DNA from: Verrucomicrobiia bacterium | GTDB taxonomy: Bacteria; Verrucomicrobiota; Verrucomicrobiia; Limisphaerales; DASXHY01 | DNA: 64,000 nt | Direction of reading: 5' to 3' | Assembly: GCA_035629175.1 (NCBI GenBank) | Contig: DASPIL010000107.1 | Location: 186,001 to 250,000, forward strand | Shown: in pieces, positions 1 to 64,000 of the stretch | Position numbering within the stretch: the first letter of the stretch is position 1 | Layout of the letters: the number at the start of each line of letters is the position of its first letter | Translations under genes and position numbers: made by a program | Notes under the pieces: model-generated | Database searches by the model: none | What the model was told of the DNA's origin: nothing | The model's input: the letters and a program-made list of their open reading frames with translations, nothing else

Positions 1-346
1 TGCTGCTTTCACTGTTATCTGGGTTCAAACCATACTTCCCAACAAATGCAACATGCGGCAAATAGAAGAACGTGTTCAAACCGAGGTCGGTGGTGCGAAT
101 AACGGGCGGGGTCAGGGACGCAATGAGAATCTCCACCGCGGCTTCATACCTGGCCGGGAGATGGTTTCTCAATGCGCTGGCGAGATGTTGTCCGCGCTGC
201 AGGATGCTCAGCGGTTCGAGTGCGTTCATCGCCGTACGCTGGAACGCAGAGCGATCGAACTTGCGGTGCACCAGGGAGATGTTGTGCGCCAGGCAGGCGA
301 TCGCCTCGGGACCGAGCAACTCCTTGAGTGAACCGCCCTTCGACAT
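1..346 (-). CDS. DNA alkylation repair protein, AlkC/AlkD-like, N-terminal part (cut by window edge)
   Basis: An open frame starts with ATG at 346 and runs off the left edge without a stop, giving 115 residues. It begins MSKGGSLKELLGPEAI and continues with AHNISLVHRKFDR, LEPLSILQRGQHLASAL and NHLPARYEAAVEILIASL. This spacing of short amphipathic helices is what I know from the HEAT-like AlkC branch of 3-methyladenine DNA glycosylases (COG4335 type), which remove alkylated bases. A later stretch, NTFFYLPHVAFVGKYGL, fits the same family. The gene lies 99 bp downstream of pdeM on the same strand, so DNA repair genes are grouped here. The family call rests on pattern recognition of the first third only, so the exact subfamily is uncertain. 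Confidence 0.72.
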   Translation of the reverse strand, partial: MSKGGSLKELLGPEAIACLAHNISLVHRKFDRSAFQRTAMNALEPLSILQRGQHLASALRNHLPARYEAAVEILIASLTPPVIRTTDLGLNTFFYLPHVAFVGKYGLNPDNSESS

Positions 347-445
347 TGTGCATGTGGTGGACGGAAGGCTCGGATGCGGGCTCAGCTTCATGCACAGATT
401 GAGCCGTTCGAACTCGCAGTTCGCAAGCCTGCATCGCGGGTCATC

Positions 446-1120
446 TCAACCCCGCGCCCGCGTCTTTGCTTCAAGCACCCCGCCGCCCGCCACCAGGATC
501 ACCCGGTCATCCGGGGAGGGCGTCACCGTGTGGCCGCCGGTGAACCCACCAAACGCGGGCAATACACACTGATGCTTTTGGATCCAGAAACAGCGAAGCC
601 GCAACCGCTGCCTTGCCATGCCGCGCGTCACCACGACGGGATGCACATGCCCGCAAAGCGCGTACCCTTCTGCGGGTTCATCGAGGGGATGATGATGCAG
701 GAAAAACGGCGGCATTGCATGGCCCTCTTCAACCGTGTCGCAGCCCATCGTCCGCGCCACGCCGGCCGCGCGCCGATCGTGATTCCCCTTCACGAGAACG
801 ACGCATGCGTCGAGCTGCGCGCGCCATTGCTGCAATTGTCGAAGGGTGTCTTCCTCACGCGCGTGTTCCGAGTGAAAGGTGTCTCCGAGAATGACGAGGC
901 GTTCAGCGCCATACTCCGTCACCAACGCGCTCAGCCTGCTGATGTCGTCCGCCGTCGTTCCAGGCGGCACCCACCGAAGCGCATGGCGGAAGGTGGCGTC
1001 TTTTCCAAAGTGAACATCGGCCACGAACAGGGTGCGTGTGCGCGGCCAGAAGAGAGCGCGTTCCGCCAACGCCAGGACGTTTTCGCCTGCCACTTGAAAT
1101 TCCAGTTCCCGCTCAGGCAT
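446..1120 (-). CDS. pdeM: Ligase-associated DNA damage response endonuclease PdeM
   Basis: A 224-residue calcineurin-like metallophosphoesterase. The metal-binding motifs appear in order: VADVHFGKDATFR, GDTFHS, VKGNHDRR and CGHVHP. In bacteria this family (PdeM) is encoded with an Lhr-like helicase, an ATP-dependent DNA ligase and an exonuclease, and is thought to act in DNA repair. The start is placed at ATG 1120 (MPERELEF), because that codon overlaps the helicase stop by 8 bp. An in-frame ATG at 1156 would add 12 residues lying wholly inside the helicase gene. The two genes are almost certainly co-transcribed. The ligase and exonuclease partners are not seen in the window; downstream comes an AlkC-like gene instead. 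Confidence 0.9.
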   Translation of the reverse strand: MPERELEFQVAGENVLALAERALFWPRTRTLFVADVHFGKDATFRHALRWVPPGTTADDISRLSALVTEYGAERLVILGDTFHSEHAREEDTLRQLQQWRAQLDACVVLVKGNHDRRAAGVARTMGCDTVEEGHAMPPFFLHHHPLDEPAEGYALCGHVHPVVVTRGMARQRLRLRCFWIQKHQCVLPAFGGFTGGHTVTPSPDDRVILVAGGGVLEAKTRARG

Positions 1121-3671
1121 GGGCGGGTTCCCGGCGCCTGCGCGGCCTTGTTTCACCCGCGCTCTCGATCACGAGCTCCATTCGCGCGACGCGATCGGCG
1201 AGCTCCTCAAGGCTGAGTTCCTGGCGAAAACGTTCGACGAAAATCGGGAACGCGAACGGCGACGGCGACTCAAGGTCAACGATTCGCATGCGGCTCGCGC
1301 TCATTTTCCGGAGCGCAGCCCGCAACCGGGTTTGTTCCAGTTGATTTTCCAGCACCTCGCGCGACGCCTGATGCAACAGGAGATTGGACGGTTCATACCG
1401 CTGAAAGACCTCATACAACAGGGATGAGGAGATCATCAGCTGCCGGGTGGATTTGCGCGAGCGCCCCACGCCTTCGTGCGTGAGCCCGGCGATTCGTGCA
1501 ATCTCCCTGAATTGTCGGCGGCTCATTTCGCCTGCATTGATGCTGGCGAGAATATCTTCGAGCAGGTTCTCATCACTCAACAATCCGTTTTCAAGGGAGC
1601 GCTCCAAATCCGCTTCGTCTGGCGAAAGCAGTTCCATCCCGTGATCGTTGAATGCCAGTGAAAAGGTGGTGGGATGCTGCCGTCCCAGGCGGTAGGCAAA
1701 CAACGCGCCCAGCCCCTCATGAACCAAACGTCCTTCGAATGGATAGATGAAGAGGTGATGTCCCTCGCGGCTCTTGAACTTCTCGATGAGCAGTTCGTCT
1801 GTGGCTGGAATGGCCGAGAGTTTCGACTGGATTTCCAGAACGCCCCGCAAGCGCTCCATCTCAGGCGTGTCGAAAATCCCGCGCCGCGCCGCGTCGAGCC
1901 GGGTTCGCATCCCTTCCGCGAGGCGCGTTGAGAGCGGCAGGCGCCCGCCCATCCATCGAGGCACGCCGCGCGGTCCCTTGCGGGCAAGCCGCACGTGGGC
2001 GCGCATGTCCCGCACGCGAACGAGTTCGAGGTTGCGCCCCGCAAAAAGAAACCGATCGCCGCGTTTCATCTTCGCCAGAAAAGATTCCTCAACCGAACCC
2101 AGCCGCGCCCCGCGAACAAATTGAACCTGGATCGAGGCATCGCTCGTGATCGTGCCAATGTTCATGCGATGTTCCCGCGCCAGCCGTTCGTCCCGCATCA
2201 TGAAGCGGCCGTTCTCATGAGTAAGCCGCGCGAATTGAGGGTAGGCCTTCAATGACTGCCCGCCGCGCGCGGTGAAATCCAAGGCCCAGCTCCATTCCGC
2301 ATCAGTCAAGCTGTGGTAAGCGAGGGTGGTCCGCGCTTCAGCGAGCAGCGCGTTCTCATCAAAACCGCCAGCCTCATCCATTCCTCCGGCGCCCACGGTG
2401 GCGAGATGCTGAACAAGGACATCGAGCGGTGCGCGCAAGGGCGGACGTCCTTCAAGGCTACCCGCAATGGCGAGGTCGCGCGCCGCCGCAATCTCGACGA
2501 GTTCGAGGGTGTTGGCTGGAACGCAATAGATGATGCTCTCGGCGCCGGGCCGATGTCCGCTGCGTCCCGCTCGCTGCAGCAACCGGGAAACGCCTTTGGG
2601 ACTGCCGACTTGAAGCACCGCGTCCACGGGCGCGAAATCAACCCCAAGGTCGAGGCTGGACGTCGCAACAACGGCTCGCAGGCGCCCTGTGCGCAGCCCG
2701 TCCTCGGCATCGGCCCGCACTTCATTCGACAGCGAGCCGTGGTGCAACCCCAGCTTGCCTTCCCAATCAGGCATCGCCTGCGCCAGGCCCTGGAACCACA
2801 GCTCGGCCTGCGATCGCGTGTTGGTGAATACGATGCTGGTCGTATGCCTGCGCAACAACTCCGTCACGCCGTTCAGCAGGTGCAATCCGAGGTGCCCGCC
2901 CCACGGGTAGCGTTCCACCGCGGGCGGCAGCAATGTCTTGATGGAAGTGCGTTTCACGGGGCCGCCCTGGACGAGCGCCATTGGACGGGCATTGCCTTCG
3001 CCATCGTAACCACCGAGCGCCAGTGCCGCATCCGCCAGATTGCCAAGTGTCGCCGACAAGCCCCAAACGCGCACCGTCGGAGCCAGCGTCCGCAGCCGCG
3101 CCAGCGCGAGCTCTGTGAGAACTCCGCGCTTCGTCGAAAGCAATTCATGCCATTCATCAACTACGATCAATTGAAGTGAACGGAAGTGATGCAGGAAAGT
3201 GGGCTGGCTCAGGAGCAGCGTTGCGCTTTCGGGAGTGGTGACCAGGCATTCAGGCGGACGTTCTGAAATCTTCTTCCGCTTGTGCGCCGAGGTGTCGCCG
3301 GTGCGCCGGGCGACCTTCCAGTGCGGCCACAGTTCTGCAGTCGATGACGCGAGGGCAGACTCAGTGTCTGCGGCAAGGGCGCGCAGCGGCGTGATCCAGA
3401 GCACGCGCATGCCGCCGCCGCGATCGTCGCGGCGCATCCCCTGCAGCAGGGCGGCGAACCAGATGGCGAACGTTTTTCCCGCGCCCGTTGTGCAATGGAG
3501 CAGACCCGAGTCTCCGCGGCCGATGCGCTCCCAAACTTCGTGCTGAAAGGGGAAAGCAGACCAGCCGCGCTTTTCAAACCACGCGTGGATGCTTGCTTCG
3601 GCGGGCACACTTTTCACCGCGGAAATATACACGCGATTGCATGGTCCGCGACTCGCAGTCAGCGGATGCAA
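1113..3671 (-). CDS. Ligase-associated DNA damage response DEXH-box helicase (Lhr-like)
   Basis: A superfamily 2 helicase of about 850 residues. Walker A is TTGAGKT at residues 61-67, motif II is VVDEWHELL, motif III is SATLGN, and the second RecA domain contains TSSLDLGVDF and LLQRAGRSGHR. The long C-terminal part matches the Lhr-core architecture (winged helix plus beta-barrel). Lhr-type helicases are 3'-5' DNA translocases linked to repair; this subfamily is defined by its neighbourhood with a ligase and PdeM. The ATG at 3671 gives an unusually long, poorly conserved first 20 residues. A GTG near 3611-3620, just before PAEASIHAWFEKRG, is a plausible real start. It overlaps pdeM by 8 bp. 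Confidence 0.88.
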   Translation of the reverse strand: MHPLTASRGPCNRVYISAVKSVPAEASIHAWFEKRGWSAFPFQHEVWERIGRGDSGLLHCTTGAGKTFAIWFAALLQGMRRDDRGGGMRVLWITPLRALAADTESALASSTAELWPHWKVARRTGDTSAHKRKKISERPPECLVTTPESATLLLSQPTFLHHFRSLQLIVVDEWHELLSTKRGVLTELALARLRTLAPTVRVWGLSATLGNLADAALALGGYDGEGNARPMALVQGGPVKRTSIKTLLPPAVERYPWGGHLGLHLLNGVTELLRRHTTSIVFTNTRSQAELWFQGLAQAMPDWEGKLGLHHGSLSNEVRADAEDGLRTGRLRAVVATSSLDLGVDFAPVDAVLQVGSPKGVSRLLQRAGRSGHRPGAESIIYCVPANTLELVEIAAARDLAIAGSLEGRPPLRAPLDVLVQHLATVGAGGMDEAGGFDENALLAEARTTLAYHSLTDAEWSWALDFTARGGQSLKAYPQFARLTHENGRFMMRDERLAREHRMNIGTITSDASIQVQFVRGARLGSVEESFLAKMKRGDRFLFAGRNLELVRVRDMRAHVRLARKGPRGVPRWMGGRLPLSTRLAEGMRTRLDAARRGIFDTPEMERLRGVLEIQSKLSAIPATDELLIEKFKSREGHHLFIYPFEGRLVHEGLGALFAYRLGRQHPTTFSLAFNDHGMELLSPDEADLERSLENGLLSDENLLEDILASINAGEMSRRQFREIARIAGLTHEGVGRSRKSTRQLMISSSLLYEVFQRYEPSNLLLHQASREVLENQLEQTRLRAALRKMSASRMRIVDLESPSPFAFPIFVERFRQELSLEELADRVARMELVIESAGETRPRRRREPAHA

Positions 3672-3707
3672 TGTTGCAGGATCTGCGCCTGCTGAAGGAA
3701 TCTACAG

Positions 3708-4166
3708 CTATTGGGGAAGCTTCAGCCGGCCTTCGTCCAAATCGATGAACTCGAACATCGTTTGAACAGTTCCCGGAGGAAGGCCCAATTCGGCGAGCCG
3801 CTCATTCAAGCGTTGCGTTCCCGCATCGCGCCAGCCCCGCTTGATCATGAACGCATTCCATATCTCGATCTCTTCCTCACTGGGCCTGCGTCCGTTCTTG
3901 AATGCCCAATCGAGGAGTTCTTCATCGCTTCCGCCCTTGAGTGTTTCGATTTCCAACTTCGCGTAATCGATCTGAAGGAACCGGCAGCAGCGCGAGTCGA
4001 AACTCGTTGACATCGAGGTGCCGCGGGCGGCCTGCCAGTCGGGTGGGAGTTTGCCTGCGGCCGCGAGCCTGATCTTATCGATCATTCGGCCGAAATAAAC
4101 AATGCCGTCAATTTGATCGAAAGGGCTGCGCAGCCCTGGAATGATCGTCGGATTTGGGAGTGCCAT
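3708..4166 (-). CDS. DUF5069 domain-containing protein
   Basis: A 152-residue soluble protein starting MALPNPTIIPGLRSP at ATG 4166. An upstream in-frame ATG at 4283 adds 39 residues with no family resemblance, so I prefer 4166. The conserved stretch IVYFGRMIDKIRLAAAGKLP and the later LLDWAFKNGRRPSEEEIEIWN are typical of DUF5069, a family of unknown function common in Verrucomicrobiota and Planctomycetota. No membrane segment or signal peptide is visible. It lies 36 bp downstream of the helicase start, on the same strand, and is separated from the next gene upstream by 56 bp. The reaction is unknown. Confidence 0.75.
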   Translation of the reverse strand: MALPNPTIIPGLRSPFDQIDGIVYFGRMIDKIRLAAAGKLPPDWQAARGTSMSTSFDSRCCRFLQIDYAKLEIETLKGGSDEELLDWAFKNGRRPSEEEIEIWNAFMIKRGWRDAGTQRLNERLAELGLPPGTVQTMFEFIDLDEGRLKLPQ

Positions 4167-4222
4167 GCCGGGAGAAAACCACGTTCTGCCGCGTTGCGCA
4201 AGGTGCGCTGGACAAGTGCGAA

Positions 4223-6319
4223 TCACTGTTGCCGCTCGATCCACACGGGCTGCGTGAAGGCGCCGTTGGCAGCAATATCCCACACCTCAAAACGCACCCA
4301 CGTCCTTCCGCTGAGATCCACTGGCGTTCGAAGCGAGCGATGGCCGAAGCTTTCAGTGTCGGAAAGATCAATGCGCTGACGGTAAGTCTTCTCTCCATCG
4401 CCCGACACGACTTCCGCAAAGGAAAGCGGGAACGTCCATTCCAATTCCGTTTCCATCACCACATGCGAATTGGTGATTGCCAGCGTCTGCCCGCTTTGCC
4501 GTCCGCCCACGTTGAAGCGAGGAATAAGAATTTCACCTGTTGTCGTGAAAAAGGCCCCGCTGCGCAACGCATCGAGCACAGGCTGCCAGCCCTCGTCAAA
4601 GCGGGGAAGCTTTGCAAGCCTCAGATAGTTCATGTTCATGTGCGCGTAGGTTTCAAAATCAGGTTCCATCAGGAACGTGTCCACTTCTCCCAGCACCTGC
4701 TTCTTCGCGCCCCAATTCGACATGTCATCGAGCAGATCCAGGACGCGCCACCCGAGCGTCGGCCGCGACAGGTCAGCCGGCATTGCCTTCCATGCAGCTC
4801 CAAGAAATCTGTCCGAGCGGAAGAATTCCGTGTTCCTGTAACGGTCCGGATACTCGAACGAAGCCTTGATGCGCGGATGCGCCGTCCACATGAGGCCGCC
4901 TTCCGCCTCGAAAAGCCTCAACACATCGGCGGGATTGCCGACTCGATAGACTTTGCCGTGGGTTTCCGTTTCTTCCATGAACGCCTTTCCTGCAGGCCGA
5001 TTCAGCGTCCAGTTGATGGGCTTGGGAAAGAGGCTGAGCCAATGCCCGCCGAGATGCACGTTCGGCTCTTCGCCAGGAAGCAGGAGCAGCTTGTCGTCCG
5101 AGAGCCGCCGGCATTCCTCATGCATTACCGTTAATTTGTGCAGCCGTTCGGCTTCGGGAATGCGTGATCCATCCTCGTAATGATACTCGGCGAGGTGAAC
5201 GATCTCAGCCCCGCGAGCCTTGAATGTTTTAATGAACCCGGGAGATTCCAGTTCTGGTGGCAGCGCATTGGTGGATCCGCGTTTTCGCGCGTCCAGCACT
5301 TGCTTGGAATGCTCCACATGATAATGGCTCGTGAACGTGATGTGGCCGGGAACACGCTTGTAATGGTCGCCGCGGGTGTAGCGCGCGACCTCATCGAGCG
5401 TCCCGCGTTCGCTGTCAGCTGAAAGGAGATAAAAGACTCCCAACGACTGTTCCGTCCCAGGCGGCGCGTTAAACCAGGGGACGTAACGGTTATCACCAGT
5501 CGTCGATTGGCGAATTCCAAAACCGAGGCCGCGAACGTGTCCCCGGTATCCGCTTCCCTGCCATACGAAATGAAGATTGTACGCCTCATCCTGCGGATAG
5601 AAGAAGCGGTGCGGTGCCGGGAACACCGCGAGGCTGCCCTGCTGATTGCGTGCCACAAGCGTTCGGCCAGCGACCTTGATGGGCCGCGCTTCAGCCGCAG
5701 GGTCAGGCGCGACGCTCTGCAGCTGGCCCGAGGGATCGTTCCACGCGAAAGCATCCCAGTTGACTCGTTCAGTGGACAACCCCGTGTCGTAAATAATTGC
5801 CCGCCAATCCTGCTCCGTTTTCAGGACTGTCTCGACATGGATCAACGGACTGTTTCGGTAGAACGTCAGGCGGAGGTCGCCAGCGAATGTTCCCGCGCTT
5901 GCCTCCGCGACGCTGACTGTCGTGCGCGTGCCCAGATGGGTTGTGCGCACATGGCGCCTTCCCAGTTGGACGGCGTACGTTTCGTAGTGCCGCCGCGGTG
6001 TGTTGTCGAAGAACGCTCCCCAGCCTTGCGGGTTCGTTGAGTCGCGGCTGCCGACTGTCAGGATCGTAACGGGATTCAATCCGCGCGCGATGACCTTCGG
6101 TGGCTGGCCTTCCCCTGATATCGCGAGCGACTCAATCAACGGCTGCGCTGAGTCCAGATTGACGATTGCCGTCCCTGACTGTTCTGCGGACATCGGCCAC
6201 GTGATGACAGCTCTTTGCCCATCCTGTTGCACCAACACGCCGGAATCCGCGGCGCCCGCCTGGCAGACAGCCAGGAATGCAATCAACGAGCTGAGGAACG
6301 AGAAATAAAGTCGTCGCAT
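4223..6319 (-). CDS. Secreted PHP/CehA-like metal-dependent hydrolase domain protein
   Basis: About 698 residues from ATG 6319 (MRRLYFSFLSSLIAFLA). This is a clear signal peptide ending near CQAGAAD, so the protein should be exported. The first 320 residues are beta-rich. The second half has histidine-rich motifs that resemble a PHP or CehA-type hydrolase: FTSHYHVEHS, IVHLAEYHYEDG, LLPGEEPNVHLGGHW and MWTAHPRIKASF, then GEVDTFLMEPDFETYAHMN. In that family such His/Asp/Glu residues bind metals for phosphoester or related hydrolysis. I infer the domain from motifs only and cannot name a substrate. An in-frame ATG at 6361 adds 14 residues and would spoil the signal peptide. Confidence 0.6.
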   Translation of the reverse strand: MRRLYFSFLSSLIAFLAVCQAGAADSGVLVQQDGQRAVITWPMSAEQSGTAIVNLDSAQPLIESLAISGEGQPPKVIARGLNPVTILTVGSRDSTNPQGWGAFFDNTPRRHYETYAVQLGRRHVRTTHLGTRTTVSVAEASAGTFAGDLRLTFYRNSPLIHVETVLKTEQDWRAIIYDTGLSTERVNWDAFAWNDPSGQLQSVAPDPAAEARPIKVAGRTLVARNQQGSLAVFPAPHRFFYPQDEAYNLHFVWQGSGYRGHVRGLGFGIRQSTTGDNRYVPWFNAPPGTEQSLGVFYLLSADSERGTLDEVARYTRGDHYKRVPGHITFTSHYHVEHSKQVLDARKRGSTNALPPELESPGFIKTFKARGAEIVHLAEYHYEDGSRIPEAERLHKLTVMHEECRRLSDDKLLLLPGEEPNVHLGGHWLSLFPKPINWTLNRPAGKAFMEETETHGKVYRVGNPADVLRLFEAEGGLMWTAHPRIKASFEYPDRYRNTEFFRSDRFLGAAWKAMPADLSRPTLGWRVLDLLDDMSNWGAKKQVLGEVDTFLMEPDFETYAHMNMNYLRLAKLPRFDEGWQPVLDALRSGAFFTTTGEILIPRFNVGGRQSGQTLAITNSHVVMETELEWTFPLSFAEVVSGDGEKTYRQRIDLSDTESFGHRSLRTPVDLSGRTWVRFEVWDIAANGAFTQPVWIERQQ

Positions 6320-6457
6320 AATATTGAAACACTTTGAGCAACGCGCCGCCGGCCGTGCCAATCGTGCGGTGATAGCTTTGCCGAAAACATGAGCACACGT
6401 TCGCGCGTGATCAAGCCAAAGGCTGTTGTTTTGATTTCAGGAACAACCGCGGGGTGA

Positions 6458-7738
6458 TCAGCGGCGTCTTCGATGTGGCGTCCACGAACGCTGTGATCCT
6501 GATCCCGCGGGTCCTCGATGCGGCTGGTGTCCTGATCGGCTGGAGTGGGAAGCTCGATTGCCCTGCGCGTGCTCAGTTGCAGGGCGCTCGCCTTGCGGGG
6601 GTTGAACCCCGTAGTTGAAACCTTCCGCGCGCTTGCGCACAAGGCCGCGGCCGATGAACCGCTCGAGCGACCGCAACTCGGCATGGTCTTCGGGTGTGAC
6701 GAAGCTGATCGCATCGCCCACGGCATGCGCGCGGCCAGTGCGTCCAATGCGATGCACATAGTCTTCGGGATGCATCGGGAAATCGTAATTCACCACATGC
6801 GAAATGCCGTCCACGTCAATGCCGCGCGCGGCGATATCGGTCGCGACAAGCACCCGGACCGCGCCTGATTTGAAGTCCTTCAAAGCGCGCAGCCGTTGAT
6901 TCTGTGAACGGTTGGAATGCAGGGTCGCGGTCCGGATCCCCTTTTGTTCCAGTTGCCGCGCCAGCCGGTCAGCACTGTGTTTCATCCGCGAGAAAACGAG
7001 CACCATGTTCATCTCCGGCTCCGCCAGCAAATGGAGAAGCAGACTCGTCTTCAGATGTTTCGGCACTTCATACACCAACTGCGTCACCGTTTCGGCAGGA
7101 TTGGCGCGACGGCCGATCTGGATTGTTTTCGGCGAGCGCTGGAAATCGTGGGTCAAGGCCTCGATCTCCCGCGACAATGTGGCTGAGAAGAGCAGGGTCT
7201 GTCGTTTGTTGGGCAACTGTTGCACGATCCGGCGAATGGATGGCAAGAATCCCATGTCGAGCATGCGGTCGGCTTCATCGAGCACAAGGTGCCGCAATTG
7301 CGAGAAATTTGCGCAGCGCTGGCCCATCAGGTCGATCAGCCTTCCGGGAGTGGCAATGATGATGTCCGTCCCAGCGCGCAGCGCCTTGATCTGCGGGTGT
7401 TCCCCAACGCCGCCATACACGGTGGCCACGGTCAGGGGCAGATACTTGGAGTACGCCTTTACGTTCTCCTCAATTTGCACGACGAGTTCGCGCGTGGGGG
7501 CGATGATCAGGACGCGTGTCGCGCGATGCTGATTTGTGCTCGAATTGGCGAGCTTCGTGAGAATAGGCAGCGTGAACGCTGCGGTTTTTCCGGTGCCCGT
7601 TTGCGCGATGCCGATGAGATCGTGGCCGCCAATGATCGGGGGAATGGCGGCGACTTGGATGGGCGTGGGTTCAACGTAACCCGCTTCCGTCACCGCCCGC
7701 AAAATGTTCGCATCCAAACCTAAATTCGTGAAAGGCAT
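6458..7738 (-). CDS. rhlE: DEAD-box ATP-dependent RNA helicase RhlE
   Basis: A 426-residue DEAD-box RNA helicase. Visible motifs are the F-x-x-L-G start (MPFTNLGLD), the Q motif EPTPIQ, Walker A AQTGTGKT, PTRELVVQ, LDEADRMLDMGF, FSATLS, ARGIDVDGISHVVNYD and HRIGRTGRA. The short, basic, low-complexity C-terminus ending PHRRRR is typical of RhlE, which acts in ribosome assembly and RNA turnover. The start at ATG 7738 matches the usual RhlE N-terminus; the in-frame ATG at 7819 adds 27 unrelated residues. The gene runs toward the PHP-like gene, 138 bp away, and I see no clear terminator between them. Confidence 0.93.
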   Translation of the reverse strand: MPFTNLGLDANILRAVTEAGYVEPTPIQVAAIPPIIGGHDLIGIAQTGTGKTAAFTLPILTKLANSSTNQHRATRVLIIAPTRELVVQIEENVKAYSKYLPLTVATVYGGVGEHPQIKALRAGTDIIIATPGRLIDLMGQRCANFSQLRHLVLDEADRMLDMGFLPSIRRIVQQLPNKRQTLLFSATLSREIEALTHDFQRSPKTIQIGRRANPAETVTQLVYEVPKHLKTSLLLHLLAEPEMNMVLVFSRMKHSADRLARQLEQKGIRTATLHSNRSQNQRLRALKDFKSGAVRVLVATDIAARGIDVDGISHVVNYDFPMHPEDYVHRIGRTGRAHAVGDAISFVTPEDHAELRSLERFIGRGLVRKRAEGFNYGVQPPQGERPATEHAQGNRASHSSRSGHQPHRGPAGSGSQRSWTPHRRRR

Positions 7739-7862
7739 AGCGCGCAAGTGTGCCAGCGTCTGGCGCAATAGCACGCAATAACCTCTCGCATTTTGGGCAA
7801 TGCGCCAGGGTTCGGCCATCCCTTCGATTCGCGAAGAGACGGCATAAATCGCAGCCTGATCC

Positions 7863-7988
7863 TTACTTCTTTTTTCCGGCGGTTTGCTTCGCCGCAGCAG
7901 CCTGCTTCTTTTTCTGATCGGCTGCGCTGGCTTGTGTGTTCTTCTGGTTGGACTTCTTCTGGTTTGCTTTTGGTGAGCGATCGCCCAT
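7863..7988 (-). CDS. 41-residue lysine-rich small protein
   Basis: A short frame reads MGDRSPKANQKKSNQ, continues with Gln/Ala/Lys-rich sequence and ends QTAGKKK, with TAA at 7865-7863. About one third of the residues are lysine and there is no hydrophobic segment. Upstream of the ATG at 7988 lies a GAAAG-like ribosome binding site. I recall very similar small proteins (MGDKSPK... ending AAGKKK) annotated as hypothetical in diverse bacteria, often as lone genes. The composition suggests a nucleic-acid-binding or ribosome-associated peptide, but that is inference. It lies between rhlE (downstream) and the divergent TauE/SafE gene. Confidence 0.7.
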   Translation of the reverse strand: MGDRSPKANQKKSNQKNTQASAADQKKKQAAAAKQTAGKKK

Positions 7989-8136
7989 GGGATTGTCTTT
8001 CGTTAACCGAGTTGCGCTTCCTGAACGTCAGTGTCCGGAATGCTCGCACATCATCATCATGGCCACGCATCTGTAAACGAATTTCGGGCTGGTTGATGCT
8101 CCCGCGATAGATTCTGCGCGACTCAGGGCCTGCCGA

Positions 8137-8895
8137 TTGGCACCATCCACGCCCTTGAACCTGGAACCGTGGCAATGGATTTTTTTGGCGGTTGGGGCGT
8201 TTTTCAGCGGCCTTTCGAAAACAGGGATCGCGGGGCTCGGCATCCTCACTGTTGCCTTGTTCGCGAACGCACTGTCTGCCCGTGACTCCACCGGCGCGCT
8301 GCTGCCGCTGTTGATTTGCGCGGACGCTTTCGGTGTGGCGTTCTTCCGCAAGCATGCCGATTGGTCTCAACTCCTGAAGCTCTTTCCATGGGTCATCATT
8401 GGCGTGGTGCTCGGAACATTGGCGCTGGGTGCATTGAATGATGCCCAGGCACAGCGAACCATTGGCGGGCTGCTTGTCGCCATGGTGGCGATGCAATTCT
8501 GGCGCCGCCGGCAATCCGGCGACATTGCCGCACGGCTTCCCCACAGCCGCGTATTCGTGGCGCTCACGGGAATTGCGGCGGGGTTTGCCACGATGACTGC
8601 AAACGCCGCCGGGCCGATCATGTTTATCTACCTGCTGGCCGTGGGTTTGCCAAAACTTGCATTGGTCGGAACAGGGGCGTGGTTCTTCCTGATCGTCAAC
8701 GTCTTCAAGGTTCCGTTCAGCGTGCACCTCGGCTTGATCCACGCAGAATCGCTTCTCATCGACGCAATCCTGTTGCTCCCGATGATTCCGGGCGCGCTGC
8801 TGGGACCGGTCATTCTCAAGCGAATCAACCAATCGATGTTTGAGACGATGGTTCTGGTATTCACCATCATCGCCGCAGTCCGCCTGTTGATCTGA
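8137..8895 (+). CDS. Sulfite exporter TauE/SafE family (TSUP) permease
   Basis: A 252-residue integral membrane protein with seven to eight hydrophobic segments. Examples are WIFLAVGAFFSGLSKTGIAG near the start, VIIGVVLGTLALGAL, and LLPMIPGALLGPVILKRI near the end. The GLSKTGIAGLG motif and the second-half repeat (GIAAGFATMTANAAGPIMF) are hallmarks of the TauE/SafE family, which exports sulfite, sulfonates or other small organic anions across the inner membrane. No ATG precedes the first membrane segment in frame, so a TTG at 8137 is the likely start. The substrate cannot be told from sequence. The gene is divergent from the small lysine-rich gene and stands alone. Confidence 0.85.
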   Translation: MAPSTPLNLEPWQWIFLAVGAFFSGLSKTGIAGLGILTVALFANALSARDSTGALLPLLICADAFGVAFFRKHADWSQLLKLFPWVIIGVVLGTLALGALNDAQAQRTIGGLLVAMVAMQFWRRRQSGDIAARLPHSRVFVALTGIAAGFATMTANAAGPIMFIYLLAVGLPKLALVGTGAWFFLIVNVFKVPFSVHLGLIHAESLLIDAILLLPMIPGALLGPVILKRINQSMFETMVLVFTIIAAVRLLI

Positions 8896-9121
8896 ACTCA
8901 ACCGCGAGACTGCACAAAAGGAAACCCTGCCAAACCCGAAAATGCATTGTGCCCGCGCATCGTCTACATAGATTGAGCGCGTCCCCGTCGTCCTCTGCGG
9001 CGCAATCCATGCGATGCCCCGGACACGGACTGCCACGAGGCAAAACATCGACGGGAAACAAAATGTCCAGAACGGGATGCGCCGTTCGTCATAACAGATA
9101 ACACACAATCCAAAGAACCGT

Positions 9122-9583
9122 ATGACAGCAAACAACACCAACACCGTGCAGTTTCATCGAGTACTCCGCGCCACGCCGGAGCGGGTTTATCGCGCGTTCC
9201 TGGATCCTGACGCGATGGTCAAGTGGCTTCCGCCCAACGGATTCACGGCCAGGATGGAGAGCATTGATGCCAGGGTCGGCGGCAGCTATCGCATGGCGTT
9301 CACGAATTTTAGCACCGGCAGCAGTCACTCATTTGGGGGAACCTATCTGGAAATGAAGCCGAACGAGCTGATCCGCTACACGGACAAGTTCGACGATCCG
9401 AACCTGCCGGGTGAGATGGTGACGACCGTGGCGCTGAAGCCGGTTTCCTGCGGGACAGAATTGAAAATCTCGCAGGAAGGAATTCCGGCGGTGATTCCCG
9501 CTGAAGCGTGCTACCTCGGCTGGCAGGAATCGCTGACGCTGCTGGCAAAGCTGGTCGAAGCGGAAATTCCGGACCACAGTTGA
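9122..9583 (+). CDS. SRPBCC / AHSA1-like domain protein
   Basis: A 153-residue protein of the START/SRPBCC fold, Aha1-like branch. Family signatures are FHRVLRATPERVYRAFLDP, MVKWLPPNGF, ARVGGSYRMAF, GTYLEMKPNELIRYT and the C-terminal GWQESLTLLAKLVE. These helix-grip proteins bind hydrophobic ligands in a central cavity; bacterial members are often encoded beside ArsR regulators, but none is seen here. It has its own start after a 226-bp upstream region. It is convergent with the cupin gene, with 60 bp between stops. No signal peptide is present. The ligand is unknown. Confidence 0.85.
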   Translation: MTANNTNTVQFHRVLRATPERVYRAFLDPDAMVKWLPPNGFTARMESIDARVGGSYRMAFTNFSTGSSHSFGGTYLEMKPNELIRYTDKFDDPNLPGEMVTTVALKPVSCGTELKISQEGIPAVIPAEACYLGWQESLTLLAKLVEAEIPDHS

Positions 9584-9643
9584 GCCGCGTGGAAACCTGT
9601 GGCGCATACGGCGGCTCCGGGACGGTTCCGCTCGTATGCCTGC

Positions 9644-10123
9644 TTAGGATGGCGCAGACGCTGGCTTCGATGGCGGCCACGTCGCGCCAGCCAGTTCGCG
9701 CGGAAGTTGCGTCGGGTCGACGGGGTAGATGAGCGATAAATCCATTTTGGATTTCGAACCCTGAAGAAATTCCAGTTCCTCCGGGGCGCCCACCACCAGC
9801 CAGAGCACATCAGCTTCCGTGTCATTGAACACCTGCCGCAACTGGTCCGGTCCGACCAAAATGCCGCCATGCTTGGGCACGGTCAGTGTTTCATCGCCCA
9901 CCCGGATTTTTCCGGTGCCTTCGAGGACCAGATAAAACTCCTCCTGCCGCACGTGCTTGTGGAGAGTGTTTGCACTTTTAGGGGGCATTCGCCAAAGGCG
10001 GGCCGCGAGATTTTCGCTCCCTGTTCGCTCCAGGAAATCCGCATTGGGGATCTGCATCAGGTTGGAGGGGCGCCAATGAAGATCGTCTGGCGTTATGAGT
10101 TGATAGCCTTGGAAGGTTTTCAT
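9644..10123 (-). CDS. Cupin domain-containing protein
   Basis: A 159-residue single-domain cupin. Motif 1 is seen as LHKHVRQEEFYLVLEGTGKI, with the His-x-His and Glu metal ligands, and motif 2 falls around PKHGGILVGPDQLRQVFN. Cupins of this size often bind a metal and act as dioxygenases, isomerases or sugar-binding proteins. The C-terminal extension (FLQGSKSKMDLSLIYP onward) carries no recognisable domain. The gene lies 32 bp downstream of the alpha/beta hydrolase gene's end on the same strand, so co-transcription is possible. The function cannot be specified. Confidence 0.8.
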   Translation of the reverse strand: MKTFQGYQLITPDDLHWRPSNLMQIPNADFLERTGSENLAARLWRMPPKSANTLHKHVRQEEFYLVLEGTGKIRVGDETLTVPKHGGILVGPDQLRQVFNDTEADVLWLVVGAPEELEFLQGSKSKMDLSLIYPVDPTQLPRELAGATWPPSKPASAPS

Positions 10124-10155
10124 TGGCGCAAGAATTTCACTGACGCGGCGTCAAA

Positions 10156-12180
10156 TCAACCCGCTCGTGATTGCGCCTTGAGAGCAGGGGTGCGAAAGGC
10201 GTTTTGCACGTAGCAAAACAACAACGCCGTTAGGACCGCTGCGATCCCGGCATTTCTCCATTGAGTTACATCCGCAAACACATGCCAGCGGTCGAAGGCG
10301 GCATAGAAGGCGAGACAGAGAATCGCTGAATACGGAAGTGCCAGAACCAGCAGCGGAAGCTCAGTGGGCACTCGTGTGGAGTCGCCGCTGAACGACGCAT
10401 TGATCTCGTGCCGCCTCCAGGAGTTCCAAATGAAATGTATCAGCGCTGATGTGCAGCGGATTGCGACGCCGATCAAGGCCGCCAGCGTTGCGAATCGAGC
10501 GAGCGGAACCAGCTTTTCCGGCAGCCATCCTGGCGGTGTGAAGAGCGCGGGTATCGAAGGCGAATGCCAGATCCAAATGCCCAGTCCCACTGCGACCCAT
10601 CCGATGAGCGACATCAGGTTGCCGAAGCGAAGGCACCTGATCCGCCACAGGGCGCGGTCGTCGGCCAACACATCGTGAGCGGGAATGAACTGCTGCAGCG
10701 AGCTGTTCGCCGTGTCCGCGCAGATGCGCGCCAACTGCAGCACAAAGCCATCGATGTTTTCCCAATATGTGGTGTGATCGCTCAGCGCTGATCCCTCATT
10801 GAATATCAGCGCAGATTTGAATTGATTCGACGGCGGTTCGGGCGGGGTGGTTCGCGTGGGTCCGTTTGGAACTGGATCAGCCGACGCATAGAAGTCGAAC
10901 CAGTGTCCCAGCCCCGCTGGCATGGAAACCAGGGTCACAGCCTTTCTCATGTCCTCCGATAACACCAAATAGACACCCGCCAGGAGCAGGATTAAATCGT
11001 AATAGAAGAGGCTTACCGAGAAGAGGGGAAGACTTGTTTTCTGCGCCGCATAAATCGCAAGGCCGATCAGCGCCAGCATGCCGAAGACGATGGAATTAAG
11101 GACGATGCTTTGTTCGTGCTGTCTGATGAAAGCGAACTTTTTGCCAAGTGACGCGATTGCCTTCCGCCCGGCCATTGCGATCGAAATGACGAGGGCAAGA
11201 CACGCGCCGAGCGCACCGACGGCGATCAGGATCATCCGAACGGTTGTGTGTTGTTGCAGAACGGAAACTCCGAGTCCGAGGATGATTGCGCAGGATACCA
11301 GCATGGCGCCCATGGCGCAGTTCACTGGATTGAAGCCAAGGCGCCTCGGCATTCCCGTGGCGAGCTTCTTCAAACAGGTGAGTTGATTTGTGCCGGCGCC
11401 AAACGTGACAAGCGTGTCAGGAACCAGGTTGCTTTCCGACGATGCGTCCGCTGTCTTGAAAGATTCATCCTCGGGATCTCGGATCGCCCCGAGCGCGTCG
11501 AGCACCACGGCTGCACCTTGGGAGTGCGCGACAATCATCGTTTTATCAGATTCGGTTTTAAGCCATTTGAGGTCTTCCCGAAGTCGTGTCCTGATCAATG
11601 CTGCGCGAATCGGGCTTTCCACAAAAACGAGGCTGTCGCCGACAGTGGATATCAGCGTTCCCTGCGCGGCCATCAGGAATGCACGCAGCTGGGGGATAGG
11701 CAATGCTCCAATAACCAATGAGATGGCGAGACCGAAAACGAATACAGGTGCGAGGACGAGCGCGGCCAATAACTTCAAAACTGTAACCGCAACACCCCAC
11801 GCCTTGCGCCAGCCTTTCTGCTCCCGAAGCTGCCAGTGGCTTTGCGCAATATGTAAAGCGATCGCCCAGGGCAGGGCCCGTCCGCTCCAGGAAACCAATT
11901 CCTTGTAGCTTGGCGGCAGGAAAACATCGGCCCACCATCCGTCCGCAATAAGCCAGGTCTGTTCGCCATCGGGTAGTTGGAGCGACACAATGGCTGATGC
12001 CGGAGTGTCATTATTATGGCCCCGCTCGGAAGTCGCGGTTTTGACGGTAACCGGAACTTTGCCATGTGTCGCCAGCCTGATCGTCTTGAGCAGGGCATCG
12101 CCCCAATGGATGAGGGATTCGCCGGAAGGCTGGGTGCCGATCCCATGCACCAGGAGAATTCCAAGTTGATGTTTGGGCAT
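10156..12180 (-). CDS. Multi-pass membrane protein with N-terminal alpha/beta hydrolase domain
   Basis: A 674-residue protein from ATG 12180 (MPKHQLGILLVHGIG). The N-terminal third looks like an alpha/beta hydrolase: LLVHGIGTQPSGES gives the oxyanion HG motif, and IVAHSQGAAVV is the nucleophile elbow around Ser. A hydrophobic hairpin (residues about 120-160) interrupts this domain. From about residue 290 onward at least six more membrane segments follow, including VSCAIILGLGVSVL, LNSIVFGMLALIGLAIYAA and LLLAGVYLVL, with soluble loops between. The enzymatic part should face the cytoplasm, since there is no signal peptide. The upstream ATG at 12237 adds 19 residues and is less likely. I do not recognise a named family; lipase or esterase activity is inferred. 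Confidence 0.6.
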   Translation of the reverse strand: MPKHQLGILLVHGIGTQPSGESLIHWGDALLKTIRLATHGKVPVTVKTATSERGHNNDTPASAIVSLQLPDGEQTWLIADGWWADVFLPPSYKELVSWSGRALPWAIALHIAQSHWQLREQKGWRKAWGVAVTVLKLLAALVLAPVFVFGLAISLVIGALPIPQLRAFLMAAQGTLISTVGDSLVFVESPIRAALIRTRLREDLKWLKTESDKTMIVAHSQGAAVVLDALGAIRDPEDESFKTADASSESNLVPDTLVTFGAGTNQLTCLKKLATGMPRRLGFNPVNCAMGAMLVSCAIILGLGVSVLQQHTTVRMILIAVGALGACLALVISIAMAGRKAIASLGKKFAFIRQHEQSIVLNSIVFGMLALIGLAIYAAQKTSLPLFSVSLFYYDLILLLAGVYLVLSEDMRKAVTLVSMPAGLGHWFDFYASADPVPNGPTRTTPPEPPSNQFKSALIFNEGSALSDHTTYWENIDGFVLQLARICADTANSSLQQFIPAHDVLADDRALWRIRCLRFGNLMSLIGWVAVGLGIWIWHSPSIPALFTPPGWLPEKLVPLARFATLAALIGVAIRCTSALIHFIWNSWRRHEINASFSGDSTRVPTELPLLVLALPYSAILCLAFYAAFDRWHVFADVTQWRNAGIAAVLTALLFCYVQNAFRTPALKAQSRAG

Positions 12181-12329
12181 GTTACTTTTCCGGTGAGGGG
12201 CGTGCAGAGGTTTATCAGCTCGAGCCCCGGCCTGCACCTGAAATCATTGAGCTCGCCGTGCCCCAGCCGGCAACTTTCCTGATGCAAGGGCCGATGCATT
12301 ATGTATGATCCACGCGTTCCCGCACCTAT

Positions 12330-13202
12330 ATGTTGAATCTCTACGATGCCGTGCGTTTGAACCCGGGCTACAACAAGCTCGAGATTGGAGGCTTTCTCTT
12401 CGCCGAATACACCTGCGGCGCGAATGATACGCTGCTGCCAAACTGGACTGAGTCGGATTATCTCGTGCACGTGGTCACCGGCAGAAAAACCTGGCATACA
12501 TCAGATGGTGTCTGGCGGGCTAATCCGGGTGACACCCTGTTCTTCAGGAAGGGGGCGACGATCGCGGAACAGCATTTCGAAGAGGATTTTTGTCTGCTGA
12601 TGCTTTTCATTCCCGACGGTCTCATGCGGAGCACGGTTCGTGAGGTTGTGGAGGCTTTGCATGCTGACAACAGGGAGCCGCGGCCGATCGGGACAGCGTT
12701 GCGAGTGCAGAACGATCTTGCGCTCTCGGCACTGTTCCAATCGATGAGGACGTATCTATCAGGCGACGAGCCGCCGGCCGAAGCGTTGATTCGCCTCAAG
12801 TTCAAGGAATTGGTCATCAGCGTTTTGACGAGCGGCACCAATTCGGATTTGGCTGCATACTTCCGGGGGGCGGGTGCAAACGACGCGCCGGGGATTGCCG
12901 AGATCATGGAGGCAAATTACCGCTTCAATCTTTCCCTTGAGGAGTATGCGAAGCTTTGTCATCGGAGCCTGTCCTCGTTCAAGCGGGAGTTTCAGGCGAT
13001 CTACAAGCAATCTCCCGGAAAATGGCTGCTCCAGCGGCGCCTCGGCCACGCAGCGAAGTTGTTGACCGGTTCGCAGAAAAGTGTCACCGAAATTGCGTTT
13101 GATAGCGGGTTCGAGGACGTCTCGCACTTCAGCCGCGTGTTCAAGGAACGATACGCGGTCCCGCCCGTCAGCTACCGGGAGCAGTCGATTGTCAGAGCTT
13201 GA
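12330..13202 (+). CDS. AraC-family transcriptional regulator
   Basis: A 290-residue regulator. The first 130 residues form a beta-rich, cupin-like sensing domain (VHVVTGRKTWHTSDGVW, NPGDTLFFRKGATI). The last 100 residues carry two helix-turn-helix motifs of the AraC/XylS type: SLEEYAKLCHRSLSSFKREF and KSVTEIAFDSGFEDVSHFSR, then FKERYAVPPVSYRE. Such proteins activate transcription in response to a small molecule. The gene is divergent from the membrane hydrolase (149 bp between starts) and is followed by the methyltransferase gene 89 bp downstream. Either neighbour could be its target, which is inference from position only. Confidence 0.88.
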   Translation: MLNLYDAVRLNPGYNKLEIGGFLFAEYTCGANDTLLPNWTESDYLVHVVTGRKTWHTSDGVWRANPGDTLFFRKGATIAEQHFEEDFCLLMLFIPDGLMRSTVREVVEALHADNREPRPIGTALRVQNDLALSALFQSMRTYLSGDEPPAEALIRLKFKELVISVLTSGTNSDLAAYFRGAGANDAPGIAEIMEANYRFNLSLEEYAKLCHRSLSSFKREFQAIYKQSPGKWLLQRRLGHAAKLLTGSQKSVTEIAFDSGFEDVSHFSRVFKERYAVPPVSYREQSIVRA

Positions 13203-13291
13203 ACCGCACAACCAACTGATTGGCCTGGACAGCAAAGCATGCTGGCCGGGAGTTCTGCATCCTGTATCCGCTACTCACAAAGCGAATACTT

Positions 13292-14161
13292 ATGCAGACA
13301 CAAACAATTGAACACAACGAGACGCGTTCACAGGCACGCGTCCAAAACATTCCGAACCTCCACGCGATCAAGGCGAAACAGAAGGCCACCTGGGAATCCG
13401 GGGACTTTGGTCAGATCGCCCGCACCATTGAAAACGTCGCTGAGGATTTCATGTCGCGGCGATCATTACCGGCAGGCCTCAACGTCCTTGATGTGGCTTG
13501 CGGCACAGGGAACCTTGCACTGATAGCCGCCAGGCACGGGTGCAGCGTCACTGGAATCGACATCGCTGAGAACCTGCTCGCGCAGGCTCGAACACGGGCG
13601 GTTGAGGCGCGATGTGACATTCGTTTCCTGCAGGCCGACGCCGAGGAGTTGCCACTGGTTGACGACGCATATGACCTCACGGTGAGCATGTTCGGAGTCA
13701 TGTTCACTCCACAGCCGGATCTCGCCGTGAGCGAACTGCATCGCGTCACGAAACCTGGGGGTGCGATCGCGCTGGCAAACTGGACGCCTGAGGGGTTCAT
13801 CGGCGAGATGTTCACCATTTTCAAAACCCACCTTCCTCCTCCGCCCGCCGGAGTTCCGTCTCCGATGGATTGGGGAAATCCGACGATTGTTTGTGACCGG
13901 CTCAAGGGCCGCTTCACAGATCTCCAGCTGACACGGCGGATTGCCGCAATGCAGTATCCGTTTCCTCCAGCGGAAACGGTCGAGTTCTTTCGGAAATACT
14001 ATGGTCCGACGCATCGCGCGTTTGAATCGCTTCCAGCTGCCGCGCAATCCGCGTTGCTCCGTGATCTGGTAAATCTTCAAACTCGCTGCAACATCGCGGA
14101 GGTTTCGGGCACGACCGAAATTGCCGCCGAATATCTTGAAGTTGTGGGAACGAAACTTTAG
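13292..14161 (+). CDS. Class I SAM-dependent methyltransferase
   Basis: A 289-residue methyltransferase of the UbiE/Methyltransf_11 type. The SAM-binding glycine motif is NVLDVACGTGNLALIAA, followed by GIDIAENLLAQAR and DIRFLQADAEELPLVDDAYD; motif IV region HRVTKPGGAIALANW is also present. The C-terminal 100 residues probably bind the substrate. The start at ATG 13292 (MQTQTIEHNETRS) is preferred; an in-frame ATG at 13220 adds 24 residues that do not look coding. It follows the AraC regulator on the same strand and is closed by a hairpin at 14183-14213. The methylated substrate is unknown. Confidence 0.85.
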   Translation: MQTQTIEHNETRSQARVQNIPNLHAIKAKQKATWESGDFGQIARTIENVAEDFMSRRSLPAGLNVLDVACGTGNLALIAARHGCSVTGIDIAENLLAQARTRAVEARCDIRFLQADAEELPLVDDAYDLTVSMFGVMFTPQPDLAVSELHRVTKPGGAIALANWTPEGFIGEMFTIFKTHLPPPPAGVPSPMDWGNPTIVCDRLKGRFTDLQLTRRIAAMQYPFPPAETVEFFRKYYGPTHRAFESLPAAAQSALLRDLVNLQTRCNIAEVSGTTEIAAEYLEVVGTKL

Positions 14162-14182
14162 GGCTCACGACGGGCGGTTTTT

Positions 14183-14213
14183 AACGGCATCATCCTGAAA
14201 CGATGGTGCCGTT
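14183..14213 (+). terminator. Hairpin terminator after the methyltransferase gene
   Basis: A 12-bp stem (AACGGCATCATC with GATGGTGCCGTT, one G-U pair) and a 7-base loop lie 22 bp after the methyltransferase stop. Only a weak T-rich tail follows, so its strength is uncertain. Confidence 0.6.
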
Positions 14214-14319
14214 ATTTCGGAGGGAGGGCTGCCAGGCTGATGCCAGGAACTTCGCGGCAAGTTCAATCAAACGGTGTATTGTGCTGGCACTGCCTGCGAA
14301 CCACACTTTGGCTACATCC

Positions 14320-16113
14320 ATGAATTCCCATCACCGTCGCACGACGCCGTTAGTGTTGATCTGCATCCTTCTTGCAACGGCGCTGACGTCAGAGGCTTCC
14401 GCTGCGCAGACGAATCGAATTCCTGTCAGGGCCGCGAATTTCAAGGCAGGCGCGGCCATGAGCGCGTTCGATGGAACGAACCAGGTTCATTTTCTGCTGG
14501 ATCCAGCGCCAGACATCCCCTTCAGCCAATCAGCCATCAAGCAATCGGCAACGCCTGCTGCAATCGGGCACCGGGCTGATGTGCCGTACTTCACTGTTCG
14601 ATTTGCGATGCCGAATCCGCCTGTTTATTCAGAGACAGAAGTTGGAGCTTTGGCGGGTGTGGATCCGATGGTCTTTCACCATAATCATTCGCCAGGTTTC
14701 GAGATTCTTCCAAACGGCGACGCGCTGGCGATTTATTTCAGCACACCGATGGGCAAGGCGGAGGCAGATGTTTCGACGTGTTTCGTTCAAGCTCGTTTGC
14801 GTTATGGATCGGAGGATTGGGACATGCCGGAACTGTTCTTCAAAACGAAGGATCACAATGACCAGTCAGGATTGTTGTGGAACGATGACGGGAAGATTTG
14901 GTTCTTTGGCGGAGGCCGGGCGATTTCGGACGCGGTGCCGTTCCGCATTGCCACGTCATCGGACAACGGCGCCACGTGGACCTTTTCCATCCCGCAACTC
15001 GACAAGCCGGCTCGGGATTATACGGCGCAGCCGATCACCAGTGCCTTTCGTGGACCTGACAAAGCCATCTATTTCGCGATGGATGGAACTGAGGCAGCGA
15101 GTTTCCTGTGGCGGAGCCGCGATGATGGGGCTCATTGGCACGACATGGGAGGACGGACGGGCGGCAGGCATTCCGCCATCGTGCCGCTGGATGATCAAGG
15201 CCGTTTGCTTTCGATTGGCGGCAAGAATTCTTCGATATCGGGATGGTCACCGCAGAGTCTCTCCACGAACTGGGGCGCCACCTGGAGCAGCAACACTCCT
15301 TCCCCTTTTCCCCCGCTCGGTACGGCTCAACGCCCTTCACTGATTCGGCTGGCCTCTGGGAACCTGCTGTTCGCCAGCGATTCCTATATGCACAAGTTGA
15401 ACATTCCGCCCCCGGCGGAGTGGATGCACGGGAACCGATGTTTTGTGGCGCTATCTACGAACAATGGCGTTTCGTGGCATGTCAAAACATTGCCTGTCCA
15501 AATTCCGGCGCATCATCGCACCAATTATCCCTCGCTCGGGTATGTCACGGCGCGGCAGGCGCCGAACGGCGTGATTCATCTCCTGACAACCGTCACGCTT
15601 CCGCCCCTGCACTACGAATTCAATGAGGCGTGGATTCGGTCTGATGCGGGAGACATTTCGGCACCGACCGGGGACGGGACGATACGGGCATTTTCTGAAA
15701 CGTTTCAAAACGGAAAAACCCGGTCGACGTGGAGTGCGCGAATTACCCCGAGCGGCCGTTATCTGCTTCATGGAGAGCAGGTCGATTATTTTGAGGACGG
15801 CGCGAAGCAGCACCTGGCAACGTATGTCAATGGGCGCAAAGTGGGCGCTGAAACGTTTTGGTCAGCGGATGGCAAAACAATTTGGACATGGCGGCGGGAT
15901 ATGAAGAACAACCGCGCAACCTGGACTCATTTCTGGCCGAACGGACAAAAGAAGATTGAGTCGCAGTGGAATATCAGGCCCGAGGCGCGCGACCTGAAAC
16001 GGAACTTTTATGGCAACGTTGCTGATGGGCCTGCGCGTCATTGGGACAGCAGCGGGAAACTCGTCGCAACCTATCGGTTCGTGAATGGAGTCTTCGCAGG
16101 CGCGGCTGAATAG
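14320..16113 (+). CDS. Secreted BNR/sialidase-like repeat protein with MORN-like C-terminus
   Basis: A 597-residue exported protein from ATG 14320. Its signal peptide runs MNSHHRRTTPLVLICILLAT and ends near SEASAAQ. The body resembles the beta-propeller of exo-sialidases and BNR proteins: Asp-box-like repeats are visible in ATSSDNGATWTFS, WRSRDDGAHWHDM, LSTNWGATWSS and LSTNNGVSWHVKT. After about residue 470 the sequence changes to short MORN/antitoxin-like repeats (ETFQNGKTRSTW, YVNGRKVGAETFWSADGK, HFWPNGQKKIESQW, HWDSSGKLVATYRFVNG). Sialidase activity is not shown, since I cannot confirm the catalytic Arg triad; a glycan-active or binding role is inferred. An in-frame ATG at 14203 would add 39 residues ahead of the signal peptide. 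Confidence 0.7.
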   Translation: MNSHHRRTTPLVLICILLATALTSEASAAQTNRIPVRAANFKAGAAMSAFDGTNQVHFLLDPAPDIPFSQSAIKQSATPAAIGHRADVPYFTVRFAMPNPPVYSETEVGALAGVDPMVFHHNHSPGFEILPNGDALAIYFSTPMGKAEADVSTCFVQARLRYGSEDWDMPELFFKTKDHNDQSGLLWNDDGKIWFFGGGRAISDAVPFRIATSSDNGATWTFSIPQLDKPARDYTAQPITSAFRGPDKAIYFAMDGTEAASFLWRSRDDGAHWHDMGGRTGGRHSAIVPLDDQGRLLSIGGKNSSISGWSPQSLSTNWGATWSSNTPSPFPPLGTAQRPSLIRLASGNLLFASDSYMHKLNIPPPAEWMHGNRCFVALSTNNGVSWHVKTLPVQIPAHHRTNYPSLGYVTARQAPNGVIHLLTTVTLPPLHYEFNEAWIRSDAGDISAPTGDGTIRAFSETFQNGKTRSTWSARITPSGRYLLHGEQVDYFEDGAKQHLATYVNGRKVGAETFWSADGKTIWTWRRDMKNNRATWTHFWPNGQKKIESQWNIRPEARDLKRNFYGNVADGPARHWDSSGKLVATYRFVNGVFAGAAE

Positions 16114-16123
16114 AGCCTGTATC

Positions 16124-16711
16124 TCATTTCCGGTTATCACTGCGGTACCAGGAGACGATCGCATAGCGTTCACCGTGTGACACCGGCAGCACCTCGTGCG
16201 TCGTTTCGGAACGAAATGCAACCAGTGTGCCCCGGCCTTGGACGGCGCGTTCTCCCGATTCCATCGGCTTGCCATACAGAACAAGATCTCCTCCGCCATA
16301 GGTGCCAGGATCGGAAGCGTCGCCCGGCTGTGAAAGGCAGATGCTGATCGAGATTTTCCGAAATCGGGTGTGATCGTAAACCAATGGGGTGTTGCCGTCC
16401 TGATGTGCGACAAAAAAATCGCCAGTCTCGTAGCGCAAAAATTGAGGTTCCTCGCAGTGATTAAGTGCGACGCCGAAGTGCATCGACAGCGCGTCTTTTG
16501 CCTCCATGAGCAGAGACACAATCTTGTCCCGGGTTGCAGTCGACATCGAGAGACGTGAAACCTTGCGGACGTGGGGGTTCACCGTTCCACCGGCTTTTGC
16601 CTGCCCATAAACGGGCGCCGCTGCAGCGTGGCTGCGTTTCATTTCGCCGACAATTCCGGTAATCGTCGCGTCATCCAGGAACCTCTCCTGTGTGAAATAG
16701 AGGGCACTCAT
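16124..16711 (-). CDS. 2-oxoglutarate/Fe(II)-dependent dioxygenase (prolyl 4-hydroxylase-like)
   Basis: A 195-residue enzyme with the double-stranded beta-helix iron site. His103 and Asp105 lie in FVAHQDGN, the distal His172 in SETTHEVLPVSHG, and Arg182 in ERYAIVSWYRSD probably binds 2-oxoglutarate. The upstream stretch FLRYETGDFFVAHQD is typical of prolyl-4-hydroxylase alpha-like proteins. These enzymes hydroxylate an amino-acid side chain or small molecule using O2 and 2-oxoglutarate. The gene follows the GH43 gene by 9 bp on the same strand, so they are probably co-transcribed, although the functional link is unclear. The protein carries no signal peptide. Confidence 0.85.
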   Translation of the reverse strand: MSALYFTQERFLDDATITGIVGEMKRSHAAAAPVYGQAKAGGTVNPHVRKVSRLSMSTATRDKIVSLLMEAKDALSMHFGVALNHCEEPQFLRYETGDFFVAHQDGNTPLVYDHTRFRKISISICLSQPGDASDPGTYGGGDLVLYGKPMESGERAVQGRGTLVAFRSETTHEVLPVSHGERYAIVSWYRSDNRK

Positions 16712-16720
16712 TTCTTCTGC

Positions 16721-17794
16721 CTACTGCGTCATGGAATTATCGGCGGAATTTTGTTTTACGTCATGAACCGTGGCCTCGGGCCACGCCTCGGTCCAGCGCA
16801 GCGGCATGATCGCGAGCGTCGCTTGCCCGCCCATGCCGATGTCCCCTTCAAATTTGCATACGAACCAGTCCTTTCCGTTCGCAGTCAGCATGGATGCGTG
16901 GCCGGGACCGATCAATGGACCGTTGGCCGTGGGCAGAAAGGAGCTGCCACCGCTGTTCATCAGGCTCATCCCTGCTTTATCCAGGTAAGGTCCTGTGATG
17001 GTTTTGCTGCGCCCAACACGGATATTGTAGGTGCTGTTTGTCCCCTGGCAGCATGATCCCCAGTTGACGAACAAATAGTAGTAATCGTCGCGCCGGCAGA
17101 GGAACGCGGCTTCAATGGACCGGTTGTAGGCGACCGAATGCAGTTTGGAATCAGACGACAATCGCTTCCCGGTTTTTGGATCCAGCTGAACCAGTTTGAG
17201 CCCAGTCCAATAGGAACCAAACGTCATCCAGAGGCTTTCGTCCTTGTCCTGGAACAATGCCGGGTCAATCGCGTTGTAAGCGTCGCCGGGCTGGCCTTCC
17301 ACGGTTTGCACCACGATGCCTTCATCTGTCCATTGGTAGGCCGGATCGTCCGGGTTCAGCGTGGGCGTCGTTGCGAGGCCGATCGCCGATGTCATCTTCC
17401 CCATAGACGACACGGAATAATAAAGAAGGTGCCGGCCACCCACCTTGATGATGTCGGGCGCCCAAAACGACATGTTGCGATTTTCGGGAACGGCCTTGGA
17501 AATCCACTCAGGTGCCGTATTGAAGACAGCCGGGCCGCGCTGCCAATTCACCAGGTCCCTGGAACGATACGACGGCACGCCGCGTCCCGTGTAGAAGACC
17601 CAAAACTCATCGTCGCATTTCACGATGCTGGACGGGTCGCGCGTGACAATGCCACGGCTGGCCGACTGTTCCAGGGGAATCGCCAACTGCGCGTTTGATT
17701 TCGCAGTCTCCGATTGAGCCACGGATTGTGTGGTGATTGATATCGCGACGACCAAGCCCGCGACGAAAAAGGGGCGATTAAGGTTGAAATGCAT
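16721..17794 (-). CDS. Secreted glycoside hydrolase family 43 protein (arabinanase-like)
   Basis: A 357-residue exported enzyme. The signal peptide is MHFNLNRPFFVAGLVVAISI, with likely cleavage after SVAQS. The five-bladed propeller signatures of GH43 are visible: TRDPSSIVKCDDEFWVFYTG with the catalytic-base Asp, NMSFWAPDIIKVGGRHLLYY, AIDPALFQDKDESLWMTFGS with the pKa-modulating Asp, and NRSIEAAFLCRRDDYYYLF with the general-acid Glu. The late GPGHASML matches the His region that binds calcium in endo-1,5-alpha-L-arabinanases. It should act on arabinan or related plant polysaccharide outside the cytoplasm. It sits 36 bp downstream of the DUF4256 gene and 9 bp upstream of the dioxygenase gene. 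Confidence 0.88.
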   Translation of the reverse strand: MHFNLNRPFFVAGLVVAISITTQSVAQSETAKSNAQLAIPLEQSASRGIVTRDPSSIVKCDDEFWVFYTGRGVPSYRSRDLVNWQRGPAVFNTAPEWISKAVPENRNMSFWAPDIIKVGGRHLLYYSVSSMGKMTSAIGLATTPTLNPDDPAYQWTDEGIVVQTVEGQPGDAYNAIDPALFQDKDESLWMTFGSYWTGLKLVQLDPKTGKRLSSDSKLHSVAYNRSIEAAFLCRRDDYYYLFVNWGSCCQGTNSTYNIRVGRSKTITGPYLDKAGMSLMNSGGSSFLPTANGPLIGPGHASMLTANGKDWFVCKFEGDIGMGGQATLAIMPLRWTEAWPEATVHDVKQNSADNSMTQ

Positions 17795-17830
17795 TTGCAG
17801 AGTTTCCGACCGGTTCGATACAGAGCGAAT

Positions 17831-18397
17831 TCAGATTTTCAGCGACGCACGAAACCCGCGGGCGGCGTAGTACGACTGCGCGCCATTGTGTCCTACGAAG
17901 ACGCGCCCGTAACGGCGATCGCAGTACAGGGCGCCGCCGAGCTTGCGGATGTCCGCTGGTGTCTTCACCCAGCTCGATGTCTTTAGATCAAATTCACCGA
18001 GCTTCTGGAGCTCGAAATATTGTTCCTCCGTCAGAAGTTCCACCCCCATCTCGGCAGCCATTTCCATGGCGGACGTTTTTGGACGATGCTCTTTCCGCGA
18101 CTCCCACCCTTCCCGGTCATAACAAACACTGACCCTGCCTTTGGGCGTTTCCGCAGAGCAATCAAAGAAGATGTATTCTCCGGACTTTTTATCGTGGCCG
18201 ACGACATCCGGTTGACCGCCTGTGCGCTCCATTTCCTGCAGCGACGAACGTTTCGCGGGATTTGCTTCCAGGCGCGATTGAACGCCAGACCACGCGACAC
18301 CCTGATGACGTTTCATGTTTTTCTCGAAGCGATCCTTCAAAGTGTGAAGGAGATCGTCGGGCTGCTTCGAAGGTTGCGCTGTTGATCGAGATTTCAT
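17831..18397 (-). CDS. DUF4256 domain-containing protein
   Basis: A 188-residue soluble protein from ATG 18397 (MKSRSTAQPSKQPDD). It matches what I know of DUF4256: LKDRFEKNMKRHQGVAW, LQEMERTGGQPDVVGHD, YIFFDCSAETPKGRVSVCYD, GVELLTEEQYFELQKLGEFD and the C-terminal GGALYCDRRYGRVFVGHNGA. The function of the family is unknown. An upstream in-frame ATG at 18445 would add 16 residues. The gene heads a minus-strand group with the GH43 and dioxygenase genes and is divergent from katG (187 bp between starts). Confidence 0.85.
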   Translation of the reverse strand: MKSRSTAQPSKQPDDLLHTLKDRFEKNMKRHQGVAWSGVQSRLEANPAKRSSLQEMERTGGQPDVVGHDKKSGEYIFFDCSAETPKGRVSVCYDREGWESRKEHRPKTSAMEMAAEMGVELLTEEQYFELQKLGEFDLKTSSWVKTPADIRKLGGALYCDRRYGRVFVGHNGAQSYYAARGFRASLKI

Positions 18398-18578
18398 AGT
18401 TCGATTGGATCGCCGCCATTTTGAACGAACCTGGGCAGGATTCAACCACTCAGCGGCTTGGGGTCCCGCAACTGCGTGAAAATCGCCCCCAATAGGAACG
18501 GCCTATGGCCAGCGCAGGAAAAAGTATTTCCAGGATCCCAGGCAACGTGTTCTCATTCCGCTTTAGTCAAAACGTTGA

Positions 18579-20858
<2,280 letters not shown>

Positions 20859-20888
20859 AGGCGGCAGGGCAGATCCGTGGCTTTGCTC

Positions 20889-20949
20889 GTCCTTCATCGG
20901 GCGCGAGGGCGGCGTTTATGGGCCGCCCTCGCCGCACTGAAGAAGGACC
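20889..20949. terminator. Bidirectional terminator between convergent katG and bphP
   Basis: A perfect 11-bp GC-rich stem (GCGAGGGCGGC at 20903-20913 with GCCGCCCTCGC at 20922-20932) is flanked by outer arms GTCCTTC and GAAGGAC. It sits between the two convergent stops, so it can serve both genes. Confidence 0.75.
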
Positions 20950-20966
20950 AACCCGCGCGTTCCCAG

Positions 20967-23219
20967 TCAGGCGCTGGGAAGTTCAATCCAGAAACGGCTG
21001 CCGCGGCCTGGAATGGATTCCACGCCGATCCTTCCACCGAGCCGCGTGACAGCGCGTTTGGCGATGGCGAGGCCGATCCCATTCCCTTCGAACATCGTTT
21101 GCGGATGCACCTGCTGGAAGACATCGAAAATGCGCTGTTGATGTTCTGGCGCAATGCCGATGCCGTTATCTTCGATCCAAAGCCGCGTCAGCGCGTTGCG
21201 TTGTTCGGCCCTGACGGTTACGCACGGGAGAGTGCCAGGGCTGACGAATTTTACTGCGTTTGACAGGAGGGCCGCGAGCGAAGGCTCCAGAAATTCTGCA
21301 TCGGCCATGACGGGTGGCAACGATCCCTGGATATGGATTTCTCCCCTGTGCGCTTTCAACGCGGGATGCTGCTCGAGAATCTGCCGCACAATCTTCTCAA
21401 GGCTCACCGGCTGGAGATGGATTTCAATGCGCGAGACATGGCCGTACCGCAGAACATCGCGAATCATTCGATCCAGGCGGTGGGCTGCCCCCGAAATTCT
21501 GTCCAGCCGGTCCAGTTCGTCCGCGTGCAGCCTTTCGGCTGCTTCCTCGCGCAACGTATCCGCATAGCCGTACATTGTACGCAGCGGCGCCCGAAGATCA
21601 TGCGAGATGGTGTACGAAATCGTTTCCAGCTCCTTGTTCGCCTTCACCAGTTCTTCCGAGATGGCGGCAAGCTGTTCCGCGTGTTGCAGAACGATTTCCA
21701 TGATCCCGCCGCGCAATTCACGGGCGACGTCCAGCTCCGATGGCTTCCACGGCGTGGAGCGCCCGCGCACGGTTTCCGACCAGGCTTCGAAGCTTTTTCG
21801 TGGATGCAGGCGAGTGGGTTCATTCGCCGGCTGCTCGACAGGTTTGGCAGGATTGCCGCCCCACTTGACTGTCGAGACCACTTCCGGACGAAACCACATC
21901 ACGTAGTTCCGGTGCACGCGTGACACCGGGATCGCCAGGAGTCCGCTCGCTGCATCAATGTATTCAAGGGCGGCGGAGCAAGGTTCCGCCAATTTTTCAA
22001 ACGCAATGACGTCGCCTTTGGCGTCTTGATGCAACCAATCGGCGAGCGCGATAATTTGCGCCCGTGTCGGGGTGCGCCCGATCAATTCAAGCCGGTCGTT
22101 CAGCAACAATGCAGCGCCTGTGGCGTTTGCAAGTGCGAGCCAGTCGGCGCTTTGTCCGCAGAGGCTCGAAAAAATGTCCTGTTCCCGCGACATGCCCGAC
22201 ATGAGACGGGTGAGCACCGCGTTGAGCTTGTTCCGGTACGCCAGCCCGGCGGTTTGCTCCCGCGTGGTGATCTGTAATGACAGGACCTGGCCAAACAACT
22301 CGCAGGTTGCGCGTATGTCGAACGGGACAATTCTTGGATCACGACCGTGGCACGAAATCAGTCCCCACAATTCATTGCCATGCATCAGGGAAATGGACAT
22401 TGAGGAAGCCATTCCCATGTTACGCATGTATTCCAGGTGGACAGGCGAGACGCTGCGAAGTGTCGAAAGGCTGAGGTCCAGCGGCTCGGTTTCATCCGGC
22501 TGCGCGAGCAATCGAACGGGTTGGTAATCGTTTCGCTCGATCAGTCGCAATCGATTGATGCGATACAGCTCGCGGGCCTGCCGCGGGATGTCCGAAGCGG
22601 GAAACCGCAGGTGGAGGTACGAGGGAAGCCGATCGTTGCGGTCCTCAGCGATTACGATTCCATTCCATTCCGGATCGAACTGATAAATCATGACGCGATC
22701 GAAGCCGGTGATCCGGCGAGTTTCTGCGGCCGCCATCTGGAGCAGTGAACGCATGTCGGACGCGCTTTCCATGCCGGCGATCAGGATGTCCATCTCGTGA
22801 TGAACGCCGGGACGCGGATCGACCTTGAGCTCGCCCACGATCGCCTCGCCCTCAAGAACGACGCACCCGCCGTATCGATGGGCCAGCAAAGAAAAAGGCA
22901 CGGCGCTTCGCTCGTCATCGCGACGCACATAGGCAACGAACAAAGGGCGCTGTGTGAAAAGCGGATGCGCAGCAGCTTCGCGGAGGGCGGCGATAACCGG
23001 CTGCGTAAAGAGGTCCTCGACGGGACGGCCGAGGGAGGCGCTCGCTTGGATGCGCAGATAATCGCCGACGTTTTCGCTGGCGTAACGAACCGTCCAGGAG
23101 GTTGCGTCCAGCGCCAGCAGAAATCCGTGCGGCTGAATCGCACCCGGGATATGAATCGGCTCCCGATCACACATTGTAATGTCAGCCGGCGAAGGCGGAG
23201 TATTGCCAGGTGCATTCAT
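20967..23219 (-). CDS. bphP: Bacteriophytochrome sensor histidine kinase
   Basis: A 750-residue red/far-red light sensor. The N-terminal PAS domain carries the biliverdin-binding Cys17 in ITMCDREPIHIPGAIQPHGF. The GAF domain contains RFPASDIPRQARELY, and the PHY domain has the tongue motif LHPRKSFEAW (PRxSF). The C-terminal kinase has the phospho-acceptor His near residue 535 in ISYTISHDLRAPLRTMYGY, then an ATPase domain with IEDNGIGIAPEHQ and GNGIGLAIAKRAV. The start at ATG 23219 overlaps the heme oxygenase stop as ATGA, so translation is coupled; the ATG at 23237 adds six residues. No response regulator gene lies next to it, so the partner must be elsewhere. Confidence 0.94.
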   Translation of the reverse strand: MNAPGNTPPSPADITMCDREPIHIPGAIQPHGFLLALDATSWTVRYASENVGDYLRIQASASLGRPVEDLFTQPVIAALREAAAHPLFTQRPLFVAYVRRDDERSAVPFSLLAHRYGGCVVLEGEAIVGELKVDPRPGVHHEMDILIAGMESASDMRSLLQMAAAETRRITGFDRVMIYQFDPEWNGIVIAEDRNDRLPSYLHLRFPASDIPRQARELYRINRLRLIERNDYQPVRLLAQPDETEPLDLSLSTLRSVSPVHLEYMRNMGMASSMSISLMHGNELWGLISCHGRDPRIVPFDIRATCELFGQVLSLQITTREQTAGLAYRNKLNAVLTRLMSGMSREQDIFSSLCGQSADWLALANATGAALLLNDRLELIGRTPTRAQIIALADWLHQDAKGDVIAFEKLAEPCSAALEYIDAASGLLAIPVSRVHRNYVMWFRPEVVSTVKWGGNPAKPVEQPANEPTRLHPRKSFEAWSETVRGRSTPWKPSELDVARELRGGIMEIVLQHAEQLAAISEELVKANKELETISYTISHDLRAPLRTMYGYADTLREEAAERLHADELDRLDRISGAAHRLDRMIRDVLRYGHVSRIEIHLQPVSLEKIVRQILEQHPALKAHRGEIHIQGSLPPVMADAEFLEPSLAALLSNAVKFVSPGTLPCVTVRAEQRNALTRLWIEDNGIGIAPEHQQRIFDVFQQVHPQTMFEGNGIGLAIAKRAVTRLGGRIGVESIPGRGSRFWIELPSA

Positions 23220-23785
23220 GAACGGCCCCCTTCGCATTGGCGGAACCAGCGATGAAGCATTTCGAACGTTTCACGCGCCGCCCCAACGATCACCGGATCA
23301 TGGGCGGTGGACGACGCGCGAAGCAATTCATCGCGAAATGCTTTCCATTGCGCGCCAACGTCGGGCCCGTAGCTGCGAAAATAGCGATAGCCCTGTCCAT
23401 CGCGCAGTCCCAGTTCACCTTCGAGATGCCGCACGATGACCTGCCCGCCGAGCGTCGAGCCTTCCAGCACGTAAGCGGCGCCGAGGATCTCGGCGCGCGA
23501 CGCGAGCGATGGCAGTTCGTTGATTCGCGGCAATTGCTCCCGATCGGCATGGTTGATCCCGAAAAATTCCAGGTCCTGTTCCAGCCAGGAAGTTTTCTGG
23601 CGGCCTGCGCGGATCATGTCGTCGGCAGGCAAGGCCTGGGCTACCGCGCGTTCCCACGGCTCAACGAAGCCGAAGAACTTTTTGAGTTGCCTTACGTAAT
23701 CCGCTTCCGACTGCGGCAGGGGATTGGCTGATTCCAATTCTTCGTGTTGCCTGCGGGTTTGCTCCCTGAGAATTTCAGTCAACAT
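23216..23785 (-). CDS. bphO: Biliverdin-producing heme oxygenase
   Basis: A 189-residue heme oxygenase that opens heme to biliverdin, CO and iron. Features are the N-terminal MLTEILREQTRRQHEELES, with the His that would be the proximal heme ligand, and the distal helix AAYVLEGSTLGGQVIVRHL with its Gly-rich kink over the heme. The product is the chromophore of the phytochrome encoded by the next gene, which overlaps it by 4 bp; this is the standard bphO-bphP arrangement. The start at ATG 23785 fits the family; the in-frame upstream start at 23833 adds 16 residues, including a Cys-rich MTCPCSQS that does not look real. Confidence 0.93.
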   Translation of the reverse strand: MLTEILREQTRRQHEELESANPLPQSEADYVRQLKKFFGFVEPWERAVAQALPADDMIRAGRQKTSWLEQDLEFFGINHADREQLPRINELPSLASRAEILGAAYVLEGSTLGGQVIVRHLEGELGLRDGQGYRYFRSYGPDVGAQWKAFRDELLRASSTAHDPVIVGAARETFEMLHRWFRQCEGGRS

Positions 23786-23865
23786 AAGGTCGCATCGTTC
23801 CACGCGAAGGCTTTGGCTGCAAGGGCAAGTCATGCCTTGGCGGCTGTCCCGGTTCTACTGCGGAA

Positions 23866-24168
23866 TCACTCGAGGCCATCGGGCGTGCGTTCCGTTAAAA
23901 ACCAATCCTCCACTTTGGCGCGCGCCCACGGGGTCTGTCGCAAAAACTTCAGGCTGGATTTAATCGTGGGATCGAAAAGAAAGCAGCGGATCGGAATGCG
24001 GCGGCCCATTTCCTTCCATCCATGCCGGTCCACCAAAGTCTGGACGATCGTTTCCAGCGTGATTCCATGCAGCGGGTCCCGCGGATGCTCGCGACGGCTC
24101 AGTGGAGCCGTGTCTTTCGCAGCTTCGTCGCTCGTCTTTTCGGAGAATGGATCGGGATCGGTTGCCAT
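23866..24168 (-). CDS. VF530 family (DUF2132) DNA-binding protein
   Basis: A 100-residue protein. The last 70 residues match the VF530/DUF2132 family as I know it: [33 protein letters not shown] and [18 protein letters not shown], with KVEDWF near the end. Family members are small alpha-helical proteins reported to bind DNA; the cellular role is unclear. The first 30 residues are acidic and probably disordered. The gene lies 9 bp downstream of yihA on the same strand, so the two are probably co-transcribed. Confidence 0.85.
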
Positions 24169-24177
24169 GAAAACACT

Positions 24178-24774
24178 CTAACTCGATTCGAGCATCGCCT
24201 CAATGACCGCCAGCAACTCGGGCAATCCCCGTCCGGTGACTGAGGAACATTTGAAGATTTCAGGCATTGCCTCGAACCACTCGGCAAGGTGTTCCTTGAA
24301 CAAGTTGATGTTCTGCTGCACTTGCTCGGGGCGAACCTTGTCTGTTTTTGTGAACACCAGCACCAGCGGAATCGATTGGCCGCCAAACCAATGCACAAAC
24401 TCCAGATCGATCTTCTGCGGCGTCTGTTGGGAATCAATCAAAACGAACACGCCGGCGAGATTTGGACGATTGAGAAGGTAATCGTTCACTGCCTCGTTGA
24501 ACTTCGCTTTGTTTTCGCGTGCGACCTGGGCAAATCCGTATCCCGGCAAATCCACCAGCCGCCAGGTGCGGTTGATGACGAAGAAGTTGATGAGCTTCGT
24601 GTAGCCTGGGATATCCGAAACCCGCGCCAGTCCTTTCTTCCCGGCGAGCGCGTTCAACAATGAAGATTTCCCTACGTTCGATCGCCCGATGAAAGCCACT
24701 TCGGGAAAGGTCTCAGGGGGACACGATCCTAGATCGGGAGCGCTGCATTCAAAGATGGCGGACTTAATCTTCAT
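24178..24774 (-). CDS. yihA: Ribosome biogenesis GTP-binding protein YihA/YsxC (EngB)
   Basis: A 198-residue GTPase of the TrmE-Era-EngA-YihA-Septin class, needed for large-subunit assembly. The G motifs are clear: G1 IGRSNVGKSSLL, G3 DLPGYGFAQV, G4 VFTKTDKV and G5 CSSVTGRGLPEL. The start at ATG 24774 (MKIKSAIFECSAPDL) fits the family; the ORF can extend to 24816 but the extra 14 residues look unrelated. It lies 75 bp downstream of the CvfB-like gene and 9 bp upstream of the VF530 gene, all on the minus strand. Confidence 0.93.
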   Translation of the reverse strand: MKIKSAIFECSAPDLGSCPPETFPEVAFIGRSNVGKSSLLNALAGKKGLARVSDIPGYTKLINFFVINRTWRLVDLPGYGFAQVARENKAKFNEAVNDYLLNRPNLAGVFVLIDSQQTPQKIDLEFVHWFGGQSIPLVLVFTKTDKVRPEQVQQNINLFKEHLAEWFEAMPEIFKCSSVTGRGLPELLAVIEAMLESS

Positions 24775-24849
24775 AGTGGGACGAGTATCTGCAAAGCGGC
24801 AGCTTTGCCCTACCAAATAATAGGGTGCGGCGGCGTTGCCACGCGCCTG

Positions 24850-25710
24850 CTATTCCCTTGGCGACCATGAGGAGTTGTCGAGCAGCTCAATTCCAGGATT
24901 TTTGAAAGCGATTCGCCGTGCCTTGTAAAGTTTGCCGAGCGCCTGCTTGAATGCCTTCTTGCTCACGCTGAACTTGTCCCGGATCGCTTCCGGTGAACTG
25001 TCATCATCGAACGGCAGTAGACCTCCATTCTGTTGCAGTGCCTCGACGATTTCATCGGTGAGGGGTGCCACGCGTCTGTAACCTCCTGCGTCGAGACTCA
25101 GATCGATCTGTCCGTTTTGGCGAAGGTTGCGGACGAATCCGTTCAGCCGCTGCCCTATCTGAAGCGGGACCATGATGTTGTCGTGATAAAGCAATCCGCT
25201 GTAGGCGTTATCCACGATGGCCGTGTAACCGAGCGGTGTTTGTCCCGTGATGAGAAGGTCGACGGGATGACTGTTGCGATAGAGCGGGCGCTCGCGACTC
25301 AGATGACGCCTCAGTCGCGATGTCGCAACAATGCGTTCAGTCTTCGGGTCAAGATAAACAAAGACAACAAGCCGCTGTCCGACGCGCGCTTGTCCTTCCT
25401 GTTCGCGAAACGGCATCAACAGGTCTTTCGCCAGTCCCCAATCGAGAAATGCGCCGACGCGGTCATTCACGCTGACAACCCGCAGGCACCCAAACTCACC
25501 AACCGTGACGTAAGGAATCTCCGTGGTGGCGACAAGCCGATCTTCGGAATCGCGATAGATAAAGACGTCGATCTGGTCCTTGGGCTTGAGGTCCGCCGGG
25601 ATGTAGCGACCGGGCAAAAGAATTTCGCCCAACTCGCCACCATCCAGGTACAGACCAGGCGCTGCAGCCCTCACAACCGAAAGCGTGTTACGTTTCCCGA
25701 GAAATGCCAT
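24850..25710 (-). CDS. CvfB-like S1 RNA-binding domain protein
   Basis: A 286-residue protein with consecutive S1-like beta-barrels and a C-terminal winged helix, the CvfB/YitL layout. Telling stretches are GEILLPGRYIPADLKPKDQI, VGAFLDWGLAKDLLMPFREQ, VGQRLVVFVYLDPKTERIVA, IGQRLNGFVRNLRQNGQIDL, and the tail DKFSVSKKAFKQALGKLYKA. Homologues bind RNA and affect virulence-factor expression in Staphylococcus. ATG 25710 is preferred over a TTG at 25719. The gene is in line with yihA, and its upstream side borders the thiC-tail remnant. Confidence 0.88.
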   Translation of the reverse strand: MAFLGKRNTLSVVRAAAPGLYLDGGELGEILLPGRYIPADLKPKDQIDVFIYRDSEDRLVATTEIPYVTVGEFGCLRVVSVNDRVGAFLDWGLAKDLLMPFREQEGQARVGQRLVVFVYLDPKTERIVATSRLRRHLSRERPLYRNSHPVDLLITGQTPLGYTAIVDNAYSGLLYHDNIMVPLQIGQRLNGFVRNLRQNGQIDLSLDAGGYRRVAPLTDEIVEALQQNGGLLPFDDDSSPEAIRDKFSVSKKAFKQALGKLYKARRIAFKNPGIELLDNSSWSPRE

Positions 25711-25796
25711 GCGCCCCAACCTAAACCCCGTGCCAGAACGACAGGAGGAAAATCTGTGATGGGCCCGACTGATTCAGATTTACCGAACCGAATTCC

Positions 25797-25893
25797 AAAT
25801 TCCTTCGACTTTCTTCGATTCCCTTTTTCACCGCATTGTCTTCATTCATGCCGTGTTCCGCGGCGTAATTGCGGACCTCGTCACGCGCTTCAT
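25797..25893 (-). pseudogene. Remnant of a second thiC 3' end
   Basis: One frame here reads DEVRNYAAEHGMNEDNAVKKGIEE (given in two parts: DEVRNYAAEHGM, then NEDNAVKKGIEE). It aligns with the intact ThiC C-terminus [25 protein letters not shown] one-base deletion in the following AAAAG run shifts the frame; restoring it yields KSKEF, exactly as in thiC. At DNA level 13 bases (AAATTCCTTCGAC) are identical between 25797-25809 and 26714-26726. The upstream end begins ATGAAG, as in the intact tail, and overlaps the stop of the 68-residue gene. This is therefore a decayed duplicate of the last 35 or so codons of thiC, about 0.9 kb from the intact tail, with the nucleotidyltransferase module between them. 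Confidence 0.75.
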
Positions 25894-26096
25894 TCCATCG
25901 GCAAGGGCTCGCCATAGATACGTTCGAAGAGGCGGCGTTTTCGTTCGGCATCTGACAAATCGGCAGGCAGCGAAGCCAGGGTCATACGGCGGGCGGCTTC
26001 AAACATTTCGATGCCCATTCGGAAACGTTCGGCTCCGGATTTCGCCATTAAGCGGGCCCGCACCATTTCCGCAATTTCAGGCGAAGTGTCCGTCAT
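25890..26096 (-). CDS. 68-residue partner protein of the nucleotidyltransferase gene
   Basis: A short soluble protein, MTDTSPEIAEMVRARLMAKS then ERFRMGIEMFEAARRMTLASLP and ending FERIYGEPLPME. It is helical and charged, with no membrane segment. Its ATG at 26096 overlaps the nucleotidyltransferase stop as ATGA, so it is translationally coupled to it; an ATG at 26114 is also in frame. I recall small proteins of this type (AERFRMG, MTLASLP, RRRLFERIYG) next to predicted nucleotidyltransferases in several phyla. No function is known to me. Its stop lies inside the ATGAAG that begins the thiC-tail remnant. Confidence 0.75.
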   Translation of the reverse strand: MTDTSPEIAEMVRARLMAKSGAERFRMGIEMFEAARRMTLASLPADLSDAERKRRLFERIYGEPLPME

Positions 26097-26632
26097 GGTT
26101 TGCATTGCTGCCACAGCGTTTGCAGCCCCAGATCTGTCGTCCAGCGCTCGATGTATTCAGCATCGCACCCGGTGCTCGCGAGATTCTTCACGTCGCGTAG
26201 TTGGAGTTCGGACAACGAATCTTTTGCCCACCAAAGTTTGGAAATGATGAGATCTTCCTTGCTCGCAATCCAGGTGGAGAAATCTTCGATCGTGATCCTC
26301 TGGCGTCGTTTGAACTCGATCATCCGATACGGGCTGCTTTTGCGCACAATGCAATCCACTTTGATGACGCTCTCATTGTGAATCAGGTTGAACAATGATT
26401 CATGCGTGATCGAACTGCTGACGGCTTCGCGGGAAACGTAATAGTCAGGCGTGAACAGCAGAACGACCGCATCCGTGTCCCCGGGCGTCAGCGCGACCAC
26501 GATGTCAATGTCTCGGGTCATGCGAGGTTGCGCGTAGTAGTTCATCGCCATCGAACCGGTCAGCATAAACGCAAACCCGCCGCGTTCCAGCCTGCAGGAA
26601 ACGTCGCGGACAATGTCGAGTTCGTTTTGCAC
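26093..26632 (-). CDS. Predicted nucleotidyltransferase (AbiEii/DUF6036-like)
   Basis: A 179-residue protein with the polymerase-beta-like nucleotidyltransferase signature: LTGSMAMNYYAQPRMTRDID holds the Gly-Ser motif and the first catalytic Asp pair (DIDIVV), and VIKVDCIVRK holds a third acidic residue. The C-terminal half (IEDFSTWIASKEDLIISKLW, LQLRDVKNLA) resembles AbiEii and related minimal nucleotidyltransferases. Such proteins may act as toxins by modifying tRNA or other targets, but many family members have unknown roles. It is followed, with ATGA overlap, by the 68-residue gene, and lies 45 bp beyond the thiC stop on the same strand. Confidence 0.78.
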   Translation of the reverse strand: MQNELDIVRDVSCRLERGGFAFMLTGSMAMNYYAQPRMTRDIDIVVALTPGDTDAVVLLFTPDYYVSREAVSSSITHESLFNLIHNESVIKVDCIVRKSSPYRMIEFKRRQRITIEDFSTWIASKEDLIISKLWWAKDSLSELQLRDVKNLASTGCDAEYIERWTTDLGLQTLWQQCKP

Positions 26633-26677
26633 CAGGAGCGTAGGGGTGGCTCGCTGTCTATGCTCTGTTTTGATTAG

Positions 26678-28836
<2,159 letters not shown>

Positions 28837-29077
28837 GTAGGTTGAAGGGTTGGCAGCGTCAAGCCGTGCGCTCGACCCCGGATTCTGAACAAACATGCAG
28901 GTTTGATTTTCCAGGCGGGAGCACGAGGCGTCCGTAGAATTCCCGGGGCGCTGCCGCGTAGTACTCCTGATCAAACGCAGCTTGTTGGTCCAGACCGCGT
29001 TGCGATAGAAATGATCCGCCTCATTGTGAGCATCAGTCAGTCTGTTTTTTTGCCTGAAGCAGCTTGGAGGTTTGTCG
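28837..29077. other. Divergent intergenic region between the thiC leader and the giant repeat protein
   Basis: About 240 bp without a convincing gene. It must contain the thiC promoter (reading left) and the promoter of the 2,134-residue protein (reading right). A strong ribosome binding site, GGAGG at 29066-29070, stands 7 bases before ATG 29078. No clear -35/-10 pair could be picked by eye. Confidence 0.5.
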
Positions 29078-32000
29078 ATGAGCTTAACTATGACCACGCG
29101 TAAATATCTCTTCCTGGCGGTTGCTTTGTCCGTTGGTCAACAATCGAGTTTTGCTGCGGATGTCGTTTGGACGAATGCGGCGGGAGGTAATTGGAGTGCG
29201 GCAGCGAATTGGAACCCGAACCAGGTGCCCACTGGGGCTGATGCGGCGTGGATCACAAATTCCGGCAGCTACACGGTGACTGTATCCGCGAACGCCTCTG
29301 TCGACGCGTTGACATTGGGGTCTTCGCTATCAACCGGAACGCGCACGCTGCAAGTCGCTGGCGGAACCCTGAGCGTCACCAACGGAAGCTGCGCCAGCAA
29401 CGGATTGATTCTTATTTCAGGCGGAGCCCTTCAAGCCGCTGGAACGTTCAGCAGCCGGGGATCGGTTCATCAGACTGGAGGAACCTTGTGGTTGCTGTCG
29501 TCCGCCATGTTGAACACTTACAATTTCACGAACGGCGATCTTCGGGGCGGCCTCCTCACGGTGACGAATCTCACGTGGGCAGGCGGCAACATGTATGCGG
29601 ACGCCACTGGCGACAAGACTGTGATCCCGTCGGGCGGCGTGTTCAACCTCGTCAGCGGCGCAACCCGTTACCTCACTTACAATGCAACGACCAGCAACGG
29701 CCGCAGCATTGACAATTACGGAACCTGGAACTGGAGCGGTGATGCCGTCCTTTACGGTCTCCAGCCCGCCTGCGTGATCAACAATTTCGGGACGATGAAT
29801 CACGTGGGAACCGGCGATGCCTATTTCGCGTATTATCCTGGTTACGGTGGGCCGACATGGAACAATTACGGGACGTTTCTCAAGTCCGGCGGAACGAACT
29901 CGTTTTATTTTTACGGAGTGTATGCGAACAACCAGACAACGATGAGCAGCCAGGCAGGCAAGCTCTGGTTCTACGGCGCGGCCGTGACCAACAAAGGTTC
30001 GATCGCGGTACAGAACGGTTTGCTTCACGCGTACGGCGGGTGGGTGACCAACAGTGGCAGCGTCAGCCTGGCATCTGATGCGGGATTTCAAGTGGACAAT
30101 GGCGCATTGGTTACCCTTGGCGCCGTGTCCAGCATGACATCGCCGGGCGCGGATTCCATTCGTCTCATCAGCGGCACGCTCGCTGTGGAATCGACGAACG
30201 TCACGACTCCCAGCGTCCTGATTGCTGGTGGAACGCTATGGCACAGGACGAACAATTTCATCCCGACCATCAACCAATCCTCAGGCACGTGGCGGCTGAG
30301 CGTGCCTGTCGCGGTGCAGAATTACAACTTCACCAACGGCGAACTTCGCGGCGGTACTCTGACCGCGACGAACCTGAACTGGGCCGGCGGCAACATGAAT
30401 GCGGACGCAAACGGCGATCGAACGATTATTCCCTCTGGCGGCGTGTTAAATTTTATGGGTAACACAACGCGATATTTCAGTTACAACGCCCCAGCAAGCA
30501 ACGGCCGATCGCTGGATAATTACGGGACATGGAACTGGAGCGGGGACGCTGTGCTGTATGGCTTGCAGATGGGGTCGGCCGTAAACAATTTTGGCACCGT
30601 GAATCACACGGGTGCCGGCGACGCGTATTTCGCCTACTATCCCGGCTACGGCAGCCCAGTGTGGAACAATCACGGAACGTTCAACAAATCGGGCGGCTCG
30701 AATGTGTTTTTTTGGTATGGCGTCTATTTGAACAACTTCGGGGCGATTGAAGCCGGCACCGGTGCCTTGTCGCTCTATGGGTCCGCTGCGATCAACCAGG
30801 GTCCACTCGTCGCAAATGGCGGATTGTTGCGGATTTATGGCGGATCACTAACCAACGAAAGCGCGATCGCCATCTCGGCAGCGTCGCTGTTGTCCGTGGA
30901 AAACAGCGCCACCGTTGTGTTGAATGCGTCATCCGCGCTGACTGCTCCCGCTGCAAACAGCGTACGCCTCGTGAGCGGAGCCGTGCATATCGCGACGACA
31001 AATCTCGTCACACCCTCGCTGTGGCTGAACGGCGCCACGGTGTACCAGCGCACGAACATCGCGGTTTCAACGATCAACCAGTCGGGCGGCAGCCTTGAAC
31101 TGCGCGTCCCGGCCGTGCTGGCAAACTACAATTTTACCAACGGGGAGTTGCGAGGGCGTGATCTCACCGTCACCAACCTGAACTGGTACGCGGGCGACAT
31201 GAACAACGGGTCGCCATCCGATGGTCCACTCGCCCAGCCCGATCGCACGATCATTCCGGCTGGCGGCGTCGCGAACATTTTGGGAACCGCAGATCGCGGA
31301 TTCAGCTATTACAGTTCGAACAGGGGACGCGGGCTCGACAATCACGGAACGATCAACTGGGCCGCTGCAATTCAGTTGCGCGGCAACAACAACATGGCCG
31401 TGAACAATTACGGAAATGTGATTGTCACGGGCGATTCGCCCAATGTTCAGTTCGACTGGTACGGAAACGGGGCCGGACCCGTTTGGAACAACTTCGGAAC
31501 GATCACGCGTTCAAACGGATCTTCGACCTTCTATTTCGACTCGGCGTACTTGAACAATCACGGCGTCATCGACGCGCGGTCCGGAATCCTGTCGCTGCAT
31601 GCGTCCATTGTTACGAATCATTCGGGCGGAGCGATCCTGCTGGGAGCCGCAGTTCCGCTGGTCAACGAACAAGGGTCGGGAACCACCCTGAATCCCGGTT
31701 CGATCGTTTCCGGGGGTCCCCCGAATGCGCTTCGAATTCCGAGTGGCACGGTGTACCTGCGCTCCACCGACCTGCAAGTTCCCTCGCTGCTGATTTCGGG
31801 CGGTACACTGGTGCAGGATGCCAGCACGGTGCCCGCGGTGGTGAATCAATCCGCCGGCGTGTGGCGGCTGGATGTGCCAGCATCTGCCACGAGCTTCAAT
31901 CTCACGAACGGCGAGTTGCGCGGTGCAAACCTCACAGTGGACCATTTCAATTGGCTCGGAGGCGCATTGAATTCGGATGGACCCGGCAAGGACACGGTCA

Positions 32001-35000
32001 CTGTGAACCAGACTTTGAACATCGCTGGCAATACAGCCAAATCGATGAGTTATTGGGTCGCACCTGGCCGTTCGCTGATCAACCACGGCACCGGAACCTG
32101 GGGCGGCGTGGGCATCACAGGACAGGGTGGTGCGACGATTCGCAACAACGGCTCACTGGCCGTGACAGCGGACGTTGCATTAGTCTGGGGAGGGACAGGG
32201 CCTGCGACGGTGCTTCACAATATTGGAACCTTCACCAAATCTGGCGGCACTGGAATCGCGACATTCGGGAGCACGACGATCACCAACAGCGGCACGTTTG
32301 ATTTCAATGTGGGCAGTCTCTCCCTCGCCGGTCCGTTTGTTCAAACCGCCGGCTCCGGATTCCTCGGAACCAATTTCAGTTGCGGATCGCAGGTGCGCGT
32401 TGAATCCGGTGTTCTAACAGGTCGCGGAACAATTGCGGGATCCTTCTACAACAACGGCGTCGTGAATCCCGGCGCGTCTCCGGGTCTTATCACAGCCGCA
32501 AACTATACAAACACGATTGCGGCCGCGTTGAATGTCGAGCTTGCTGGCACATCGGTTCCCGGAACGAATTACGATCAGCTGCGACTGTCGGGAACCGCGA
32601 CGCTGCAGGGGACATTGAATGTGCGTCTCATCGAGGGCTTTACTCCGTCGCTCAGCAACACCTTCACCGTCATGACTTTCGGATCACGCCTCGGAATGTT
32701 TGACAGTATCACGCCGCCGCCCGGTGTGACATTCGAGGCGACTTACACCAGCACGAATCTGGTGCTGACGGTGGGTGCGCTGACGAATGTCCCGCTCCAG
32801 ATCACAAGTTTCCCGAGCAATCAGACAGTCTGGCAACCCGATCCCGTAACATTCGTCGTTGGAGTTTCGGGAACCACACCCATCAGCTTTCAGTGGCAGT
32901 TCAACAGCAACAATATTCCTGGTGCGACGAACGCGGTGTTCACGATTGCATCCACAACGCCGGCGAATTCCGGTGTTTACAATGTCATTGTCACCGACGC
33001 GACCCTTGCCACGACAAATGTGTCCGCGACGCTCAGCGTGATTCCCTTTGACGGCACCATTAACTGGACGAACACGCTGGGTGGCAATTGGTCCGTCGCC
33101 GCCAACTGGCTGCCGAATCGGGTTCCAGGCCCAACGAACACCGCGTCGATTTCTGCTGCAGGAACCTATTCTGTGACGATTGATGGGAACATTGCCGTCA
33201 GCAACCTGCTGGTGGGCTCTTATACGGGGACGCAAACAGTGCATCTTGCCGCGGGGCGGACGCTTTCGTTGGGCGGCGACTCGCGGTTTGCAGCGAACAC
33301 GGTGTTGAATCTCGATGGCTTGCTGCAAACGTCGGGCGGATCCAACTACCTCGGCGGTCTTGTAAACTGGTATACAGGCGCGCTTTCCGGTGCTGGCAGG
33401 ACCGTGGTTGGAACGAACGGACACCTGTATTTCATAGGGAGCCAGCAGCAGAAGCACATCGTCACGAATATCGTGGAGAATTACGGGGAGTTCACCACCT
33501 CGCGTGACGCGGGCATCGGGCCGGGGCAATTGCCGATGTTCAGCGGCGGAGCCCAGTTGACCAACCACATCAGCGGCGTGATCCACATGGGCGCGAACGG
33601 TTTGAACTACGCAGGATCGCAGTTGCCGCGGTCGTTCCTCGTGAATCATGGAACAATCAACACGGCAAGCTCATCGGTGTGGTCTCCAAGCACGATCGGG
33701 ATTGATTTCATCAATTACGGCCGGGTGCAAAACTACAGTTACGTCTACATTTTCCGTGGTGCGAACTACGGCGAATTCTGGAACTACAACGCCCTGGCCG
33801 AGTACAGCATCTTTGGCGATTCAACGGGTGAAGCGTTCAGCTTTGAACCGGGAACGCAACTGACTGGCGGACATGTGAACATCGCGTGCGCAGGGCCCGT
33901 GCAGTGGCGTGCGGCCAATACGGTTCATCACGGGAGACTTTATATTGCTCAAGCATCGGGAGGCGCGAAGTATCCGAACCCTGAATTCCGGGTGCTCGCG
34001 AATTACACAAACACATCGCAGGTGCATATCCTTCTCGGCGCGCTCTCGATTCTCGACCCGGCAATCATCACCGACCTGCGTTCTCTCAGCGACGGGTTTG
34101 TCAGCTTCTGGTCTTTTGGCATCACGAACGCAGGGACGATGTATGTCGACAACCTGAGTCACACGATTTACTCGATCGGCAATGGCGGCACCATGGTGAT
34201 CCGGACGAACGCGCACATTTCGAATAGTTCGATACTCGGCAGCGGCACGACGATCCTTGCGCCGGGCGCCACGGCAACTTTCCAGGCGATGGCGGTGGAC
34301 GCCCAACGCATTGAGAATTCTGGCACCGTTGCCGTCACGGGTGGCACCAGTTCCTTGACTGGGAACAGCTACTTCGAAAACAAGGCGGCTGCTCAGCTGT
34401 ATTTCAATGGTGGGGCAATTGGCGGCGGGCCGGCGTCAATTGCGAACTTTGGGACGATTAGCGGTTTTGGTGGCATCAGCGTGAGTTGCACGAACTTCAA
34501 CAGCGTGGTCGCCGATGACACGCTCGGGCGCAACCTCGGCCTGGGCCTGTTCGTTCAGCTCAGCGGCGCAACTGAAATCCTGCGGGGACAAGTTGGCGGC
34601 GCATTGCGGATTCTTGGCGGCACGCTGACAGGCACCAATGTCGTCAACGGCACTGTGGAGAATGCCGCCGCGTTTGCACCGGGACGTCCGTTTGGAAACC
34701 TCGCGATCACGGGCAACTTCACCAACCGGAGTGACGGGATCGAACTGCTGCCAATCGGTGGCACGAACCTGTATCCGACGGTGAATATCGGCGGAACCGC
34801 GCACCTTGCCGGAAAGCTGGTGCTGTCCTTTACCAATGGCTTTTATCCGATCATTGGGAACACCTTTACCGCAATGACCTACGTTGCGCGTTCGGGTGAG
34901 TTCGACGAAGTCGTCATGCCGGGTTACGACTTCGAGGTTCTTTACACCCCGACTGCGTTATTGCTGCGCGCGAGCAATGCGTTGCCGTCGATCACCTTCA

Positions 35001-35482
35001 GTGTCGCCGACGGTTCGCAGACGCAGCTCGTTTGCCGCCCCTTCTCGCTGCTCGCGAGCGGGAACGATCCTGACGGAACCGTCACAAACCTCAGCGTTCG
35101 GCTGAACGGCAGCACGTTTGCAACGGTGAACGGCGGGTCGCTGCAAAGTTCGGCAGAGTTTGATTTTCCCACCTCGCTTGAGTTTGTGGGAACTGTCATC
35201 GACAACAGGGGCGGAAGCCGGTCCATCACGCAGCAGGTGTCAGTTGTTACACCGCCGCCGCACGTGCTGTCGCTCGGAGGCGTGCGCACCAACACGTTCA
35301 AAATCTGCATGCAAGGCGAGCCAGGCCGCGATTACAGCGTGCTTGCCAACACCAACTTGCGCAGTACGAATTGGGTGATCATCGGACCCATGGAACGCAC
35401 CAACGGAATCTGGCGATACGTGGACACGCACTTCACCAATCACCAGCAACGTTATTACCGAGCGCGACAGATCCCGCAGTAG
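29078..35482 (+). CDS. Giant secreted beta-strand repeat protein with Ig-like domain
   Basis: A 2,134-residue exported protein; the ATG at 29078 follows GGAGG by 7 bases. The signal peptide (MTTRKYLFLAVALSVGQQ) ends near SSFAA. A start module, VVWTNAAGGNWSAAANWNPN, recurs as INWTNTLGGNWSVAANWLPN near residue 1330. Three long tandem units open with YNFTNGDLRGG or YNFTNGELRG, each followed by WNWSGDAVLYG, GDAYFAYYPGYG and similar blocks; a fourth is degenerate. Next come an autotransporter-like VNPGASPGLITAANYTNT block, an Ig-like domain (about residues 1250-1320), more beta-rich repeats, and a C-terminal module with EPGRDYSVLANTNL and a YYRARQ end. No beta-barrel or CTERM sorting signal is visible at the C-terminus, so attachment is unclear. 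A surface or adhesive role is inferred. Confidence 0.85.
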   Translation: MSLTMTTRKYLFLAVALSVGQQSSFAADVVWTNAAGGNWSAAANWNPNQVPTGADAAWITNSGSYTVTVSANASVDALTLGSSLSTGTRTLQVAGGTLSVTNGSCASNGLILISGGALQAAGTFSSRGSVHQTGGTLWLLSSAMLNTYNFTNGDLRGGLLTVTNLTWAGGNMYADATGDKTVIPSGGVFNLVSGATRYLTYNATTSNGRSIDNYGTWNWSGDAVLYGLQPACVINNFGTMNHVGTGDAYFAYYPGYGGPTWNNYGTFLKSGGTNSFYFYGVYANNQTTMSSQAGKLWFYGAAVTNKGSIAVQNGLLHAYGGWVTNSGSVSLASDAGFQVDNGALVTLGAVSSMTSPGADSIRLISGTLAVESTNVTTPSVLIAGGTLWHRTNNFIPTINQSSGTWRLSVPVAVQNYNFTNGELRGGTLTATNLNWAGGNMNADANGDRTIIPSGGVLNFMGNTTRYFSYNAPASNGRSLDNYGTWNWSGDAVLYGLQMGSAVNNFGTVNHTGAGDAYFAYYPGYGSPVWNNHGTFNKSGGSNVFFWYGVYLNNFGAIEAGTGALSLYGSAAINQGPLVANGGLLRIYGGSLTNESAIAISAASLLSVENSATVVLNASSALTAPAANSVRLVSGAVHIATTNLVTPSLWLNGATVYQRTNIAVSTINQSGGSLELRVPAVLANYNFTNGELRGRDLTVTNLNWYAGDMNNGSPSDGPLAQPDRTIIPAGGVANILGTADRGFSYYSSNRGRGLDNHGTINWAAAIQLRGNNNMAVNNYGNVIVTGDSPNVQFDWYGNGAGPVWNNFGTITRSNGSSTFYFDSAYLNNHGVIDARSGILSLHASIVTNHSGGAILLGAAVPLVNEQGSGTTLNPGSIVSGGPPNALRIPSGTVYLRSTDLQVPSLLISGGTLVQDASTVPAVVNQSAGVWRLDVPASATSFNLTNGELRGANLTVDHFNWLGGALNSDGPGKDTVTVNQTLNIAGNTAKSMSYWVAPGRSLINHGTGTWGGVGITGQGGATIRNNGSLAVTADVALVWGGTGPATVLHNIGTFTKSGGTGIATFGSTTITNSGTFDFNVGSLSLAGPFVQTAGSGFLGTNFSCGSQVRVESGVLTGRGTIAGSFYNNGVVNPGASPGLITAANYTNTIAAALNVELAGTSVPGTNYDQLRLSGTATLQGTLNVRLIEGFTPSLSNTFTVMTFGSRLGMFDSITPPPGVTFEATYTSTNLVLTVGALTNVPLQITSFPSNQTVWQPDPVTFVVGVSGTTPISFQWQFNSNNIPGATNAVFTIASTTPANSGVYNVIVTDATLATTNVSATLSVIPFDGTINWTNTLGGNWSVAANWLPNRVPGPTNTASISAAGTYSVTIDGNIAVSNLLVGSYTGTQTVHLAAGRTLSLGGDSRFAANTVLNLDGLLQTSGGSNYLGGLVNWYTGALSGAGRTVVGTNGHLYFIGSQQQKHIVTNIVENYGEFTTSRDAGIGPGQLPMFSGGAQLTNHISGVIHMGANGLNYAGSQLPRSFLVNHGTINTASSSVWSPSTIGIDFINYGRVQNYSYVYIFRGANYGEFWNYNALAEYSIFGDSTGEAFSFEPGTQLTGGHVNIACAGPVQWRAANTVHHGRLYIAQASGGAKYPNPEFRVLANYTNTSQVHILLGALSILDPAIITDLRSLSDGFVSFWSFGITNAGTMYVDNLSHTIYSIGNGGTMVIRTNAHISNSSILGSGTTILAPGATATFQAMAVDAQRIENSGTVAVTGGTSSLTGNSYFENKAAAQLYFNGGAIGGGPASIANFGTISGFGGISVSCTNFNSVVADDTLGRNLGLGLFVQLSGATEILRGQVGGALRILGGTLTGTNVVNGTVENAAAFAPGRPFGNLAITGNFTNRSDGIELLPIGGTNLYPTVNIGGTAHLAGKLVLSFTNGFYPIIGNTFTAMTYVARSGEFDEVVMPGYDFEVLYTPTALLLRASNALPSITFSVADGSQTQLVCRPFSLLASGNDPDGTVTNLSVRLNGSTFATVNGGSLQSSAEFDFPTSLEFVGTVIDNRGGSRSITQQVSVVTPPPHVLSLGGVRTNTFKICMQGEPGRDYSVLANTNLRSTNWVIIGPMERTNGIWRYVDTHFTNHQQRYYRARQIPQ
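29519..32340 (+). repeat. Long in-gene tandem repeats with 804-bp period
   Basis: Units start at 29519, 30323 and 31127 (TACAA...ACGG encoding YNFTNG), exactly 804 bp apart each time. A fourth, altered unit (FNLTNGELRGANL) starts at 31895, 768 bp further on, and fades out near 32.3 kb. Units 1 and 2 are the most alike at protein level (for example GRSIDNYGTWNWSGDAVLYG versus GRSLDNYGTWNWSGDAVLYG). Confidence 0.85.
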
Positions 35483-35487
35483 TCTTT

Positions 35488-35514
35488 GATGTTGGAGGTT
35501 CCCCCTTCAACATC
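35488..35514 (+). terminator. Hairpin just after the giant repeat protein
   Basis: GATGTTGGAGG and CCTTCAACATC form an 11-bp stem with one G-U pair and a 5-base loop, 6 bases after the stop. There is no T tract, so it may act as a 3'-end stabiliser as much as a terminator. Confidence 0.6.
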
Positions 35515-35646
35515 GACCTGATTGGCTCGTGGCGATCATGCATTTTGGGCAGGGGCTCCGCTGCGCCCCGGCCTAAAGTAGTAGAACAATCTACTGGTTT
35601 TTGCCCGGTCACGTGAGTATCCACCATGGCGCAACAACTGCATTTT

Positions 35647-36408
35647 ATGAAAACTCAATTCAAGGGACTTTTACTCGCTGTGCTCTGCTCAAGCCTTTTG
35701 CCGTTGCACGCGCAACCCGGCCGGCCAGCCAGCGGAACCCCGCAGATCAGTGCGGCCATGGCCAAACTGTTCGGGGACAACCAGGCGTTCTCAGCTGCGG
35801 TGCAATCGGAAGTGAAGATGTCGGGCGGAGAAACGATCTCGGTGCCTGGAAAAATGAGCTTCGATTCGGGCAAGTCCCGCTTCGAGATGAACATGAGCGA
35901 GGCCAAGGGAAGCGCGATGCCGCCCCAGATGGCAGAGCAGATGAAGACAATGGGCATGGACCAGATGGTCATCATCTCGCGGCCCGAAGAAAAGCAGAGC
36001 TACATGGTTTACCCCGGACTCAAGGCCTATGCGCAGATGCCCATGCCCGAGGAAGCGGCCAAGGCCGGCACCCTAAAAATTGAAACCACCGAAATCGGCA
36101 AGGAGACAGTTGATGGACATCCGTGCGTGAAGAACAAGGCCGTCGTCACCGATGAGAAAGGCACCAAGCATGAATCTACTGTTTGGAACGCGACCGACTT
36201 GAAGAACTTTCCCGTCAAGATTGAAACCACCGAGCAGGGAATGGCGATGAAGCTCTCATTCAAGAATGTAAAGCTCTCCAAGCCGGAAGCGTCGCAGTTC
36301 AACCCGCCTGGCGACTTCAAGAAATACGACAACATGATGGCGCTCATGCAGCAGGAAGTAATGAAGCGCATGCAACAAGGCGGCGGGATGCCTGCTGCTG
36401 GCGAGTGA
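35647..36408 (+). CDS. Exported DUF4412-like protein
   Basis: A 253-residue protein with a signal peptide (MKTQFKGLLLAVLCSSLLPL, cleaved near HAQPG). The mature part has the pattern of DUF4412/LolA-like outer-membrane associated proteins: VKMSGGETISVPGKMSFDSG, a Met-rich stretch (PPQMAEQMKTMGMDQMV), PEEKQSYMVYPGLKAY, and ETVDGHPCVKNKAVV near the middle. Such proteins probably hold lipid or fit under the outer membrane, but no activity is known. ATG 35647 is chosen because the upstream frame start at 35626 would put seven polar residues ahead of the signal peptide. thiH follows after 18 bp, so they may share a transcript. Confidence 0.65.
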   Translation: MKTQFKGLLLAVLCSSLLPLHAQPGRPASGTPQISAAMAKLFGDNQAFSAAVQSEVKMSGGETISVPGKMSFDSGKSRFEMNMSEAKGSAMPPQMAEQMKTMGMDQMVIISRPEEKQSYMVYPGLKAYAQMPMPEEAAKAGTLKIETTEIGKETVDGHPCVKNKAVVTDEKGTKHESTVWNATDLKNFPVKIETTEQGMAMKLSFKNVKLSKPEASQFNPPGDFKKYDNMMALMQQEVMKRMQQGGGMPAAGE

Positions 36409-36426
36409 TTGTGCTAGGTTGCGCAC

Positions 36427-37626
36427 GTGAGTTTTGTTTCTGAGTTCAATTCGCTCCCATTGGCGTCGCTGAAGGCTCGGTCGCTTGCCGCGACCACCGC
36501 ATCGGTACGCGCGACGATGGGCAAGGCGAAATTATCGCTCGCCGACTTCGCCGTGCTGCTTTCGCCGGCGGCAGGGGAACTTTTGGAGGTTCTGGGTCGT
36601 CGTGCCCACGCTGTAACGCAGCAGCGGTTCGGAAAGGTGGTGCGCCTCTTTGCGCCGCTGTATTTGTCAAATGAGTGCATCAACAACTGCCAGTATTGCG
36701 GTTTCTCGCGCGACAATCCCATCCTGCGGGTGACGCTCAGCCTCGACGAGGTGCGGCAAGAGGCCGAAGCATTGCGGGCGCAAGGCTTCCGCAATCTCCT
36801 GCTCGTGGCGGGTGAACATCCCAAATTCGTTTCGAGCAATTACCTGCGCGATTGCATCCAGACCTTGCATCCGGACTGGCCGAGTTTGTCGCTGGAAGTC
36901 GGCCCGATGGAAACGGATGAATACCGTCCGCTTGTTGCAGCGGGAGCAGATGGGCTGGTGGTGTACCAGGAGACTTACGAACGCGAGGTGTATTCGGAGA
37001 TGCACACAGCCGGACCGAAACGCAACTTCGACTGGCGGCTCGAGACACCCGAGCGTGCGTACGCAGCAGGTTTCCGCCGGCTCGGAATCAGCCCGTTATA
37101 TGGCCTTGCCGACTGGCGCCACGAAGCCTTGAGCGTCGCCGCTCACGCTGATTACCTCCTGCGTCAATGCTGGAAAGCGTCCCTTACGATTTCCACAGTT
37201 CGCATCAGGCCCTGCGCCGGGGAATTTGAACCCCTGACCCATATCAGCGACCGCGAGTTGACGCAGTTGATCTGCGCGTTGCGGCTCATGTTTCCGGATG
37301 TCGGCATCGTCCTTTCGACTCGCGAGACACCGCGCCTGCGCGATGGATTGATTCCGTTGGGGGTGACGATGATGAGCGCTGGCGCGCGGACAGAGCCGGG
37401 CGGTTACACGGGAGCGGGTCGAGAGAATACGCATCAGACCATTAGAGGCCGCATCGTCGAAAGCGGCGGCAGCGAATGGTCGGCACTTTCCCAGGCATCC
37501 CCGACAAATGCCACGGGCCAATTCAACGTTGCTGATGAACGCTCGGCGGCGGAGGTGGCACGAATCATTCAACGCCTCGGATACGAGCCTGTTTGGAAGG
37601 ATTGGGATGTGGCGCTGACGAGTTGA
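36427..37626 (+). CDS. thiH: 2-iminoacetate synthase ThiH
   Basis: A 399-residue radical-SAM enzyme that cleaves tyrosine to dehydroglycine for the thiamine thiazole ring. The C-x3-C-x2-C cluster motif is CINNCQYC, preceded by LFAPLYLSNE. Other ThiH signatures are GEHPKFVSSNYL, VYQETYEREVYSEMH, GPKRNFDWRLETPERA, GFRRLGISPLYGL and STRETPRLRD. The N-terminal 70 residues are the usual helical extension. The start is a GTG at 36427 with a weak ribosome binding site. thiS follows after 2 bp. thiG, which would complete thiazole synthesis, is absent from the window. Confidence 0.95.
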   Translation: MSFVSEFNSLPLASLKARSLAATTASVRATMGKAKLSLADFAVLLSPAAGELLEVLGRRAHAVTQQRFGKVVRLFAPLYLSNECINNCQYCGFSRDNPILRVTLSLDEVRQEAEALRAQGFRNLLLVAGEHPKFVSSNYLRDCIQTLHPDWPSLSLEVGPMETDEYRPLVAAGADGLVVYQETYEREVYSEMHTAGPKRNFDWRLETPERAYAAGFRRLGISPLYGLADWRHEALSVAAHADYLLRQCWKASLTISTVRIRPCAGEFEPLTHISDRELTQLICALRLMFPDVGIVLSTRETPRLRDGLIPLGVTMMSAGARTEPGGYTGAGRENTHQTIRGRIVESGGSEWSALSQASPTNATGQFNVADERSAAEVARIIQRLGYEPVWKDWDVALTS

Positions 37627-37628
37627 CC

Positions 37629-37832
37629 ATGGCAAGCATCACAGCCAACGGCAAACCCGCCGAGATTACGCTGCCCTGCTCGATTGAATCGTTCCTGATT
37701 CAGCAGGGCCTGCTGCCGCGCAGCGTGGTGGTCGAGCATAATGGGGAGGCGGTTGCGCCTTCTCAATTTGCACAACATTCGCTGCAGCAAGGCGACCGGC
37801 TCGAGATTGTAAAGATCGTTGCGGGGGGGTGA
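37629..37832 (+). CDS. thiS: Sulfur carrier protein ThiS
   Basis: A 67-residue ubiquitin-fold protein with the required C-terminal Gly-Gly (DRLEIVKIVAGG). It also shows MASITANGKPAEITLPCSIES and PRSVVVEHNGEAV. The Gly-Gly end is adenylated and thiocarboxylated to supply sulfur for the thiazole. ATG 37629 lies 2 bp after the thiH stop, so the two genes are translationally linked. ThiF and ThiG partners are not in the window. Confidence 0.93.
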   Translation: MASITANGKPAEITLPCSIESFLIQQGLLPRSVVVEHNGEAVAPSQFAQHSLQQGDRLEIVKIVAGG

Positions 37833-37914
37833 TACCGGCAGTCCGCCAACCGTGGCAGACGCAAAGATCCGCAAGGCGCGGAGGTCCTTACGCCTCGCCA
37901 CGGCCGAGCCACAT

Positions 37915-38391
37915 TCACGCCAGGGCGCCCGCCCGGCTGGCAGATTTAAAATGACTCAGGAGGTCCGATCGGTTCACTTTGGTAAGGTCGGACGCAACAT
38001 CGATTTCGATTCTGGCCCGCACTTCGGGATCAAGTTCCGCCAGGAGCGCATTGTTGATTTCACGGCTGCACGCCAGGAAGCAGCGTTCCACATCGGGGGC
38101 TTTCACCAGACCATTGATTCGGCGTGAAAGCTGTCGCAGGCAGCGTTTGCGTTTCTCAAGCTCGATGTTGTGGCGTTCGCCTGCGGACATGCCGCCCATG
38201 ATCTCATGCGCCACACTCGCCCGCGGAAAACGGCCGGCCAGATCCGTGGTTTCCTCGACGAGCTTCCGCGCAGCGCCAGTCTTGAACGTATCGATCAGTT
38301 CCAGGCGCGGGTTGCTGTGCAAAGGGTCATTGTCAACTCGATAGGCTTTCAGTTGCTCCAAATCCGTCACTATGATCAGTGTGTTCTTCAT
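37915..38391 (-). CDS. Host attachment protein family (DUF/PF10116-type)
   Basis: A 158-residue soluble protein: MKNTLIIVTDLEQLKAYRVD at the start, then a central LVEETTDLAGRFPRA, and ERCFLACSREINNALLAELDPE and IEIDVASDLTKVN near the end. This is the pattern of the family named for a plant-attachment protein of Agrobacterium, but most members occur in free-living bacteria and have unknown roles. It has a release-factor-eRF1-like fold by family knowledge. It is convergent with thiS (82 bp between stops) and divergent from pyrF (136 bp). Confidence 0.82.
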   Translation of the reverse strand: MKNTLIIVTDLEQLKAYRVDNDPLHSNPRLELIDTFKTGAARKLVEETTDLAGRFPRASVAHEIMGGMSAGERHNIELEKRKRCLRQLSRRINGLVKAPDVERCFLACSREINNALLAELDPEVRARIEIDVASDLTKVNRSDLLSHFKSASRAGALA

Positions 38392-38527
38392 ATCCTCTGT
38401 TTGATTTCCTTGATTCCCGGGATACGTGCCCGTGGATGCTCTAACTTAGCATCCTGAATGACGTGTGCAAAAAATCAATCAGTGCACCCTCGGAAAACTG
38501 CTTGTGAATTCAGTGTCGGGCGGTTGA

Positions 38528-39241
38528 ATGTCACTGATGCGCAACCCGATTATCGCTGCATTGGATGTGTCCTCAACCGAACAGGCGCTGGCACTCGCGC
38601 GCCAGCTCGCTCCGGCGGTCGGCGCCTTCAAGATCGGCAAGGAACTTTTCACTGCGGCCGGGCCTGACATCGTGAGGCGCATCAGGGATACAGGCGCTGC
38701 GGTGTTCCTTGACCTCAAATTCCATGACATTCCAAACACTGTTGCGAAGGCGGTTGCGTCGGCTGTTCGACTGGATGTTCATATGCTCACGATTCATGCG
38801 AGCGGCGGCGGGGAGATGATGCGGGCGGCTGAGGCGGCCGCCAGCCAAACGGCGGGTGAGACAGGCAGCAGCGCGCCGCTGGTGCTCGGTGTAACGGTTC
38901 TCACCAGCATGAACGGATCGGGTCTCGATGAAGTGGGCTGTGGAACCGATGTCGGCAGGCAGGTGGAACGGCTCGCGCAACTTGCGGTGAAGTCAGGGTT
39001 GCGCGGCTTGGTGTGTTCGCCCTTGGAAATAGCAAGGTTGCGGGAGTTCCTGCCGGCAACGATCCAGCTCGTTACGCCGGGTATTCGGACTGGCAATGAA
39101 AAGAGCGATGACCAGAAGCGCACGCTGAGTCCGAAGGAGGCGCTTCAAGCCGGCGCGAACTGGCTGGTGATTGGCCGGCCGATTACGGCCTCCGAAAATC
39201 CGCGCTCGGCGGCGGAACGGATTCTGGCGGCGCTCGGTTGA
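38528..39241 (+). CDS. pyrF: Orotidine 5'-phosphate decarboxylase
   Basis: A 237-residue (beta/alpha)8 enzyme that converts OMP to UMP. Active-site features are IIAALDVSS near the start, AFKIGKELF with the first Lys, and VFLDLKFHDIPNTVA with the Asp-x-Lys-x2-Asp motif. The phosphate-binding end is LVTPGIRTGNEKSDDQKR and WLVIGRPITASENP. The start at 38528 (ATG, MSLMRNP) or ATG at 38537 are both possible. The gene stands between the divergent attachment-protein gene and prfB (73 bp downstream on the same strand). Confidence 0.96.
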   Translation: MSLMRNPIIAALDVSSTEQALALARQLAPAVGAFKIGKELFTAAGPDIVRRIRDTGAAVFLDLKFHDIPNTVAKAVASAVRLDVHMLTIHASGGGEMMRAAEAAASQTAGETGSSAPLVLGVTVLTSMNGSGLDEVGCGTDVGRQVERLAQLAVKSGLRGLVCSPLEIARLREFLPATIQLVTPGIRTGNEKSDDQKRTLSPKEALQAGANWLVIGRPITASENPRSAAERILAALG

Positions 39242-39314
39242 TTCCATAAGCACTTGCGAATCGTCAAATCCCCATTGGCGTCGCGTTCTCCGTCCTGTAT
39301 GGTCTGCGCCGCTT

Positions 39315-40461
39315 ATGTTTGACACAATTAAGGCGCAGATTTTGACGGCATCGGAGAAGTTGACGCACCTGCGGAGGTTTCTTTGACGTCCCGGGAACGC
39401 AAAAACGGCTGACGGAATTGAACGCCTTGATGGCAGGCGAAACGTTCTGGAATAATCGCGAACAGGCGCAGAAGCACATCGATGAAGCCAACGCGTTGCG
39501 AGGCCGGATTGAGCCGCTGTTGAAGGCCGAAAAGCAGCTGGATGACTTCAAGGTGATGCTCGAGCTGGGCGAGGCTGAACCCGCCGAGGCGCAGACGGCG
39601 ATTGAGAAGGATCTCGAAGGCGACCTGACGGGCTTTTATCGGGACCTGGAATCTTTGGAGTTGCGGGTTTTTCTGACAGGACCTCACGACAAAAACAATT
39701 GTCTCCTCAGCATCAACTCGGGCGCGGGCGGTACGGAAGCCTGTGATTGGGCGAATATGCTCCTGCGGATGTATCAACGCTGGGCGGAAGGCCGGGGGTG
39801 GACGGTGGAAATCGAGGACGCGCTCCCCGGGGAAGGTGCTGGAATCAAAAGCGCAACCATGCTGATCTCGGGCGAGAACGCCTATGGGTTTTGCAAGGCC
39901 GAGCGCGGAGTGCATCGATTGGTGCGCATCTCGCCATTTGATGCCAACAAGCGCCGGCATACGAGTTTCGCGAGCGTTGATGTGATTGCGGAAATTGAAG
40001 AGACGTCTTCCGACATTGTCATTCCGCCGGTTGAATTAAAGGTGGATACGTACCGTTCAGGCGGGAAAGGGGGGCAAAACGTCAATAAAGTCGAGACCGC
40101 AGTGCGGATCACCCACATCCCGACCGGAATCGTGGCGGCATCGCAAAACCAGCGTTCGCAGCATCAGAATCGTGCGACCGCCATGCGGATGTTGATTTCG
40201 AAGTTATACGCCCAACGAGTGGACGCACAGAAAGCGGAAATGGAGCGATTCTATGGAGAAAAGGGGAGCGTCTCGTGGGGTAATCAGATTCGCAGCTACG
40301 TGTTTCAGCCTTATCGGATGGTTAAAGACCTGCGAACCGGGGTTGAAACGAGCGACGTGCAGCGGGTGATGGATGGGGATCTGGATCCTTTTGTGAACGG
40401 CTGGTTGCGGGCTGGCTGCCCGATGAAACGCATCCAGGGTGTAAAGGATGACGATAACTAA
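39315..40461 (+). CDS. prfB: Peptide chain release factor 2 (programmed +1 frameshift)
   Basis: Release factor 2, which ends translation at UAA and UGA. The reading frame opens at ATG 39315 ([20 protein letters not shown]), meets an in-frame TGA at 39384, and continues after a +1 shift from 39385 as [18 protein letters not shown]. The full product is about 381 residues. The GGQ loop is [20 protein letters not shown] and the stop-recognition SPF tripeptide is in [13 protein letters not shown]. Low RF2 favours frameshifting and so raises its own synthesis. Translating without the shift gives only 23 residues; translating from a later ATG at 39418 loses the N-terminal domain. Confidence 0.95.
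39373..39386 (+). promoter_or_regulatory. Programmed frameshift site of prfB
   Basis: GGAGGTTTCTTTGA: an SD-like GGAGG, a 3-base spacer and the slippery CTT followed by the TGA stop codon and C. The arrangement matches the E. coli RF2 site (AGGGGG-TAT-CTT-TGA-C), with the same spacing between the SD-like element and CTT. Confidence 0.93.
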
Positions 40462-40662
40462 GCATCGAAAACCCAGGGGGGCTGTCGGCCCTTTTTACAT
40501 TTGTGTCTTCCCTCCTTTTTGAGCCGCCGCTGTTTGAAGCTTTTTTTTCAACGCAACCTCCTCGGTGAAAACAACCACCACTGATTGTCTCAATTTTGGC
40601 CAACGTCTTGGCTCAATCGCTGCTTAAGATATCTTGCCACAGATACAATCCGGGGTGAAAAC

Positions 40663-41232
40663 ATGATCACAAAGACGTTCGTTAGCAGACTTGGAGCAGC
40701 CGCTCTTCTCGCCGCATCTCTCACGGGGGCTTATGCCGTTCCTTCAGAGATTCAATTCGTAAACACGGGCAACGCTCCTGCGTTCAGTGGGGGGCCTCCA
40801 TATAACGTGGACCTTTCCGGGGTCAACATTACTGTCAGCCACACAACCGGAGCATTTAGCCCCATTCCCTTGGGCCATTCAGCCGATTGGACCACGGGTT
40901 TTTCCACAGGCGATAGCGGCTTCACTCTTTGGCAACTGATTTACAACGGAGTGACATTCAAGCTGGATGGCACATCCATTACCTTGGTGAACCCAGGTCC
41001 CGGCACGCTTTTTCTGGCCGGGGACGGGATCGTCCATATCAATGCACATAATGCCCCAGGCCAATGGAATTTGGTGATCGATACAACGGGCAACCGTGTA
41101 TCCACATTCGGAGCCGCCACCACGACTGACCTCCCGGAAAACGCCGGACGCGTTCCAGACGCGGGAATGACGTTCACGTTGCTCGCCGTTGGAATGTCGG
41201 GTCTGGTACTGATTCGGCGGCGGATTTCCTGA
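40663..41232 (+). CDS. VPDSG-type sorting-signal secreted protein
   Basis: A 189-residue exported protein from ATG 40663. The signal peptide MITKTFVSRLGAAALLAASL ends near GAYAV. The beta-rich body includes FVNTGNAPAFSGGPPYNVDL and LFLAGDGIVHINAHNAPGQW. The C-terminus is VPDAGMTFTLLAVGMSGLVL then IRRRIS: a V-P-D-x-G motif, a hydrophobic helix and a basic end, the tripartite signal of the VPDSG-CTERM class known from Verrucomicrobiota (here Ala replaces Ser). Such signals are handled by exosortase-like enzymes. It is paralogous to the next gene (GxGIxHI region). The upstream ATG at 40585 would add 26 residues. Confidence 0.82.
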   Translation: MITKTFVSRLGAAALLAASLTGAYAVPSEIQFVNTGNAPAFSGGPPYNVDLSGVNITVSHTTGAFSPIPLGHSADWTTGFSTGDSGFTLWQLIYNGVTFKLDGTSITLVNPGPGTLFLAGDGIVHINAHNAPGQWNLVIDTTGNRVSTFGAATTTDLPENAGRVPDAGMTFTLLAVGMSGLVLIRRRIS

Positions 41233-41298
41233 ATTGTGAACAACTACTCCTTGACCGGAGTAGGCACTCAGAAGTAAAAGCGAGCAACCCTCAATTCT

Positions 41299-41880
41299 AT
41301 GAAGAACCAGATCCTGAAATTTTGCGCGGTTGCGGTTGTTGGGTTCGGTGCCTTGATGCTGCCAGTTCAGGCAGCGACCTACATCAGTGGCGAAATCGCT
41401 TTCACTGGGGGAGCCACGTTAAACGGACCGATAGATACGGCGACGGCGTTCACCTCCATCTTCGGTCCCTTGGGGCCGGGAGCTGACGTTCCTGTTGTTG
41501 GCGGCGGGCCGACTGGCAACTATGCGGGAGTTCCTGGAGGCACTCCTGTCTCGTTTACCCCGTTCGCGTTCGACGCTCCAATTGGTTCTCCAACCCAGCT
41601 GTGGACCTTTTCGGTCGGGCCAACCACTTATAGCTTCGACATTACTTCAGTCACAATCGCACTTCAGGGCAGCGGGTTCCTGCATCTGACTGGCGAAGGC
41701 ATCGCACACATTACCGGGCAGCTTTCGACCCCGGCAACGTGGAGCATCACGGACGTAGGCTTTAACGGCCCAGTGTTCACATTCGGAAACATCGCTGTGG
41801 TTCCCGAGCCTTCCATCAACGCGCTCCTCGCTGGTTTCGGAGCTGTGTTCCTGGTGTTTCGCTACCGCAGCAAACAATAA
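41299..41880 (+). CDS. PEP-CTERM sorting-signal secreted protein
   Basis: A 193-residue exported protein. The signal peptide is MKNQILKFCAVAVVGFGALM, cleaved near VQAATY. The body is Gly- and Pro-rich with beta strands (PTQLWTFSVGPTTYSFDI, FLHLTGEGIAHITG). The C-terminus has VPEPSINALLAGFGAVFLVF then RYRSKQ: the PEP motif, membrane helix and basic cluster of the PEP-CTERM class. It shares the GxGIxHI strand with the preceding VPDSG-type protein and lies 66 bp downstream of it, so they look like duplicated paralogues whose sorting signals have diverged. A strong terminator follows. A surface or extracellular matrix role is inferred. Confidence 0.85.
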   Translation: MKNQILKFCAVAVVGFGALMLPVQAATYISGEIAFTGGATLNGPIDTATAFTSIFGPLGPGADVPVVGGGPTGNYAGVPGGTPVSFTPFAFDAPIGSPTQLWTFSVGPTTYSFDITSVTIALQGSGFLHLTGEGIAHITGQLSTPATWSITDVGFNGPVFTFGNIAVVPEPSINALLAGFGAVFLVFRYRSKQ

Positions 41881-41895
41881 TCAGCGGATTTCTCA

Positions 41896-41927
41896 AAAAC
41901 CCGGCGCTTACCCGCCGGGTTTTTTTT
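41896..41927 (+). terminator. Rho-independent terminator after the PEP-CTERM gene
   Basis: AAAACCCGGCG pairs with CGCCGGGTTTT around a short loop and is followed by a run of T. It lies 15 bp after the stop and before the convergent DUF2264 gene, so it may serve both. Confidence 0.92.
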
Positions 41928-41975
41928 GCTCCGGTTTGGCGAACTGCGACCCTCTGCGGCAGGCCATCGCATGCC

Positions 41976-43271
41976 TCAGGCTGGGCGTCTCAAGGTGGGG
42001 AGTGGAATCGGCCGGGATTCGCCAAGAGCTTTGTCAGCTTGTAGATTTTCTCCAGCCCAAATCCGCTGGGATGTCCATTTGCGGGAGGCTCCACTCCAGA
42101 ATGGATCAGACGGAGGCAAACCAAGTGGCAACAATCCTACGCTGCAGAGGTAAAGACTGCCTGTTGAAATATAGCCTTCCGCCAGCGCCGGCTGATGCCC
42201 ACAGAACCCCAATTGCAGCCATCCCTCCGAGTTAAATGTGCCCGGCGCTTCAATGAGAGGCCGAATCATCGCCGTCATGGCACAACGAACTTGGGCGGGC
42301 TCCAGTGAACTCGGCAGTTCCCGCATCCATGCGACCTGCGCCAGCGTCTGGAACGCGCCAAATCGATACGTGAGCGACCTGCCGAAGGGCGGAAACGTGC
42401 CTTCGGGTGAGATCAGCATCTCCTGAACAGCGGCAAAGCGGCGCGCCCTGCGAAGAACCTGTTGGTAAACCGGATCGAACGCGCTGTCTTTCGCGCGTAG
42501 CACCTGCAGCACATCGAGCAGCATCGGCTGGATGACAAATGCATTGTAATAGTCAAAGTGGAATCGCTCGCCGTCGCCATATGCGCCGTCTCCCACGTAC
42601 CAATTGAGCATTCGGCCAACACAGGTTTCCAGCCGCTCCTCAATCGTTGGTTCTCCCGCGATTAACAGCAGTGCTTCAACCATAGCGGCAAACATCACCC
42701 AATTACTTCCGTTCGGAGTCCCGATAGCGCGGGAGGATTTCAGGGCCTCGATCAGCCGCTTGCGAGCGTCATCATCCAGGCTGCTCCATAAGGCCGTAGG
42801 CGCGCGCAACAACGCCTGCGCCAGGAACGCGGAGTCCACCAGGGCCTGACCCCCGGTGTCGAAATTCAAAAAGTCGGGAGACCCTGGATGCGTGGCCCGT
42901 TCGATGGATTTTTGCGCGAGTTCGATGAAATGCTTCTGGCGATCGGCTTCGCCGCCATCAATCGTCTTCAACTCCAGCCACGGAGCAATCCCTACGAGCA
43001 GGCGGGCGAAAGCTTCGAGATGCGTGTAGCGGCGGCGGTCCGCAGGATTCGCCGCCTCAACGGGCATGCGCTTTTTGAGTTCGCCCGCCGCCAGGTGACC
43101 CAAGACGGGTGTCGCCAGCCGTTCTACAACGGACAACCAATAACGGCGGTCCGCTCCTCCATCCACTGGAATACCAGGGTCAGCCGCAAGAATCCGTTCA
43201 ATCGGTTTCGCTACCATCCCAGCAACACCCGCTGCAGCGGCGGTTTTCAGAAAATTCCTTCGCGTGGTCAT
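41976..43271 (-). CDS. DUF2264 domain-containing protein with Tat signal
   Basis: A 431-residue protein. The N-terminus MTTRRNFLKTAAAAGVAGMV is a twin-arginine signal (TRRNFLK), so export in folded form is likely. The body matches DUF2264: THLEAFARLLVGIAPWLELK, NFDTGGQALVDSAFLAQALL, NGSNWVMFAAMVEALLLIAG and GDGERFHFDYYNAFVIQPML, with EGTFPPFGRSLTYRFGAFQ near the end. These all-alpha barrel proteins resemble unsaturated rhamnogalacturonyl or other glycan hydrolases, so a polysaccharide-related role is plausible but unproven. It lies 8 bp downstream of bioD on the same strand. Confidence 0.85.
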   Translation of the reverse strand: MTTRRNFLKTAAAAGVAGMVAKPIERILAADPGIPVDGGADRRYWLSVVERLATPVLGHLAAGELKKRMPVEAANPADRRRYTHLEAFARLLVGIAPWLELKTIDGGEADRQKHFIELAQKSIERATHPGSPDFLNFDTGGQALVDSAFLAQALLRAPTALWSSLDDDARKRLIEALKSSRAIGTPNGSNWVMFAAMVEALLLIAGEPTIEERLETCVGRMLNWYVGDGAYGDGERFHFDYYNAFVIQPMLLDVLQVLRAKDSAFDPVYQQVLRRARRFAAVQEMLISPEGTFPPFGRSLTYRFGAFQTLAQVAWMRELPSSLEPAQVRCAMTAMIRPLIEAPGTFNSEGWLQLGFCGHQPALAEGYISTGSLYLCSVGLLPLGLPPSDPFWSGASRKWTSQRIWAGENLQADKALGESRPIPLPTLRRPA

Positions 43272-43279
43272 ATTGCGGA

Positions 43280-43969
43280 TTAGTTCAAAATGTTGTTCGC
43301 CAGTCGAGTTAACATGCGCCGCACAGTCGGCTCAATATCCATGCTTTTCCACCGCGTCCATGGCAGTTCGTGGACGCGCTCTGAACTGAAGTAATCGCGA
43401 AGGACCGCAGCATTTGAGGATTGGGAAGCGTCCGGCTTACGCTCCTGCACCAGCACCAGCTGTGCAGTCTCGGATGAAAACCGTGGCAGGGCGCGCATGG
43501 CAAGCCGCGCCTGATTGATCGCACCCAGTCGATTCCGACAAACGACGATGGGAAATGCCTTCAACTCCGTTATGAGATCGAGTGAATCAAAATTCCTGCC
43601 CAGCGGACTCAGCAACCCTCCAGCCCCTTCAATGATAATCATTGGAAATTTCTTCTGTACACGGCGCACTTTCTCCAGCACTTGCACTTTTTGAATCGCC
43701 CTGCCCGTCAATTTCGCCGCAATCATTGGCGACAAGGGTGCCGGAAAGAACCAGGGATTGATTTCATCGAGCGTTAATCGGCCGCGCTGCAGCGCGAATA
43801 AAGCCTCTGCGTCATTGCGGCCGCCGGAGCAGAACGGCTTAAGCGCGGCGAGTGGCAGGTCCCGCGCCAGGAAATGCCGCGTGAGGAGACACGTGACGAC
43901 GGTTTTGCCGACGTCAGTGTCGGTGCCAGTCACAAAAAGAACGCGTTTCACCACGGAATCAAACTCCAA
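43280..43969 (-). CDS. bioD: Dethiobiotin synthetase BioD
   Basis: A 229-residue ATP-dependent ligase that forms the ureido ring of dethiobiotin, the penultimate biotin step. The P-loop is VTGTDTDVGKTVVTCLL, the diaminopelargonate-side Lys is in ALKPFCSGGRND, and the acidic EGAGGLLSPL motif follows later. The C-terminal half fits the family. The start could be ATG 43969 or a GTG six codons later. Other bio genes are not in the window. DUF2264 follows after 8 bp, so the two share a transcript by position only. Confidence 0.9.
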   Translation of the reverse strand: MEFDSVVKRVLFVTGTDTDVGKTVVTCLLTRHFLARDLPLAALKPFCSGGRNDAEALFALQRGRLTLDEINPWFFPAPLSPMIAAKLTGRAIQKVQVLEKVRRVQKKFPMIIIEGAGGLLSPLGRNFDSLDLITELKAFPIVVCRNRLGAINQARLAMRALPRFSSETAQLVLVQERKPDASQSSNAAVLRDYFSSERVHELPWTRWKSMDIEPTVRRMLTRLANNILN

Positions 43970-44382
43970 TCTGCTCGATGTGGCGAATCAAATGAACCCA
44001 CCCGTTCGGGTTGGCTGAAAGAAGGCGGGGCAGCCTGGGAGATATAGGCTGCCCCGTGGTAACGCGCCATGAGCCGCGCTTCCAAGTAGGGGAACGCCGG
44101 GTTGCCCCGCGCGTTCATGTCATACCTATCGATTGGAACCAGTGCTCCCGATACACCGATTTTGCAGAATCACTCACCATCCATTGCGCAGATTATCGGT
44201 GACCAACGGCGTCGACATCCATCCTTCAGCCCGGGACTGCCAAGCGTGCCCGGCGCGTCCAAGTTATTCCGCATGATGAGAATCCCGCTTCGGCTGTATG
44301 CAGTTTAATCTCACCCGCGTTCGTGAGACCCCAGCGTGCCGCCCCGGATTTTTGCATCTTGAACACTGTCACTGGCCTGTTA
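43970..44382. other. Intergenic region between bioD and trpC with a perfect hairpin
   Basis: Some 400 bp with no convincing gene on either strand; short frames are interrupted and lack family likeness. It holds an 11-bp perfect inverted repeat at 44026-44056 (see separate entry). Confidence 0.4.
44026..44056. repeat. Perfect 11-bp inverted repeat
   Basis: CGGGGCAGCCT (44026-44036) and AGGCTGCCCCG (44046-44056) pair without mismatch around a 9-base loop. There is no T tract. The core GGGGCAGC recurs in the hairpin between acpP and fabF. Confidence 0.8.
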
Positions 44383-44535
44383 ATGATTACCGCCTTTATG
44401 AAAGCTGACGTGTTTTGGAGCCTATTTGCGATGCCGATCGGCCTGACGATTTGCTTTGGTCCTGCCTTGATCGCCTGGTTGCTTTCGCCGGCTGACCCGA
44501 GCGATGAACCCATCAAGTCTCCGGCAAAGCGTTAA
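44383..44535 (+). CDS. Possible 50-residue membrane protein upstream of trpC
   Basis: A frame from ATG 44383 reads MITAFMKADVFWSLFAMPIG, then LTICFGPALIAWLLSPADPS and ends in a basic tail (KSPAKR). It has one or two hydrophobic segments. It lies 42 bp before trpC on the same strand. There is no clear ribosome binding site and I do not recognise a family, so it may be chance. Confidence 0.35.
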   Translation: MITAFMKADVFWSLFAMPIGLTICFGPALIAWLLSPADPSDEPIKSPAKR

Positions 44536-44577
44536 CCGAATCGGCGCCCTTGCATTTCGCAGGGTGGCGGCGTGACA

Positions 44578-45381
44578 ATGTCACCGAATATCCTCGATAC
44601 CATCGTTGACGAGAAACGTCGCGAGGTGGCCCGCCTGCCTCAGCGTCTCCTCGCGGTTGGGGATCTTCGAGACGCCTTGCTTGAACGCGGCGAGGGAAGG
44701 GATTTTCTTTCGGCCTTGCGCCGGAGAAAGGGCAGGGGAGTCGCTCTCATTGCCGAGGTGAAAAAAGCGTCCCCCTCGGCGGGCGTGATCTGCCAGGACT
44801 TTGATCCCATACGAATTGCAAAAGCCTACGAAGCTGCTGGCGCGGATTGCTTGTCGGTGCTGACCGATGAGAAATTTTTCCAAGGCTCCCTGGAGTATTT
44901 GCGACAGATTCGGGCGGCAGTGAAACTGCCGTTGTTGCGCAAGGATTTCATCATCGACGAGCGTCAGATTCTGGAAGCCATTGAATGGGGCGCGGACGCG
45001 ATCCTGCTGATTGCCGCTATTCTGGATGACGGGCAACTGAAAAGGTTTCACAGCATGGCCGTCGACAGCGGGCTTGCAGCGCTTGTGGAGGTGCATGACG
45101 AGGCGGAAATGGATCGGGCGATTGCGCTGGGGGCGCCGCTGATTGGCGTAAACAATAGAAATCTTAAGACCTTCAAGGTGGATCTCGCCACCACTGAACA
45201 ACTCGGCGCCAGGCTGAAAGCTGGAGAAGAGGGTTCACCATTGCTGGTTGCCGAGAGCGGCATTCACTCCAGGGAAGACGTGAAGCGACTCACCAAGTCT
45301 GGTGCAGGCGCAATCCTCGTTGGCGAATCCCTGGTCAGGCACGGCGACATTCCAGCCAAAGTCAAGGAACTGATCGGCTGA
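44578..45381 (+). CDS. trpC: Indole-3-glycerol phosphate synthase TrpC
   Basis: A 267-residue (beta/alpha)8 enzyme of tryptophan synthesis that closes the indole ring. It begins MSPNILDTIVDEKRREVARL. Active-site features are the catalytic Lys in IAEVKKASPSAG, the second Lys in LLRKDFIIDERQI, ALVEVHDEAEMDRAI with the catalytic Glu, and the phosphate-binding LLVAESGIHSREDV and GAILVGESLVRHG. ATG 44578 is preferred over a GTG at 44572. No other trp genes are next to it. It is convergent with the GreA-fusion gene, 24 bp apart. Confidence 0.96.
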   Translation: MSPNILDTIVDEKRREVARLPQRLLAVGDLRDALLERGEGRDFLSALRRRKGRGVALIAEVKKASPSAGVICQDFDPIRIAKAYEAAGADCLSVLTDEKFFQGSLEYLRQIRAAVKLPLLRKDFIIDERQILEAIEWGADAILLIAAILDDGQLKRFHSMAVDSGLAALVEVHDEAEMDRAIALGAPLIGVNNRNLKTFKVDLATTEQLGARLKAGEEGSPLLVAESGIHSREDVKRLTKSGAGAILVGESLVRHGDIPAKVKELIG

Positions 45382-45405
45382 GGAGAGCAGTGGGGCTGCT
45401 ACCCT

Positions 45406-47307
45406 TCAGACCTGCGGACTCGGTTCTGTCGCGGTTTCGGGCTGAGCAGATGCTGGCGCCGGCAAGCCGGAATTGGAGGGCGCAGGAACCGGTGCCTTGT
45501 AAGGTTCGATGGATTCAATGCGGTGTTTGTGGCGCGCACCGTAAATCTCAAATTCAACGTCGTCGCCGACCTTGTGATTCATCAATCCTTGAGCAACCGG
45601 CGACAGATAGCTAATCACTCCCTTGTCGGGATCTGAATCCCAGGCTCCCAGAACAACGAATCGCTCGCGCTGGTTTGTTGATAAATCGGTTGAATGCACA
45701 ATGGTGCCAATGCCAACGACGTCCGTGCGCGCATTCTGGAAATCGGTTCCGCGGGCTCTGACCATTTGATTTTCCAGTTCATCCTTCTGCCGCATCAAAA
45801 CTTTTTGCATCTCCTTCGCAGCCTTGTATTCGTGGTTTTCACGAAGGTCGCCATAACTCCGGGCGATCGCGATCTCCTTTGAGTTCGCTGGAATTTTCTT
45901 ATGCACCAGTTCGGCGTATTCAGTCTTTTTGCGCTCAAGGCTTTCCCACGACACCACCAGGGATGTGTCCTGGCGGGTTTCCGCGCCGCTGATGAGCGAT
46001 TGCACCGCAGGATGACTCTTTACAATGCGAGCCAGCAGCGAGCGCTTGTCCATGTCGTCAAAGACCGGGGACAGTTGCAGGGCGCGGGTCAGGTCCTTAA
46101 TCACATCCAATTCCGCTGCTGCCGTCAGTTCGGGCAGCAGGTCCTGGTCGGACAAGATGTAATCACGGAGCCGGTTCGAACGTTTTTCGTTGAACTGATC
46201 GCGCTCCATCGCGGTAAGCATGGCGCGAAACACTTCCGGTCCCAGGATGTCAGCAAACGCGTCACTCCGTTCCTTGGCGAGCCATAAGAGCAACTCGCTG
46301 TTTGCAGTGTGCTGGCTTACCAGTCGAGCGAGCGTTTCCTTCAACTCGCTGATCTTCCCCGCTTCGACCAAGACGTTCGCGAATTCCTTGCAAAGTTTCG
46401 CAGACACGCCGTTCATTGAAAGGCGCAGGACCTCGTGCCAATTCTCAGGATTCGTTGTCTTGAATGACTCTGCTGCCCGGCGATGTTTGATCGCCGGCAG
46501 TTGTTCGATCAAAGGACCAATGCGATTCTCCTGCCCCCAGATCGACACTGCTTTCAACTCACCGTCAACTTCGGGAAGTCCGCCCATTTCGCGGATATCG
46601 TCGCGAAGGAAAATGGCCTCAAGGGCGACAGCAGGCTGGGTGCGCTGATAGCTCGGGATTTCAGCGTTGAAAGCGGTTACGATCTCGTTCGCAGCCGCAG
46701 CCTTATCCGTGAGATCGGCAGCATTCTTGAGCAACTCGGTGGCAACCACGATGCGCGCCTTGAGACCCTTTGCGGACCGGAATTCCGCAAGCAAACGATC
46801 CTGCAAAGTCACCTCACGCGCCTGGTAAACGACGGGCTCGGTCTTCTTCAACGGAACCTGGAAATGCCCATCCTTTTTCAGCTCGCGCTTCGCCGCTTCC
46901 CACCATTTTTTCCAGTCGTCGCGGATGACCTCCGGAACCAGGGTTTGCTGGATCTGGTCCACCGTCGCCTTGCCGCCGTTGCTGGCCAAGACGATTTTCA
47001 CCAGTTCGAGATGGTTCGTGGCTGCGAGTTGCCGAAGGGTTTCCAGGTCAGACGCCTTGCGAGCCAGGATATGATCCTTTGCAATGGGCTTGAGCGATTC
47101 GGCAGCAAACGCGAGGTCCATCGTGTGCCCGGGTTTGTTTGTGAAATCGATCGTGAAACGCGCGAAGACGGTGTCGACCGTTGTGATGCGGCCGAATCCC
47201 CAACTGCGGTGCATGCAAAATCCGCTGGTGGTTAGGACCACCAGGGGTTCCACGTGGCGCGCCTCAATTTTCCCGGCAGCCGCCAGTTTTTCAAATTCCT
47301 CTCGCAT
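45406..47307 (-). CDS. GreA-type transcription elongation factor with large N-terminal extension
   Basis: A 633-residue protein. The C-terminal 170 residues are GreA: a coiled-coil with GDLRENHEYKAAKEMQKVLM (the conserved acidic tip region, compare GDLKENAEYxAAKE), followed by the globular FKBP-like part GIGTIVHSTDLSTNQRERFV and LSPVAQGLMNHKVGDDVEFE. GreA rescues backtracked RNA polymerase by stimulating transcript cleavage. The first 450 residues are not GreA: they begin with a small beta module (HRSWGFGRITTVD), then helical repeats resembling a scaffold. A similar long fusion is annotated as greA in Chlamydia, so it looks like a PVC-group trait. The tail is Pro/Ala-rich. It is divergent from rsmB. 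Confidence 0.85.
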   Translation of the reverse strand: MREEFEKLAAAGKIEARHVEPLVVLTTSGFCMHRSWGFGRITTVDTVFARFTIDFTNKPGHTMDLAFAAESLKPIAKDHILARKASDLETLRQLAATNHLELVKIVLASNGGKATVDQIQQTLVPEVIRDDWKKWWEAAKRELKKDGHFQVPLKKTEPVVYQAREVTLQDRLLAEFRSAKGLKARIVVATELLKNAADLTDKAAAANEIVTAFNAEIPSYQRTQPAVALEAIFLRDDIREMGGLPEVDGELKAVSIWGQENRIGPLIEQLPAIKHRRAAESFKTTNPENWHEVLRLSMNGVSAKLCKEFANVLVEAGKISELKETLARLVSQHTANSELLLWLAKERSDAFADILGPEVFRAMLTAMERDQFNEKRSNRLRDYILSDQDLLPELTAAAELDVIKDLTRALQLSPVFDDMDKRSLLARIVKSHPAVQSLISGAETRQDTSLVVSWESLERKKTEYAELVHKKIPANSKEIAIARSYGDLRENHEYKAAKEMQKVLMRQKDELENQMVRARGTDFQNARTDVVGIGTIVHSTDLSTNQRERFVVLGAWDSDPDKGVISYLSPVAQGLMNHKVGDDVEFEIYGARHKHRIESIEPYKAPVPAPSNSGLPAPASAQPETATEPSPQV

Positions 47308-47345
47308 AAAAGATCAGGTAGCTCTCGCTTCCCGGAAGCGAACTG

Positions 47346-48737
47346 GTGATATTAAAAGTGGTGAACGAACAAAAACCAAGAGAAATTGCGGGGCAGGTCC
47401 TTCTGCGATGGTCGGCAGGCACGGAATATGTAGAAAATCTGTTGGAGCAGTCACTGTCATCCTCCCGCCTGTCAGGTCCTGATCGCGGACTCTGCCAGGA
47501 ATTGGTTTATGGGGTGGCGCGATGGCATACAACTCTCGATTGGCTGATCGACCTAAAAGCGCCGGATCGCCAGCAAAAACCCATGCTGCAGGTCCTCCTG
47601 CGAATGGGCCTGTATCAGATCTTCTGGCTCGATCGAATTCCAAATCATGCCGCCGTCAACGAGACGGTGGAACACGCGAAGCGAGCCGGTTTTGGGCCTC
47701 AAGCGGGATTCATCAACGCGGTCCTGCGCAATTTTCTTAGGGAGTTTGATGAAACCAAGGCGTCACTTGAGGAGTTGAAAACATCCCAACCGCACCTGGG
47801 CCATGCCCATCCGGAATGGCTGGTCAAGCGATGGACGGAGCGGTATGGCGCGGCCAACGCAGCGCGCCTGATGGAATGGAACAACACGCCGGCCAGAGTA
47901 TTTGCGCGAATCAACACGTTGATGTTCGCAGGCCGCAGCGGGGCAACCCTTCCGCCTGGCAGCATGGGACACGGTGTGCGGCGCCCATTTGTTGATCGGA
48001 CGTTCAAGGATGCCGGAGACGTCCTGCTGCAATGGCGGGACGAGGGAGTGGAGTATGACTTCGTGCGACGTGATTGGATTGAAGACAACCTTGTTTTTGA
48101 ATTCAAGTCGCACCCGCCGATCAGCAAGCTGGCGAGTTTTCAACTGGGCCTCTTTTACATTCAGGATCCCAGCACGCTTGCAGCGGTGGCGGAGCTTGAT
48201 CCGCAGCCGGGCGAAACGGTCCTCGACCTGTGCGCCGCGCCTGGTGGCAAGACCACATTTATCGCGCAGTTGATGGAGAACCGAGGCCGTGTTCTTGCGC
48301 ACGATCCGTCGCCTGAACGATTGAAGCTGGTTCAGGAGAATTGTGCTCGATTGGGAGTCACCTGCGTGGAAATTGTTCGCAGCATGCAGTCGCTTGATCC
48401 CGCTCTCAAATTTGATCGGATCCTGCTGGACGCGCCTTGCTCGAATACAGGGGTGATGCGACGACGCGTGGATTTACGATGGAGAATTCAACCCGCGGAA
48501 CTCACACGATTGAGGACAACTCAAATGGATCTGCTGCAGAAAGCGGGGCGCTCGTTAAAACCGGGCGGAACCCTGATTTACAGCACGTGCAGCCTCGAAC
48601 CTGAAGAGAACGGCACTTTGATTGAAGAGTTTCTGGCCAGGGAACCCCGTTTTACATGTGACTATCAAAGGGAATTACAGCCGTTTCGCGATGGATGTGA
48701 CGGCGCGTATGTTGCCAGCCTTGCACTCCAAGGGTGA
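47346..48737 (+). CDS. rsmB: 16S rRNA (cytosine-967-C5)-methyltransferase RsmB
   Basis: A 463-residue RNA methyltransferase. The N-terminal NusB-like domain (REIAGQVLLRWSAG, YQIFWLDRIPNHAAVNETVE) is followed by the catalytic domain. This holds SAM motif I VLDLCAAPGGKTT, motif IV DAPCSNTGVMRRR with one catalytic Cys, and motif VI STCSLEPEENGTL with the other. It methylates C967 of 16S rRNA. The start is a GTG at 47346. It lies 38 bp from the divergent GreA-fusion start, so promoters of the two genes must overlap one another or their leaders. Confidence 0.93.
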   Translation: MILKVVNEQKPREIAGQVLLRWSAGTEYVENLLEQSLSSSRLSGPDRGLCQELVYGVARWHTTLDWLIDLKAPDRQQKPMLQVLLRMGLYQIFWLDRIPNHAAVNETVEHAKRAGFGPQAGFINAVLRNFLREFDETKASLEELKTSQPHLGHAHPEWLVKRWTERYGAANAARLMEWNNTPARVFARINTLMFAGRSGATLPPGSMGHGVRRPFVDRTFKDAGDVLLQWRDEGVEYDFVRRDWIEDNLVFEFKSHPPISKLASFQLGLFYIQDPSTLAAVAELDPQPGETVLDLCAAPGGKTTFIAQLMENRGRVLAHDPSPERLKLVQENCARLGVTCVEIVRSMQSLDPALKFDRILLDAPCSNTGVMRRRVDLRWRIQPAELTRLRTTQMDLLQKAGRSLKPGGTLIYSTCSLEPEENGTLIEEFLAREPRFTCDYQRELQPFRDGCDGAYVASLALQG

Positions 48738-48785
48738 CCTTGGCGTTGTAAATTGAACGGCAACAGGGGAGTCGCCTTCGCCAGG

Positions 48786-49634
48786 CTACGGCCACCACCA
48801 AAGGATGTTTTCGCCGCGGCCGGCGGTCGGCACCGCGAAACCCTTGCGCGATCCCGCATTGCCGCCGTTGTCGCCTCGCGTGGCCGCCGTGCCTGCGTGG
48901 GCCCAGAACTCGCGGAGAGGCATGCGATGCGCGCTCCCGCCGAGCAGACCTACGACCGCGCCTTTGCCGTGGCGCGCGGATAATCCTTCGTCAGGAAAAT
49001 TTGCGAGGTCGTTCCACTGGCCATTCCGGCCGTTCAACGAAGTCTTGGTTTCATCGTTTTCCCACTGGAGAATGAAGGTGATCTTCAGGTTGGGATCCGA
49101 GAGTTTCACCGTCCGCACCCGCGTTCCCGATGTGGTGTACTTAACTACCGCGCCATTCCACGTGTAGCTCGTCAGGTATTGTTGACGCGCATAGTACTGG
49201 TTGTTCCGAACTGTGTCCTGGGGACACAGGAGCACCTTGTGGGTTCTGAGAAACGGATACAGCAATCCTCGTTGGAAGAAACGCAATTGTCCGTTCCCGG
49301 GATTTTCCATGATGTTCCGAACAGAGGTTTCGCCGCCTGCGCCTGCGGCGGTGTAAGGCATTCCCCCGGCTGCGGCCCAGGAGTCGAATTGAGTTTGCCA
49401 TCCTGGATCCGGCAGATGATCTGAAGCTTCCGAGGCGTACATGTGCGTCGCGATCATGACCTGCTTGTGGTTGCTGAGGTCGTTTGCCATTTGCGCGCGG
49501 TTCTTGGCATTGCTCAATGCTGGCAACAGCATGGCTGCGAGAATTGCAATAATGGCGATCACCACGAGCAATTCTATCAATGTGAAAGCTGAGGAACTCC
49601 GGCACCGAGGAACCTTGGGCGTATAGCTCATCAT
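48786..49634 (-). CDS. Prepilin-like protein (type II pseudopilin N-terminus)
   Basis: A 282-residue protein with the prepilin signal: [20 protein letters not shown], where cleavage would precede Phe and the Glu at +5 is present. A hydrophobic helix follows, then a C-terminal globular part with [29 protein letters not shown] and [20 protein letters not shown]. This last motif, a His spaced before a Gly-rich end, resembles the H-x9-DG proteins that are numerous in Planctomycetota and Verrucomicrobiota. It should be processed by a prepilin peptidase and held in a pseudopilus or the envelope. No secretion or pilus genes are adjacent. The C-terminus is long for a pseudopilin. Confidence 0.82.
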
Positions 49635-49763
49635 GGCTCTGGAACATACCAGCAGTTCCGGAATGTGTATGCCCCCAATACGGGTGAATTTTTCACGACA
49701 AAAAGGCTTGGCGGTCGAGGGGAAGAGCGACTGCCCGCCTGCCAGTCCCGGCGCAGAGACATT

Positions 49764-50072
49764 TCAGTCGCCCAGCAATTTCTTCAGCGCGTTTCTTGCC
49801 TGGCTCTCGCGCGCTGTGCCGAAGGCATCCACCTTGCGAACGTATTCACGGCGTGCCATTTCGAAGTATTCGCAGAAGTTTGCCGCGCCCTTTTCCTCGA
49901 CGGGTTCGGCCCTGCGGTCCCTGCACTGGTAAGCCGCCCGGGCGTCGTAATGGACGCAATTCATGCAAGTCTTCAGATCTGCACCACAGTTATCGCAGGT
50001 TTCCGAGCGGCCAGGCGAACCCGACAAGGTGTATTCCGTTCCGCATTTCCAGCAGTGGCGGGTCAGGTTCAT
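49764..50072 (-). CDS. Zinc-ribbon hypothetical protein
   Basis: A 102-residue protein. Cys7, Cys10, Cys26 and Cys29 form a C-x2-C ... C-x2-C zinc ribbon (RHCWKCGTEY, ETCDNCGADL), and Cys36, Cys39, Cys50 and Cys67 form a second likely metal site (KTCMNCVHYD, YQCRD, NFCEYF). The rest is charged and helical. I do not recognise a named family. The ATG at 50072 overlaps the stop of the preceding 193-residue gene as ATGA, so they are translationally coupled. A nucleic-acid or protein-binding role is inferred from the metal sites only. Confidence 0.7.
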   Translation of the reverse strand: MNLTRHCWKCGTEYTLSGSPGRSETCDNCGADLKTCMNCVHYDARAAYQCRDRRAEPVEEKGAANFCEYFEMARREYVRKVDAFGTARESQARNALKKLLGD

Positions 50073-50650
50073 GGCGCTCGCTGCCCGGGAAGCTTGCTCC
50101 AGCTATGAAGCAGCCGAAGCGCGTAATGCTCGTACGAGGTAAGCACACGGCCGTGCGCCAGGATTTCGTGAACAGCCCGCAAGGTCATGGAAAAATCGAG
50201 ATCATGAAGCGGTCTGTCCCGCACCAAGCGCTTCTTCCAACGGGCTTCATCGGCCGTTTCCTCCAACTCCACGGGCTGCCCCGGATAAAAGGACATCAGC
50301 CAGTCATCCCTTCGCTGAAACCCATCGCGCTCCTCTTTTCCTTCGAACCATGAATCACAGAGCATCATGCAGACGGATTGATTTCGGCAGGAGCCAACGC
50401 GGTAAAATACAATCCGGGCTTCGAAATCCGAAAAATAGTTGAACGCGATTCGCTCGGCCCCGGGCGGAAGCGGAGTCAGCGCACGCTGAAAAGCGATTTG
50501 CGTGTCCCCGGTTTCAGCGCGCTCAAAAATCAGATTCTCGTCAAATATCCAGATGACGTCCGCAGGCAGGTTGCGCCCGGTGAGAATGCGCTCCCATTCA
50601 GTCAGAGCGGCTTCAAAGGTCGGACGGGTGAAAGGCGGCAGAGTTGGCAT
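50069..50650 (-). CDS. Hypothetical protein of 193 residues coupled to zinc-ribbon gene
   Basis: A soluble protein from ATG 50650 (MPTLPPFTRPTFEAALTEWE). It contains LPADVIWIFDENLIFERAET, ARIVFYRVGSCRNQSVCMML and HEILAHGRVLTSYEHYALRL. No signal peptide or membrane segment is seen and I do not recognise the family. The epimerase gene ends 2 bp before this start and the zinc-ribbon gene overlaps its stop, so all three probably form an operon. An upstream ATG at 50677 would overlap the epimerase gene. Confidence 0.7.
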   Translation of the reverse strand: MPTLPPFTRPTFEAALTEWERILTGRNLPADVIWIFDENLIFERAETGDTQIAFQRALTPLPPGAERIAFNYFSDFEARIVFYRVGSCRNQSVCMMLCDSWFEGKEERDGFQRRDDWLMSFYPGQPVELEETADEARWKKRLVRDRPLHDLDFSMTLRAVHEILAHGRVLTSYEHYALRLLHSWSKLPGQRAP

Positions 50651-50652
50651 AA

Positions 50653-51606
50653 TTAAACTGCTGTTTTTCGAAACCATTCCACAAACATAGGGATACCCTC
50701 TTCGACCTTCACCTTCGGATGATAGCCAAGTCGATCCCGAGCTTTGGCGATGTCTGCAAAGGTAATCGGCACGTCGCCCGGCTGCAATGGCTGACGCTCG
50801 ATGATGGCTTTTTTGCCTACGGCCGACTCGATGACCTCAATTAAGCGTCGAAGGGTGATGGTTTGAGATTCGCCGAGGTTGAAAATCTCAAACCCGAATT
50901 CCCGGGTTGTGCATGCCATCACGCCATCGACGATATCGGCAATGTATGTATGATCCCGCGCGCTTGAACCATCGCCAAATACCGGGATGGGTTTGCCCTG
51001 GGAGATGAGGGCGGTGAACTTGCGGATTGCGAGATCGGGGCGTTGCCGCGGCCCATAAACCGTGAAAAATCTCAGCATGGCAATGTCCATCCCGTATGTG
51101 TGGTGATAGACGTGGCCGAGTGCTTCACACGCGAGCTTGCTGGCGGCATACGGGGAAATCGCGCTAAATATGGCGTCGCCTTCAGAGAAGGGGACCTTTG
51201 AGTTCACGCCGTAAACGGAAGACGAAGACGCGAGGATCAGTTTTTTGACGCCAGCACGACGGGCCGATTCGAGGATATTGACGGTTCCCTCTACGTTGAC
51301 ACGCTGATAAAGCGCCGGTTTCTCCAGGCTGGGCCGTACTCCGGCGCGGGCCGCGAGATGGATCACCTGGTCAAAACGCGTTTCGGAAAACACTCGATCC
51401 ACCGCGCACCGGTCTGTCACATCGGCTTGGATCAGCGCGAAAGGTTTCGCCAGGCGTTCCAGATCCCGAACGTTTCCTTTCTTCAGCTCTGGACTATAGA
51501 AGTCGTTGAGATCGTCCAACGCCGATACAGCATGTCCGGACAGCAGCAGGCGCTCGCAAACGTGCGAGCCAATGAATCCAGCGCCACCCGTAACAAGAAA
51601 ATTCAC
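50653..51606 (-). CDS. NAD-dependent sugar-nucleotide epimerase (UDP-glucuronate 4-epimerase-like)
   Basis: A 317-residue extended short-chain dehydrogenase. The Rossmann motif is VNFLVTGGAGFIGSHVCERL, the catalytic Ser/Tyr/Lys lie in LASSSSVYG and SPYAASKLACE, and GLGxxY-type specificity is in FTVYGPRQRPDLAIRKF. The pattern GNVRDLERL with NDFYSPELKK is typical of UDP-glucuronate or UDP-glucose 4-epimerases, so it should feed cell-surface polysaccharide synthesis. The start is placed at a GTG (51606) directly before the Rossmann strand; an ATG at 51675 gives 23 extra residues without family likeness. It is divergent from purC and heads a three-gene group. Confidence 0.88.
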   Translation of the reverse strand: MNFLVTGGAGFIGSHVCERLLLSGHAVSALDDLNDFYSPELKKGNVRDLERLAKPFALIQADVTDRCAVDRVFSETRFDQVIHLAARAGVRPSLEKPALYQRVNVEGTVNILESARRAGVKKLILASSSSVYGVNSKVPFSEGDAIFSAISPYAASKLACEALGHVYHHTYGMDIAMLRFFTVYGPRQRPDLAIRKFTALISQGKPIPVFGDGSSARDHTYIADIVDGVMACTTREFGFEIFNLGESQTITLRRLIEVIESAVGKKAIIERQPLQPGDVPITFADIAKARDRLGYHPKVKVEEGIPMFVEWFRKTAV

Positions 51607-51781
51607 GGGTCGAAAGCTACGGGGAAAAGCACAAGGCGGAAAGGGGGAATTGCTGGCGGACAAAATCGTGGACAAGGATTGCGTCCCCGCCAGCCGTTGG
51701 CGTCGGACAGGTCACGCGGCACGTCAGCAGTCCATAACAAAAACCCTTGGCACTGGGTCTTCCGTGCCTATATTTCGGCCC

Positions 51782-52672
51782 ATGCCAAACCCAACAGTTC
51801 TACAGCTCGATTTGCCGGGATTCAAAAAGGTGAAAAGCGGCAAGGTTCGCGAGATTTTCGACCTCGGCGATCGCCTCCTGCTCGTTGCAACGGACAGGAT
51901 CTCCGCTTTCGATGTCGTGATGCCCAATGGAATCCCTCGCAAGGGCGAAGTCCTCACCCAGATTTCCCATTTCTGGTTTGATCGTTTTTCGTCGCTCGTC
52001 CCGAATCATCTGCTCGCGCGTGCTGACGATCCGCTGCCGGCAAACCTGCAGCCGTTTGCTGACACTGTCACACGGCGCAGCATGATCGTGAAGAAAGCGA
52101 CGCCGCTGGCCATCGAATGCATTGTTCGAGGATACCTTTCCGGTTCAGGTCTCAAGGAATATCGGAAGTCGCAAACTGTTTGCGGTATCCAGTTGCCGGC
52201 TGGCCTCACCGAATCCGCCGAGTTACCCGAACCCATTTTCACGCCTTCCACCAAGGCTGAGGCAGGCCACGACGAAAACATTTCATTTCAACAGGCAGAA
52301 CAGATTGTGGGCCAGGACATCGCGGCGCGGGCGAGGGATCTCAGCCTGAAGATCTACAAGGCGGGACGCGATTACGCCCGCGAACGGGGAATTATCATTG
52401 CCGACACCAAATTCGAATTCGGAATGTTTAATGGCGAATTGATACTCATCGACGAGGTTCTGACGCCTGACTCGTCGCGGTTCTGGCCAGCCGACCAATA
52501 CACGCCAGGCAAGGGCCAGCCGAGCTTCGATAAACAATTCGTCCGTGATTACCTGGAAACGCTGGCGTGGGACAAGACGCCGCCGGGTCCGCGATTGCCG
52601 GACGACGTCGTAGCCAAGACAAGCGCAAAGTACGTGGATGCGTATCAGCGGTTGACTGGGCGGGCGTTGTAG
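51782..52672 (+). CDS. purC: Phosphoribosylaminoimidazole-succinocarboxamide synthase PurC
   Basis: A 296-residue SAICAR synthetase of purine synthesis. Signatures are SGKVREIFDLGDRLLLVATD, RISAFDVVMPNGIPRKGEVL, ECIVRGYLSGSGLKEY, FTPSTKAEAGHDENISF, IIIADTKFEFGM and IDEVLTPDSSRFW. The start at ATG 51782 (MPNPTVLQLDLPGF) is preferred; an open frame extends back to 51506 through the divergent epimerase leader, but that part is not family-like. The long form (about 300 residues) is common outside enterobacteria. Confidence 0.96.
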   Translation: MPNPTVLQLDLPGFKKVKSGKVREIFDLGDRLLLVATDRISAFDVVMPNGIPRKGEVLTQISHFWFDRFSSLVPNHLLARADDPLPANLQPFADTVTRRSMIVKKATPLAIECIVRGYLSGSGLKEYRKSQTVCGIQLPAGLTESAELPEPIFTPSTKAEAGHDENISFQQAEQIVGQDIAARARDLSLKIYKAGRDYARERGIIIADTKFEFGMFNGELILIDEVLTPDSSRFWPADQYTPGKGQPSFDKQFVRDYLETLAWDKTPPGPRLPDDVVAKTSAKYVDAYQRLTGRAL

Positions 52673-52727
52673 CCTCACATCGGGATCAGCGGGAAAGCGG
52701 CTCGGTTGGGCAGCGAAGTTACAGCAG

Positions 52728-53687
52728 GTGTTGTCGTCATTGCCGCTGCGGCGGCCAATCCAACGTGTGAACGAGCTTGTTGAAGATTTTCTGCAGTACC
52801 TGCGTCACGAACGCGGGCAGTCGGCGAACACCGCGAAGACGTACGCAGCCCTGCTGGGAAACTTCGTGAGGTGGGCGCAACGGCAGCAAATTGCATCCTG
52901 GGAAGGCGTGACCCTGAACCATTTGATGGCCTTTCTCCAAAACGAGCGGGAACGGCCGGTGGAGACCGAGGAAAAAGGATCCGCCCGGCGGCTCAGCAGT
53001 GAAAGCGTTTATCTTGCGATCGCAGCGTTGCGGGCCTTCTATCGATTTGCCGAAAACGAAAAAATGCTGCCCTCAAATGTCGCAGAAAACCTTTCGTTGC
53101 CGCGCCGGTGGAAAAGATTGCCCAAAGGGCTGACCCCCGCCGAAATTGAGAAGGTTCTCGCGAAGGAAGAGCCAGCAACACCGCAATCACTTTGCGATCA
53201 TGCTGTCCTTGAGCTCGCCTACGCTTCAGGCCTGCGCCTGAGCGAACTTAAAAATCTGAGACTGGAACAGTTGCACCTGGATGCAGGTTTTATCAACGTC
53301 ATCGGGAAGGGCAACAAGGAGCGGGTCGTCCCGGTGGGCAAGAAAGCGGCAGAGGCATTGAACCGTTATCTGCAATCCGGCCGACCCAGGCTCGTGACGC
53401 CAAGATCCCCTGCGACAGTTTTCCTGACGAACCGCGGGAGTGGTTTTGCAGCGGTGACATTGTGGAAGCGAATCAAGCGTCGCGTTGCTCGCAGCGGCGT
53501 TTCCCGCAACATCACCCCTCACATGCTGAGGCACAGCTTTGCAACCGATCTGCTGGAACACGGGGCGGACTTGCGAGTGATTCAGGAATTACTCGGCCAT
53601 GCGAACATCAGCACCACCGAGATTTACACGCACGTGAGTGGGAACCGGCTGAGGGATATTCATCGACGCTTCCACCCGCGTGCGTGA
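52728..53687 (+). CDS. Tyrosine recombinase of the XerC/XerD family
   Basis: A 319-residue site-specific recombinase. The N-terminal SAM-like core-binding domain (VEDFLQYLRHERGQSANTAK) is followed by the catalytic domain with all pentad residues: Arg in SGLRLSELKNL, Lys near GKGNKERVVPVG, HMLRHSFATDLLEHG for His-x2-Arg, LLGHANISTTEIYTHV with the second His and the nucleophile Tyr. The context (purC upstream, no phage or integron genes) and length point to the chromosome dimer resolution enzymes acting at dif. XerC and XerD cannot be told apart by eye. The GTG at 52728 is the start used; another GTG 13 codons later is possible. Confidence 0.9.
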   Translation: MLSSLPLRRPIQRVNELVEDFLQYLRHERGQSANTAKTYAALLGNFVRWAQRQQIASWEGVTLNHLMAFLQNERERPVETEEKGSARRLSSESVYLAIAALRAFYRFAENEKMLPSNVAENLSLPRRWKRLPKGLTPAEIEKVLAKEEPATPQSLCDHAVLELAYASGLRLSELKNLRLEQLHLDAGFINVIGKGNKERVVPVGKKAAEALNRYLQSGRPRLVTPRSPATVFLTNRGSGFAAVTLWKRIKRRVARSGVSRNITPHMLRHSFATDLLEHGADLRVIQELLGHANISTTEIYTHVSGNRLRDIHRRFHPRA

Positions 53688-53709
53688 CCCGCGCGATGCA
53701 GGAGCCGCA

Positions 53710-55599
53710 CTATTGCGTGACGGTCTGGTAGAACCGACGGACCCTATTTGTGGTGGATTGGTCCAGGATTTCAGCGACGCCCGTTAGGGACGTGTTTGTC
53801 GCGATCGGCTCCCAATGACTGAGGTTTGTGGAAGCAAGGATCACATAGCTCCTGCCGATCGGAACCGACATCTGAAGCTTGAACCCCTCTGGGGTCAGTC
53901 CGCTCCCAGTGAATTTCGGCACTGGATCGTTGACGATGAGCGAAACCGTTGCGATGGAGCCCGGCGCAATTCCGTCAGAGCCGCGGTACGAGAATGAATC
54001 GATTCCATGAAAGTTTCCTGCCGGCGTGTAGGTGAAGCTTCCATCAGCGCTGAGGACCAACGTTCCATCTGTCACGTCGGTAACAAGGACTGCCCGCAAA
54101 TCCGCTGGTTCATTATCAACGTCGGTGTCGTTTGCGAGAAGCCCGTTCGCCGGGATGCTCAATGGCACATTAATCGTCGTGCTGTACGAATCGTCCTGGG
54201 CAACAGGCGCGTCATTCACTGGAACGACAGTCACCGTCGCAGATCCGGCAACCTGGTTGGTTCCATCGGAAACTGTGTACGTTACCAGGGCGCTGCCATG
54301 AAAATTCGCCGCCGGGGTGAATAAGATGGCTCCTTCATCCACAACAGCGCTGCCGTTTTCTGCGGATATGGCGAGCAAGGTCAGCGGGGTGCCATCAGGA
54401 TCGAAATCGTTATCAAGGACACCGATCACCACGCTCGTATCTTCCAACGTGTTGGTTTCCTCATTGGTGACCACGGGCGGATCGTTAATCGCGGCCACCT
54501 GTATGGTGACAGTTGCAGGGCTGGAAATCGTGCTGCCAAATACCTGAAACCAGATGTCCACGCCCTGGTTTGTCGAGTGTTTGTAGTAACTGCCGCGGCT
54601 GTAATTGTTGGCACCCTTTTCCAGGAAGAATTCTTTTCCATTCGACGCGCCGCATTCGAGATTCAGGTAGTATGTCGTGCCTGAAACAAACGGACCAACA
54701 GGTTCATCGAAAGCGATTTCGTAGGTTTGAAAGGAGCTTCCAGCGGTGGTGTTCGTCACGCTGGAGGAGTCGATTGCCACCGTGCTTCCACCGATGGCGC
54801 CGCCGTTGATTGATGTGCCGATACTGAAAATCAGGTCAGAATTGGGGGCGCTGGACTCTCGGGAGAGACGCAGCACGACTTTTGAAATCATGTAATTCGG
54901 TTGGCCGGTGTCGCCATGACGAAACGATTGCGATCCCTCCTGGCCCTGCTTGATGCCTTCCTTGCTGCCCCCGATCGCTGATTGCTCGAGCGCCAGCAGC
55001 GCCGAACTCGCTGCGCGGTATTTGAATGACGCAGTGCCGCTGAAACCTGCTGGTGGGGTGTATTCGAATGAACCATTCGAATTCAGAACCACAGATCCGT
55101 TGCTGACGTCGCTCAGTATGGCTGCCAGCAATGGCTCGTTGCGCGGCTCGAGATCATTCGCAAGGACGCCCGCGACAGGGACTTGGAGGATTTGATTTTC
55201 CACTGTGGTGAAGCCATCCGGATTGGCGACTGGTGAATCGATGCCGACGACGGCGAGACTGGCTGGCTGACTGTCCACGGTTCCACTTCCGTTCTTTACC
55301 TCGACCCAGTAGTTCGCTGCGTCATTTGCGCTCACGTCGTTCAGAATGAGGATGCTTGAATTTGCACCCCCAATCCGCTGGGCACCCTTGTACCATTTGT
55401 ATTGAAGGGACGTGGCGCTCAAGGCTACGACCGAAAACACCGCGGTGCCTCCAATTTGGACACGGATGGCTAAAGGTTGGACAACGACGATTGGGGGCGG
55501 ACCGAACTGCGCGAGCCCTTTTGGCACCATTGCGGCGAAGAAAACCAACAGCAGAACCCCTCTTGAGGCAAGGTTTCGAAGGTGTGTCATGTTCTTCAT
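53710..55599 (-). CDS. Secreted protein with Ig-like and cadherin-like tandem domains
   Basis: A 629-residue exported protein. The signal peptide (MTHLRNLASRGVLLLVFFAA) ends near KGLAQ. An Ig-like domain comes first (residues about 30-110: VQIGGTAVFSVVALSATSLQ, YWVEVKNGSG). Next come repeats of the VCBS/tandem-95 kind, marked by FEYTPPAGFSGTASFKYR, LFTPAANFHGSALVTYTVSD and FTYTPAGNFHGIDSFSYRGS, with LANDxD-type linkers (LANDTDVDNEPADL). Inserted after the first is a choice-anchor-like block (SFQTYEIAFDEPVGPFVSGT). The C-terminal GRSYVILASTNLSHWEPIAT resembles the end of the giant repeat protein. It lies 36 bp downstream of the TonB receptor gene, so it may be a surface partner. Confidence 0.82.
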   Translation of the reverse strand: MKNMTHLRNLASRGVLLLVFFAAMVPKGLAQFGPPPIVVVQPLAIRVQIGGTAVFSVVALSATSLQYKWYKGAQRIGGANSSILILNDVSANDAANYWVEVKNGSGTVDSQPASLAVVGIDSPVANPDGFTTVENQILQVPVAGVLANDLEPRNEPLLAAILSDVSNGSVVLNSNGSFEYTPPAGFSGTASFKYRAASSALLALEQSAIGGSKEGIKQGQEGSQSFRHGDTGQPNYMISKVVLRLSRESSAPNSDLIFSIGTSINGGAIGGSTVAIDSSSVTNTTAGSSFQTYEIAFDEPVGPFVSGTTYYLNLECGASNGKEFFLEKGANNYSRGSYYKHSTNQGVDIWFQVFGSTISSPATVTIQVAAINDPPVVTNEETNTLEDTSVVIGVLDNDFDPDGTPLTLLAISAENGSAVVDEGAILFTPAANFHGSALVTYTVSDGTNQVAGSATVTVVPVNDAPVAQDDSYSTTINVPLSIPANGLLANDTDVDNEPADLRAVLVTDVTDGTLVLSADGSFTYTPAGNFHGIDSFSYRGSDGIAPGSIATVSLIVNDPVPKFTGSGLTPEGFKLQMSVPIGRSYVILASTNLSHWEPIATNTSLTGVAEILDQSTTNRVRRFYQTVTQ

Positions 55600-55635
55600 A
55601 GGGTGCGCCGTTTCAGGAGCGAATATTGTGCCGCA

Positions 55636-57660
55636 TCAGAACCGATACGTGAGCTTTAACCTGAAACTCCTGCCATCCTGTTCGATCAAATCCTGCCGAT
55701 GAAACCGGCTGGCCGGGTCGTTGTACTTCCGGTCCAAGAGGTTATAAATGCTGGCTGATGCTTCGAGGTTCTCGATCAGGTTTTGACTGAACAACGTGAA
55801 GTTAACGATTCCATAACCGGCAGCGTCCCGGCCAACGGTTGATTCACCCGGGGCTGTCCCGGTGAAGATGGAGTGGCGTGCCGATTGATAGTGAAATTCC
55901 AAGGCAGCAAAGAGCTTCTCCCGCACGAGGGGAATGCTCAGGGCGCATTTGACCAAGTGATTCGGTGAATCCGGCAGGTGGCTGCCATTTGCCCGATCCT
56001 CGGCATTCTGCAATGTGTAGCTCAACCGCGTGCGGATTCCGTTGGTCCAGGCGCCATCCATTGCGAGTTCAACTCCCTGCGCGCGCGCGTCGAAATTGCG
56101 AAACTCCCCGGCCTGAAACGAAATCAGGTCATCCATTTCGTTCCAGAACCCGGAAATCGAAGAACGCAGGGTTCGGGTGATTTCCTGTTCAAAGATGAGC
56201 TCATATGCGCTGATTGTTTCTGGCTGGAGGTCACGGAAATTGGGATCGCTCAGCTCGCGAAAGTTCGGCGCGCGAAATGCCGTGCCGTATACCGCCTTGA
56301 AGGAGGAACCTTCCCATGCGTTGTAAATAGCCGCCAGCCGCGGGTTTACCGCCCCGTCCGTGTCACCGTACTTGTCGTAGCGCACCCCGCCGCTCAGATG
56401 CAGGTTCTTCTGTATTTCAAAATCGGTCTGCGCGTAAAATCCGTAGCTGCGGCGGTCGAGCGAAATCTGCGTGCCGCCCGGAACCAGCACCGCCTTTTCC
56501 TGCCTGAAATCATCCCGGTACTCAGCGCCGAGGCTGACCATGTGGCGATCCCACAACTTCTTGCTTACCTGGATCTCAGTCCCCCACCACTCGCCTGCCT
56601 GCCGTTCACGGGTCACGTTTGTGGACGTGGCGGCTACGAGAGGGTACCCAATTGAAAAATCATTTCGGTCGTAATACAGCCGCGCGGTCAGCGCCAGGCC
56701 GTCATCGAACTGATGGCTATAACGCAGGGCCGTGTAGGCGCGTTCGTCGACCGTTCGCAGCCCTGCCTGGTTAAACGCCGAGAGGAACTGTGCCGTGGGA
56801 TTCTCCTTCTCCCGTCGGATATAGCTCCCTTCCAAGGTGAAGTCCCCGAAAGCAATGGATCCAAATAAGCTTCCGAATTGATCGCTGTCGAGGTCTTCAG
56901 CAATGCCGCGGTTCTGGCCGGGTGTGTTGAATTGCGGATAAAAAAGCCGATCGTCTCCGCTGCTTTCGTAAAATGTTCCAGAGAGGAGCATCCGGAATCC
57001 GTTCGAGAATTCCTTCCCAAAGCTCACACGCGCCTTCCACGTTTCGAAACCGCCGTAATCGGCGGAGACCTCGGTTCCGTTCAGCTGGGCAGGTTGCCGG
57101 GTGATGACATTCACCACGCCGAAAAATGCGTTGTTGCCGTACAGAACGGAACCCGGTCCCCGAATGATTTCCACCCGCTCGATCAGGTCAACGTCGAGGA
57201 TAAACGCAGTGTCGATGAACGCGCCATCCGTCAGGTTGTTGTTCACCCGATGGCCGTTGATCAGCAGGAGGATGCGGCTGTTGAAGTCGCCGAGGCTGAC
57301 GCCGCGGACTCCGACGATTGCATAGTTTCGATCATACGAAACATGAAATCCCTGGACGCTTTCGAGCACATCTCCGAGGGTGCGATGACCGTAGCGCCGA
57401 ATCTCGTCGGCGGTAATCACGGAAATGGACGAGGGCGCGGCCGTGACTTTCTGTTCAAACTTGGAAGCACCGAACACCGTTGGCACCTCAATCTCCATCA
57501 ACACTTCCAAGGGCAAATCACTCAGGTCCTGGCTTTCCACAGCCGGAGCCGTCCCGCTGGTCGCTCCCATCAGAAGAATGCAAACGGAGCGGAATCCAGG
57601 GAATGCGCGCAAGCGGGTGAACGCCCGCCTGAACATCATTGGCACGATGGATTGGTTCAT
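55636..57660 (-). CDS. TonB-dependent outer-membrane receptor
   Basis: A 674-residue outer-membrane transporter. The N-terminal signal region is followed by a plug domain: SSISVITADEIRRYGHRTLG, SRILLLINGHRVNN, VERVEIIRGPGSVLYGNNAF and FGVVNVITRQPAQL. The rest is a 22-strand-type barrel with alternating aromatic residues ending in the required terminal Phe (SFRLKLTYRF). It should import a scarce large ligand such as an iron complex, vitamin B12 or an oligosaccharide using TonB energy. No cobalamin riboswitch pattern is evident upstream. The next gene on the same strand, after 36 bp, encodes a secreted Ig/cadherin-like protein. Confidence 0.92.
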   Translation of the reverse strand: MNQSIVPMMFRRAFTRLRAFPGFRSVCILLMGATSGTAPAVESQDLSDLPLEVLMEIEVPTVFGASKFEQKVTAAPSSISVITADEIRRYGHRTLGDVLESVQGFHVSYDRNYAIVGVRGVSLGDFNSRILLLINGHRVNNNLTDGAFIDTAFILDVDLIERVEIIRGPGSVLYGNNAFFGVVNVITRQPAQLNGTEVSADYGGFETWKARVSFGKEFSNGFRMLLSGTFYESSGDDRLFYPQFNTPGQNRGIAEDLDSDQFGSLFGSIAFGDFTLEGSYIRREKENPTAQFLSAFNQAGLRTVDERAYTALRYSHQFDDGLALTARLYYDRNDFSIGYPLVAATSTNVTRERQAGEWWGTEIQVSKKLWDRHMVSLGAEYRDDFRQEKAVLVPGGTQISLDRRSYGFYAQTDFEIQKNLHLSGGVRYDKYGDTDGAVNPRLAAIYNAWEGSSFKAVYGTAFRAPNFRELSDPNFRDLQPETISAYELIFEQEITRTLRSSISGFWNEMDDLISFQAGEFRNFDARAQGVELAMDGAWTNGIRTRLSYTLQNAEDRANGSHLPDSPNHLVKCALSIPLVREKLFAALEFHYQSARHSIFTGTAPGESTVGRDAAGYGIVNFTLFSQNLIENLEASASIYNLLDRKYNDPASRFHRQDLIEQDGRSFRLKLTYRF

Positions 57661-58054
57661 CTCATCCGCCTAAAGATGTCCGCGCCCGGCATTTGCCGGG
57701 CCAGCGAGGTTCGCTCTCGGCCATCACTCGGTGCAGAGTTGGGCTCCGATCTGTCATTTTTGATTGATGGGCACTCGATCGCGATCATGTTGCGTGTCGA
57801 AGTTCCCCAGTTCGTATCGAGCCGGTCCGCTGTTCCTAGCGTCTTTTGCTGTGCTGGACTAAGCCATTCTTGGCCGGCTCAAGGTCCATCGGCAGATCGC
57901 GTGCATTCCTGAGGTGAAACCGGAGAAAGAGTGTGTTTTGTCCGCAAAATGCGTGGAACTTGAGTCCACCCTGGAGGAGGACACACCGCAGCGGCGGTAA
58001 AGATTTATGCCGCGGGTTTGGCTGGGGAACGTATGCCGCTGGAATGGCGGCGGG
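57661..58054. other. Intergenic region upstream of the TonB receptor gene
   Basis: About 390 bp without a convincing gene. It contains an 8-bp perfect hairpin at 57686-57703 (GCCCGGCA with TGCCGGGC) close to the receptor start, which could be in its leader. I could not recognise a known riboswitch. Confidence 0.45.
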
Positions 58055-58354
58055 TTAGGCGAAGTCGTAAACCACCACGCGTTTGACCACGCGCTTTACC
58101 ACTTTTTCGACAAACTCGATGTGCAGCGGATGCACCTGGTAGTCGTCCTGCGTTTTTTTATCGGGAAAAACGATGTTCAAACCGACCTGATACGTTTGGT
58201 CGACGACCGGTCGATGGCTTCCTGCCATTTTGCCGACATGAAAATGGAGCGCGCCCGGCACAGGCCGCAAATACTTTTCTGCGCCCGCAATCACTTCATC
58301 CGCTGCCGAGGCCTGCTCAGGATCCGTCCAAAAGATGACAACGTGTGAAAACAT
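58055..58354 (-). CDS. Dabb family (stress-responsive alpha-beta barrel) protein
   Basis: A 99-residue protein of the dimeric alpha-beta barrel fold: MFSHVVIFWTDPEQASAADE at the start, then VIAGAEKYLRPVPGALHFHV, VDQTYQVGLNIVFPDKKTQD and DYQVHPLHIEFVEKVV. This is the Dabb family, whose members bind or transform small hydrophobic molecules or act as stress proteins of unclear function. ATG 58354 fits the family start; an in-frame ATG at 58417 adds 21 residues. It is divergent from fabD (125 bp between starts). Confidence 0.88.
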   Translation of the reverse strand: MFSHVVIFWTDPEQASAADEVIAGAEKYLRPVPGALHFHVGKMAGSHRPVVDQTYQVGLNIVFPDKKTQDDYQVHPLHIEFVEKVVKRVVKRVVVYDFA

Positions 58355-58479
58355 GGGCGCGAGCGTATGTAAACAGCAGCCCCTTGTCAGTTGTTTGTTC
58401 CTTGAAGCATTAACCACGGCATTGATTTCGAGGTTTCCGCTTTTCGCTGTGCGCCTTTTGTGCTTATGTCCCGGCCTTT

Positions 58480-59409
58480 ATGAGCAAGACAGCTTTATTG
58501 TTCGCCGGCCAGGGGGCGCAGACCGTTGGCATGGGAAAGGACTTCTTCGCGCAATCAGCCGCGGGACAATGGTGGTTTGAGCGAGCCAACACCGCGGTCG
58601 GATTTGACCTGGCTTCCGTCTGCTTCGAAGGGCCGGAGGCGGAACTCACGAAAACGGAGAATGCGCAGCCTGGAATTTTCCTGGTGAGCTGGGTTGCGTT
58701 TCAGCTGCTGAAGGAGCGGGTGCCAGGGCTTCGCTTCCAAGCTACAGCAGGCTTGTCATTGGGCGAGTTCACAGCCCTGACAGCAGCGGAATCGATGACC
58801 TTTGAAGATGCGCTTCGGATCGTGAGGCAACGCGGACGTTTTATGCAGGAGGCCTGCGAGGCCACGCGCGGCGGAATGGCCGCAATTATCGGGCTGGATG
58901 AAACCCCGACGCGCGAAGTTTGCAGGGACGCCGGGGTCGAACTTGCCAACTTGAACTGCCCCGGCCAACTAGTGATTTCAGGTGAGGCCGATCGCATTCA
59001 GAATGCATGCGAACTGGCAAAGGCAAAAGGCGCACGACGCGCCCTCCCTCTGGCGGTCGCAGGCGCGTATCACTCGCCCTTGATGGCCAGTGCCCAGCCA
59101 AAGCTGCGGGCGGAACTCGCGTCCGCGCGGATATCCCCGCCATTGGTGCCCGTCATTTCAAATGTGACAGCCCAGCCGCATTCGGAGCCCATTTCCATCA
59201 GCAGTCGGCTGGTCGAACAGGTCACCGCCTCTGTGCGATGGGAAGAATCCATGCGATACCTGCTGGGCCAGGGATTCACACGTTTCATCGAACTCGGCCC
59301 TGGCACCGCGCTCAGCGGGTTTATGAAACGCATCGACAAATCCGCGCAAATGCTGAACGTGGCGGATGTTGCGAGTCTCGACGCAACGGCGGCGGCTTTG
59401 GGAACTTGA
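58480..59409 (+). CDS. fabD: Malonyl-CoA:ACP transacylase FabD
   Basis: A 309-residue acyltransferase that loads malonate onto ACP for fatty-acid synthesis. The N-terminal LLFAGQGAQTVGMGKDF and the nucleophile elbow TAGLSLGEFTALTAAES are clear, followed by RQRGRFMQEACEATRGGMAA with the substrate-binding Arg. The active His is in VAGAYHSPLM. The usual GHSLGE reads GLSLGE here, so the His beside the nucleophile Ser is Leu. It opens the fabD-fabG-acpP-fabF cluster, with fabG 33 bp downstream. Confidence 0.95.
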   Translation: MSKTALLFAGQGAQTVGMGKDFFAQSAAGQWWFERANTAVGFDLASVCFEGPEAELTKTENAQPGIFLVSWVAFQLLKERVPGLRFQATAGLSLGEFTALTAAESMTFEDALRIVRQRGRFMQEACEATRGGMAAIIGLDETPTREVCRDAGVELANLNCPGQLVISGEADRIQNACELAKAKGARRALPLAVAGAYHSPLMASAQPKLRAELASARISPPLVPVISNVTAQPHSEPISISSRLVEQVTASVRWEESMRYLLGQGFTRFIELGPGTALSGFMKRIDKSAQMLNVADVASLDATAAALGT

Positions 59410-59442
59410 TCCCATTCCATGCATCACGTATCACGTAGCGCC

Positions 59443-60186
59443 ATGAGTCAACTTGCCAATCAGATCGCGGTGGTGACGGGTGCGGGCCGTGGGATCGGCC
59501 GCGCGGTCGCACTTAAGTTCGCCGCCGAAGGGGCGGATGTCGTTTGCGTCTCGCGAACGCAGGAGAACTCAGACAAGGTTGCGGCCGAAATCCGGGCTCT
59601 GGGCCGGTCGTCGTGGGCTCATTCCGTCGATGTTTCAGACGGGGCGGCGGTCGCCAGTGCTGCCGAAAAGATCCTGGCCGAATGCGGGAAGGTCGACATC
59701 CTTGTGAACAACGCCGGGGTCACGCGCGATGGGTTGCTGATGCGGATGAGTGAGGCGGATTGGGATACGGTTTTGAACACGAACCTCAAGGGCGCCTTCC
59801 TGTTCACAAAAGCCTTTGCACGCCAATTTGCCAAACAGCGTTCTGGCCGTATTATCAATGTCGCTTCGGTGATCGGTTTGATCGGGAATGCGGGACAGGC
59901 CAACTACGCTGCGAGCAAGGCCGGTTTGATCGGCTTCACGCAATCGGTCGCGCGCGAACTTGCCGGCCGTTCCGTGACTTGCAATGCACTCGCACCCGGA
60001 TTCATTGAGACGGACATGACTTCAGCTCTGAATGCCGAACTGAAAGCGGAACTGCTGAAGCGGATCCCGCTCGGGAGCTTTGGCCGGGCGGATGACATTG
60101 CAAGCGCCGCGTTGTATCTGGCGAGTCCCGGGGCTCGTTACGTCACCGGGCAAGTGCTCACCGTTGATGGTGGAATGGTAATGTAA
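59443..60186 (+). CDS. fabG: 3-oxoacyl-[ACP] reductase FabG
   Basis: A 247-residue short-chain dehydrogenase. The NADPH site is VVTGAGRGIGRAVAL, the structural motif NNAGVTRDGLLMRM is typical of FabG, and the catalytic Ser, Tyr and Lys lie in INVASVIGLIGNAG and NYAASKAGLIG. The ending ARYVTGQVLTVDGGMVM is also characteristic. ATG 59443 (MSQLANQIAVVTG) is preferred over an upstream ATG at 59419. It is the second gene of the fatty-acid cluster. Confidence 0.96.
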   Translation: MSQLANQIAVVTGAGRGIGRAVALKFAAEGADVVCVSRTQENSDKVAAEIRALGRSSWAHSVDVSDGAAVASAAEKILAECGKVDILVNNAGVTRDGLLMRMSEADWDTVLNTNLKGAFLFTKAFARQFAKQRSGRIINVASVIGLIGNAGQANYAASKAGLIGFTQSVARELAGRSVTCNALAPGFIETDMTSALNAELKAELLKRIPLGSFGRADDIASAALYLASPGARYVTGQVLTVDGGMVM

Positions 60187-60331
60187 CTGCGGCTTGAACA
60201 GCAGATTTGGACAGCAAAATTGCGTCAGAAAAACACGATAATTTGCGCGGGAAGAAAATGTGAATCGGGGCTTGACGCCCCCTTCACCGTGGCATAGACA
60301 CACTGCAAATAACGAAGAACCGGAGAAAACC

Positions 60332-60577
60332 ATGGCTGAAAAAACTATTGAACAGCGAGTAAAGGATATCATTGTCGAGCAGTTGGGGGTGAATGCAGAC
60401 CAGGTCACGCCCGAAGCGAAGTTCATTGAGGACCTCGGCGCTGACTCGCTCGATACCGTCGAATTGGTCATGGCTCTCGAAGAAGAGTTTGGCAGCGAGA
60501 TCCCTGATGAACAGGCCGAGAAACTGCAGAGCGTCGGGGACGTGATCAAGTACGTCGAAGAGACCCAGCAAAAGTAA
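60332..60577 (+). CDS. acpP: Acyl carrier protein AcpP
   Basis: An 81-residue acidic helical protein that carries growing fatty-acyl chains. It runs [20 protein letters not shown] with [20 protein letters not shown], where Ser in GADSLDT is the phosphopantetheine attachment site. The ribosome binding region GGAGAAAACC precedes the ATG at 60332. It has a 145-bp leader after fabG and is followed by a T-tailed hairpin before fabF, so it is probably made in excess of its neighbours. Confidence 0.97.
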
Positions 60578-60596
60578 TTGTCACCGCGGATTTTCC

Positions 60597-60642
60597 GGGG
60601 CAGCTTGAGCTGCGTGCCAGCCTAAGCTGCCCCTTTCGTTTT
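60597..60642 (+). terminator. T-tailed hairpin between acpP and fabF
   Basis: GGGGCAGCTT (60597-60606) and AAGCTGCCCC (60624-60633) form a perfect 10-bp stem with a 17-base loop, followed by TTTCGTTTT. It lies within the 70 bp between acpP and fabF and probably acts as a partial terminator that lowers fabF relative to acpP. Confidence 0.8.
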
Positions 60643-60647
60643 ACTCT

Positions 60648-61907
60648 ATGGCCACGAATTGGATCGATCGCCGGGTTGTTGTGACCGGGATTGGACTTGT
60701 TACTCCGCTCGGAAACGAGGTTGAAGGGTTTTGGAACAATCTCACCAGTGGCCAGTGCGGAATCGATAAGATCACTGCTTTTGATGCCGCTCCGTTTGCA
60801 ACCCAGATCGCCGGGCAGGTCAAAGAGTTCGATCCTATTCCGGCGTTTCCATCTCCCAAGGAAGCACGCCGCACGGACCGTTACTCGCAGTTTGGAATTT
60901 TCGCAGGCTGGAAGGCCCTGAAGGATTCAGGTCTCGATCTCAGCAAGACAAACCCCGATGAAATCGGCGTCTTCATTGGCTCGGGAATTGGCGGCCTGGA
61001 AACCACGGGCGACCAGATGAAGGTGTTGTTGGAGCGGGGTCCGGGACGGCTTTCGCCCTTCATGATTCCGATGCTGATCTCGAACATGGCATCCGGGCTG
61101 GTCTCGATGTATTACAATTTGCGGGGTCCAAACTTCGCGACCTGTTCCGCATGCGCCACCGCCAACCACGCGCTGGGCGAAGCCTGGCGAACCATCAAAA
61201 TGGGCGATGCCAAGGCCATTCTGGCTGGGGGTGCGGAAGCGGCGATCGTGCCCATCGGCATCGGCGGTTTTTGCGCCATGAAAGCGATGAGCACGCGCAA
61301 CAACGACCCCAAACGCGCATCGCGGCCTTTCGACAAGGATCGCGACGGCTTTGTGATGGGAGAAGGCGCGGGTGTTGTGATGCTCGAGGAGCTGGAGCAC
61401 GCCAAAGCGCGCGGCGCCCGGATCTACGCCGAACTCGCCGGCTACGGCAACACCGCCGATGCGCATCACCTTACGGCGCCCTCCCCGGGCGGCGAAGGCG
61501 CGGGTCGCTGCATGAAGATGGCCTTGCGCAGCGCCGGGCTGAACACGACCGACGTGTCCTATATCAATGCGCATGGCACATCGACTCCGCAGGGGGACAT
61601 TGCAGAAACCCAGGCGATCAAGACCGTGTTCGGAGAACACGCCCGCAAACTCGTGGTGAGTTCAACGAAAGGAGCCACGGGCCATATGCTGGGCGCGGCG
61701 GGCGCGGTCGAGATGATCGCATGCGTAAAGGCGATCCAAACCAACATCGTTCCACCAACGATCAATCTGCAAAATCCCGATCCGGAGTGCGATTTGGATT
61801 ACGTGCCGAACACCGCGCGCCAGATGCCGGTGAACGCCATCGTCAACAACTCCTTCGGTTTCGGCGGGCACAACGCCAGCATCATCGCGAAGAAATTCGT
61901 CGGTTGA
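60648..61907 (+). CDS. fabF: 3-oxoacyl-[ACP] synthase II FabF
   Basis: A 419-residue condensing enzyme that extends acyl-ACP with malonyl-ACP. The active-site Cys is in FATCSACATANHALGEAW, the two His are in INAHGTSTPQGDIAET and KGATGHMLGAAG, and the Lys precedes the latter. Start RRVVVTGIGLVTPLGNEVEG and end VNNSFGFGGHNASIIAKKF are typical of FabF. The ATG at 60648 follows the T-tailed hairpin by 5 bases. It closes the fab cluster. Confidence 0.97.
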   Translation: MATNWIDRRVVVTGIGLVTPLGNEVEGFWNNLTSGQCGIDKITAFDAAPFATQIAGQVKEFDPIPAFPSPKEARRTDRYSQFGIFAGWKALKDSGLDLSKTNPDEIGVFIGSGIGGLETTGDQMKVLLERGPGRLSPFMIPMLISNMASGLVSMYYNLRGPNFATCSACATANHALGEAWRTIKMGDAKAILAGGAEAAIVPIGIGGFCAMKAMSTRNNDPKRASRPFDKDRDGFVMGEGAGVVMLEELEHAKARGARIYAELAGYGNTADAHHLTAPSPGGEGAGRCMKMALRSAGLNTTDVSYINAHGTSTPQGDIAETQAIKTVFGEHARKLVVSSTKGATGHMLGAAGAVEMIACVKAIQTNIVPPTINLQNPDPECDLDYVPNTARQMPVNAIVNNSFGFGGHNASIIAKKFVG

Positions 61908-62062
61908 TCGAGTGCCTGCGGCAGTGATATGGGGGACTGAGGTGCGACCGCGGACGCGTTAAGCGTGGGAATGGGTCCAGGCCTCACACCGGTGATGTCC
62001 GGGGTTGTTTGCGGATCAAAGTCCGGGTGTGGCGTAACCGAAAGCCGGTTCGCAGGAATGCT

Positions 62063-64000
62063 TTATTTCACCGGCACTGGCGCGGGATGATGCGCGGTGT
62101 GACTCTGGCCCAGTGCGCCTGCTTCCTCGCCCTGATGCTGTTTTGCGATGAGCACGTAGATGGCAGGAATCACGAGCAGCGTGAAGATGGTGCCCAGCGC
62201 CATTCCCGCGACAACGATCAGTCCTATCGAATTGCGCGCTGCTGCTCCCGCGCCCGTGACGAGCACGAGCGGGAAATGCCCGGCCACAGTCGCAACGCTC
62301 GTCATCAGGACGGGACGCAATCGCGTGAGCGCCGCCTCGCGCACCGCCGAGATCTTGTCCATGCCGCTGCGTTGCAGTTCATTCGCGAATTCCACGATCA
62401 GAATGCCATTCTTTGACACCAGTCCCACCAGGGTCACCAGCCCAACCTGCGCATAGATGTTTAGAGTTGTCGTCCATCCGTCGGTCCAGAACGCCATGTT
62501 TGGATTCGGGAATTTCAGGAAGGTAAAAATCAGCGCGCCGAACATCGCCAGCGGCACCGACCCCAGAATGATGATGAATGGATCGCGGAAGCTGTTGAAC
62601 TGCACAGCGAGGACCAGGATGATCAGGATGATCGAGAGTCCCAGCGCGGGTAAGAATTTGTTCCCTTCCGTGCGGAGCTGCCGCGATTCGCCAGTGTAAT
62701 CGAGCTTGTACCCCGCAGGCAGAATGGCATTGGACTCCTTCTCGAGAAATGCAAGTGCTTCGTCGAGCGGGCGAACAGCCACGCCGCTGAGCTTGACGGA
62801 ATTCAACTGCTGGAAGCGATTGAGCGCGCGCGGCGTCGTGCGCTTGTTCAACTTGGCGAATGTGTCCAGCGGAATTAACTGGTCGCCGGGGCCTTTGACG
62901 TAGGTGTTCTTCAATTGATCGGCAGTAAGGCGGTCGGCTCGTTTCATTTGCGGAATGACCTTGTAGCTGCGGCCGCCGAAGTTGAAGCGGTTGACGTAGT
63001 TGCCGCCGATTAACGCTGACAGGTCCGCGCCAATCGTCTGCATGTCGAGTCCCAGCGAAGCGACCTTGTCGCGATCGAGTTCCAGTTCAACTTCGGGTTG
63101 GTCAACCTTCGTGTCGATTTCCGGAGGGAACGCAAACAAACCACTCGCCGCAGCCTTCTCTTGAATCTGCTGCGCGAAGCCCAGAATTTCGGCGGGTTCC
63201 GCCGTGGCGGAAATTATAAATTCCACAGGGAAATCGCCGCCACCAGGCAACGCAGCCGGCGTGACGAAGAAAGTGCGAATGCCGGGAATTTCACTGACCG
63301 ACTGCTGCACCTGCGGAACGATCTCAAACACGCTGCGCTCACGTTCGCCCCAGGGTTTCAGGACCAGGCCGGAAATGCCGTTGTCCGGAAACGTCAGTTG
63401 GAACGTTCGATCCGCCTCGGGAATGCTCATTAGCCTTCGATTCACTTCCTCGGTGTAGAACGTCGTTTGATCAATCGTCGCATCGGCAGGAGCTGTCACA
63501 ATCCCAAGAGCAAATCCCTGGTCCTCTGCCGGCGCGAGTTCCGCCGACGAAAACATGAAGAGGGGAACCGACAGCAAGCTCAGCCCGATCCACAGCACGT
63601 ACACCGCAGGTCGGGCGTTGAGCGTCACATCCAGGAGGCGGGCATATCCCCGGCGCAAACGATCGAATCCATGATTGATGCGGCCCGCCAATCCGGCTTC
63701 CTCGCTGCCAGGTTTCAGCAATTTGGCGCACATGAGCGGCGACAGCGTGAGAGCAACAACTCCCGAAATGAACACCGCGCCAGCCAATGTGAGCGCAAAT
63801 TCCTGGAACAGCGATCCCGTGAGCCCTCCCTGAAACGCAATCGGCGCATACACGGCGGCCAATGTAATGGTCATGGCGATGATTGGCCCGACCAGCTCGC
63901 GAGCACCGAGTACGGCCGCTTTCAACGGCGTTTGTCCTTCTCGGATATGACGCTCCACGTTCTCGACCACGACAATCGCATCATCCACGACCAGTCCGAC
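62063..64000 (-). CDS. RND efflux transporter permease, C-terminal two thirds (cut by window edge)
   Basis: About 645 residues of an AcrB/MexB-type inner-membrane proton-driven efflux pump; the start lies beyond the right edge. The visible part begins at VGLVVDDAIVVVENVERHIR, the transmembrane helix 4 region whose paired Asp residues carry protons. It continues through the second periplasmic loop (FAKLNKRTTPRALNRFQQLN) and ends with helices 8-12 (LVSKNGILIVEFANELQRSG, RLRPVLMTSVATVAGHFPLV, IGLIVVAGMALGTIFTLLVI). It would export drugs or other amphiphiles together with a membrane fusion protein and an outer-membrane channel, none of which is in the window. Confidence 0.94.
   Translation of the reverse strand, partial: VGLVVDDAIVVVENVERHIREGQTPLKAAVLGARELVGPIIAMTITLAAVYAPIAFQGGLTGSLFQEFALTLAGAVFISGVVALTLSPLMCAKLLKPGSEEAGLAGRINHGFDRLRRGYARLLDVTLNARPAVYVLWIGLSLLSVPLFMFSSAELAPAEDQGFALGIVTAPADATIDQTTFYTEEVNRRLMSIPEADRTFQLTFPDNGISGLVLKPWGERERSVFEIVPQVQQSVSEIPGIRTFFVTPAALPGGGDFPVEFIISATAEPAEILGFAQQIQEKAAASGLFAFPPEIDTKVDQPEVELELDRDKVASLGLDMQTIGADLSALIGGNYVNRFNFGGRSYKVIPQMKRADRLTADQLKNTYVKGPGDQLIPLDTFAKLNKRTTPRALNRFQQLNSVKLSGVAVRPLDEALAFLEKESNAILPAGYKLDYTGESRQLRTEGNKFLPALGLSIILIILVLAVQFNSFRDPFIIILGSVPLAMFGALIFTFLKFPNPNMAFWTDGWTTTLNIYAQVGLVTLVGLVSKNGILIVEFANELQRSGMDKISAVREAALTRLRPVLMTSVATVAGHFPLVLVTGAGAAARNSIGLIVVAGMALGTIFTLLVIPAIYVLIAKQHQGEEAGALGQSHTAHHPAPVPVK

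Follow-up and report, generated by a model that had tools for sequence, protein, structure and literature searches.

In Proteobacteria, Haft et al. (PMC1569441) described a 17-nt motif ending in TTTACA that precedes the sigma-54 site of PEP-CTERM genes, together with PrsK, PrsR and PrsT; the distance between box and promoter averages 63 bp (32-92). The motifs were found in Proteobacteria only, and none of PrsK, PrsR and PrsT was found in Verrucomicrobium spinosum. A wet-lab precedent for the circuit is pepA of Aquincola, which is RpoN-dependent and has a TGGCAC...CTGCTT promoter (PMC9850573). It is also documented that one protein family can bear different tails in different genomes, namely GlyGly-CTERM, LPXTG or PEP-CTERM (PMC3237569). 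A further system is made up of the exosortase class XrtC (TIGR04151) and the VPDSG-CTERM tail (TIGR03778/PF18205); the open-access literature that we searched holds no mention of VPDSG.

We describe a locus that resembles each of these systems. With the XrtC/VPDSG-CTERM system it shares tail type, exosortase class and their co-occurrence. With the proteobacterial PEP-CTERM/EpsH circuit it shares a 17-nt box ending in TTTACA above a -24/-12 promoter, which fits motif 1 of that work, as well as homologues of PrsK, PrsR and PrsT that score over cut-off. Unlike the proteobacterial circuit, the one seen here goes with VPDSG/XrtC genes and not with PEP-tailed genes, and its box-promoter distance is mostly 96-124 bp. 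As in the interchangeable-tail families, a single family carries different tails depending on the genome, but here both tails occur in adjacent members, within a genome encoding both sorting enzymes. The kind of system is known. In the literature searched, XrtC clusters were not found connected with PrsK/PrsR/PrsT and the box/sigma-54 promoter, and to that extent the wiring is new. We propose, with a probability of about 0.6, that the two adjacent genes, P0001 and P0002, form a small regulated operon that would deliver two family members through two exosortase routes.

The window, the whole 64 kb stretch of DNA that was analysed, comes from a Limisphaerales genome (G000). The initial annotation had placed two secreted proteins side by side, and both ORFs were found there, on the same strand and 66 bp apart (Table 1). 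It had also taken them for paralogues, and their homology held. BLASTP matches P0001 to P0002 over their last 100 residues (5e-8), and the mature domain of P0001, with tail and signal peptide removed, reaches 41.8 bits against a profile of the family from which P0001 was left out; the best of 1000 shuffles reached 14.4. The strand common to both proteins (DGIVHI and EGIAHI) falls in a stretch conserved in the family. Identity between the two is ~30%, and their homology, judged from sequence, is beyond chance.

Table 1. Features of the P0001-P0002 locus, in window coordinates.
Feature	Position	Strand	Evidence and remarks
PrsR-box-like element TGTCGGCCCTTTTTACA	40483..40499	+	12/12 specified bases of TGTCGG-N5-TTTACA
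Sigma-54 type -24/-12 promoter TTGGCTCAATCGCTGCT	40608..40624	+	Consensus scan
P0001	40663..41232	+	ORF (189 aa, ATG), family profile, tail models; secreted family protein, VPDSG-type tail
P0001 signal peptide	40663..40737	+	Residues 1-25, by eye: hydrophobic core then AYA
P0001 VPDSG-type C-terminal sorting signal	41152..41229	+	Residues 164-189; PF18205/TIGR03778 matches
Hairpin CTACTCC-TTGACC-GGAGTAG	41244..41263	+	7 bp, no T run, in the 66-bp gap; weak (z = -1.6)
P0002	41299..41880	+	ORF (193 aa, ATG), family membership, tail models; secreted family protein, PEP-type tail
P0002 signal peptide	41299..41373	+	Residues 1-25, by eye: hydrophobic core then VQA
P0002 PEP-type C-terminal sorting signal	41800..41877	+	Residues 168-193; weak PF07589 match, own-genome PEP model
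Strong intrinsic terminator AAAAACCCGGCG-CTTACC-CGCCGGGTTTTT then TTT	41895..41927	+	-24.1 kcal/mol for a 56-nt stretch, z = -3.65

Searching the genome contigs with P0002 alone gave no match, and searching them with a four-sequence alignment found two relatives. Altogether the family counts 51 members in 30 of the 320 Limisphaerales genomes searched. The mature domain, searched for 14 members against Pfam, NCBIfam and PDB, gave no significant match; it represents an undescribed secreted family. Structures predicted for P0001 and P0002 from a shallow alignment reached pLDDT values of 42 and 51, and a fold search of the PDB returned no significant match, so that no fold is assigned to either protein.

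The two proteins end in RVPDAGMTFTLLAVGMSGLVLIRRRIS (P0001) and VPEPSINALLAGFGAVFLVFRYRSKQ (P0002), which the initial annotation read as two different sorting signals. We examined this with tail models built from tails of the same genome, P0001 and P0002 being held out. P0001 scored 37.0 bits on the VPDSG model vs 20.7 on the PEP model, and P0002 scored 24.3 bits on the PEP model vs 1.5 on the VPDSG model, bearing the reading out. On general models the tail of P0001 is borderline in the protein scan (PF18205 23.6 bits, cut-off 25; TIGR03778 21.7, cut-off 22) and lies above the VPDSG-CTERM cut-off in the genome scan (27.4 bits), and the protein has the parts of a VPDSG-CTERM protein: VPDSG-like motif, helix, basic cluster and, by eye, signal peptide. 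P0002 shows by eye a PEP motif, helix, basic cluster and signal peptide, with a PF07589 score below threshold (13.1 bits, cut-off 20.7). The two make up the closest VPDSG/PEP pair in the genome, unique at that spacing. The question of whether signals differ among relatives could also be answered: tails vary within the family, being mostly VPDSG, with PEP tails in P0002, G010, G043 and G275-277, and a few others.

Several C-termini fall outside this pattern. A family member of G137 (L066 / L097), a genome that has XrtC, ends in a LETG-type C-terminus (VLETGATSWLLLLALGGLAGMRLSLTKQT), and in G219 (L099) the family domain starts a much longer protein with no VPDSG or PEP tail in the stretch read. 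In a second G010 paralogue (L181:7026-7736, G010 C52), a ~60-aa C-terminal module, Y.V..STNL..TNW...FYRV, replaces the PEP/VPDSG tail; no family model matches this protein. The same module ends the window's 2136-aa repeat protein (29072-35482; BLASTP 7e-6). The C-terminal module of the second copy in the G010 C174 pair is broken by a TGA codon (L076 1960-1970).

The genome encodes two clear exosortases of two classes; the objection that it might have only one class therefore falls away. Both belong to the exosortase superfamily (PF09721 155.8 and 120.7 bits, TIGR04178 over cut-off) and show by eye CSGIRS, NxxR and His. The enzyme at C31:43742-44566 lies beside VPDSG genes; the genome has 11 VPDSG proteins over cut-off, four of them on C31 at 31-39 kb, less than 13 kb from the exosortase. 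Its best NCBIfam match is XrtC, yet its 242 bits on TIGR04151 stay under the cut-off of 300. Across 40 genomes TIGR04151 scores are bimodal, at least 196 or at most 63 bits, and since the enzyme belongs to the upper mode we term it XrtC-class and not XrtC proper. The second, at C48:44485-45183, has XrtA as its best NCBIfam match and adjoins an EpsI-like protein and an EPS glycosylphosphotransferase; match and neighbourhood make it an EpsH/XrtA-like enzyme of an exopolysaccharide locus.

Across the 40 genomes, which are not phylogenetically independent, the VPDSG tail tracks XrtC: it is found in 23/23 genomes that have XrtC, against 5/17 that do not (p=1e-6). With completeness of 90% or more and contamination of 5% or less required, the figures are 16/16 vs 1/12. 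Four of the five genomes with VPDSG tails and no detected XrtC are <90% complete or >5% contaminated, and the fifth (G043) is listed at 90%. Within the family, XrtC is present in 18 of the 21 genomes with a VPDSG-tailed member and in none of the five with a PEP-tailed one, G000 being left out as it has both tails. In several genomes a VPDSG-tailed family gene lies ~15 kb or less from xrtC, and near xrtC, again in several genomes, are genes for a TIGR03016-like outer membrane protein, a PrsT-like protein, PrsK and PrsR (NCBIfam check of PrsT, PrsK and PrsR in G066, and of PrsT also in G000). At the xrtC locus of G238 (L172:8612-10585), the gene that comes after a VPDSG family gene has a PEP tail and is of an unrelated NHL-repeat type, which makes this another mixed-tail neighbourhood. 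We considered whether the two tails might be functionally equal, with either exosortase, or XrtC alone, processing both and the motif difference reflecting drift. P0001 and P0002 do have the helix and basic cluster in common, and the 20.7 bits of the P0001 tail on the own-genome PEP model agree with this explanation. We regard it as unlikely, as all 23 XrtC genomes have VPDSG tails while 12 of the 17 without XrtC have none despite one to five other exosortases in each, and as the VPDSG and PEP gene sets differ in promoter type.

That difference concerns a regulatory layer that the initial annotation lacked, having missed the box and the sigma-54 promoter. Sigma-54 sites first stood out in G000, above background before VPDSG genes and at background before PEP genes, and were then also seen upstream of family genes across genomes. 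Counting k-mers upstream of these sites yielded GTCGG and TTTACA, refined to the 17-nt consensus TGTCGG-N5-TTTACA. The box of P0001, which was part of the gene set used for refinement, matches at 12/12, as no other site on either strand of the window does; the sigma-54 site follows ~109 bp after it, 54 nt before the ATG as counted from TGG. Counted across genomes, which again are not phylogenetically independent, a box of at least 10/12 lies upstream of 27/41 VPDSG genes vs 0/39 PEP genes, a sigma-54 score of at least 18 upstream of 25/41 vs 2/39, and both at 30-160 bp spacing upstream of 18/41 vs 0/39. In the stretches of G000 that were scanned, the pair (96-119 bp) precedes 6/11 VPDSG genes, P0001 included; shuffled windows contain 0.15 pairs per 64 kb. 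Two weaker pairs were also seen: one, with a 10/12 box and a gap of 64 bp, stands at some distance before a PEP-tailed G000 gene (L029), and the other, with a sigma-54 score of 17, is in the window on its minus strand. PrsR of G000 is encoded on C40, ~1 kb from a VPDSG gene (615 bits, cut-off 502.6). PrsR scores over cut-off in 21/30 family genomes, where it co-occurs with XrtC (19/2/2/7, p=5e-4). Box, sigma-54 promoter and a prsR in the genome together make P0001, on sequence grounds, a candidate PrsR-regulated, sigma-54 dependent gene, to whose box PrsR would bind.

Upstream of P0002 we found no sigma-54 site, no box and no sigma-70-like site. Downstream of it lies the strong terminator, which a simple pattern scan of the + strand did not list. 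P0002 probably rides on the P0001 promoter, one transcript being the simplest reading. The hairpin in the gap is not a typical terminator and might reduce read-through into P0002. PEP-tailed relatives in G010 have neither box nor sigma-54 promoter, and for this reason P0002 may have a promoter of its own that we did not recognise. If so, its proximity to P0001 would be incidental, and its weak PEP tail either decaying or a mere membrane anchor. The gap hairpin, the tail score below cut-off and the PEP-tailed members elsewhere that have neither box nor sigma-54 promoter suit this account; the intact ORF, the retention of a PEP tail by relatives in G010 and G043 and the lack of any sigma-70-like site found between the genes do not, and we hold it to be improbable.

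The initial annotation went further and suggested that the sorting fate of the two proteins diverged after duplication. The tree does not support this as worded: P0002 groups with PEP-tailed proteins of G010 (support 100), while P0001 sits on a long branch with no supported placement and no close relative. Between the window and the G010 tandem pairs there is no synteny besides the genes themselves, the only other matches being weak ones of the long repeat protein. Adjacency, shared strand and shared family would be explained if the pair arose here by recent tandem duplication and one copy then acquired the other tail, and a sister pair of P0001 and P0002, absent from the tree, was not rejected (AU p=0.21). 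Set against this, the identity of only ~30%, the isolation of P0001 and the fully supported G010 grouping of P0002 leave a recent event with little credence. With P0001 unplaced, and with neither the sister pair nor a single PEP clade (AU p=0.39) rejected, duplication followed by divergence is possible as an old event, and a recent local one lacks support. Since the proteins closest to P0002 come from another genome and are PEP-tailed too, its PEP tail is probably older than this locus. The AU test rejects a VPDSG-only clade (p=0.002), a result to which the family's other tails contribute; with monophyly of the PEP tails not rejected, more than one number of tail switches fits the tree.

Under the small-operon reading that we prefer, a PrsR-type enhancer-binding regulator would govern transcription from the sigma-54 promoter, as at many VPDSG-tailed genes of the order, and the transcript would read through into P0002 and end at the terminator behind it. 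Both proteins would cross the inner membrane by their signal peptides and be retained there by the helix and basic cluster at their C-termini. P0001 would then be processed at its VPDSG motif by the XrtC-class exosortase on C31, and P0002 at PEP by the EpsH/XrtA-like exosortase on C48; by this separate processing, related domains would be delivered together via two sorting routes. More broadly, and at slightly under even odds, we suggest that the PrsK-PrsR/sigma-54 circuit of Limisphaerales regulates XrtC/VPDSG genes instead of the PEP-CTERM branch, with the operon in the window sending one related domain through both exosortase routes at the same time.

The specificity of exosortases is known largely from co-occurrence, and a family in which the tail goes with the exosortases of the genome, together with P0001 and P0002 as neighbours bearing both tails, offers matched substrates for a direct test. 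The difference in box and promoter provides a way to predict co-regulated surface proteins in these uncultured bacteria. Furthermore, if regulated by one promoter, the pair would be a natural test of how bacteria choose the destination of a surface protein.
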